Source: a virus
Length of the DNA stretch: 33,771 bases
Virus record (IMG/VR): IMGVR_UViG_3300043470_001101
Location: 1-33,771 of that record
Direction: 5' to 3' (one strand)
A model generated the notes under the pieces. That model was not told the origin of the DNA, ran no database searches, and saw only the letters and a program-made list of their open reading frames with translations. This document shows, piece after piece, positions 1 through 33,771 of this stretch (position 1 is its first letter; each line of letters begins with the position of its first letter). Both the position numbers and the translations under genes were made by a program.

Positions 1-388
1 AGCAGATACTACAGTCTTTGATGACTCAAGGCCGAAGGATTTAACAAAGCTTAAAAAGAGCGAACTCCTTGCGTTTGCTCAGTCTCTTGTTTCTCAGATG
101 GAAAAGCACGAGACCACAGTTCTTCGAGAAGTAAAACCGAATGCAAGTATTGATCACCCCACGATGAAACCTGTTCGGCTAATAGCTCGATTAATCAGAA
201 ACTCAACAGCAGGAAAAGGATTGATTTACGATCCCTTCCTCGGATCAGGAACGACGCTTATCGCTGCGGAGCAACTCGGGCGCAAGTGTTACGGCATGGA
301 GATCAGCCCTCAGTATTGCGATGTGATCGTTCAGCGGTGGGAAAAGCTTACTGGGAAGACGGCAACGCTGGAGGTGAAAAATGGGTAA
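1..388 (+). CDS. ParB-domain DNA methyltransferase, C-terminal part (gene split by window ends)
   Basis: This is the 3' part of a gene that begins at 32686 and runs across the circular junction. Reading from base 2 continues the same frame without a break. The fragment holds the AdoMet-binding motif DPFLGSGTT (about residues 385-393 of the joined 436-residue protein). Because DPPY precedes this motif, the enzyme is a beta-class N4/N6 amino-methyltransferase. The stop overlaps the start of the small terminase gene by 8 bases, so the two are translationally coupled. An internal ATG at 98 is not a separate gene start. The target sequence cannot be read from the protein. Confidence 0.93.
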   Translation, partial: ADTTVFDDSRPKDLTKLKKSELLAFAQSLVSQMEKHETTVLREVKPNASIDHPTMKPVRLIARLIRNSTAGKGLIYDPFLGSGTTLIAAEQLGRKCYGMEISPQYCDVIVQRWEKLTGKTATLEVKNG

Positions 389-857
389 AGGACGGAAACC
401 CACTCCGACGAACATCTTAAAGATTCGAGGATCATGGAGAGCGAAGACACGACCGAACGAACCGACTCCAGAAGTGATGAAGGTTGAAGCACCGGAGTTC
501 CTCGGAGCTCGAGAGCGAGAGATCTTCGACAAGATGGCTGAGAAATTATTCGACCTCGGAGTTCTTACCGAGATCGACGCGGGAGCTCTCACACGATACG
601 CAACGATTCTGGTGCGATGGATGGACGCTGCCAGGCAGATGGCCGAGGGCGTCGCGACTCACATCGCCATCAAGGATGATGCAGGAAAAGTTAAAAGCTT
701 TATGCCTACACCTCCTTACATGGTTTTCAATAAGTCGAACGAACAGCTCATGAAACTTGAAAGCGAATTTGGTCTGACTCCCGCAGCGAGACCGAGACTC
801 CAGAGCAGCAACGGTGGTAAAGACGGAATCATCGATATTATGAGGGCGATCGAGTGA
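381..857 (+). CDS. terS: Terminase small subunit, P27 family
   Basis: The DNA-recognition subunit of the packaging motor, 158 residues, the usual length. The N-terminus GRKPTPTNILKIRGSWRAK is the family signature of P27-like small terminases, and the C-terminus has the typical ELKFGLTPAAR-like segment (EFGLTPAARPRLQ). The ATG at 381 overlaps the methyltransferase stop, and the TGA overlaps the GTG of the large subunit. It lies next to the large terminase and shortly after an HNH gene, the arrangement of HK97-like cos phages. Confidence 0.95.
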   Translation: MGKGRKPTPTNILKIRGSWRAKTRPNEPTPEVMKVEAPEFLGAREREIFDKMAEKLFDLGVLTEIDAGALTRYATILVRWMDAARQMAEGVATHIAIKDDAGKVKSFMPTPPYMVFNKSNEQLMKLESEFGLTPAARPRLQSSNGGKDGIIDIMRAIE

Positions 858-2428
858 CCGTGAAGCAACCACGAAAAAAGAAGCCTGTTGCAAAGGATCA
901 TCGCATCGTGCGATTTTTCGGAGAGCACTTACGTCATACGAAAGGCGAGTGGTCGGGCTCGGAGTTTGTCCTGGCTGAATGGCAGAGACAGTTCTTAAAT
1001 GAGTTATTCGGAACAGTGAGAAAAGATAATCTCAGGCAGTACCGCACCGCTTACCTCGAAGTTCCTCGGAAGAATGGAAAAAGCACACTCGCAGCAGGCA
1101 TCGCTCTTTTTCTTCTCTGTCTTGATCGTGAAGAGGGCGCAGAAATTTACAGTGCAGCGAGCGACAAAGATCAGGCCAGCATCGTATTTGATCAGGCCTG
1201 CCAGATGATCGAAGAGAACCCGAGTCTCGGGTCGCAGCTTCGCATCTACAGAAACAAAACGATTGAGCATAAAAACTCGAACTCTTTTTACAGATCGCTT
1301 TCATCGGACGCATTTACGAAACACGGGCTCAATGCTCATGGGGTCATCTTCGACGAGGTTCATGCTCAGCCGAATCGAGAGCTCTGGGATGTCTTGACCA
1401 CCAGCACCGGAGCGAGGCGACAACCGATGACACTCGCACTGACGACCGCAGGGCATGATCGCCAGAGTCTCTGCTGGGAACTACGCCAGTACGCTGAAGG
1501 GGTCAACGATAAGCTGATACATGACCCGACTTTTTATTCTCGGATTTACACATCGACGGGCGACTGGAAGTCAGAGTCGACGTGGAAAGAGGCGAACCCG
1601 AATTATGGCGTCACAGTTAAAAAAGATTACTTCGAAAAAGCAGTCGCAGAAGCATCAGCGAACCCATCGAGGGAGAATGCTTTCAGGCGTCTGCATCTGA
1701 ACCAGTGGACATCGCAGGAGACGAGATGGATCTCGCTCGAAAGGTGGGATGCCTGCTCCCGCGATTTCCCTGATCTTTCTGGGAGGATGGCGTTCGGAGG
1801 CCTTGATCTCTCAAGTACCTTGGATCTTACAGCTTTCGTGCTTCTCTTCCCTCCGATCGAACCGAACGAACCCTACTGGATCTTACCGACTTTCTTCGCA
1901 CCAGCAGACGCAGCGAGAGAGAGGGAGAGGAATAATAAACACAGGCTCGACGACTGGGAACGCCAAGGGCTCATCATCACGACGCCGGGAAGATCGCTCG
2001 ATTATAGAGCAGTGACAGCCGTGATCGAATCGATGGCGCAAAAGTACAACATTCAAGAAATCGCAGTCGACCGCTGGAATATAAATCAGATCAGTAAAGA
2101 CCTCGAGACGCTCGGAAAAAACAACGGGAGACCCGACTGGCTCGTCGGTTTCGGGCAGGGTTTTGCTGCGATGACTGCACCATCAAAAGAGCTCGAGGTG
2201 CTAGTGCTCAGCGAGAAAATTGCGCACGACGGGAACCCAGTTCTCCGGTGGATGTTTTCAAACGTGCAGGTCGAGAGAGATAATGCAGGAAATATAAAAA
2301 TGCACAAAGGGCGAGCAGTCGAAAAGATCGACGGAATTGTAGCCACGATTATGGCGCTCGGCCGAGCGCAGGTCAGCAGTCTGAGTGCCACTAACATTTA
2401 CGACACCCAGGGGATAACACTATTATGA
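854..2428 (+). CDS. terL: Terminase large subunit (HK97/Terminase_1 type)
   Basis: ATPase-nuclease of the packaging motor, 524 residues, full length. Residues 70-78 (VPRKNGKST) form the Walker A-like loop, residues 164-170 (VIFDEVH) the Walker B with catalytic Glu, and TTAG near 197-200 the coupling motif. The C-terminal RNase H-like nuclease is marked by Asp-rich segments GGLDLSSTLD, AVDRWN and DGIVA. The start is GTG at 854, overlapping the terS stop (GAGTGA). The stop overlaps the portal ATG (ATGA). Nuclease plus adjacent HNH genes suggests packaging from cos rather than headful cutting, though this is inference. Confidence 0.96.
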   Translation: MTVKQPRKKKPVAKDHRIVRFFGEHLRHTKGEWSGSEFVLAEWQRQFLNELFGTVRKDNLRQYRTAYLEVPRKNGKSTLAAGIALFLLCLDREEGAEIYSAASDKDQASIVFDQACQMIEENPSLGSQLRIYRNKTIEHKNSNSFYRSLSSDAFTKHGLNAHGVIFDEVHAQPNRELWDVLTTSTGARRQPMTLALTTAGHDRQSLCWELRQYAEGVNDKLIHDPTFYSRIYTSTGDWKSESTWKEANPNYGVTVKKDYFEKAVAEASANPSRENAFRRLHLNQWTSQETRWISLERWDACSRDFPDLSGRMAFGGLDLSSTLDLTAFVLLFPPIEPNEPYWILPTFFAPADAARERERNNKHRLDDWERQGLIITTPGRSLDYRAVTAVIESMAQKYNIQEIAVDRWNINQISKDLETLGKNNGRPDWLVGFGQGFAAMTAPSKELEVLVLSEKIAHDGNPVLRWMFSNVQVERDNAGNIKMHKGRAVEKIDGIVATIMALGRAQVSSLSATNIYDTQGITLL

Positions 2429-4035
2429 TTAACGCAATAAAAAGCTTCTTCACTCGAGCACTTTCCCTCAGTGGTGGTAACCTTCGAGACCCACGATTAA
2501 ACGAGCTTTTCGGTGGCGCATCTACAGACTCAGGCGTCAGCATTACTCCTGAGACTGCGCTCACCTATAGTGCAGTTTATCAGGCTGTTCGATGTATCTC
2601 GGAGGCGGTTTCGAGTCTACCGCTGAACCTTTATGAACGACAACCGGGAGGAGGCAAAAGCAAAGCGTCGGCTCATCCTCTTTACAGCATCCTCCACGAC
2701 TCACCAAATCCCGAGATGAGTTCGCTCCAGTGGCGCGAATGCTCAATGGCTCATCTCCTGCTCTGGGGAAATTCCTACACCGAGATCGTTCGAGACCTCG
2801 AGGGGAACTGCGTCGAGCTTTGGCCGATCGACCCCTCGATCGTTACCGCAAAGCGTACTGATTCGGGCGAACTTTACTACGATCTGAATCGAGGGAAGTC
2901 ATTCATCACCGCAGCGAATATGCTTCACATCAGCGGGCTTTCATTCGATGGCATCTCAGGCATGAGCCCGATTTCAATGGCTCGGCAGTCGCTCGGGCTT
3001 TCACTCGCGATCGAGCAGTTCGGTGCAGGTTACTTCGGCAGGGGCGCTCGCCCTGGTGGTGTCTTGACTTTCCCTGGTCAACTTTCCCCAGAGGCACGTC
3101 AGAACTTGCGAAGATCATTCGAGGAGCTGCACGCAGGAGGGGCGAACTCTCATCGAGTCGCTCTGCTCGAAGCTGGCCTGAAATGGGAAGCGATTGGCGT
3201 GCCACCCGATGATTCACAGTTCCTTCAGTCCAGGGAATTCCAAGTGGTCGAAGTGGCTCGCTGGTTTAACATCCCACCGCATAAACTGCGCGATCTTAAT
3301 AAACCGAGCTACAACTCGCTCGAGATGATGAACATCGAATTTCTCACGGACACGCTTCGCCCGTGGCTCGTCAGATGGGAGCAGTCGTTAAACAGGAAGA
3401 TCATCCGACCGAAAGATCGAGGAAACTATTTCTGTGAGCATAATGTCGAAGGAGTTCTCAGGGGCGACATTGCCTCGAGATATCAAGCTTACTCAGTCGC
3501 TCGAAACTGGGGCTGGCTCAGCGTGAACGAAATCAGAGAGAAAGAAAACATGAACGGCGTCGGGCCCGAGGGCGATGTTTATATGCAGCCCTTAAATATG
3601 CAGGCACTTGGCACAGCTCCGACCGCAGCTCCTGCGACTGCCCCCAGTCTGGTGGCAGCGCCAGCACCCGAACCAGTTCCGACCACCCCGACCCGATCCG
3701 ATGAGTCGATTCTTCTGCGTCTCCTTGACGATGCAGGCGAAAGACTTCAGAGCATCGAATGCAACGCAGTAAAACGCTTTGCGAATAAGCCGGGAGAATT
3801 TCTTGCAAAGATCGATCATTTCTGCGGTGAGCATCGCAGTCGAGTCGTGTCTGCTTACTTTCCAGTTCTTGAGGCGTTCGGACTCGAGGCCGATATCGAG
3901 AAGCACGTCCAGCGTCATCTCGATCAGTTCAGATCTGTCTGGCTGGATTTCTCAGGATCAGTGACCGCAGCGAAACTTGCTGACGCAGTTTCCGAAAAAA
4001 TCACCACCATAAAGGGAGTCAATCATGATAACTAA
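2425..4035 (+). CDS. Portal protein, HK97 family
   Basis: Forms the dodecameric ring at the capsid vertex through which DNA enters. The core (about residues 25-385) shows HK97 portal features: AVYQAVRCISEAVSSLPLNLYER near the start, PLYSILHDSPNPEMS, MAHLLLWGNSYTEIVRD, and GWLSVNEIREKENM at the end of the core. Residues about 395-425 form an Ala/Pro/Thr-rich linker followed by a roughly 110-residue C-terminal extension (SDESILLRLLDDAGERLQ...) of unknown role; such extensions vary among phages. It overlaps terL by 4 bases and the protease gene by 11 bases. Confidence 0.95.
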   Translation: MINAIKSFFTRALSLSGGNLRDPRLNELFGGASTDSGVSITPETALTYSAVYQAVRCISEAVSSLPLNLYERQPGGGKSKASAHPLYSILHDSPNPEMSSLQWRECSMAHLLLWGNSYTEIVRDLEGNCVELWPIDPSIVTAKRTDSGELYYDLNRGKSFITAANMLHISGLSFDGISGMSPISMARQSLGLSLAIEQFGAGYFGRGARPGGVLTFPGQLSPEARQNLRRSFEELHAGGANSHRVALLEAGLKWEAIGVPPDDSQFLQSREFQVVEVARWFNIPPHKLRDLNKPSYNSLEMMNIEFLTDTLRPWLVRWEQSLNRKIIRPKDRGNYFCEHNVEGVLRGDIASRYQAYSVARNWGWLSVNEIREKENMNGVGPEGDVYMQPLNMQALGTAPTAAPATAPSLVAAPAPEPVPTTPTRSDESILLRLLDDAGERLQSIECNAVKRFANKPGEFLAKIDHFCGEHRSRVVSAYFPVLEAFGLEADIEKHVQRHLDQFRSVWLDFSGSVTAAKLADAVSEKITTIKGVNHDN

Positions 4036-4585
4036 TAACATCGAAAGACGATTTAGCGCCGAGCTCCGAGTCGACACCGCTGCTCAAAAGATCGTAGGCT
4101 ATGCGGCGAAATACGACTTATCCTCGGAGGATCTCGGAGGCTTTCGAGAGTTCGTTCGCCCAGGAGCTTTTCAGCGATCTCTCGACTCTGCTCCAGATGT
4201 GAGAGCACTCATCGATCACAACCCCAGTCTCATCCTCGGGCGAACCGTCTCGGGAACGCTGAGACTCGAGAGCGATGCGATCGGGCTTAAAGTCACGATC
4301 GACCCTCCCGATACCCAGTATGCTGCTGACCTCATGGCAGTCATGGCGAGAGGCGATGTCTCTCAGATGAGCTTTGCATTCACCACCAGCGAAGACGCTT
4401 GGGATCTCGTCGACGGGCAGAGAGTGCGATCCCTCCTCGCCGTGGAGCTCCACGATGTCTCGGTCGTCACTTATCCCGCTTATCCCGACACGACCGTCGC
4501 AGTGAGGTCGCTCTCGATCTACACCCGAGACGCTCTCGCCAGTGCTAGACGATTTAGAGAGCTCAGACTTCGCAGGCAGCAGTAA
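4025..4585 (+). CDS. Prohead maturation protease, HK97 gp4-like (Peptidase S78/U35)
   Basis: Serine protease that trims the capsid scaffold domain during maturation; 186 residues. The probable catalytic residues are His65 (LIDHNPSLILGRT) and Ser116 (QMSFAF), with an acidic third member in the ELHDVSVVTYPAYPDT block. The N-terminal GYAAKYDLSSEDLGGFREFVRPGAF segment is typical of the family. The start codon sits inside the end of the portal gene. The gene is followed by a strong terminator, closing the packaging transcript before the capsid gene. Confidence 0.95.
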   Translation: MITNNIERRFSAELRVDTAAQKIVGYAAKYDLSSEDLGGFREFVRPGAFQRSLDSAPDVRALIDHNPSLILGRTVSGTLRLESDAIGLKVTIDPPDTQYAADLMAVMARGDVSQMSFAFTTSEDAWDLVDGQRVRSLLAVELHDVSVVTYPAYPDTTVAVRSLSIYTRDALASARRFRELRLRRQQ

Positions 4586-4617
4586 GAAAAACGTATCACT
4601 TTTTCTGACATTTCCGA

Positions 4618-4646
4618 GGGTGGGGGAAATCCCCCACCCTTTTTTT
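4618..4646 (+). terminator. Intrinsic terminator after the prohead protease
   Basis: A perfect 9-bp GC-rich stem (GGGTGGGGG / CCCCCACCC) with an AAAT loop is followed directly by seven T. It lies 33 bases after the protease stop and should end or attenuate transcription from the terminase-portal-protease genes. Confidence 0.93.
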
Positions 4647-4657
4647 GGGTGCGAGTG

Positions 4658-4685
4658 TTGACGATTCGCAGATCCGTGGTTTAAT
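4658..4685 (+). promoter_or_regulatory. Candidate sigma70-type promoter upstream of the capsid gene
   Basis: TTGACG (4658-4663), 16-base spacer, TTTAAT (4680-4685). It lies just after the terminator at 4618-4646 and before a second one at 4713-4750. Transcription would begin near 4692 and give a high-level capsid transcript if it passes the second hairpin. Assignment is from consensus match only. Confidence 0.6.
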
Positions 4686-4712
4686 CATTTCATCGAATCT
4701 AGTGCAGTCTTT

Positions 4713-4750
4713 ACGCACAGATCCCGAACTAGGGGTTTGTGCGTTTTTTT
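4713..4750 (+). terminator. Second intrinsic terminator/attenuator before the capsid gene
   Basis: A 13-bp uninterrupted stem (4713-4725 with 4732-4744, two G-T pairs) with a 6-base loop; the final stem T begins a run of seven T to 4750. It lies about 60 bases before the capsid ATG and about 20 bases after the predicted start site of the promoter at 4658, so it could terminate a short RNA or control capsid expression. Confidence 0.85.
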
Positions 4751-4809
4751 ATGTTCCTCACCGGAGCAGATGCACTGCCCTAATACGCAAAATATTAGGA
4801 AGAAATTCA

Positions 4810-6174
4810 ATGAACGAAATTGAAACCTTGCGTGCAGAACGCACCGCAAAGCTTGCTGAAGCCCGAGCGATTCACGCCCGCGGCACTACCGAAAAACGAG
4901 AGCTGACTCCCGAAGAGCAAACCGCTTTCGATAACCTTGTCGCCCAGGTCGATGACCACGAAGTTCGAATCAGCGAAATGGAATCCATGATGGTTCCCGC
5001 TGAAGCAGCACCAGAAGAAGCAGCTTCCGCTCGCAGCGAAAAGCTTTCCGCGCTCGAAGCCTCTTCCAAAAAGCCCGCAGCACGAAGGTCTTCCCCGATC
5101 GAAGCTCCTGCGTATGTGCGAGACTATGGCGATCGTCAAAGCACCGCTGACCGAGCTTTGGCTCTCCGAGGCTGGCTCGGATTTCACAGCGTGAACGGCA
5201 TCACTAATGAGCATCGTGCAGCAGCTCAGCGCTCAGGGCTCGAACTCGGCAACAACAGATTAAGCTTTAAGCTTAACTCTAAAGCTCCGAGATCAGCTTC
5301 CGAAGCTCGCGCTCAGTCCGTTGGCACTACTACCGCAGGTGGTTTTACTGTGCCACAAGGTTTTTTAAACCAGCTTGAAGCTTCCCTTTTGGCCTTCGGT
5401 GGCATGAGAGAAGTGGCGACTGTTTTACGAACCGCTGAAGGAAATGACCTTCCGATTCCGACTGTCAGCGATCACAGCAACGTGGGTGCGATCCTTGCGG
5501 AAAACACTCAGGTCGCTGAGCAGGACATGACCTTCGGTCAGATCACTCTGAAAGCTTACAAGTATTCATCGAAACTCATTAGGGTTTCTGCTGAACTCTT
5601 GCAAGATTCTGCGATCGATCTAGAGTCGTTCATCGGTGGCGCTTTGGGTGAGAGGATCGCCCGCATCTTGAACACTCATTTCACCACTGGCGATAATTCT
5701 AGCAAGCCCCAAGGGATTTCTGCTTCGGGTGCTGGCATCACTGCTGCATCTGCAACAGCGATCACCTATGGTGAGCTCGTCGAATTGCAGCACTCTGTTG
5801 ATCCTGCATATCGTGCGAACGCTCGATTCATGATGCACGACAGCACTTTCAAAGCGATCAGGAAACTGCTCGACTCTCAGAATCGTCCGATTTTCCAACC
5901 GGACATTTCCGCGTCTTCTCCTGGTACTCTGCTCGGTTCGCCAGTCGTGATTAATCAAGATTGCGCAACGATCGCAGCGAGTGCAAAGGCAGTTTACTTC
6001 GGAGATTTCTCGAAGTATATCATCCGAGATGTTCAGGACTTCACACTCTTGCGCCTCGAAGAAAGATATGCTGATTTCCATCAGGTCGGTTTCGTGGGCT
6101 TCAGTCGTCATGACGGAAGAATCCTCGACGCTGGCACTGATCCGATTAAGCACTTGGTACTAGCAGCAGCCTAA
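4810..6174 (+). CDS. Major capsid protein, HK97 fold
   Basis: Forms the icosahedral shell. The chosen start is ATG 4810 with TAGGAAG upstream; the frame is open further upstream but that part covers the terminator hairpin. The product is 454 residues. Residues 1-60 are a charged helical scaffold-like (delta) domain, residues 60-110 are Ala/Ser-rich, and the mature shell domain begins near SVGTTTAGGFTVPQG (about 170-184), close to the likely protease cut. The P-loop, spine-helix and A-domain segments (ILAENTQVAEQDMTFGQITL, FTTGDNSSKPQGI, GSPVVINQD) are typical of the family. Confidence 0.95.
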   Translation: MNEIETLRAERTAKLAEARAIHARGTTEKRELTPEEQTAFDNLVAQVDDHEVRISEMESMMVPAEAAPEEAASARSEKLSALEASSKKPAARRSSPIEAPAYVRDYGDRQSTADRALALRGWLGFHSVNGITNEHRAAAQRSGLELGNNRLSFKLNSKAPRSASEARAQSVGTTTAGGFTVPQGFLNQLEASLLAFGGMREVATVLRTAEGNDLPIPTVSDHSNVGAILAENTQVAEQDMTFGQITLKAYKYSSKLIRVSAELLQDSAIDLESFIGGALGERIARILNTHFTTGDNSSKPQGISASGAGITAASATAITYGELVELQHSVDPAYRANARFMMHDSTFKAIRKLLDSQNRPIFQPDISASSPGTLLGSPVVINQDCATIAASAKAVYFGDFSKYIIRDVQDFTLLRLEERYADFHQVGFVGFSRHDGRILDAGTDPIKHLVLAAA

Positions 6175-6380
6175 TGAAAATTAAATTTCATACTTCAGTA
6201 GCGGGTCTGTCGTTCACTTATGATGCGAATCTAGTGTACGACCTCCCGCTCGATGAAGCGGCAAACTGCATCCGACTCGGATGGGCGAGCGCTGAAGAAG
6301 CGCTCGTTCCTCCGGTCTCGGAAACCCGAGAAAACAAATCTGAGAAAGCAACCTCCAGAAAAATAAAAGAGAAACGCTAA
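6174..6380 (+). CDS. Small capsid-adjacent phage protein
   Basis: A 68-residue protein between the capsid and connector genes, coupled to both by TAATG overlaps. The core (FTYDANLVYDLPLDEAANCIRLGWA) resembles a short protein often found here in HK97-type phages, with pattern F-x-Y ... V-x-DLP-x-xEA-x-x-LI-x-x-G-x-A. Its role is not established; a minor head or decoration role is a guess. The C-terminus is Lys/Arg/Glu-rich and probably disordered. Confidence 0.75.
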   Translation: MKIKFHTSVAGLSFTYDANLVYDLPLDEAANCIRLGWASAEEALVPPVSETRENKSEKATSRKIKEKR

Positions 6381-6949
6381 TGCTCACAGTCGTCACTCCT
6401 CCAGCGACGGAACCGATCACTTTGGCAGAAATGAAACTGCACAGCCGCATCGACAACTCGGATGATGACGCTCTGATCAATACGCTGATCACCGCAGCTC
6501 GTCAGCAGATCGAGCAGATGGCGAGCCATAAAATGGTAACGCAAACCCTTGCGCTTTCGATTGACGATTTCCCTGACAGCGGCATCCTCTATCTCGAAGG
6601 CCCAGTTCAGTCAGTGACCTCGATCCAATATTACGATCTCGATGGCGAACTTCAAACGTGGGATGACGAACTCTATCAGGTCGACACGACCTCGAACCCA
6701 GGGCGAGTTATGCCTGCATACGATGAATCGTGGCCCGATTACTTAGACGATTACAACTCGATCGTAGTGACTTACGTCGCAGGGTGCGGCAATGCAAACC
6801 AAGTGCCAGCGATTTTAAAGCAGGCTTTAAAAATGCTCGTGGCGCACTGGTATAACCAGCGCGAGACAACGTCCGAAGTTCAAAGCTATGAAGTGCCCTA
6901 CGCGGTGGACAATATAGTCAAAATGTTCTCTCGAGGAATCGTGAACTAA
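6380..6949 (+). CDS. Head-tail connector protein (gp6-like)
   Basis: Adaptor ring bound beneath the portal; 189 residues. The N-terminal pattern TPPATEPITLAEMKLHSRID...DALINTLITAARQQIEQ is characteristic of the phage gp6/phiE125 gp8-like connector family, and the C-terminal helix LKQALKMLVAHWYNQRET is equally typical. It starts at the TAATG overlap with the preceding gene and ends at a TAATG overlap with the head closure gene. Confidence 0.93.
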   Translation: MLTVVTPPATEPITLAEMKLHSRIDNSDDDALINTLITAARQQIEQMASHKMVTQTLALSIDDFPDSGILYLEGPVQSVTSIQYYDLDGELQTWDDELYQVDTTSNPGRVMPAYDESWPDYLDDYNSIVVTYVAGCGNANQVPAILKQALKMLVAHWYNQRETTSEVQSYEVPYAVDNIVKMFSRGIVN

Positions 6950-7275
6950 TGCTCAAAGCTGGCGAACTCACCCAGAGAATTAATCTTCAGCGTGATGATA
7001 GCACGACTGTCGACGACTACGGGCAGGTGACTCGGAGCTGGTCGACTTATCACACGACCTGGGCGAGTGTCCGACCTCTCTCAGGCAGAGAGCAAGAGCA
7101 GGGCATGGCGAGGCAGGCGACGATCTCGCACCGAGTTCGAATTAGGTTTAAAGGTGGCGTTCAGCATGGAGATCGCATCTCGATGGGAAACCGCATTCTC
7201 GAAATCGTAAGCATACGAAACATTGATGAGAGTTCTTTTGAGCTCGAGATTGATGCAGTAGAAAGGGTCGCATAA
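6949..7275 (+). CDS. Head closure (head-tail adaptor) protein, SPP1 gp16-like
   Basis: A 108-residue protein of the family that seals the connector after packaging. Diagnostic segments are the N-terminal GELTQRINLQR, then YGQVTRSWSTYHTTWASVRPLSGRE, and a C-terminal RIRFKGGVQHGDRI..NRILEIVSI, all typical of the phage head-tail joining family. Position directly after the gp6-like connector supports the call. It overlaps both neighbours by one base. Confidence 0.93.
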   Translation: MLKAGELTQRINLQRDDSTTVDDYGQVTRSWSTYHTTWASVRPLSGREQEQGMARQATISHRVRIRFKGGVQHGDRISMGNRILEIVSIRNIDESSFELEIDAVERVA

Positions 7276-7805
7276 TGCCCAGAGCAGAAATCAGAATAGA
7301 TGCTTCCGCTCTTAAAGGACTGCTTACAGTTATGGAGCACATCGATAATAAAGTGAAAAGAGCAGGCCTCAAGAAAGCCCTTAAAGATGCAGGGGCTCTA
7401 GTGATTAACGACGCTAAGTCTATCGTAAAAAGAAAGCATTCGATCCTTTACGACTCTCTCGGCTCAAAAGAAAAAGTGGTTCTGAGGAAAGGAAATCAGT
7501 TCGCTTTTTCAGTCATCGGTGCGACTAGAAGAGCAGGGCAGAAAATCGGAGGCGTCGAAAAAATTCCTACGAAGTATGCGCATCTGGTGGAGTACGGAAC
7601 AGCACCACATCCGATCGGAAAGAATGACGTCACCAGTGAGGTTTTGTTAAAGAGAAAGAATGTTTCCCGGAAAGCGCAAGGCTCACTTCATCCCGGTTCG
7701 CGCCCGTTTCCGTTTCTGCGAAGAGCATGGGAGGGAAATAAAGCTAAGGCCCTCGACGTGATTGCAAAGGTATTAAAAGACACGATCGATGAGGGATCAT
7801 TATGA
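7275..7805 (+). CDS. HK97 gp10-like tail completion protein
   Basis: A 176-residue protein resembling HK97 gp10. Shown by an N-terminal segment with ALKGLLTVMEHIDNKVKRAGLKKAL, central KYAHLVEYGTAPHPI and C-terminal GSRPFPFLRRAWEGNKAKAL; the pattern 'YA..VE.GT' followed by 'P.PFLRPA' is the family hallmark. It acts at the head-tail interface or in tail completion. Start coupled to the head closure gene (TAATG); stop overlaps the next ATG (ATTATGA). Confidence 0.92.
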   Translation: MPRAEIRIDASALKGLLTVMEHIDNKVKRAGLKKALKDAGALVINDAKSIVKRKHSILYDSLGSKEKVVLRKGNQFAFSVIGATRRAGQKIGGVEKIPTKYAHLVEYGTAPHPIGKNDVTSEVLLKRKNVSRKAQGSLHPGSRPFPFLRRAWEGNKAKALDVIAKVLKDTIDEGSL

Positions 7806-8209
7806 GTGCTAGCAAAGCCCTTCGCGCCCGACTGATCGACGACGCTACCATGTTTGGTCTTGTGGGAAATCGCATTTATCCTGGGCGAGCGCCCCAGAAG
7901 CCTACGATGCCTTACATCGTTTATCACAGAATCAGCACCCTGCGCTCGGCAACGCTCGACACGGGCAACACTAAAGTTCCTGAAGTGCGAATGCAGGTCG
8001 ATGTAATCGCAACAACTCAATCGGAAGTCGAAACCATCTTGAACCAGATGAGACTGGTTATGGACAACTTTCGCGGCACCTCTTCCGGGGTGACCGTTCT
8101 CGGCGTCAGTGTGGATGATGAGCAGGATCAACCCGAGTTTTATGAAGGCTCGGACACCGTGTTTTATCATTCGAGTTTGGATTTTTCCATCATCTATAGG
8201 GAGTCATAA
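7802..8209 (+). CDS. Tail terminator / tail completion protein (DUF3168-like)
   Basis: A 135-residue protein with the family pattern LRARLIDDATMFGLVGNRIYPGRAPQKPTMPYIVYHRIS, then a central VRMQVDVIATTQSEVETILNQMR. These proteins cap the tail tube and join it to the head (gp17/gpU-like role). Its place between gp10-like and tail tube genes fits. It overlaps the previous gene by 4 bases. Confidence 0.88.
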   Translation: MSASKALRARLIDDATMFGLVGNRIYPGRAPQKPTMPYIVYHRISTLRSATLDTGNTKVPEVRMQVDVIATTQSEVETILNQMRLVMDNFRGTSSGVTVLGVSVDDEQDQPEFYEGSDTVFYHSSLDFSIIYRES

Positions 8210-8211
8210 TT

Positions 8212-8619
8212 ATGGCAGCAGTAATCACGCAAGGAACAGCGATCACCATCGGAGGCGCAACACTTACGGGCGTCACCGACATCACACCACCCAGCGCCAC
8301 ACGTGGCACTGTCGATGTGACTAATCTTCTCAGCCCAGATAAAACCAAGGAATACGCCGGAGGCCTTATCGATGGTGGCGAGATGTCAGCGACTGCGATC
8401 GTCGGCGTCGGCAATGGGGCACTTAGCACTATCAGCGCTTTTATAGAGGATTACGGCGCGCCGAAAGCCTGCTCAATCACTCTAGCTGACAGCTCCAGTG
8501 TAACCTTCGACGGCATTGTAACAAAGTTTCAGGTCGACGGAATTGCGACCGGAGACAACACAGTCAAAGCGACTGTGGGCGTTAAACCAGTAGGCAAAAT
8601 CACCTACGCTTTTGATTAA
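8212..8619 (+). CDS. Major tail (tube) protein
   Basis: A 135-residue tail tube subunit. The sequence is a beta-rich fold with TQGTAITIGGATLTGVTDITPPSATRGTVDVTNL and EMSATAIVG, common to small lambda/HK97-type tube proteins. A stop two codons before the ATG separates it from the terminator gene. Its TAA is also in frame with the following chaperone gene, whose own start is unusual (see 8632). Confidence 0.9.
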   Translation: MAAVITQGTAITIGGATLTGVTDITPPSATRGTVDVTNLLSPDKTKEYAGGLIDGGEMSATAIVGVGNGALSTISAFIEDYGAPKACSITLADSSSVTFDGIVTKFQVDGIATGDNTVKATVGVKPVGKITYAFD

Positions 8620-8631
8620 GGAGTTCTAGTT

Positions 8632-8979
8632 ATTTTAGACAAAGCGAAATTATTAGGCGCTGGTAGTGCCTATAAGCTCGGGGAGATCGAGATCCCCGAG
8701 CTCGGCGGCAAAGTCTATCTTCGAGTGATCAGCTCCCGCGAGCGTGATCAGCTTGAAAGCGAAATAAGCTCCGGAGCAAAGTCGGGAAATCTGACGAACA
8801 TCAGAGCAAAGCTCGTCGTGCGATCGATCGCCGATGAAACCGGAAAGCGTCTTTTCTCCGATGCTGATGTCGAGGCAGTAGGAGAGATGCCAGCGCCCTT
8901 GGTGGGCACTCTTTTCGACGCCTGCGCTCGTCATAATGGCATGAGCGGTGGAGCAGTCGAAGACGCCAGAAAAAACTAA
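8632..8979 (+). CDS. Tail assembly chaperone G-like, apparent AUU start
   Basis: A 115-residue protein that would bind the tape measure during tail assembly. The pattern 'EIEIPELGGKVYLRVISSRERDQLESE...NIRAKLVVRSIADETGKRLFSDADVEAVGE' matches the phage tail assembly chaperone family. The coding similarity extends upstream of the first GTG (8719) to the stop at 8617-8619. The only position with a good Shine-Dalgarno (AAGGAG 8618-8623, 8-base gap) is ATT at 8632, so initiation is assigned to AUU. The last codons, AGA AAA AAC TAA, form a slippery site. Confidence 0.85.
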   Translation: MLDKAKLLGAGSAYKLGEIEIPELGGKVYLRVISSRERDQLESEISSGAKSGNLTNIRAKLVVRSIADETGKRLFSDADVEAVGEMPAPLVGTLFDACARHNGMSGGAVEDARKN

Positions 8980-9302
8980 TAGAGCGCCCTGGGCGTCGAT
9001 TTTTATTCCGACTCGCAGGGCACTTAAAAAAAACAGTTCGAGAGATTCTCGATGAAGTCGATTCTCAGGAGCTTACTGAGTGGCAGGCCTTTTCAACGAT
9101 CGAACCGCTCGACGGAGATCGAGGCGACATTCATGCCGCTCAGATCTGCTCGACGACTGCGAACGTCTGGAGAGGCTCAGAGACAAAAGCTCTCGAGGTG
9201 AAAGACTTCCTCCCGGACTGGTACGGCGAGAATAAAAAAGTCGAAAGCTTTGCTGCGCTAAAAGCCTGGGCGAGCGCGGTGGGAACTAAGAAACAGGAGT
9301 GA
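8632..9302 (+). CDS. Tail assembly chaperone G-T fusion made by -1 frameshift
   Basis: The region 8980-9302 has no start codon of its own but encodes a clear T-like (DUF4035-like) domain: FRLAGHLKKTVREILDEV...LTEWQAF...DGDRGDIHAAQICSTTANVWRG, ending KDFLPDW near the C-terminus. It lies in the -1 frame relative to the G gene. The heptamer A AAA AAC (8970-8976) stands immediately before the G stop, and after slipping, reading continues at CTA 8976. A small hairpin follows 7 bases later (8984-8988 with 8992-8996). This is the conserved G/G-T arrangement of long-tailed phages. The fusion is about 222 residues. Confidence 0.88.
8970..8996 (+). promoter_or_regulatory. Programmed -1 frameshift signal
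   Basis: Slippery heptamer A AAA AAC at 8970-8976, in the correct phase for X XXY YYZ slippage, followed at once by TAA. Downstream, GCGCC (8984-8988) can pair with GGCGT (8992-8996) around CTG, 7 bases after the slip site, a typical stimulator distance. Confidence 0.87.
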
Positions 9303-9306
9303 CGAC

Positions 9307-12036
9307 ATGGCCAAAACAATCGGATCGCTAAACGTTTCGATGGGTCTGTCGATCACCGATTTCATACAGAATCTCGACAAAGTAAAAGAAGACATGGCAG
9401 GGCTCGAGGCGATCACCTCGCAAGCCTCAAAGCACTTCGATGATGACGTCGCTGGAATCATGGGCGACGCGCTTCATAAATTTGCAAAGACATCGAAGCT
9501 CGGAGCTGACGACGCTTTAAAATTCGCAGTGAGTTTAAAGAAGCTTGGCCTCGATGCGGACACGATCACCAGCACCCTCGACAAGTTCGGGAAAGGGATC
9601 GGCAAGTTCGCAAAAAACGCAGGCGAAGCGAGCAAAGCTTTTGCGGGCATCCTCGGAAAAATCGGCGACAGCGATAAGGTTCTTTTGAAAGATATTCAGG
9701 CACTCGAGTCGATGGGCGTGAAAGCTTTTGACTCTCTCGCAAAAGAACTCTCGAAGGTCGAAGGGAAAGCGATCAGCACTGCGGATGTTATGAAGAGGAT
9801 CGCCTCGGGATCGCTCTCTGGAGCAGATGCGCTTAAGCTCTTGACGCAGGGCGGTCAGGCTCAAGCGGGTGGAGGCGTCGCCGCTAAGGAGTCGCAGGCA
9901 AAATCGAAGCTTACATCATTTCTAAACTACGTCGAAAATAAAATCAGCAGTGCGGCCTCGAGCATCTTTTCTAAAGTCACTAGCCTCATCATGAACCCAG
10001 TGACGCTGATCAGTGGCGCTCTCGCCTCTTATGGCGTCTACAAAATTTATGATCGCGCGGTCGACGCTTTTGCAAATACTGAGGAGATCCTCACGAGAAT
10101 TAAAGGCCTCGCAGGAGATGCGAGCGCCGATCGACTCGGTGGTGTCATGAATGGGATCGCTAATCAAGGACGCATCGCCCAAGAAGTCGTCGGGAAACTG
10201 GCGACAGGATTTCTCGGTCTTGGTGTCTCAGGCAAAGACGCAGCTCAGATGATCGAAAGCTTTGGTCGCATATCGCTCATCGCAGGATCTGGAGCTTCCG
10301 ACGTATTTGGGAAGCTCGGCGAGGTCGCCCAGAACATGACCCGGACGGGGCAAGCTTCCAAGGATGATTTCGAGGCTCTCGCAGCGATGGGTCTTCCAGT
10401 TTACGAGGCACTGGCGCAAAGGTTGTCACTGGTGCAGGGTAAAGCAATCAGCGCTAATGAAGCGATGAGAATGCTGGCAGAAGGGAAAGTCGGCACAGCG
10501 GACGCGCTCAATGCGATCTCAGGGATGAGTAATAATGCGGACGTGATTAAACAGTCGGAAGCGATGGCAGGAACGCTCAAAGGAATTTACGCTCGACTCG
10601 CAGGAGAGATCGAAGGTTTCTTCACCGAGTTCGGTGGCGTGATAGTCGATGCTCTCGACCTCAAAGGGTTCTCGAATGGGGTCATCGGTTTTATTCAAAA
10701 CATTCGCATGAACTTCGATTCACTTATTCCAGCGATTAAAAACATCGGTATGGTTTTCGCAGTAGTTCGCGACGTTCTTTTTCAGGCTTTCGAAGGGCTG
10801 GTGAATTTCTTTACGACGATGGGAGGCGCAGACGTAGCGACAGGAAGCATCGACAATATAAGATCAGTCGTTTTAGGTTTCGCTCACGGTGTCATCACTG
10901 CAATGCAATCTGTAATGTTTGCAGCAGTCGACATCTTAAACAATATTATCAAAACAGTCGGAGGCCTCGAGAAATTCGGCGCAATCGTAGCTGGTGTTTT
11001 TGCAGGAGCAGGAACTGGAGCTCTAGCTGGTGGCTTAAGCACTGGTGTGGGTGCTCTTCCTGGTGCGATCATCGGTGGTGTCACGGGTGGTCTTTATGCT
11101 AATAGCAAAGTATCTGGAGGTGGAACGCAGATCGATCCCGAGATGATTAAAGATAAAATGCAGGGTGCATTTAAAGCGATTAACGATGCTATAGGAAACA
11201 CCGGATCTGACGCTGCGGGAAATCTCGTCGGCCAGTTCGTCAAGAAATTTAATGACGCATTTAAAGCAGTCGGAGCTGGCGAGTTTAATACGGCGACGGC
11301 ACTTTCACAGATTTCAAATTCCATGATTAATATGTTCGATAATCTTGAAATAGGATTAGAGAACGGAACGATCGGACATTCAGCATTTCTTAAACAGCTC
11401 TCCGGAGGAACTGCCAGCGCAATCGCAATGTTCCAGCGACAGATGGCACTTGGAGCGATATCGACAGAGCAGTTCGAGACAGCTATGGAAAAGCTAAGAA
11501 CCGGAGCTTTCGAGGCTCTCGATTCACAGCTCAGCGCAGGCACTATCACCAATGAAGAATATGGCAACTCGATTATGGCGATTCAGAATCAGTTTGATTC
11601 TCTTAATCCCCCAGAGATCTCGGGATTTGATGCTTTTAAAGGTGGCGATAATATGCCCGCATGGATCAGAGATCTTTCGAAAGAAGAGAGCCCTCTCGAG
11701 GCATATCAAAGAAAACTCGAAGAACTAAAAAACACGCTCCAAGATCGGCCCGACCTTTTCGCTGTGGGTGCAGCGAAGCTCGCTGACGAGCTCGAGCGCA
11801 GCGTCGGAGCTGTCGAAGCACTTAAGAATCCGGGAGCTCTTATGCAGGGAAGTTCAGCAGCATTCTCGCAGGCGCTTAAAATTCAGAATGCAGGAAAGGG
11901 CGAAACCGCAGCGGAGAAACTTCTGCGAATACAGCAGCAGGCCTTTAGCCAGCAGCAGGCACAGACTGCTCTTCAGCAGCAGATCGCAGCAGCGACCATG
12001 AATCAGGCGAATATGATCGTCGCTAACATAAACTAA
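9307..12036 (+). CDS. Tape measure protein
   Basis: A 909-residue protein that sets tail length and is threaded through the tube. Residues about 250-410 carry the tape measure domain (FANTEEILTRIKGLAGD, GRISLIAGSGASDVFGKLGEVAQNMTRTGQASKDDFEALAAMGLPVYEAL). Hydrophobic stretches occur at about 226-245 and 555-600 (Gly/Ala-rich). The C-terminus is Gln/Ala-rich coil. The motif at residues 352-404 is repeated, diverged, at 128-180. At about 1.5 angstrom per residue, as in known phages, the tail would be near 135 nm. The start ATG 9307 follows CAGGAG and lies 4 bases after the G-T stop. Confidence 0.93.
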   Translation: MAKTIGSLNVSMGLSITDFIQNLDKVKEDMAGLEAITSQASKHFDDDVAGIMGDALHKFAKTSKLGADDALKFAVSLKKLGLDADTITSTLDKFGKGIGKFAKNAGEASKAFAGILGKIGDSDKVLLKDIQALESMGVKAFDSLAKELSKVEGKAISTADVMKRIASGSLSGADALKLLTQGGQAQAGGGVAAKESQAKSKLTSFLNYVENKISSAASSIFSKVTSLIMNPVTLISGALASYGVYKIYDRAVDAFANTEEILTRIKGLAGDASADRLGGVMNGIANQGRIAQEVVGKLATGFLGLGVSGKDAAQMIESFGRISLIAGSGASDVFGKLGEVAQNMTRTGQASKDDFEALAAMGLPVYEALAQRLSLVQGKAISANEAMRMLAEGKVGTADALNAISGMSNNADVIKQSEAMAGTLKGIYARLAGEIEGFFTEFGGVIVDALDLKGFSNGVIGFIQNIRMNFDSLIPAIKNIGMVFAVVRDVLFQAFEGLVNFFTTMGGADVATGSIDNIRSVVLGFAHGVITAMQSVMFAAVDILNNIIKTVGGLEKFGAIVAGVFAGAGTGALAGGLSTGVGALPGAIIGGVTGGLYANSKVSGGGTQIDPEMIKDKMQGAFKAINDAIGNTGSDAAGNLVGQFVKKFNDAFKAVGAGEFNTATALSQISNSMINMFDNLEIGLENGTIGHSAFLKQLSGGTASAIAMFQRQMALGAISTEQFETAMEKLRTGAFEALDSQLSAGTITNEEYGNSIMAIQNQFDSLNPPEISGFDAFKGGDNMPAWIRDLSKEESPLEAYQRKLEELKNTLQDRPDLFAVGAAKLADELERSVGAVEALKNPGALMQGSSAAFSQALKIQNAGKGETAAEKLLRIQQQAFSQQQAQTALQQQIAAATMNQANMIVANIN

Positions 12037-12045
12037 GGAGCGCCC

Positions 12046-12996
12046 ATGTCAGTCCTTAACACTTACGAAACTTTTGAAGGCCGCACCGGATCTGATGACT
12101 CGAAGCGCCAGGTCTCGCTGGTGCGCTCGTTCATTGTGCAGACCGACAACGTGACCGATGATGTTCCTGACCTTTTCGGAACTAATCTTCCTGCGATGTT
12201 TTCACAGCATCCGAAGTACGAGAGAGCTTTCTGCATCGGGCGCACAGCTTCCCAGATGGACGATCCGCACTTCTGGAAAATAACCTGCTCCTACAATTCC
12301 AACATCGACACCGTAGCGCCGAGCTCGACGCCGAGCGCTCCTCAGACTCCTGAAGTAGCGAATCAGAATAAAGGTGCAAGCCCTGAAGAGAAAGCGAGCG
12401 AAGCGAACGAAGACCCGTTGACGAGACCTACAGATGTGGACTTCTCGACGAGCGACAAAGAATATGTTCTAGACGAAGATTACAGCACTCCAGCTAAGGC
12501 GATGGTTAACGGAAATAAGGAGCGATTCGACCCTCCGATCATGACGCATCGCCCTCTCTTGGTCATGAAATTAGAATTCAATAGCAAGACTTTTGTCGCT
12601 CTCGATTGGATGGCGCGAGTTAAATGCGTCAACACGGAAGCATTCTCTGGTTTCCCTGCGCGATCCATGCTGCTCGACAAAGTAAGCGCGAAGCGAGTTT
12701 TTGAAAACGGAGTGAAGTACTGGAGGATTTCGCTTGAGTTCCTGATGGACAAAGATAACTGGGACGCCAACATCCTGAATCACAGTTATCGGGAGCTGAA
12801 GGGCGGTGTGCTCGTTGCGGCTAAAGACGTCGGTGGCAACGATCTTCCTAATGGCGTGATCCTTGCGGGCGCTACGGGTATTCCTCTCGCCCCAAATGTC
12901 AACCCTACTGTTGCTAATGGTGGCTTCCTAGTCTTTCGAACTTACGATGATATCTCGTTCGCTTGGCTAACTCCCATTTATAGAAAGATCCTTTAA
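12046..12996 (+). CDS. Putative distal tail/baseplate protein, unrecognised family
   Basis: A 316-residue protein following the tape measure gene, where distal tail and baseplate proteins lie. I do not recognise its family. Residues about 85-145 are low complexity, rich in Ser, Pro, Glu and Asp, probably a disordered loop between two folded parts. The second part (DKVSAKRVFENGVKYWRISLEFLMDKDNWD, then GGFLVFRTYDDISFAWL) looks beta-rich. Start chosen at ATG 12046 with AAGGAG upstream; TAATG overlap with the next gene suggests joint translation. Confidence 0.6.
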   Translation: MSVLNTYETFEGRTGSDDSKRQVSLVRSFIVQTDNVTDDVPDLFGTNLPAMFSQHPKYERAFCIGRTASQMDDPHFWKITCSYNSNIDTVAPSSTPSAPQTPEVANQNKGASPEEKASEANEDPLTRPTDVDFSTSDKEYVLDEDYSTPAKAMVNGNKERFDPPIMTHRPLLVMKLEFNSKTFVALDWMARVKCVNTEAFSGFPARSMLLDKVSAKRVFENGVKYWRISLEFLMDKDNWDANILNHSYRELKGGVLVAAKDVGGNDLPNGVILAGATGIPLAPNVNPTVANGGFLVFRTYDDISFAWLTPIYRKIL

Positions 12997-14237
12997 TGAG
13001 CGCCTACGGATTTTCAGAAGATAGTGCTCGAAGAATCTCTCGCGTCGTGAAAGCGGTCGAGGGAGGAACGGGCGAGCCCACACGCATCGGGCCCATGCTC
13101 GGCGGCAGCACGATGAGCGTGGTGCGTGTAACTAGTCTCGGCTCGCCATTGTCCACAGGGCAGCGGATGGATTACCACGCAGGCACGAACACTCTTGTTG
13201 ATCAGAACGAAATTCTTATCAGGGAGTTGAACGGGGCAACACTCACCAAGGGCGCGCGGTACACGGGCCAGTTCTCTGGATATAGTTCCGATAGCAAGCC
13301 GGTGTTTGTGGTAAAGGAATGGTCTACAGTATCTATTGTAAGGGTCACCTCATTAGGCTCGCCATTGTCCACAGGGCAGCGGATGGACTACTCAGCAAGC
13401 ACTGACACCTTTACCGAAAGCGGCGAAGTCAAGATTCGAGAATTTAGCGGATTACCGCTCACCGTAAACACCCGGTATATGGGACAATTTTCGGGTTACG
13501 ACTCCTCTGGAATTCCGGTCTTTGTGGTGAAAACCGCCGCTTCTTCTGGTGGTTCCGCAGTGATCGATGTGGTGACAGACGTGACTTGTGGCCCCGCAGG
13601 GCTTTCACTTTCTACCGTAACTCTTAGCGGCGCCGACTATGATAACGCAGTGATCAGGAACTTCCTCGCGCTTAATGATGTCACGGTAAAATCCTTCACA
13701 GCTAATCAGGGCAGAGTCGTTAAGGTGAATAACGCGGCGACGGGCTTGGAGTTTGGTCCCATCATTGATGCAGACTATACTACTTTTATCGCTCTCTCAG
13801 ACACCCCGTCAGACTACGGCAGTAGTGCGTATAAGACTTTGACCGTAGGAAGTTCTAGCGCATCAATTGTGTTTTCGGACAACAATGTTACCACTAAGAA
13901 CAGTATTACAGGTGGTGGTAATCCTAACGACCCCGCTTATGTCGCCCTGAGTCTGGTGAATGATTTCGCTAACCCAGGAAATTACTACGCTTACTCGACA
14001 AACGCTTTTGGAGTCAAAGGCTGGAATCTTCAAGCAGCAACCCCAGCGGGCCTCACGGTTGGTGGTAATGTGGTAGTCAGCAGCAGAAAAGCGTCTGTTG
14101 CAGATGTGGCAAACCACACGATATCAAATGCAGATTTAGCAACCACCGCATCCACAACTCAAACCGCCATTGATGATTTAAAGACGCAAGTCAATCTGCT
14201 CTTAGCACGCATCAGATCTCACGGACTAATCTCGTAA
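12996..14237 (+). CDS. Tail fibre/baseplate protein with tandem 72-residue repeat
   Basis: A 413-residue protein. After about 42 residues there are two tandem repeats of about 70 residues starting VVRVTSLGSPLSTGQRMDY and IVRVTSLGSPLSTGQRMDY, ending Q-FSGY...PVFVVK. The DNA of the shared core is identical over 32 bases. The middle part is beta-rich with fibre-like text (NDVTVKSFTANQGRVVKVNNAATGLEF). The C-terminal 30 residues (TTASTTQTAIDDLKTQVNLLLARIRSHGLIS) form a short coiled coil, as in trimeric fibres. Role in host contact is inferred from position and repeat structure. Confidence 0.7.
   Translation: MSAYGFSEDSARRISRVVKAVEGGTGEPTRIGPMLGGSTMSVVRVTSLGSPLSTGQRMDYHAGTNTLVDQNEILIRELNGATLTKGARYTGQFSGYSSDSKPVFVVKEWSTVSIVRVTSLGSPLSTGQRMDYSASTDTFTESGEVKIREFSGLPLTVNTRYMGQFSGYDSSGIPVFVVKTAASSGGSAVIDVVTDVTCGPAGLSLSTVTLSGADYDNAVIRNFLALNDVTVKSFTANQGRVVKVNNAATGLEFGPIIDADYTTFIALSDTPSDYGSSAYKTLTVGSSSASIVFSDNNVTTKNSITGGGNPNDPAYVALSLVNDFANPGNYYAYSTNAFGVKGWNLQAATPAGLTVGGNVVVSSRKASVADVANHTISNADLATTASTTQTAIDDLKTQVNLLLARIRSHGLIS
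13140..13387 (+). repeat. Exact 32-bp direct repeat within fibre gene
   Basis: Bases 13140-13171 and 13356-13387 are identical over 32 bases, 216 bases apart (exactly 72 codons), marking the tandem protein repeat. Flanking DNA has diverged much more than this core. Confidence 0.97.
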
Positions 14238-15805
14238 TGCAACTTTCAACCACACACGCAGGACTTATGTTTGCAGCCTGTTCCGCTGTCGATTCAAGCA
14301 CGGATGGCCTAACACTGATTGGGGAGTCTTTCAGCCCTGCGTATGCAGTTTTTCCTAATATTGTCTACCCCGTATTTTTTACTAAATACGCCTTGGATCT
14401 TCCTGTGGAGATTGAAGCCCAGAAGATTTATTTTCTCAGGAAGCATGATTTGGTCATCAAGATTTATAACACTTTAGCTGCGGCACAATCCCTAACGAGC
14501 CCAGTTAATTTCGCCACCAGCGCCAGCGGGATATCGTTCGGCAGAGGGACTTTGTTCGGGGTCTACTTCCCCGTCAAAACTTACCCTCCGTTTATCTGCT
14601 GGGAAATTGGGGCGCCAACTATATCAGACATCGCTTGCTGCCCACCGGTGCCAGAAGTTAACACCGATTGCCCTAATGCTGGTTCCATTGTTTATGGTGG
14701 CGCAACTAGAACCCTGAAAAACTTTGGCTATGTGTCCCCAATTAGGGGCACAGAAAATAACATGATAGGCGCATTGAACTCGGAACCATTCACGGTGAGT
14801 TTTCCGCTGTTTCGCACAGGCGATGCGACGACGTGGAATGTTGCGATTAGCCAGCACTTTATTGATTACAACCCTAGACACAACCTACCCGGTTTATGGA
14901 TTGACTTGTTGCCAGACATCCCCTATTCAGGTTATCCTGACGGCGTAAGTTTATGGTATCAGGCCTCCTCGACCACCTTCCCCACAACTACATACACAAG
15001 GGCTACGGACTACAGCACCTTAACCGATGAACAGAATTACCCCGCCATGTTAGCGGCAGGCTTAGCTCCAGACACTCTAACGGTTACTTTCAGCGGTCAA
15101 CTTTTGCCACCGCCACAAATAAAAGTTTACCTGCCCGACGCCTATTTTGAGCATAAGTCAACTCCCATTGATCTAGGCCTTGTGGAAGAGGTTTTAACCT
15201 ACGACCCTGACACCTTGACCTATTGGAGCGACCTTAAAGATTATGGAGGAATACCCGGAAGGTTACACTTTCACATCCCTAATTTTTACCCTAGCGGCAG
15301 CGTTCACTTTAGAGACAGTGGCGTGAAATATGAGTACCAATCAATAGGTGGTGGCTATCTGTTTTCTGGCGGGTTCTTCCCAAACGAAATGCTAAACACT
15401 GGGGAGTTTAATTTTTATAAAACGTTGGACTGTGTAAGTGTCGTTCCTCTTGGTGGAAATATAGAGGCAACACCCTTGAAACTGTTTACAGCTAGAGACA
15501 GTTATGATGGGTACCCGACAGGTTTAGCGCTAGGAACCACATGGTTTGACAGCCGAGTGGTTAGCAACACCAGTTCTGCGTTTCGGTCAGTGTATGGCAC
15601 TAGCGGTTTTTATGATAACCGCGTCAATGCAAAAATAGTCATAGCATACAGCAAATGGGCCTCTGGCAAATTCTTAAAATCTAGCGACCTTGGATCCGGT
15701 TTTGTCGGTGGAACAGGCTCGGGCTATTTAGACCACTACAGGCAAAGCGCATACTTCATTCAGAGCGTCCATCCAGGAGCTTATGTCTCCAGCTTAGAGG
15801 TTTAA
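14237..15805 (+). CDS. Putative tail fibre / receptor-binding protein, unrecognised
   Basis: A 522-residue protein with no family I recognise. It is rich in Tyr, Pro, Gly, Ser and Thr, appears beta-rich throughout, and has no transmembrane segment or signal peptide. It lies among fibre genes and overlaps the previous gene by one base (TAATG). Codon use looks different from the terminase-capsid block: fewer CTC, TCG and CGA codons and more TTA, TTT and AAT. This suggests an exchanged host-range cassette. It could equally be a lateral baseplate component. Confidence 0.55.
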   Translation: MQLSTTHAGLMFAACSAVDSSTDGLTLIGESFSPAYAVFPNIVYPVFFTKYALDLPVEIEAQKIYFLRKHDLVIKIYNTLAAAQSLTSPVNFATSASGISFGRGTLFGVYFPVKTYPPFICWEIGAPTISDIACCPPVPEVNTDCPNAGSIVYGGATRTLKNFGYVSPIRGTENNMIGALNSEPFTVSFPLFRTGDATTWNVAISQHFIDYNPRHNLPGLWIDLLPDIPYSGYPDGVSLWYQASSTTFPTTTYTRATDYSTLTDEQNYPAMLAAGLAPDTLTVTFSGQLLPPPQIKVYLPDAYFEHKSTPIDLGLVEEVLTYDPDTLTYWSDLKDYGGIPGRLHFHIPNFYPSGSVHFRDSGVKYEYQSIGGGYLFSGGFFPNEMLNTGEFNFYKTLDCVSVVPLGGNIEATPLKLFTARDSYDGYPTGLALGTTWFDSRVVSNTSSAFRSVYGTSGFYDNRVNAKIVIAYSKWASGKFLKSSDLGSGFVGGTGSGYLDHYRQSAYFIQSVHPGAYVSSLEV

Positions 15806-15885
15806 CCCCCTAGAGTGCGAGCGATTTGCTTCCGGAACGTAACAGAGTTAACCTCGATAATATTCTTTTTTTGGGAGGTCATGAG

Positions 15886-16236
15886 ATGCCAGCAGGCTTA
15901 TACAATTTCCTCGCAGAACAGGGCGCAACCCTCCAGCGCACCATCCTTTACACCGACGCTAATGACGTCGCAACAAATCTCACAGGCTACACGGCAGCGA
16001 TGCAGGTAAGAGCGACCGCATCGAGTGCGACTGTCCTGCTCACAGCTAACACAGAGAACGGCAGAATCACTCTCGGAGGAGCTGCCGGAACGATTGACAT
16101 CCTGGTCAGTGCGAGCACGATGCAGGCGATGACACCGGGAAAATATGTTTACGATCTCGAGCTCTATAACGGTGGAACGGTGATCAGACTCATCGAGGGC
16201 AGTTTCACAGTAAAAGCGGAGGTCACTCGTGCCTGA
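15886..16236 (+). CDS. Conserved phage tail-region protein
   Basis: A 116-residue protein. Start chosen at ATG 15886, which has GGGAGGT 6 bases upstream; a TTG 60 bases earlier is also in frame but has no ribosome site. The sequence MPAGLYNFLAEQGATLQRTILYTDAND..LTGYTAAMQVRATASSATVLL..ENGRITLGGAAGTIDI follows a pattern common in small beta-sandwich proteins encoded beside siphovirus fibre genes. Function is not established; an accessory baseplate or fibre-attachment role is plausible. Confidence 0.72.
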   Translation: MPAGLYNFLAEQGATLQRTILYTDANDVATNLTGYTAAMQVRATASSATVLLTANTENGRITLGGAAGTIDILVSASTMQAMTPGKYVYDLELYNGGTVIRLIEGSFTVKAEVTRA

Positions 16237-16585
16237 TTTATTAGTAGTCACCGATGATGCAGGTCTCGTCACAGTTTCGCAGGTGGCAAACACGATCACG
16301 ATCTCGAACCCATCCGCAGCGGTGACAATTAATGACACGACCCCAGTGATCGAGATCGCTGAAACGACATCGACGATCACGATTTATGATGGTCGTGGAC
16401 TTACCGGGGAGACCGGAAAACAAGGCCCGCAAGGAGCGAAGGGTGACGCAGGAGGCCCAGTGGCGTATCTCGATGACCTGATCGATGTCCTCACGATAAG
16501 CCCTGCGGACGGTGACGTTTTAAAATATTCTTCGAGTCTTTCAACCTGGACTAACACGAACCGCCTAGACGGTGGAAACTTTTAA
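16229..16585 (+). CDS. Fibre protein with short collagen-like stretch
   Basis: A 118-residue protein starting at GTG 16229 (GGAGG upstream) within the end of the preceding gene. Residues 1-55 are beta-rich and Thr/Ile/Val-dominated. Then comes a collagen-like run of Gly-X-Y triplets (GLTGETGKQGPQGAKGDAGG), a trimerising element in phage fibres. The C-terminal part (LDDLIDVLTISPADGDVLKYSSSLSTW) is a common phage-fibre motif, ending LDGGNF. Two following proteins end in the same DGG-x-F motif. Confidence 0.75.
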   Translation: MPDLLVVTDDAGLVTVSQVANTITISNPSAAVTINDTTPVIEIAETTSTITIYDGRGLTGETGKQGPQGAKGDAGGPVAYLDDLIDVLTISPADGDVLKYSSSLSTWTNTNRLDGGNF

Positions 16586-16597
16586 GGAGCTGTATAA

Positions 16598-17731
16598 ATG
16601 GCGACAGTATTACGAATAAAGCGAAGGGCATCGGGTGGTGGCACTTCCGGGCCTTCTACTTTGGCAGCCGCTGAAATCGCATTTAATGAAACTTCGGGGT
16701 CTCGCATATTGTACTACGGACTTGGCGACGTCTCCGGAACAGCGTCGAGCGTGATCGCTATAGGCGGGCCCGATTTCGTGGCGAACAGCATCCCAAATCT
16801 CACGGGCGTGGTCACCAGCACCGGGGTGGCGACGAGTATCGCAGCGGGCGCAATCACTAACACGATGCTCGCAAATTCTGCTGTCGCTAATTTAAGCGGG
16901 ATTAACTCTGGGGATAACGCTGTAAACAGTCTCTACAGCTCCCTCATCTCCGATAAAACTGTAGTTCTGACCGCAGGCACAGGGGTCACAGTTACAGGCA
17001 CTTATCCATCGTTTACGATCTCTGCCACTGGATCGGGTGGAACTGTTACCACGACATCAGTCGTGAGTGCGAATGGTTTTGCAGGAACAGTTTCGAACGC
17101 ATCGAGCACACCAGCGATCACGATTTCGACTTCGGTCACCGGAGTTCTCAAAGGCAACGGAACCGCACTGAGCGCAGCGACTGCGGGAACTGACTACGTC
17201 GCTCCTGGTGGAGCTCTGGGAACTCCATCATCGGGAACACTCACGAATTGCACATTCCCGACCTTGAATCAAAACACCACAGGAACTGCCGCGGGATTAT
17301 CAGCGACGCTCGCTGTGGCATCAGGTGGCACTGGAGTCACGACCAGCACCGGAACAGGCTCAGTCGTTCGCTCTAATAGCCCAGCTCTTGTGACTCCTGA
17401 CATTGGGGCAGCGACTGGCACTTCACTCGTCCTAAGTGGAAACCTCACCGTCAACGGAACGACGACAACCATCTCATCGACGACTCTCGCTGTGGGCGAC
17501 AAGAACATCGTTCTTGCGAGTGCCTCGACCACCGATGCGGGGGCTGATGGGGGTGGCATCACCATCAAAGGTCTAACCGATAAAACGTTTAACTGGATTG
17601 ATGCCACCGATAGCTGGACATCTTCCGAGCACATCGATCTCGCTTCCGGGAAGGTATTAAAATTTAACGGCACTACTGTTTTGAGTGCCACAGTTCTCAA
17701 CGGTGTTGATATAGATGGGGGGTCTTTCTGA
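16598..17731 (+). CDS. Tail fibre protein
   Basis: A 377-residue Gly/Ser/Thr/Ala-rich protein with AAGGAG-type ribosome site before ATG 16598. The N-terminus ([14 protein letters not shown]...[23 protein letters not shown]) is the fibre-attachment type module seen also in the proteins at 17731 (C-terminal part) and 18549. The body has text typical of beta-helical phage fibres ([40 protein letters not shown]). It ends GVDIDGGSF. Probably part of a trimeric fibre for host recognition. Confidence 0.78.
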
Positions 17732-18549
17732 TGCCTAGTTATTGCGTCCAAAATGCTGGTACATCAGCTTATAATGGCACCTATGATTATTATGCAGCCG
17801 GTGAATATCGAAAGGTAGGAAGTCCCACTATAAAGATTAATTATAATGGTGACGACCTCTGGTTTTTTATTAACGGCAGTACGGAAGGGTATACTGCAAG
17901 TGGTTCTGCTGCTACACCACCTCTGACCGGATGGAATGTTTCAGGCAATGGAACATCACCAGCCCCAACGCTAACAGAGGGAGCCTGTTTAATAGATCCT
18001 TACTGCGTCGCGGGTGCAGGAACGACAGTAGCTAATGGAACTTACAGCTTTAATTCTAGTTCATACAACCAATTCATGTCTGGATACTGGCAGCACATCA
18101 CCGAGCCACTTTTAAAAATGGGCATGGGCATGATGGGTTCGTATGAAATCATTAATGATTCCACTAGACTTTATTACGCATCGACCTTAACTGGCACTTG
18201 GACTGTAGATTATGGTACAGCATCAGCCCCCACAGTTACAGCGGGAGCGTGTAGTTCCCCGACCCCGACACCAAGCCCGACGCCGAGCCCTACTCCGAGC
18301 CCGACACCAAGCCCGACGCCGAGCCCGACACCAAGCCCGACGCCGAGCCCTACTCCGAGCCCGACACCGAACATCATCCGACCCAAAAGAAGCACGACTG
18401 CATCTGCTGTTCCGTCTTCATTACAACCGTTTGAGCTTGCGGTAAATATTTCCGATAAGCGTATATGGTGCGCCGACGCTTCCGGGGTTCCTGTGCTTAT
18501 GTCTGAACTTAACGACCTCCCGAGCTCGATCGATGGAGGCACGTTTTAG
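17731..18549 (+). CDS. Modular tail fibre protein with PTPS linker
   Basis: A 272-residue protein overlapping its neighbour by one base (TGATG). Residues 4-88 and 91-174 are two diverged copies of a module beginning YCV-x-x-AGT and NGTY and ending P-T-L/V-T-x-GAC, probably a carbohydrate-binding-like fold exposed on the fibre. Residues 177-213 are a Pro-Thr-Pro-Ser repeat linker. Residues 217-262 ([31 protein letters not shown]) copy the N-terminal module of the next protein. It ends SIDGGTF. Adhesion role is inferred. Confidence 0.68.
18259..18369 (+). repeat. Low-complexity PTPS-coding repeat
   Basis: About nine tandem 12-base units encoding Pro-Thr-Pro-Ser, with synonymous variation between units (AGCCCGACACCA, AGCCCGACGCCG, AGCCCTACTCCG). 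The arrangement of variants suggests duplication of larger 24-36 base blocks. It encodes an extended linker. Confidence 0.95.
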
Positions 18550-19469
18550 TGGCGAACACGATTCGACCAAAGCGATCTTATACAGCAGCATCTGTGCCCG
18601 CAGCATCGATCGCCGGGGAATTATCTATAAACGCAGCCGATGGTAAAATATGGATCACGAACGCTGCTGCGACATCACAGATTCTTGTCTCATCTTTAAA
18701 CCGCAGTGACCACACAGGAACTTTAGGTGTGGCATCAGGTGGCACAGGACTAACCACACTCACGGCAAATAATGTCATCCTTGGCAATGGCACCAGCACC
18801 CCAAGCTTTGTTGCTCCTGGTGCATCTGGCAACCTACTTACGAGCAATGGAACAACTTGGCAAAGCACTACCCCATCATCATCATCATCCATGCCAACTG
18901 GCGCACTCATGCCCTATGCAGGAGCTAGCGCACCTACTGGATATCTTTTGTGTGATGGCAGTAGTGTCAGTAGTTCGAGCTTTTTAGCACTACACGCAGT
19001 CATCAGTAACACCTATGGCGGATCTGCTTACACAGGGGCAGGCGCACTTAGTTTTAATCTGCCCGACCTCAGGGGCCGTCTCCCGATGGGTGCTGGAACT
19101 GGTACTGGGCAGAACGCATCAGGCACAGGGGCACCGAGTGGAACCGCACAAACAGCTAGGACTAGGGGCCAGTGGGGTGGAGAAGAAACCAACCTTTTAA
19201 GCACCACAGAAATGCCTAGCCATAATCACGGTGGAACAACGCAGGGTGGTGGTAGTCATAGCCATACACCAGCAGGAAGCATTGGGAATGTAGGACTAGG
19301 AACCAATAATCTAGCAGTTTCTGGTGGATCTCAATGGGGCTTTTCATCGACTGCAACCATCACCAACACCGTAGCCAATCACACACACACTATCGATGCT
19401 CAGGGTGGGGGTGGAAGGCATAACAATGTTCCACCTTTTGTTGTCCTTAATTACATTATTAAAACCTAG
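18549..19469 (+). CDS. Tail fibre with C-terminal tail-collar domain
   Basis: A 306-residue protein starting at GTG 18549 inside the preceding stop (TAGTG). Residues 1-50 (NTIRPKRSYTAASVPAASIAGELSINAADGKIWI) are the attachment module. Residues about 118-200 form the phage tail collar domain (PTGALMPYAGASAPTGYLLCDGSSVSSSSFLALHAVI, then LPDLRGRLPMGAG). The C-terminus carries clustered His (SHNHGG, SHSHTP, NHTHT) like the metal-binding stem of T4 gp12-type short fibres, and ends NVPPFVVLNYIIKT, the usual end of this family. Likely receptor-binding tip. Confidence 0.88.
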   Translation: MANTIRPKRSYTAASVPAASIAGELSINAADGKIWITNAAATSQILVSSLNRSDHTGTLGVASGGTGLTTLTANNVILGNGTSTPSFVAPGASGNLLTSNGTTWQSTTPSSSSSMPTGALMPYAGASAPTGYLLCDGSSVSSSSFLALHAVISNTYGGSAYTGAGALSFNLPDLRGRLPMGAGTGTGQNASGTGAPSGTAQTARTRGQWGGEETNLLSTTEMPSHNHGGTTQGGGSHSHTPAGSIGNVGLGTNNLAVSGGSQWGFSSTATITNTVANHTHTIDAQGGGGRHNNVPPFVVLNYIIKT

Positions 19470-19478
19470 GATCAAATC

Positions 19479-19667
19479 ATGGAAATACTTATAACTGAAA
19501 CAGTGCAAAGTGAATTTGGCTCAGCAGGCTTCAATGTCACCTTCATTAATCGCAATAAAAAAAAGGTGGTGAATGATGCTGACTTCTTTCCTGAAGGTTC
19601 AGAAATTGAAGTAAAAATAAAGCAGCTTAAACGATTACTGAAACAATATTTCGACGCACAGGTATAA
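19479..19667 (+). CDS. Small hypothetical protein
   Basis: A 62-residue protein between the last fibre gene and the lysis cluster. It has a beta-rich first half (EILITETVQSEFGSAGFNVTFIN) and a basic amphipathic helix at the end (EVKIKQLKRLLKQYF). No family recognised. AGGATC lies a few bases upstream of ATG 19479. Possibly a fibre accessory protein, by position only. Confidence 0.55.
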   Translation: MEILITETVQSEFGSAGFNVTFINRNKKKVVNDADFFPEGSEIEVKIKQLKRLLKQYFDAQV

Positions 19668-19679
19668 CCCGAAAGGCCC

Positions 19680-21206
19680 ATGATGAACCTTTTTCTTTAC
19701 CTCTTGTTTTTTTCTCAGATCGAAGCGAGCTCCGTCGAGGGTGGACGCACTTCTCCCGATGGGTCGGAAGAGATCCAGATCGATCTTCCGGGATCGCAGC
19801 AGATGAAAAACACCGGAGGAAGAGACGGCGCTGGCCTATGCGTCTTCACGTCGATCGAGCACGCAGGACGATGGCAGAACGTCGATTCGATCCTCGGACT
19901 ACAACAGAAGATGACAAAAGAAATGGGTGGCGGCTATCCCTCGAAGGTCGAGAAGATGCTTTCGAAATACTGCGACGGAGCACAGTACCTTCAATATGAG
20001 GGCAGCGATCCCTCACTGATTAAACTCGCTCTTACCACTGGCAGAATGCCATCGGTTACTTATGGGTACTCTCCGAGGTACGCAGGAAAGATTGCGCATA
20101 TGGTAAACGCCGTGCACCTCACAGAAAAATGGGCAGCGATCCTCGATAACAATTTCCCTGGTGAAAATAAATATGAGTGGATGTCTCCCGCAGAATTCAA
20201 AAGACGATGGATCTCTGGAGGTGGTGGGTGGGCAGTAGTTCTTCTTGCTCCTCCTCCTCCTCCGCTGCCAACGAATGACACAGAACCTCTTAAAGCATAC
20301 GGTCAGAAATGGGGCTCACTCGGGTGCGCTGCGGTCGCAGTGCCTTACGAGTGGCGAGCCATCGATGCGGATCAAGTCGCCCTTTACAGCGGAGCAGTTC
20401 AGCGCGGGGTCTGGATCAGAGCTCGACAGTCTTATCGAGAGCTTTTGCCTGATGGGAACTGGGGAGCGGATCAGGAGCTCGCACCGATTGCGCCTCCTGA
20501 GACTCACCTCATGAAGATGATCGAGCAGAAGGAACAGAACTTCGGGCTCGACCGATCGCGCATTGATTCAGGCGTCGAAAAGTTTTGGCTTGGAGGTCGA
20601 GAGGTTACACGCAAGCAGGCATATTCAGCGATCGAGGGAACTGGGAAAGACCTTGTCGACGACAGGGAGAAGCTCCGGCTCACTGTGATCGGCACAGCAT
20701 CAGAGTGCTCATCTGTCATGAAGGATCTTGAAAGCGATCCCGCTCTCAAAGCTTTTGCAGAAACGATGCTAGTGCAGTCATACCGACCCGATTCATGGGC
20801 TGTGAAAGATATTGGCCTTCTTCCGGGATCTCCTCGAATTATCGTGCAGGGAGGCCCAGACTCTCGAGGCGCAGGGAAAGTTCTTCACTCTCAGGGCGAT
20901 TACGATGGAGGAGCGAAAGCTCTTGCTGACGCACTGCGAAAAGTTCGGCCCGACTACGATCCGAAACGCGATGCCGACCTTCGAAAGCCTGCGCCAATCC
21001 TGCCGACGCCGTCGCTCCCCGGCAATGGAAACAGCACGATCGCACTGCTGGTGATGCTTATCGCTGGTGGTCTGACCGTCGCAGGTTTCCCTGTCCTAGC
21101 ATCTCTAGTCAGAGCATGGGGAGCGATGTTTGCAGCTAAAGCGCCAGAGGTTAAAGTGGAAACTTTAAAGCGAAAAACTGTAAAGCCTAGAAAGAAAAAG
21201 GCTTAG
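19680..21206 (+). CDS. Membrane-anchored papain-like cysteine peptidase with thioredoxin-like domain (candidate lysis enzyme)
   Basis: A 508-residue multidomain protein. Residues 1-16 (MMNLFLYLLFFSQIEA) look like a signal peptide. Residues about 45-185 fit a C39/papain-like peptidase: GLCVFTS with Cys54, IAHMVNAVHL with His140, and ILDNNFPG with Asp156/Asn157 as third member. Residues about 325-430 resemble a thioredoxin-like fold (RLTVIGTASECSSV, GSPRIIVQGG, GKVLHSQGDYDGGAKALADALRK) but lack CxxC. A transmembrane helix lies near 463-485, with a basic cytoplasmic tail. Being just upstream of a holin-like gene, it may cleave peptidoglycan peptides or cell-surface protein. The catalytic role is inferred. 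Confidence 0.62.
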   Translation: MMNLFLYLLFFSQIEASSVEGGRTSPDGSEEIQIDLPGSQQMKNTGGRDGAGLCVFTSIEHAGRWQNVDSILGLQQKMTKEMGGGYPSKVEKMLSKYCDGAQYLQYEGSDPSLIKLALTTGRMPSVTYGYSPRYAGKIAHMVNAVHLTEKWAAILDNNFPGENKYEWMSPAEFKRRWISGGGGWAVVLLAPPPPPLPTNDTEPLKAYGQKWGSLGCAAVAVPYEWRAIDADQVALYSGAVQRGVWIRARQSYRELLPDGNWGADQELAPIAPPETHLMKMIEQKEQNFGLDRSRIDSGVEKFWLGGREVTRKQAYSAIEGTGKDLVDDREKLRLTVIGTASECSSVMKDLESDPALKAFAETMLVQSYRPDSWAVKDIGLLPGSPRIIVQGGPDSRGAGKVLHSQGDYDGGAKALADALRKVRPDYDPKRDADLRKPAPILPTPSLPGNGNSTIALLVMLIAGGLTVAGFPVLASLVRAWGAMFAAKAPEVKVETLKRKTVKPRKKKA

Positions 21207-21278
21207 AAGAAAGTTTTTACACAGTGCTTTAATTTTGGAAATCCTAAGAGATGATGAACGAATAATAAGGAGGCTAAC

Positions 21279-21500
21279 ATGGATGGATTAAAAGCAGGGT
21301 GGAAGACTTCAGAATTCTGGACGACGCTCGTCGTTCAAGCAGTTTCGCTCACAGTAGTTCTCGGGCTCATGAATCACACCGACAGCGCAACGCTCACCGA
21401 CTCGCTCACGACGATGGTGACTGCGGCATTCTCCCTGATGATCTCAGGATCGACTGCGATGGCTTACATAAAATCACGATTTGAACTGAAGGCAAAATGA
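21279..21500 (+). CDS. Putative holin
   Basis: A 73-residue protein with two predicted membrane helices (about 14-32 FWTTLVVQAVSLTVVLGLM and 43-64 LTTMVTAAFSLMISGSTAMAYI), a short loop and a charged C-terminus (KSRFELKAK). Size, topology and location after the peptidase gene suit a class II-type holin. A strong AAGGAGG site precedes ATG 21279. The stop overlaps the next ATG (ATGA). No holin family signature was recognised. Confidence 0.65.
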   Translation: MDGLKAGWKTSEFWTTLVVQAVSLTVVLGLMNHTDSATLTDSLTTMVTAAFSLMISGSTAMAYIKSRFELKAK

Positions 21501-21643
21501 ACCTTCACCAGATCATCACGGGTGCGCTCGTCGGGTGGTGCGTATGGCTCACCCTTTTCAGCTCATGTCACTGCTATGCTGACAGACCATTTTTAAAACT
21601 GGCGAAGCTCCTTCTGTGGCTCTTGGGGAGCCTCGCTCTGTAG
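21497..21643 (+). CDS. Small membrane protein, possible lysis accessory
   Basis: A 48-residue reading frame coupled to the holin-like gene by ATGA. It has a hydrophobic N-terminal segment (IITGALVGWCVWLTLFSSC) that could be a signal anchor or lipoprotein-like signal (FSSC is a weak lipobox), and a second hydrophobic segment (FLKLAKLLLWLLGSLAL) at the C-terminus. A spanin-like or antiholin role is only a guess, based on place and size. Confidence 0.5.
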   Translation: MNLHQIITGALVGWCVWLTLFSSCHCYADRPFLKLAKLLLWLLGSLAL

Positions 21644-21654
21644 GGAGAAAAGAA

Positions 21655-22005
21655 ATGGTCGAAGACGATCCCTGGCTAAAACACCTCGAGCAGATTTACA
21701 CCGATCGAGATAATGGAGCGAAAGCATCAGACCCCGAGGATCTGCGCACGCTCATGCTGCGTCGTCTTGTCGTGACTTTCGGTGTCGATTCGGACTACGT
21801 CAATAGTTTGATGCCTCTCCTGGTTCAGCAGTTCGTGATCGAATACGCAAGACATGGGTCGAGTAAACGGTGCTTTGAAAATCTCGACGATAATTTCGTC
21901 GATCTTAGCGATCCAAGATTTCAAGTGAAACTGAAAAAGATTCGGCGTGGTCGTGGAACTGATCCTTATGAAATCCCCAGGGCGAGAGATAAAAACGATG
22001 GCTGA
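21655..22005 (+). CDS. Hypothetical protein
   Basis: A 116-residue soluble protein. ATG 21655 is preferred, being 6 bases after GGGAGA; an earlier in-frame GTG at 21616 would overlap the preceding gene. It is helical and acidic at the N-terminus, with a basic patch (VKLKKIRRGRGT) near the C-terminus. No family recognised. It overlaps the zinc-ribbon gene by 8 bases. Confidence 0.6.
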   Translation: MVEDDPWLKHLEQIYTDRDNGAKASDPEDLRTLMLRRLVVTFGVDSDYVNSLMPLLVQQFVIEYARHGSSKRCFENLDDNFVDLSDPRFQVKLKKIRRGRGTDPYEIPRARDKNDG

Positions 22006-22465
22006 AATTACCTGCGCAGGATGCGGGAACATTAGACCACATCGAGCGAAGGGTCTCTGCATTAAATGTTATGATCGGATTCCGCGCAGGCTCATTACCT
22101 GCATCTCATGCGGGGAGCGAAAACCTCATGAAGCTCGCCAGCTCTGCCGCTCGTGTTACAAGAACAGCGGATCAGGCACACCCTTTCTGAAGTCGTCTCT
22201 GGGATGCGTGATTGCTGAAGAGGAAGACAGGCGAGACTCTATGAGAGTGCCACCGCTGACCCCGACAATGGCTCGCCCAGGCACAGAGGAAAAGATTCAA
22301 GTCATGATTGCTCGCCATGCTCGATTCGAGACCCTATATCATGAGCACGACTGCGTGATCCCGAAGGAGCTCGACACGATCACACCCACTCGCAGCAAAA
22401 ACGGTGGCTGGCATAATGGGCCGACTATAATCTTTTCGACCCCGGAGCTGATCGAGGATGAATAA
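21998..22465 (+). CDS. Double zinc-ribbon protein
   Basis: A 155-residue protein. Two successive zinc-binding units are visible in the first 55 residues: CAGCG...CIKCY and CISCG...CRSCY, each followed by a basic stretch and spaced as near-copies of one another (IRPHRAKGLCIKCY / RKPHEARQLCRSCY). The rest has no recognised domain but contains REAR-type charged helices and a His-rich short stretch (YHEHD). Zinc-ribbon proteins of this size in phages are often small regulators or nucleic-acid binders; the actual role is unknown. Start chosen at ATG 21998. Confidence 0.68.
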   Translation: MAEITCAGCGNIRPHRAKGLCIKCYDRIPRRLITCISCGERKPHEARQLCRSCYKNSGSGTPFLKSSLGCVIAEEEDRRDSMRVPPLTPTMARPGTEEKIQVMIARHARFETLYHEHDCVIPKELDTITPTRSKNGGWHNGPTIIFSTPELIEDE

Positions 22466-22682
22466 GCAGTCTCGATCCATGTCTCTTGTAGAATCAGCGG
22501 CGAACACGGGCGCGGGGTTTCTGCTCTCCCTAGTGCTCCAGATTTCCCTTTTCTCTGCCATGTCGATCGAGACTACCACCTCCCAGAACCTCGTCATGAG
22601 CATCGTTTTTACGCTCGCATCACTAGTGCGAGGCTACCTCATGAGGAGGGTTTTCTTATGGTTTGAGGAGTCAAAACCCTGA
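22458..22682 (+). CDS. Small phage membrane protein, DUF7220-like
   Basis: A 74-residue protein with two membrane helices. The pattern SRSMSLVESAANTGAGFLLSLVLQISLF...TTSQNLVMSIVFTLASLVRGYLMRRVF matches a widespread small phage protein (sequence pattern SLVE..AN...G, then QN..I...FT..S..R.Y..RR.F) that I recall as DUF7220. Function is unknown. It is the last gene before the attachment region and overlaps the previous gene by 8 bases. Confidence 0.78.
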   Translation: MNKQSRSMSLVESAANTGAGFLLSLVLQISLFSAMSIETTTSQNLVMSIVFTLASLVRGYLMRRVFLWFEESKP

Positions 22683-22740
22683 CGGAAATCTGACGGAAAT
22701 GCTTTTTAAAATATGCGTAATCCTGCATAAATATGCGTAA
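22680..22740 (+). repeat. Paired direct repeats, probable integrase arm sites
   Basis: TGACGGAAAT at 22680-22689 and 22691-22700 (11-base period), and AAATATGCGTAA at 22709-22720 and 22729-22740 (20-base period). A further TGACGGAA lies at 22903-22910, beyond the core. Confidence 0.8.
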
Positions 22741-22820
22741 ATAATTTAATAGAAAACCCTTTATAAAGCCTGCATAATACGCTTTCAGCACCGATAATTT
22801 AAACTGATTTAATAGGTCGA

Positions 22821-22863
22821 TTGGGGTGGAAGAGGTCGCAGGTTCAAATCCTGTATCCCCGAC
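22821..22863 (+). other. attP core identical in pattern to the 3' half of tRNA-Pro(GGG)
   Basis: Reading 22821-22862 as tRNA: anticodon loop TT-GGG-GT, stem strand GGAAG, variable loop AGGTC, T stem-loop GCAGG-TTCAAAT-CCTGT, acceptor strand ATCCCCG and discriminator A. Anticodon GGG plus A73 and a C1-G72 type end point to tRNA-Pro. Bases upstream of the anticodon loop cannot form the 5' half, so this is not a tRNA gene. Insertion here would restore the host tRNA 3' end. Confidence 0.85.
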
Positions 22864-22901
22864 TAGACTTACGGCGAATTTAGAATTTTAAAATTCCGTC
22901 A

Positions 22902-22931
22902 TTGACGGAAAAGGTCTCGATGCCCTATGAT
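22902..22931 (+). promoter_or_regulatory. Integrase promoter overlapped by a palindrome
   Basis: TTGACG (22902-22907), 18-base spacer, TATGAT (22926-22931), about 50 bases before the integrase ATG. The -35 lies inside the palindrome 22894-22910, so whatever binds there (integrase itself or a repressor) would block the promoter. Confidence 0.7.
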
Positions 22932-22987
22932 GTTACACGTTCTGAGGCGATTTCCGCAGCAGGGCAAAACATCACCGGAGCCGACGC

Positions 22988-24199
22988 ATGAAGCGAACAC
23001 CAAAATTCTGTCACCATAAGGGCACTGATAGAGGGTACGCGACAGACCCTCGAACAAAAAAAGAAGTGTGGTTCGGGCCTTGGGGGCTCGCTGCCACGAA
23101 ACAAAAGTATCTGCGGTGGGTCGCGGAACTTTTAACGGAAGAGGTCGCTCCCAGAGTCGCTCCTGAGAACGAGCCCATAGTCGCTGATTTAGTAAATGCT
23201 TTTATTAAGCACGCTATTTCGTATTACCGGGATCCTGTCACAGGGCAGCCGACGTCGCAGCTCGGTGTCCTAAAGTCAGCACTGCGGGAGCTCGATCTTT
23301 ATCTTGAAATGCCGATCCGAGATTTCGGCCCTTCTACTCTTCTCGCAGTGAGAGCAGGAATAGTGAACAGAGATATCATGCCGCAGAGCTCGACGACTAA
23401 AAAAAAGAAACTTTGCATCTCTTCGGTGAACGGAGCAATTACTAAAATTCGGATGATGTTTAAATTAGGCGTTGAGTGGCAGATCGTTCCCGTCGAGATT
23501 TATCAGGCACTCGCCTGCGTGAAAGCACTTAACTGGCGAACAGCTCCTTCGCTCCGATCACCTGAGAAGATCGCACCAGTACCGCTGCATTACTTCTCGC
23601 TCATCATGCCTCATCTTAAACCGCTTTATCAGGCAGTGCTCAAAGTTCACATTGCCACGGGCATGAGGGTGAAGGAGCTGTGCTCGATGAGGTGGTCAGA
23701 GATTACCGAGGTCGAAGACGGGCTCTGGTGCTATGCACCGAGCGAACACAAGAACAGTCACCGAGGCGACGATCGAAAAGTTTATCTTAAGAGCGACCTC
23801 ATCGAGCTCATGAAGAGCGTGAGAAAACCACTCTGGAAAGAAGACGCGGTCTGGTGTCATCGAGGAGTGGGTCGCCATGCTGGTTACAGTGGAATGATTT
23901 CTGCGGATGCCTACGCTCGAGCGATCGAGAATGCTCAGGCGCGATACAATGACGGGCGAGTCAGTCGGCAGGCAGGAGCTCGGACAGACCTTAAGAAGAA
24001 ATATAAATACACCTCAGCGAAACGAGAACCGATGGCGCACTGGACGCCACTCCAGATAAGGCACACGGTCGCAACGCAGGTTCGCAGGACTCACGGGCTC
24101 GAGGGAGCGCAGGCAGTTTTGGGTCATTCGACGCTTGATGCCACTCAGATTTATGCTGAAAAACGTGACGATTTAGCGAGGAGCGTAGCACGATCGTAA
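22988..24199 (+). CDS. int: Tyrosine site-specific integrase
   Basis: A 403-residue tyrosine recombinase, full length. Residues 60-185 form the core-binding domain. Catalytic residues: Arg227 (ATGMRVKEL), Lys255 probable, Arg358 (LQIRHT), His380 (LGH), Tyr389 (TQIYAEK). The His of the usual HxxR box is Leu355. The N-terminal 'KFCHHKGTDRGYATD...WFGPWG' and the ending resemble planctomycete integrases from memory. It catalyses recombination between attP and a host tRNA-Pro. It has its own promoter; no excisionase is directly adjacent (the AlpA-like gene at 29809 is a candidate). Confidence 0.94.
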   Translation: MKRTPKFCHHKGTDRGYATDPRTKKEVWFGPWGLAATKQKYLRWVAELLTEEVAPRVAPENEPIVADLVNAFIKHAISYYRDPVTGQPTSQLGVLKSALRELDLYLEMPIRDFGPSTLLAVRAGIVNRDIMPQSSTTKKKKLCISSVNGAITKIRMMFKLGVEWQIVPVEIYQALACVKALNWRTAPSLRSPEKIAPVPLHYFSLIMPHLKPLYQAVLKVHIATGMRVKELCSMRWSEITEVEDGLWCYAPSEHKNSHRGDDRKVYLKSDLIELMKSVRKPLWKEDAVWCHRGVGRHAGYSGMISADAYARAIENAQARYNDGRVSRQAGARTDLKKKYKYTSAKREPMAHWTPLQIRHTVATQVRRTHGLEGAQAVLGHSTLDATQIYAEKRDDLARSVARS

Positions 24200-24269
24200 A
24201 ACAGGCCAAAAATTATTTAAATTATTTAAATAGTTTTTTGTTGCGTAATAAAAAAAGTCATTTAATTTA

Positions 24270-24297
24270 TTCACAGCGTCGAGAAAAATATTATAAC
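24270..24297 (+). promoter_or_regulatory. Candidate promoter for the winged-helix-like gene
   Basis: TTCACA (24270-24275), 16-base spacer, TATAAC (24292-24297), in a strongly AT-rich spacer after int. The region also contains the near-repeat ATTATTTAA twice (24211-24229), a possible protein-binding site. Confidence 0.55.
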
Positions 24298-24315
24298 AAA
24301 AAGGGACATTCGCTC

Positions 24316-24723
24316 ATGAGCCTGATACTGGAAGCGGCGATCGAAAGGGCAGCCGAAAAAGCACTGAAGGAATTTTTGACTAATAATGTAGCAGATAATG
24401 CGGAAACTCCGTATAAAGATAGTGGGGTTTTAGGTATTAAAGTTAATAGGAGGACGCCCAAAATGTCCTGGATGGATTTTTCCGACGCAGAATTACGAAT
24501 AGTTAATGAGGTTGAAAAAAACCCAGGGATGAAGCAGAACGCAATCATCTCGCTGATGAGTGTTCATGACGATGCTTATCCTGATGGCACTCCCGACGCA
24601 GGAACTGTTCGCTTTCTTTTGGCGAACCTAGTAAAGCGAAAAGTTCTCATCGCCAGCAGCACTAATGGTTATACGATAAACGATTCAGATTATCCCCCAG
24701 CTAAGAAGTATCCCGACAGATAG
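24316..24723 (+). CDS. Possible winged-helix regulatory protein
   Basis: A 135-residue protein. ATG 24316, preceded by AAGGGA, is chosen over an upstream in-frame TTG at 24238. Residues 1-25 are a charged helix (LEAAIERAAEKALKEFL), then a linker, then a segment (SDAELRIVNEVEKNPGMKQNAIISLMSVHDD..., VRFLLANLVKRKVLIASS) with the helix-turn-helix and wing pattern of winged-helix proteins. It stands alone between its own promoter and a strong terminator, beside int and before the operator region, which suits a lysogeny regulator. That role is inference. Confidence 0.55.
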   Translation: MSLILEAAIERAAEKALKEFLTNNVADNAETPYKDSGVLGIKVNRRTPKMSWMDFSDAELRIVNEVEKNPGMKQNAIISLMSVHDDAYPDGTPDAGTVRFLLANLVKRKVLIASSTNGYTINDSDYPPAKKYPDR

Positions 24724-24747
24724 TCAAGTTTCACACCGAAAAAACTA

Positions 24748-24780
24748 AAAGGTCAGCGTCAAAAGCGCTGGCCTTTTTTT
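24748..24780 (+). terminator. Intrinsic terminator after the winged-helix-like gene
   Basis: An 11-bp stem (24748-24758 with 24766-24776, one G-T pair) with a 7-base loop and seven T at 24774-24780. It isolates the integration/lysogeny region from the early operon. Confidence 0.93.
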
Positions 24781-24815
24781 GTTTGATATCACCTTAAATT
24801 ACAGCACATCCATTT

Positions 24816-24846
24816 AATCAGATCGTAATCAGATCACCGTCTGATT
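24816..24846. promoter_or_regulatory. Candidate operator cluster before the early operon
   Basis: AATCAGATC occurs at 24816-24824 and 24827-24835 (one helical turn apart). The second copy and TCTGATT at 24840-24846 form an inverted repeat with 7-base arms and 6-base spacer. It overlaps a weak -35 candidate (TTGAGA 24845-24850, with poor -10 AAGATT 24868-24873). It is the best place in the window for a repressor to control early genes. Confidence 0.6.
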
Positions 24847-24880
24847 GAGAAATAATTTCAAATGTAGAAGATTACCCTCA

Positions 24881-24959
24881 GTTCGTGTGGTCTGTATTCT
24901 TCCACACGGATGAACTCCAAGGGGCGGCGCAGTTTTTCCTTTTTACTGCGTCGCTTTTT
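24881..24959 (+). ncRNA. Structured leader RNA ending in an intrinsic terminator
   Basis: Two hairpins follow one another. The first pairs CGTGTGG (24884-24890) with CCACACG (24902-24908) and can be extended by GTTC/GAAC at 24881 and 24913. The second is a 10-bp GC-rich stem (24924-24933 with 24945-24954) followed by five T (24955-24959), a terminator. Transcription from the operator region would give a short RNA or an attenuated message for the gene after it. The element is inferred from base pairing only. Confidence 0.6.
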
Positions 24960-24981
24960 AAAAGCTGAGGACATCAACGCA

Positions 24982-25284
24982 GTGCCAGCGACTAACATTA
25001 TCATCCCGAAAAGACCCGTCAGCATTCTGGAACTCTCGCTTCTTGCGGGGGTGAATAAGCAAACAGTTTACCGATGGGAAAAGCAAGGGATCGTGATGGA
25101 CGGCAGAGTCATAAGGCTGAAAACCTATCGCATCGGTGGTGCGAAACGCATCGAACCGAGAGAGCTCCAGAACTTTTACGACGCATTGAACCCGCAGCTC
25201 CCAGAGCGGAAGCTGACGAAGAGGAAAGAAATTAAACACGTGCAGGATGCCGCAGAGCAGGCGAGAGCCTGGCTGAATCAATAA
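24982..25284 (+). CDS. DUF1580-like helix-turn-helix regulator
   Basis: A 100-residue protein from GTG 24982, preceded by GAGGA. The frame is open from ATG 24910, but that start has no ribosome site and would make the terminator hairpin coding, so the later start is preferred. The sequence VSILELSLLAGVNKQTVYRWEKQGIVMDGRVIRLKTYRIGGAKRIEPRELQNFYDAL has a MerR/excisionase-like HTH with the order seen in DUF1580 proteins, which I recall as mostly planctomycete. First gene of the early operon, so a transcription regulator or DNA-bending factor is likely. Confidence 0.7.
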   Translation: MPATNIIIPKRPVSILELSLLAGVNKQTVYRWEKQGIVMDGRVIRLKTYRIGGAKRIEPRELQNFYDALNPQLPERKLTKRKEIKHVQDAAEQARAWLNQ

Positions 25285-25478
25285 TGGCTTTAAAAGAAAA
25301 TTACATCGAATATGTTCGAGACCTTTTGATCAGGATGATCGACCATGCGCAAAGCGCCGACGCACCTCACACAAAATTTCAGCACGCAATATACGACGAG
25401 CGCACGACTGCCCTCGTCAATCATCTTCTCGAGACTCTCGCGGATGCGATTCTCGATGACGAACCACCCCGATCGTGA
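25284..25478 (+). CDS. Small hypothetical protein
   Basis: A 64-residue, mostly helical, acidic protein (ENYIEYVRDLLIRMIDHAQSAD...TTALVNHLLETLADAILDDEP). No family recognised. Coupled to the preceding regulator by TAATG. Early-operon location is its only functional clue. Confidence 0.62.
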   Translation: MALKENYIEYVRDLLIRMIDHAQSADAPHTKFQHAIYDERTTALVNHLLETLADAILDDEPPRS

Positions 25479-25518
25479 TTCGGGAAACACACTGCCCTCG
25501 TTGGGTATCGGGCGCGGT

Positions 25519-25545
25519 CGGGTGGACTTTACAAGGAGGTTACGA
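25519..25545 (+). promoter_or_regulatory. Putative CsrA-binding leader with Shine-Dalgarno of csrA
   Basis: UUUACAAGGAGGU (25528-25540) contains the ribosome site and matches the known CsrA/RsmA target consensus (RUACARGGAUGU) at most positions. A second GGA lies at 25524-25526. Binding of CsrA here would block its own translation, as in bacterial csrA autoregulation. Confidence 0.6.
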
Positions 25546-25740
25546 ATGGCAGAAGGAAGATTAATGATTTCACGCAAAAGCGGGGAGTCGCTGCGAATCA
25601 TTTCTGGTGAACACACCACAATTATCACTCTCACGATGGACGGCACTCGAATGCGGGTCAGCATTCAAGCACCGAAAGCCGTAAAGATTTATCGGGAAGA
25701 GCTCATCATTAAACCTAAAGCCCTCGAAGGAGCAATCTGA
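25546..25740 (+). CDS. csrA: CsrA-family RNA-binding translational regulator
   Basis: A 64-residue protein with the full CsrA pattern: LMISRKSGESLRI (beta-1), ITLTMDGTRMRVSIQAPKAVKIYREEL. Arg50 corresponds to the RNA-binding Arg44 of E. coli CsrA and the preceding Val/Ile is kept. Start ATG 25546 has a perfect AAGGAGGT site; the longer frame to 25345 overlaps the preceding gene and lacks similarity. CsrA dimers bind GGA motifs in mRNA leaders and block or stimulate translation. A phage copy could act on phage leaders or redirect host messages. It overlaps the next gene by one base. Confidence 0.9.
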   Translation: MAEGRLMISRKSGESLRIISGEHTTIITLTMDGTRMRVSIQAPKAVKIYREELIIKPKALEGAI

Positions 25741-26174
25741 TGGAATCTATACCGAACGACGTCCGCGAAGGAATAGAAGCTGCGATCACTCGAGGCATTC
25801 AGGATGAGATAAAAAGCACGACCAGTGAGAAGAAACATCGGGAAGAGTTTTTTGCGTCGCTTCCAAAATGGATGGAAAAGTGTCACCGAGGTGATTACGA
25901 CTACGACACGACTTACGATATCGCCAGTGCGACCTTCGCTCTTCCCGGAGGAGAGAAAATCAGCGTCAAGAGGGCTTGGGGAACTAATTACTCTAAGCCC
26001 GGAGAGTTTGACATTTCCATGCACTTTAAATATTGGATGCACAGCAAAAGCCGCTGGTCGAATGCTGACACTTTAGATCACGCAATCTTTTGTGCGACTG
26101 AGCTTACTCGTCAAGAGATGGAAGAGAAGGCGAAGGCGAAGCTGCTCCTCGACGCCCAGGAGGAGTCAGCATGA
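25740..26174 (+). CDS. Hypothetical early protein
   Basis: A 144-residue protein, TGATG-coupled to csrA. Helical charged N-terminus (EGIEAAITRGIQDEIKSTTSEKKHREEFF), a central beta-rich, aromatic part (YDYDTTYDIASATFALPGGEKISVKRAWG) and a helical C-terminus. No family recognised. It overlaps the next gene by 4 bases. Coupling to csrA raises the possibility of a functional partner, but nothing in its sequence shows this. Confidence 0.6.
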   Translation: MESIPNDVREGIEAAITRGIQDEIKSTTSEKKHREEFFASLPKWMEKCHRGDYDYDTTYDIASATFALPGGEKISVKRAWGTNYSKPGEFDISMHFKYWMHSKSRWSNADTLDHAIFCATELTRQEMEEKAKAKLLLDAQEESA

Positions 26175-26521
26175 GCCGAATCACGATCATATCGATGGTC
26201 GCTAATCAGCGAGCGAAAACAAATATCGGAGGATCTTACACGATTTATCTTGAGGAAGGGAGGTGGTTCTTAAAAGACGAAGATTCGTTTTTCGCTGCTC
26301 GAGAGATGAGTTTCATCGATATGTGGAAACTGCTCAGGAGCGAGAACGAATACAACCTCACCCGCTATGGCACAGCGATGAGAAACGACAAACGGTGGGA
26401 GACACTTTTTAGAAAAGCCGAGTTCGACAACGTCGATCAATGGGATGAGACTGGCGATCTCATGAGGGAAGTAAACGAAACGCACGAACGACTGACGAAG
26501 GAACTTATCACTTTAACCTAG
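26171..26521 (+). CDS. Hypothetical early protein
   Basis: A 116-residue protein beginning at an ATGA overlap. The N-terminal half is beta-rich (RITIISMVANQRAKTNIGGSYTIYLEEGRWFLKDEDSFF), the C-terminal half helical and acidic. No family recognised. It precedes the Sak4-like ATPase gene by 8 bases. Confidence 0.58.
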   Translation: MSRITIISMVANQRAKTNIGGSYTIYLEEGRWFLKDEDSFFAAREMSFIDMWKLLRSENEYNLTRYGTAMRNDKRWETLFRKAEFDNVDQWDETGDLMREVNETHERLTKELITLT

Positions 26522-26529
26522 GAGACGAA

Positions 26530-27423
26530 ATGGAATTTAAAAAGGCAACGAAGATCAACAGGAAATTAAGGCTCGCTCTGACGGGCCCGACCGGAGCAGG
26601 GAAAACTTATTCTGCTCTTGCGATTGCGTCAGGGCTTTCGAAGAAAGTGGCACTCATCGACACTGAGCATGAGAGCTCGACCAACTACGCAGACGATCAC
26701 GATTTCGATCTCTTAGTCTTGAAGAATTTTAATCCTCAGAACTACATCGACGCTCTCGCAAAAGCAGCGGAGCATAAATTTGAAGTGGTGATCATCGACT
26801 CTCTATCGCACGCATGGTGCGGAAAGGGAGGAGCTCTGGAGCTGGTCGATCAAGCTGCTGCGAGAAATAAGGGAAGCTCCTTCACCTCATGGAGAGAAGT
26901 CACGCCTCTTCAGAACAGGCTTATCGATGCGATCGTCAGCGCTCCTTTTCATGTGATCGCAACCATGCGATCGAAGATGGAATCGCAGATGCAGCAGAAC
27001 CCCGACACGAATCGGATGGAGATCAAGAAGCTCGGGATGGCTCCGATCCAGCGCGACGGCGTCGAGTATGAATTCGACCTCGTCGGAGAGATCGACGCAC
27101 AGCACAGACTCATCTTCACGAAGAGCAGAATCAAAAGCTTTGCAGATCGGATGATCGTTAATCCCGGAGCGGATATCGGAAAAGAGATTTTAGCCTGGAT
27201 AAGTTCAGGGAAACCTCAAGAGCCTGAAGAGCTAAAAATCACAGAACCTCAGAGGAAGAAATTGTTCTCGATGTTAACCACGATGGAAAAGGAGGGAAAG
27301 ATTCTCGGAAGTTTCAAGGAAGATTTAAAAACGAGATATCAGATTGAATCATCGAAAGATTTAACGATGTCTCAGGCGACGGAAGTCATCGAAATTTTAA
27401 CCCAGTTACAGAAAGTTAACTAG
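26530..27423 (+). CDS. Sak4-like AAA/RecA-fold ATPase (phage AAA_24), recombination protein
   Basis: A 297-residue ATPase. Walker A GPTGAGKT at 19-26, Walker B VVIIDS at 86-91 followed by LSHAWCGKGG, and the motif TPLQNRLIDAI..APFHVIATMRSK, which together mark the phage AAA_24/Sak4-type family, proposed as RecA-like single-strand annealing or recombination mediators. The C-terminal 60 residues (ITEPQRKKLFSMLTTMEKEGK...) are an extra helical domain. Start ATG 26530 follows AGGAGA. Next to an SSB-like gene, consistent with a recombination module. Confidence 0.88.
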   Translation: MEFKKATKINRKLRLALTGPTGAGKTYSALAIASGLSKKVALIDTEHESSTNYADDHDFDLLVLKNFNPQNYIDALAKAAEHKFEVVIIDSLSHAWCGKGGALELVDQAAARNKGSSFTSWREVTPLQNRLIDAIVSAPFHVIATMRSKMESQMQQNPDTNRMEIKKLGMAPIQRDGVEYEFDLVGEIDAQHRLIFTKSRIKSFADRMIVNPGADIGKEILAWISSGKPQEPEELKITEPQRKKLFSMLTTMEKEGKILGSFKEDLKTRYQIESSKDLTMSQATEVIEILTQLQKVN

Positions 27424-27441
27424 AAAGCGAGACTATATATC

Positions 27442-27906
27442 ATGGGAATTGATCAATATAAAAAAGGCCTCCAACCGACGAAATCATTCGTCGACCCTCT
27501 GTCCAGGCTGACCGATGGGGATTACAAGATTAAGTTCATAGGTGCTCCTGAGTTTTATGATTCAGAAAGCTCCTCATCGATCGATTATCATTTCATTCTT
27601 TTTAAAGATGATGGCACGACCGAAAAGATTTCGAAGAAACGCTTCTTGAATAATCAATTTCAGATTGATCTCGCAGCAGCGAACTTTATGCAGGCAGGGA
27701 TCGACGTCAGTCACTGGGCGACATCTGCCGATCTCGCTGTTGAGTTTCGCAGAGCTTGCGAAAAGCTCGCCAACAAAGTGCTCATGATTCGGAAGTATTC
27801 TAAGCCGAAAAAAGATAACCCTTTGGAGCGGTGGAGCGACTTCGAAATTCTCGGATTATCGAACGACGCGCCCACTACATCACATGAGGAAGAACTGCCC
27901 TTTTAA
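27442..27906 (+). CDS. SSB-like protein (DUF669-like) with acidic EEELPF tail
   Basis: A 154-residue protein directly after the Sak4-like ATPase, the usual place of DUF669 proteins. The body is beta-rich (LTDGDYKIKFIGAPEFYDSESSSSIDYHFILFKDDGTTEKISKKRF) and helical near the centre. The last residues, EEELPF, copy the acidic C-terminal tip of bacterial SSB (DDDIPF), which recruits partner enzymes. Most likely it binds single-stranded DNA during replication and recombination. The ribosome site before ATG 27442 is poor. Confidence 0.75.
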   Translation: MGIDQYKKGLQPTKSFVDPLSRLTDGDYKIKFIGAPEFYDSESSSSIDYHFILFKDDGTTEKISKKRFLNNQFQIDLAAANFMQAGIDVSHWATSADLAVEFRRACEKLANKVLMIRKYSKPKKDNPLERWSDFEILGLSNDAPTTSHEEELPF

Positions 27907-27917
27907 GGGCTCTCGTA

Positions 27918-27996
27918 ATGCCCTCGCAATCGACTCCCAGAGCTCGGCAAGGTGACGGGATCGAGTCGGTAAAAGCAACAGCGACAGCGAGGGCAT
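27918..27996 (+). ncRNA. Nested long-range hairpin between SSB-like and initiator genes
   Basis: ATGCCCTCGC (27918-27927) pairs perfectly with GCGAGGGCAT (27987-27996), and inside it CGACTC (27931-27936) pairs with GAGTCG (27963-27968). Only a short CTTTT follows, so it is a weak terminator. It may be a structured 5' leader of the initiator gene, an RNA element, or part of an origin. Confidence 0.5.
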
Positions 27997-28027
27997 CTTT
28001 TAACTTTAATCATAAAAGGAGACAGCG

Positions 28028-28750
28028 ATGCAGATAAAGAACTGGGCGAAATTTCAGCACTTTAAAGACGGCTCTCGGAAGCCACCTTGGATTAAACTTT
28101 ATCGCGATTTACTCGATAATCTTGAGTGGCACGAACTTCCCCCAGACTCCGCAAAGATCCTAATCATGCTATGGGTCGTAGCCAGCGAGAACCACGGCAG
28201 ATTACCAGACATTAAAAAGCTTTCTTTCCGTCTGAGAGTGACGGAAGAGCAACTGACGAAAGCACTTAACGATCTTAAGGAGTGGGTTTTACTCGATGAT
28301 ATCACGATGATATCAGAGGGATATCAAGTGACACGCCTAGAAGAGAAGAGAAAAGAAATAGAAGAAGAAAGAGAAATAGAAACAGAGCGCGATATCATCA
28401 CGATGATATCTCCGCTCGGTGTCACCTCAGACAAAAAAGAAACACTCACCCCGGAAGGGGAGCTCGCTCTAGAGTGGATGCACTACCTCAAGCGGAGGAA
28501 GGGCAGATCACCGGGAGACAGTCACGCAGACGTGATGATCTTCTTTTCAGAGCTGCTTCGACAGGGTCATTCTAAGGCCTCTCTTATGGCTTTAATCGCC
28601 GATCCTGCCCGAGATCGGACTGAGTATCTATTTGAATTCAAGAAGGCCTTAAAAAGCGACCCTGTGCGATCTGGTGCGAAGGGCTTAAACGATCTCGGAA
28701 AAGAGGTCGCAGGGTGGGAACTCATTGCAGGAAAAGGAGGTCGATCATGA
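28028..28750 (+). CDS. Replication initiator / replisome organiser-like protein
   Basis: A 240-residue protein. The N-terminal part (KNWAKFQHFKDGSRKPPWIKLYRDLLDNLEWHELPPDSAKILIMLWVVASENHGRLPDIKKLSFRLRVTEEQLTKALNDLKEWVLL) is the winged-helix domain common to phage initiators. Residues about 90-125 form a very charged coil (EEKRKEIEEEREIETERD). The C-terminal part may contact a helicase or loader. Its coding region holds iteron-like repeats (28295-28410), as lambda O does. Good site AAAGGAGA before ATG 28028; stop overlaps the next ATG. Confidence 0.8.
   Translation: MQIKNWAKFQHFKDGSRKPPWIKLYRDLLDNLEWHELPPDSAKILIMLWVVASENHGRLPDIKKLSFRLRVTEEQLTKALNDLKEWVLLDDITMISEGYQVTRLEEKRKEIEEEREIETERDIITMISPLGVTSDKKETLTPEGELALEWMHYLKRRKGRSPGDSHADVMIFFSELLRQGHSKASLMALIADPARDRTEYLFEFKKALKSDPVRSGAKGLNDLGKEVAGWELIAGKGGRS
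28295..28410 (+). other. Candidate replication origin (iterons in initiator gene)
   Basis: GATGATATC occurs at 28295-28303, 28306-28314 and 28402-28410, its reverse complement at 28391-28399, and a partial GGATATC at 28319-28325. The first pair repeats at 11 bases and the last pair is an inverted repeat with a 2-base gap. Between the groups lies a purine-only-rich tract (28339-28386). Layout mimics lambda ori: iterons inside the initiator gene next to a low-melting tract. Confidence 0.65.
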
Positions 28751-29358
28751 TCGAGACTGTCACTTGGGCCGACTGGGTCGAGTACCATTCTTCATTCTTC
28801 GGATGGCGAGAGGATCGGGATCGAAAGATGCTCATGACCTGGGCGAAGTATTTCGACGACGAGTGTTATGGGCCCGAGGAGCTCATGGATGCGACCAGGA
28901 GAATTCCTAAGAACGATCCGAAGGCAGCACCCTTCAAACGCGAAGATCATATTCATCATCTCATCGAAGCGGTGAGAACGAAGAGAGAATCTCTCAGAGT
29001 GATTCAGAGATCGGAACAGGTTTTTGATTGCAAGCACTGCGCAGGGTCAGGGCTCGTCAGAGTGCCCAGGCTAAAAGATGTGATCAATTATTCATGGCGC
29101 AGTAAGTACGCCTGTTATGTCTCATGCTCCTGCGTCTGCGGTGTGATGTTTCAGTCAGCGAAAAATGATAAGCCGATGATGAGACTGCGGGAATATGAGA
29201 TCAAAAATCCAGACTGGAGAAATCAGATGCGGATGGCTGAAGAGACCGAACGGAAGCTCAACGAAATGCTCATGAAGGATAAGCCACCGACGCATTTAGA
29301 TAAGCTCATCGACGGATTTGTTAATCGCTTTCAGTTAAAAGCGAAGGAGCGTAAATGA
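28747..29358 (+). CDS. Hypothetical zinc-finger protein, possible helicase-loader-type role
   Basis: A 203-residue protein starting at ATG 28747, which has AAGGAGGT 6 bases upstream and overlaps the initiator stop (ATGA); an earlier in-frame start at 28714 lies within the initiator gene. Residues about 25-70 contain TWAKYFDDECYGPEELMDATRRIPKNDP, typical of phage proteins next to initiators. Cys pairs CKHC (about 94-97) and CSCVCG (about 127-132) suggest one zinc site. It may load helicase or bind DNA; no specific family was recognised. Confidence 0.6.
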   Translation: MIETVTWADWVEYHSSFFGWREDRDRKMLMTWAKYFDDECYGPEELMDATRRIPKNDPKAAPFKREDHIHHLIEAVRTKRESLRVIQRSEQVFDCKHCAGSGLVRVPRLKDVINYSWRSKYACYVSCSCVCGVMFQSAKNDKPMMRLREYEIKNPDWRNQMRMAEETERKLNEMLMKDKPPTHLDKLIDGFVNRFQLKAKERK

Positions 29359-29771
29359 GTTTTATTCCTGAGCCGCCTGCTCGAAAAGCTCCATCACCCA
29401 GAGAGCGAGAAGAATTTTATCAAAGCAGGACGTGGGATAAAATCCGAGAGAATGCTCGACGAAGAGATTTTTATATTTGCAGGATCTGTGAAAATAAAAA
29501 CGCTCTTGATGGTCATCATCTGACTTATGAGAGATGGGGAGGAGGAGAAGAACCTCGAGACATTCTTTCCTTATGCCGAACCTGTCACGGAAAGATTCAT
29601 GAGAAAATCGAAGATCCAAACGAAGAAGCAAAAGAGAAAGCGGCGATCGAAGCCGACTTTAATGAGCATCTTTTCGAAATGGATTTGATGGGTGGGCTCT
29701 GCACTTGCGAGCGATGTTTTTATTTCTGGAGAGAGCACGAGAGATTAAACCTCGGAGCGTTCGGGGTTTAA
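29355..29771 (+). CDS. HNH endonuclease
   Basis: A 138-residue protein with an HNH core: CRIC (42-45), DGHHLTYER (52-60, His54/55), then LSLCRTCHGKIHE (Cys74, Cys77, His78, His82), with the zinc pair CxxC on both sides. The C-terminal part (ICTCERCFYFWREHE-like) adds another Cys pair. It nicks or cuts DNA; phage roles include packaging, mobility and host attack. Its ATG lies within the end of the preceding gene. Confidence 0.86.
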   Translation: MSFIPEPPARKAPSPREREEFYQSRTWDKIRENARRRDFYICRICENKNALDGHHLTYERWGGGEEPRDILSLCRTCHGKIHEKIEDPNEEAKEKAAIEADFNEHLFEMDLMGGLCTCERCFYFWREHERLNLGAFGV

Positions 29772-29808
29772 ATTCAGGAGATATTTTTAATTTTACGAAA
29801 GGTTTAAA

Positions 29809-29994
29809 ATGGATATTACTAAAGAGAAATTTTTGAAACCCGGCGAAGTTTGCGCCATGCTTCGAATCAGTCGCAGTACCCTTTGGAGTCTGCGGAAGTC
29901 TGGCGACTTCCCAGCAAGTTTTAGGATCGGCAAAAGCGAAAGGTTCGCCCTCGCTGATATCGAAAAAATTGTTTCAGCAAACAAGAAGTCGTGA
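29809..29994 (+). CDS. AlpA/excisionase-like helix-turn-helix protein
   Basis: A 61-residue protein with LKPGEVCAMLRISRSTLWSLRKSGDFPASFRIGKSERFALADIEKIV, the HTH_17/AlpA-type pattern (winged turn with R-x-G-x-S-x-R-F-x-x-x-DI). Such small proteins are excisionases or transcription regulators. No strong ribosome site (GAAAGG). It is the best candidate excisionase in the window. A palindrome follows just downstream (30009-30030). Confidence 0.8.
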   Translation: MDITKEKFLKPGEVCAMLRISRSTLWSLRKSGDFPASFRIGKSERFALADIEKIVSANKKS

Positions 29995-30008
29995 TTCAAA
30001 TAAAGATG

Positions 30009-30030
30009 ATCACGAAACCGATTTCGTGAT
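30009..30030. promoter_or_regulatory. Perfect inverted repeat upstream of zinc-ribbon gene
   Basis: ATCACGAAA (30009-30017) and TTTCGTGAT (30022-30030) with CCGA between. No T tract follows, so it is a poor terminator. A dimeric protein operator or translational hairpin is possible; the AlpA-like protein upstream is a candidate ligand. Confidence 0.55.
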
Positions 30031-30052
30031 GATAAGGAATTCAGGAGGAATC

Positions 30053-30373
30053 ATGAGTAATCTTTGCAGGCAGTGCGGCCGATCGATCATTCGAGGAGGC
30101 TATCCCGTCAGCGGCAGCGGAAAGCTTTGTCGCTTTTGCGCAGTACGAGCGACAGGCCTTACGACAAAAGCTCTGAGGGCAGCACACGGCGCAAGAATTA
30201 AGGGCGATAATTATCGCCGACTCATAAAGCGATTGCGAGAACAGATCGCAAAACACGAAGAAACAGAGGCTTCATTGCAGGAGCGGATCGACTTCCTCGA
30301 GGATGAGATCGCTCTGATGCTCGATGATCGCAACACCTACGAGCGGGAGATGCAAAAGCATGGCGACAAGTAA
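30053..30373 (+). CDS. Zinc-ribbon plus coiled-coil small protein
   Basis: A 106-residue protein from ATG 30053 (AGGAGG upstream; the upstream frame extension lacks a site). The first 30 residues hold CRQCG...CRFCAVRA, a four-Cys zinc ribbon, and residues about 50-100 are a charged coiled coil (RLIKRLREQIAKHEETEASLQERIDFLEDEIALML). No family recognised. The next gene starts inside it (overlap 14 bases). Confidence 0.65.
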   Translation: MSNLCRQCGRSIIRGGYPVSGSGKLCRFCAVRATGLTTKALRAAHGARIKGDNYRRLIKRLREQIAKHEETEASLQERIDFLEDEIALMLDDRNTYEREMQKHGDK

Positions 30374-30644
30374 TGAAGACATTCTCGATCAGGTCGACGG
30401 GATCATCTCAGAGCGAGGCCAGCAGTATGGAGACCCTGCTGACTCGCTTACGGCGATCGCAGAGATCTGGACGACCTTGCTCAGAGCGCAGCTCGGCCCA
30501 GGGCAGCGAGTGAGTGCGAGCGATGTGGGGCTTCTCATGGCCTCGCTTAAAATCGTCAGGCAGTCGAACACGCATAAGCGAGATAATCTCGTCGATGCCA
30601 TCGGATACCTGACGATTGTTTCTAGACTCGAGGAGACCTCATGA
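30360..30644 (+). CDS. DUF6378-like phage protein
   Basis: A 94-residue protein from ATG 30360. The sequence ERGQQYGDPADSLTAIAEIWTTLL...VSASDVGLLMASLKIVRQSNTHKRDNLVDAIGYL has the pattern (R..YGDP..N..RIA..W, V..LM..LKIAR, K.D...D..GY) that I recall as DUF6378, common in phages and resembling MazG-type all-helical proteins. Function unknown, perhaps nucleotide-related. Overlaps the following gene by 4 bases. Confidence 0.78.
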   Translation: MATSNEDILDQVDGIISERGQQYGDPADSLTAIAEIWTTLLRAQLGPGQRVSASDVGLLMASLKIVRQSNTHKRDNLVDAIGYLTIVSRLEETS

Positions 30645-30964
30645 GCATCATAAAAACACTCACCGAATTTTTCTCGGGGATGCCTGCACGATCTCCGAAA
30701 TGGCCTGCGGTGAGAGCTGCTCACATTAAAAAAAATCCGAAATGCGCAGCTTGCGGGAGCTCCGAGAACGTCGTCGCGCATCATGTTTTCCCATTTCATC
30801 TTTACCGAGATCTCGAGCTGATTCCATCTAATCTCATGACCCTATGCGAGAACGGTGGGAACTGCCATCTCATGATCGGTCATCTCAAAAACTGGAAGAG
30901 CTTTAATGTCGAAGTCAGGAAAGACGCGGAGGCACTATTACAGAAAATAAAGGCTCGACCTTGA
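30641..30964 (+). CDS. HNH-type nuclease-like protein
   Basis: A 107-residue protein with CAAC (35-38), VAHHVFPFHLY (His47/His48), PSNLMTLCEN (Asn64, Cys69), CHLMIGH (Cys75, His76, His81). The pattern RSPKWPAVRAAHIKKNPKCAACG and HLKNWKSFN is a compact HNH family seen in phages. It has an extra His near the end that could replace a Cys ligand. Coupled to neighbours by ATGA-type overlaps. Confidence 0.82.
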   Translation: MSIIKTLTEFFSGMPARSPKWPAVRAAHIKKNPKCAACGSSENVVAHHVFPFHLYRDLELIPSNLMTLCENGGNCHLMIGHLKNWKSFNVEVRKDAEALLQKIKARP

Positions 30965-31335
30965 GGCTCGAAGTTCCGATTCCTCCTTCGACGAACCAGC
31001 TTTTCAGAGCTCGACAGTCTGGCAGGCGCGGGCATTTCTATAAGTCGCGCTGTTATATGGACTGGCTCACTGAGGTCGCACTCATCGTGCCCAGGGGAAA
31101 AGCTCGTGAAGGTCTTGCAGAGATCGAGATCGAAATTCACGGAGGCGAGGGATGGACACATCGAAGAGACTTAGATAACACCACAAAAGCGGTGATCGAT
31201 ATGCTCAGGAACAAAGGCTACATTCACGACGACAGTACAAAATATGTTCGCAAAGTTACAGTCTCTTACCATCCTCCGACGGTCAAGAAAGTGCGAGCGA
31301 TTTGCGTCGTTTACCTTAAAAGGTCAGAATCTTAA
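30961..31335 (+). CDS. rusA: RusA-like Holliday junction resolvase
   Basis: A 124-residue nuclease. Start TTG 30961 overlaps the HNH stop (TTGAGG). The catalytic acids are visible: RRDLDNTTKAVIDML (Asp70, Asp72) and IHDDSTKY (Asp90/Asp91), at the same numbering as E. coli RusA Asp70, Asp72 and Asp91. It resolves four-way junctions made during replication and recombination, matching the Sak4-like/SSB module, and is the last gene of the early block. Confidence 0.9.
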   Translation: MRLEVPIPPSTNQLFRARQSGRRGHFYKSRCYMDWLTEVALIVPRGKAREGLAEIEIEIHGGEGWTHRRDLDNTTKAVIDMLRNKGYIHDDSTKYVRKVTVSYHPPTVKKVRAICVVYLKRSES

Positions 31336-31359
31336 ATAGTTTTTCTAAGGAGCCCGCAT

Positions 31360-32238
31360 TTGGTTAAGCCAAAACAGCGCTGGTCTGTGGGAACTATTAC
31401 CGACAGAGTTCATGAACTCCGAGTCAGCTTTCCGAGATCCGGCAGCCGATTCAGATTTCTCGCTCTGACGGATCTCCACTGGGACTCATCGCACTGCGAC
31501 CGGAACTTCCTTAAAAAGCATTTGGACTTTGCGCTTAAAGAGAACGCTCCCGTCGTAATCGTGGGCGATCTTTTTGACATTATGCAGGGGCGATTTGACC
31601 CTCGAGCTGACCCGCAGACCTTGAGGCCCGAGCATCGAGGCAGCAATTACTTCGACTTAATTAGTTCAACAGCGCTCGAATGGTTTGCGCCTTATGCGTC
31701 GATCCTCGCCTTGATTACTCCTGGTAATCATGAAGCCGCAGTTATTAAAAGGAATGAAATAGATTTGATCGACAGACTCACGCACTCACTGAGAACACAG
31801 TATAAATCTCCCGTTATTTACGGCGAGGATTGGTGCTACCTCCTGCAAAAGTCCGAGCGCACCAGCGTCGGGAAAGCAGACGTGAGAACTAAGAAAATAT
31901 TCCTGCATCATGGCTATGGTGGAGGAGGAGAATCGGGAAGAGGAATTCCTCAGCACCAGGCGACACGATCTCAGTGGCAGGCTGATGTTTTCATCTCTGG
32001 ACACATTCATCGACGCAACACAGATCACAACGTCGTGACATCAGTAACCGGCAAAGGAAGAATCGAAACGAGCGATCAATGGTTCGTGAGGTGTGGGAGC
32101 TATAAGCAGGAGCTTGACTGCTCATGGCACATCTCTCGAGGTGCAGCAGCTCGGCCTCTCGGTGGCTGGTGGATCACGACGGAAATGAACAGGTCGAAAG
32201 CTATCACGACTTACTCGATCTTTCCGGAGCAACCATGA
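31360..32238 (+). CDS. Calcineurin-like metallophosphoesterase
   Basis: A 292-residue protein, TTG start at 31360 with TAAGGAG upstream. All five metallophosphatase motifs are present: LTDLHWD (Asp38, His40), GDLFD (Asp70, Asp73), PGNHE (Asn123, His124), HHGYGGG, and SGHIHRR. The likely two-metal centre hydrolyses phosphodiesters or phosphomonoesters; substrate unknown. Late position between early genes and the HNH/cos region. It might act in DNA end processing or nucleotide-signal degradation, but this is speculative. The stop overlaps the next ATG. Confidence 0.85.
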   Translation: MVKPKQRWSVGTITDRVHELRVSFPRSGSRFRFLALTDLHWDSSHCDRNFLKKHLDFALKENAPVVIVGDLFDIMQGRFDPRADPQTLRPEHRGSNYFDLISSTALEWFAPYASILALITPGNHEAAVIKRNEIDLIDRLTHSLRTQYKSPVIYGEDWCYLLQKSERTSVGKADVRTKKIFLHHGYGGGGESGRGIPQHQATRSQWQADVFISGHIHRRNTDHNVVTSVTGKGRIETSDQWFVRCGSYKQELDCSWHISRGAAARPLGGWWITTEMNRSKAITTYSIFPEQP

Positions 32239-32558
32239 GAAGTCATAAACCACCGCGACATGATGTCAGATTTCACGATGCTCCCGGATGCAGAGCTCCA
32301 AGGCTTTCGCCTTCTCGTCGTGGCTATGGTCATCAGTGGCAACAACTTCGCAAGCTTGCTTTTGCTCGATCACCGCTATGCGTCAGATGCGCAGCTCCTG
32401 CGACGGACGTCGATCATATTCTTGCGAAAAGTCACGGAGGAAGTGACGCCTTAGAGAACCTGCAAACGCTCTGCCACAAGTGCCACGCGCTTAAAACGTG
32501 GCATGAAGACCGCGTCGGAGGTGGATTCGTCAAGCTATCGAAAAGGCCTCAAAAATGA
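32235..32558 (+). CDS. HNH endonuclease, HK97 gp74-like
   Basis: A 107-residue protein starting at ATG 32235 (ATGA overlap). Core: GYGHQWQQLRKLAFARSPLCVRC (Cys49, Cys52), DVDHILAKSHGG (Asp60, His61), NLQTLCHKCHALKT (Asn75, Cys80, Cys83, His84). The N-terminus and the R.G.GYG.QWQ.LR motif are typical of HNH proteins beside terminase genes, which work with the terminase to cut cos ends. In this genome a candidate cos region follows at once. Confidence 0.92.
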   Translation: MRSHKPPRHDVRFHDAPGCRAPRLSPSRRGYGHQWQQLRKLAFARSPLCVRCAAPATDVDHILAKSHGGSDALENLQTLCHKCHALKTWHEDRVGGGFVKLSKRPQK

Positions 32559-32685
32559 TTAAAATTGAGCCCAAAAAGGGGCGGGGGGTCTTTCTTGTTC
32601 TAGAGGGGGTCAAAGTACCTCGCGTGGTATCGGTTTACAGATTTTCACGATTTTGAGCATAGTACGGCACTAATTAGGAGGACAG
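32559..32685 (+). other. G-rich intergenic region, candidate cos
   Basis: After the HNH gene, 127 bases without a gene. GGGGCGGGGGGTC (32578-32590) and GGGGGTC (32605-32611) form a repeated G-rich, GGTC-ended motif, like the cos regions I recall from HNH/P27-terminase phages. The rest holds the methyltransferase promoter. No cut position can be assigned from sequence alone. Confidence 0.5.
32634..32663 (+). promoter_or_regulatory. Candidate promoter for methyltransferase-terminase genes
   Basis: TTTACA (32634-32639), 18-base spacer, CATAGT (32658-32663), 23 bases before ATG 32686. It is the only promoter-like element between the metallophosphoesterase operon and the packaging genes. Confidence 0.5.
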
Positions 32686-33771
32686 ATGAAGATTCGAGAC
32701 CGAATAAAAGAATTGAGACGAGTAAAAGCTTCGGAGCTAATACCGAACCCGAAGAACTGGAGAACGCATCCGGTCGCTCAACAGGACGCGCTCAAAGGCA
32801 TTCTTGCCGAGGTCGGTTTTGCAGGAGCGGTGTTGGCTCGGGAGCTCGACGACGGATCGCTCATGTTGATCGATGGGCACATGAGAGCAGAGACAACACA
32901 CGACCAAGAGATCCCAGTGCTCATCCTCGATGTCGATGAAGCCGAGAGCGATAAACTTCTTGCCACGTTCGACCCGATCGCAGCGATGGCAGAGAGCGAT
33001 CCTCAAGCTCTCGATGCGCTCCTTCGAAATGTAAACACGGGCAGCGAGGCTCTTCAAAAAATGCTGGCTGATCTGGCTGAGGGCGCAGGACTTTATCTCG
33101 ATGAAAAGGAAGTCGTCGAGGATGAGATACCGGAACCTCCTGAAGATCCGATCACAAAATCAGGAGACCTTTGGGTGCTTGGAGATCATCGTCTTTTATG
33201 CGGTGACTCAACGACGGTCACTGATGTTAAAAAGCTAATGGGTGATGAGCGATCGGATCTCATGCTTACCGATCCACCTTACAACGTCGATTACACTGGG
33301 AAAACAAAAGACGCACTTAAGGTCGAGAACGATTCAATGAGCGATGCTGACTTCCGAAGATTTTTAGTGGCCTGCTTTAAGAATGCATTTGACTCTATGA
33401 AACCCGGAGCGTCTTTTTATATTTTTCATGCCGATAGAGAAGCTTACAACTTTATTGGATCTATTCGTGACTGTGGCGAAAAAATTCGCCAGTGTCCAGT
33501 CTGGGTTAAAAATTGTCTCGTGATGGGCAGACAGGATTACCAACAACAGCACGAGCCGATTTTATACGGATGGAAGCAGGGCGCTGCACATTCGTGGTTT
33601 AGTGGTCGAGCAGATACTACAGTCTTTGATGACTCAAGGCCGAAAGATTTAACAAAGCTTAAAAAGAGCGAACTCCTTGCGTTTGCTCAGTCTCTTGTTT
33701 CTCAGATGGAAAAGCACGAGACCACAGTTCTTCGAGAAGTAAAACCGAATGCAAGTATTGATCACCCCACG
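32686..33771 (+). CDS. ParB-domain DNA methyltransferase, N-terminal part (gene split by window ends)
   Basis: Open to the window end and continued at base 1-388, giving 436 residues. Residues about 12-85 are a ParB/Srx-like domain (ASELIPNPKNWR, DGHMRAE), residues 171 onward the methyltransferase (GDSTTVTDVKKLM, LMLTDPPYN with DPPY at 196-199). The pair is a well-known phage fusion (COG1475 plus COG0863 type), used to modify DNA against restriction or in regulation. ATG 32686 follows TAGGAGG. Base 33645 differs from base 37 but both give Lys. Confidence 0.93.
   Translation, partial: MKIRDRIKELRRVKASELIPNPKNWRTHPVAQQDALKGILAEVGFAGAVLARELDDGSLMLIDGHMRAETTHDQEIPVLILDVDEAESDKLLATFDPIAAMAESDPQALDALLRNVNTGSEALQKMLADLAEGAGLYLDEKEVVEDEIPEPPEDPITKSGDLWVLGDHRLLCGDSTTVTDVKKLMGDERSDLMLTDPPYNVDYTGKTKDALKVENDSMSDADFRRFLVACFKNAFDSMKPGASFYIFHADREAYNFIGSIRDCGEKIRQCPVWVKNCLVMGRQDYQQQHEPILYGWKQGAAHSWFSGRADTTVFDDSRPKDLTKLKKSELLAFAQSLVSQMEKHETTVLREVKPNASIDHPT
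33609..33771 (+). repeat. Terminal direct repeat (matches 1-163)
   Basis: The final 163 bases repeat the first 163 with a single difference (A at 33645, G at 37). Such end overlap is what a circularly assembled genome shows; physically redundant ends are the alternative. Confidence 0.97.

Follow-up and report, generated by a model that had tools for sequence, protein, structure and literature searches.

The 508-aa protein analyzed here is probably the endolysin of its phage, acting as a membrane-tethered endopeptidase. Its gene lies in record IMGVR_UViG_3300043470_001101, classed as a virus; the window, that is, the whole stretch of DNA that was analyzed, is 33,771 nt long. The two window ends (1-163 and 33609-33771) share a 163-bp direct repeat with a single mismatch, inside a DNA methylase frame that is still open where the window stops and continues at its start. 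Because of this repeat inside an interrupted frame, the window most likely represents a complete genome with circular permutation. The phage is a siphophage with head genes of the HK97 type (terminase, portal, S78 protease, capsid); other genes code for tail proteins, including a collar protein, a tyrosine integrase and CsrA. We take the phage to be a temperate siphophage of planctomycetes. The gene, found at exactly the coordinates given in an earlier note on this DNA, and its two landmarks are as follows:

19680-21206, plus strand: protein of 508 aa with peptidase, thioredoxin-like and membrane-anchor parts (ORF, dN/dS, AlphaFold)
18549-19469, plus strand: tail collar/fibre protein, landmark upstream of the peptidase gene
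22988-24199, plus strand: tyrosine integrase, landmark downstream of the peptidase gene

Across the gene, dN/dS was 0.058 in comparison with L007 and 0.071 in comparison with L008, the two nearest usable relatives. Values of about 0.06-0.07 mean that the ORF is a real gene under constraint; together with the homologs they rule out a chance ORF. A frameshifted or truncated protein was ruled out as well, since relatives keep the same architecture intact. The parts follow each other in the order of probable signal peptide, papain-fold peptidase, poly-proline segment, small beta domain, thioredoxin fold, membrane helix and basic tail. The earlier note had missed the poly-proline segment (residues 191-197), the separate beta domain (residues 211-265) and the two-gene state observed in many relatives.

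For reading the structure we used the AlphaFold model built with a 75-row alignment (mean pLDDT 81, about 95 in the peptidase); a model made with 15 close relatives only had a pLDDT of 46. In sequence and profile searches, neither domain had a relevant match in Pfam, PHROG, NCBIfam or PDB. Searches by tblastn produced no match either for four members of the family against 50,697 named phages or for one member against 72,556 plasmids. Therefore, the function is not readable from any named phage.

The features of the peptidase domain are:

19737-20249, plus strand: papain-like cysteine peptidase domain, residues 20-190 (AlphaFold, Foldseek, conservation)
19809-19811, plus strand: Asn44, present in 49/49 viral members, candidate oxyanion-hole residue
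19839-19841, plus strand: Cys54, predicted nucleophile, opening helix 54-66 (model and invariance)
20097-20099, plus strand: His140, predicted catalytic base, within strand 137-147 (model and invariance)
20145-20153, plus strand: Asp156-Asn157-Asn158, invariant, with Asp156 the predicted third triad residue (model and invariance)

A papain/C39-like domain with Cys54, His140 and Asp156 had been read from the sequence earlier, and this reading was borne out by the AlphaFold model, by the Foldseek search and by invariance in the viral members; the predicted fold does have a Cys-His pair. In the model, the core helix opens with the cysteine, and the histidine and then the aspartate come on subsequent strands, which is the arrangement of a papain fold. 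Asp156 comes directly after strand 152-155, sixteen residues past His140, and this order and spacing match those of His159 and Asn175 in papain. The residues N44, C54, H140, D156, N157, N158 and W184 are invariant in all 49 aligned viral members (alignment A10), with identity down to ~32%, and the triad is likewise invariant in alignment A5.

No glutamine is present six residues before the cysteine, the position of the oxyanion-hole Gln, and for this reason we claim a papain-like fold and no named papain family. The invariant Asn44, ten residues before Cys54, may have the equivalent role. Among the weak Pfam matches of the 49 members at E 0.1 there was no peptidase family, Peptidase_C39 and C39_2 (MEROPS C39) included. 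The invariant N44/C54/H140/D156-N157-N158 set and the papain topology of the model argue for an active enzyme.

The best Foldseek match in PDB was the phytochelatin-synthase-like Alr0975, at about 10% identity; further matches were C39-type proteases (PCAT1, 3erv), staphopains and the PeiR pseudomurein endoisopeptidase (probability 1.00). Among the viral models of BFVD, the top match was the endolysin of Gordonia phage OneUp (probability 1.00, E 1.1e-3). For this multi-domain query the E values were only about 1e-3 to 1e-2, while the probabilities were near 1. With E values this modest, and with a phytochelatin synthase as the closest solved structure, the substrate does not follow from the fold alone. 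The match to Alr0975 would suit a transpeptidase-type enzyme acting, like phytochelatin synthase, on small periplasmic thiols rather than hydrolyzing the wall. We regard such an enzyme as extremely improbable, however: the likeness is at the fold level only, and the conserved pairing with lysis-type neighbors, described below, would be left unexplained.

Papain-like cysteine peptidases with a known or predicted action on the wall occur in other phages, as in the N5 domain of mycobacteriophage LysA, which matches a C39-like peptidase, and in the OneUp endolysin; the L5 endolysin, with a predicted peptidase and a presumed wall-binding domain only, acts on the wall (PMC3314691). LysA-type enzymes are modular, mostly with amidase or glycosidase and wall-binding modules, and have no anchor (PMC3314691), whereas the 508-aa protein has a probable signal peptide, a thioredoxin fold and a membrane helix, with no sequence similarity to the LysA and OneUp enzymes detected and no recognized wall-binding domain. 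The PeiW and PeiP (C71) and PeiR enzymes of methanogen viruses are also papain-like and cut a wall peptide bond (PMC6189367; PMC10318531), and PeiR is active against methanogens (PMC6189367). They differ in having pseudomurein-binding repeats and acting on archaeal walls, and no membrane anchor or thioredoxin-like partner is described for them. Given that papain/C39-like phage lysins such as LysA N5 and PeiR are known, the "new type of lysin" suggested in the earlier note would be new only in part.

The segments that would export and anchor the protein are:

19680-19733, plus strand: probable signal peptide, residues 1-18 (AF2 helix 2-12, hydrophobic N-terminus kept in relatives)
21039-21095, plus strand: C-terminal membrane helix, residues 454-472 (mean hydropathy 2.28)
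21135-21203, plus strand: basic tail, residues 486-508, predicted from the sequence to be cytoplasmic

The membrane helix and the basic tail behind it agree with the C-terminal helix proposed earlier. The signal peptide, also proposed earlier, is likely, not certain: its hydrophobic N-terminus is kept in close relatives, but the segment is short and has no charged n-region. Judging by the sequence, the protein is probably exported by Sec.

Such export would place the papain-like peptidase and the thioredoxin-like part in the periplasm, with the C-terminal helix and the basic tail holding the pre-lysin at the inner membrane. At the time of lysis, the small membrane protein encoded at 21279-21500, a holin candidate, would damage the membrane and free or unleash the enzyme. 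With Cys54, His140 and Asp156, the enzyme would then cleave peptide bonds in the wall, the likeliest targets being cross-links or stem peptides of the peptidoglycan. The thioredoxin fold may act as a binding or anchoring partner; many relatives encode this part in the next gene, as a membrane protein of its own.

The proposed route would be analogous to that of SAR and signal-peptide endolysins, which are exported by Sec and stay at the membrane until the holin acts. They differ in having an N-terminal anchor and other catalytic families; the anchor of the 508-aa protein is C-terminal, on the thioredoxin-like domain, and the protein has no N-terminal signal-anchor-release segment that would make it a SAR endolysin. 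We know of no close precedent for a lysin with a C-terminal anchor.

Between the peptidase and the membrane helix, we distinguished three elements:

20250-20270, plus strand: conserved poly-proline segment PPPPPLP, residues 191-197
20310-20474, plus strand: small all-beta domain of five strands, residues 211-265 (AlphaFold)
20520-20999, plus strand: thioredoxin-fold domain without CxxC, residues 281-440 (AlphaFold, Foldseek)

The earlier note was right about a thioredoxin-like domain without CxxC. Its elements appear in the AlphaFold model between residues 332 and 422 (strand 332-337, helix 340-352, strand 363-368, strands 386-393 and 398-405, helix 411-422), and a proline occupies the usual cis-Pro place (GSPRIIVQ). 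Foldseek matched this part to the DsbD C-terminal domain (DsbD-gamma, probability about 0.9), the thioredoxin domain of Grx3 and the Deadhead thioredoxin, the latter with TMt 0.63 and rmsd 2.8, values in agreement with a thioredoxin fold. The fold is common to bacterial periplasmic thioredoxin-like proteins (the DsbD C-terminal domain and its kin). Since none of 40 aligned members has a CxxC motif, the domain is not a disulfide enzyme, and a redox enzyme was ruled out. The cysteine C343 is not conserved beyond the near subfamily.

In standalone peptidases of the family the poly-proline run is the C-terminus, typically one residue past the domain. Three or more prolines in a row were present in 44 of the 49 standalone peptidases, with all four proline codons in use. 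As no domain follows, the run can not be a linker in these proteins; we propose that it is a docking tail. The small beta domain belongs to the partner protein in split systems. Planctomycete proteins of 167 aa (L061, L062) have it after a signal peptide, with neither of the other two domains.

A more ambitious version of the endolysin proposal would be a two-component tethered lysin, in which the poly-proline tail of the peptidase docks on the beta domain of the thioredoxin-like membrane protein, which keeps the peptidase silent at the membrane until lysis. The two components would be fused in the lineage of the window and would make up the standard lysis enzyme of the phages of this planctomycete class, replacing all canonical endolysins. 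We consider this version possible, if rather doubtful as a whole.

Close relatives of the protein were found in viral contigs and in one Planctomycetaceae MAG, which carries a second, shorter homolog that led to the wider family. Members of the family are present in 28/95 genomes of the MAG's family and, by a domain-profile search, in 53/298 genomes of its class. A full-length-profile search of 392 genomes of the phylum, with 3 candidates scored per genome, had only two positive genomes; because of the counts from the family and class searches, we treat this figure as a search artefact. Many further viral contigs carry the family, which was thus found both in planctomycete genomes and in planctomycete phages; the pair of peptidase and thioredoxin-like partner is present in about a hundred related viral contigs.

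The partner accompanies the peptidase in 62 of the 74 non-redundant members, fused in 31 and encoded by the next gene in 31, and the tree requires 5 fusion/fission changes from one state to the other. Among the other 12 members, several are truncated by the end of their contig or stand beside a diverged thioredoxin-like protein (L084, L139). With 62/74 paired, a one-off chimera was ruled out. What the earlier note termed a "chimera" is better seen as a fusion of two genes that are neighbors in many relatives. Separate partner proteins have the thioredoxin fold, often the beta domain, and in 38/45 cases a C-terminal membrane helix. Separate peptidases retain a hydrophobic N-terminal segment, often with a Pro-rich linker after it, and distant ones have a lipobox. 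Attachment to the membrane is therefore kept by different means, i.e., by a C-terminal helix, by an N-terminal anchor with a Pro-rich linker or by a lipobox. Wide retention of the pair, both in phages and across the class to which the host MAG belongs, is what one would expect of a core function.

Some members depart from the common plan. For example, a 661-aa member (L068 8424-10409, genome G415) has a trypsin/HtrA-like stretch (GDSGSG) between the peptidase and thioredoxin-like parts. Diverged pairs in L210-L216 and L219 (about 8800-10700), with lipobox peptidases and N-terminally anchored partners, lie in the head-tail block of planctomycete prophages, and one of these genomes (G656) carries two copies in opposite orientation.

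The position of the gene could be compared with that of known lysis genes. Two phages whose portal is related (about 45% identity) have the order terminase, portal, capsid region, tape measure, tail, holin and/or endolysin, followed in one of them by an invertase and an integrase; their lysins are recognized by Pfam (Amidase_2+LysM and GH25). The window shows the same gene order, with the peptidase gene and a gene for a 73-aa membrane protein in the holin/endolysin slot. The small genes around the peptidase gene are:

19479-19667, plus strand: conserved 62-aa ORF directly 5' of the peptidase gene, without a family match
21279-21500, plus strand: 73-aa membrane protein, holin candidate, with one clear and one weaker hydrophobic stretch
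21497-21643, plus strand: 48-aa membrane protein overlapping the end of the holin candidate, possibly a further member of the lysis cassette

The family of the 73-aa protein adjoins the pair in 13 loci; in the window the protein had no match to a holin family. The 62-aa ORF is conserved beside tail or lysis genes in 15 loci, and L031 has a similar 49-aa ORF in the place of the 48-aa protein. Small membrane ORFs were more frequent at less than 1 kb from the pair (27/105) compared to further off (27/348; odds ratio 4.1, p 4e-6); by a crude test, 22/34 loci had such an ORF near the pair and 12/34 had none. The position and the adjoining small membrane protein fit a lysis cassette, with a putative holin.

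Other lineages have the pair immediately ahead of the terminase (L084, L214, L218) or between the head genes and the tail genes (L210-L216, L219), both of them known locations of lysis genes as well (P2). The location among head and tail genes could, on the other hand, indicate a late assembly or entry factor, a peptidase that processes virion proteins or rides on the tail and breaches the wall during infection. Such a factor appears very improbable, as the signal peptide, the lipobox and the membrane anchors clash with cytoplasmic virion assembly, and an S78 prohead protease is encoded elsewhere in the window.

The earlier note had named superinfection exclusion or surface modification as the alternative to lysis: the anchored periplasmic peptidase of a lysogen would cleave a receptor or injection protein of an incoming phage, or an envelope protein of the host. 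Predicted export and anchoring, the integrase of a temperate phage and the chromosomal location of some copies, with no obvious phage genes nearby (L066), are all compatible with this role. However, exclusion genes are usually variable accessory genes, while this pair has been retained by phages of great diversity, which have no other recognized lysin, and it lies in the late gene block, in the lysis slot. This alternative, which fits the broad conservation and the absence of other lysins less well, seems to us quite improbable.

With respect to other lysins, the earlier observation that no ordinary endolysin is visible was confirmed by a Pfam search over the proteins of the window, most likely a complete genome, which revealed no lysin family; the 508-aa protein itself did not match a known lysin catalytic family. 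In ten near-complete relatives (206 protein clusters in all), Pfam was run over 110 non-redundant proteins and gave no lysin family either. Amidase_2 was found in 0/30 records bearing the family, and CHAP, phage lysozyme and Amidase_3 in 0/31 each; these records were selected because they carry the family, and many of them are incomplete. Each of the searches does give matches in control genomes. An unrecognized second lysin in these genomes is possible.

Such a second enzyme would be needed if the pair had an auxiliary part in lysis, removing proteins of the outer layers (S-layer-like proteins or outer-membrane lipoproteins) in place of spanins while the unrecognized enzyme cuts peptidoglycan. 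The fold is close to that of true proteases, membrane tethering is kept by all three routes, and the partner adds a second membrane protein, just like in spanin pairs. Spanins (Rz/Rz1) are likewise two membrane-attached lysis proteins, typically an inner-membrane protein and an outer-membrane lipoprotein, made from adjacent genes or as one protein; they are, however, not enzymes, and the pair described here, with its invariant catalytic triad, does not belong to them. Against an auxiliary part, no candidate for a peptidoglycan enzyme was present in the window or among the 110 proteins of relatives, and we hold it to be unlikely.

We return, then, to the endolysin proposal. Because the pair has the position of lysis genes and no ordinary lysis enzyme was found in the tested contigs, these phages probably lyse their hosts by means of this pair. 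Together with the small membrane neighbors and the structural likeness to lysins of phages and archaeal viruses, these findings strongly support, without proving it, the lysin role put forward in the earlier note.

That note had reasoned from the unusual wall of planctomycetes, an argument with less force than it was given there. The sacculus of these bacteria consists of peptidoglycan that contains DAP and is sensitive to lysozyme (PMC4432640); therefore, an endopeptidase of the wall has a target. On the other hand, one planctomycete phage was reported to exit its host without lysis (PMC10945688), so that lysis is not to be assumed in planctomycetes. In the open-access papers searched we found nothing on how phages lyse these bacteria. 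A testable answer comes from two families that have no model in Pfam, PHROG or NCBIfam and occur as a pair in many phages and prophages. If it is true, the lysis gene can be named in about a hundred unannotated phage contigs, a lysin can be built as an anchored peptidase with a non-redox partner of thioredoxin fold, and a tool enzyme for planctomycete walls would be at hand.

Further observations concern genes other than the pair. A DUF7220 membrane protein is encoded at 22458-22682 (Pfam 1.2e-23), shortly 5' of the integrase. The C-terminal part (ARPGTEEKIQVMIARH...) of a double zinc-ribbon-like protein encoded at 21947-22465 recurs beside the pair in other phages and was also found in a chromosomal remnant (L065). 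Proteins of the tail region (window 17731-18549; L009 5258-6211) contain long TP/SP repeat tracts that are unlike between relatives.
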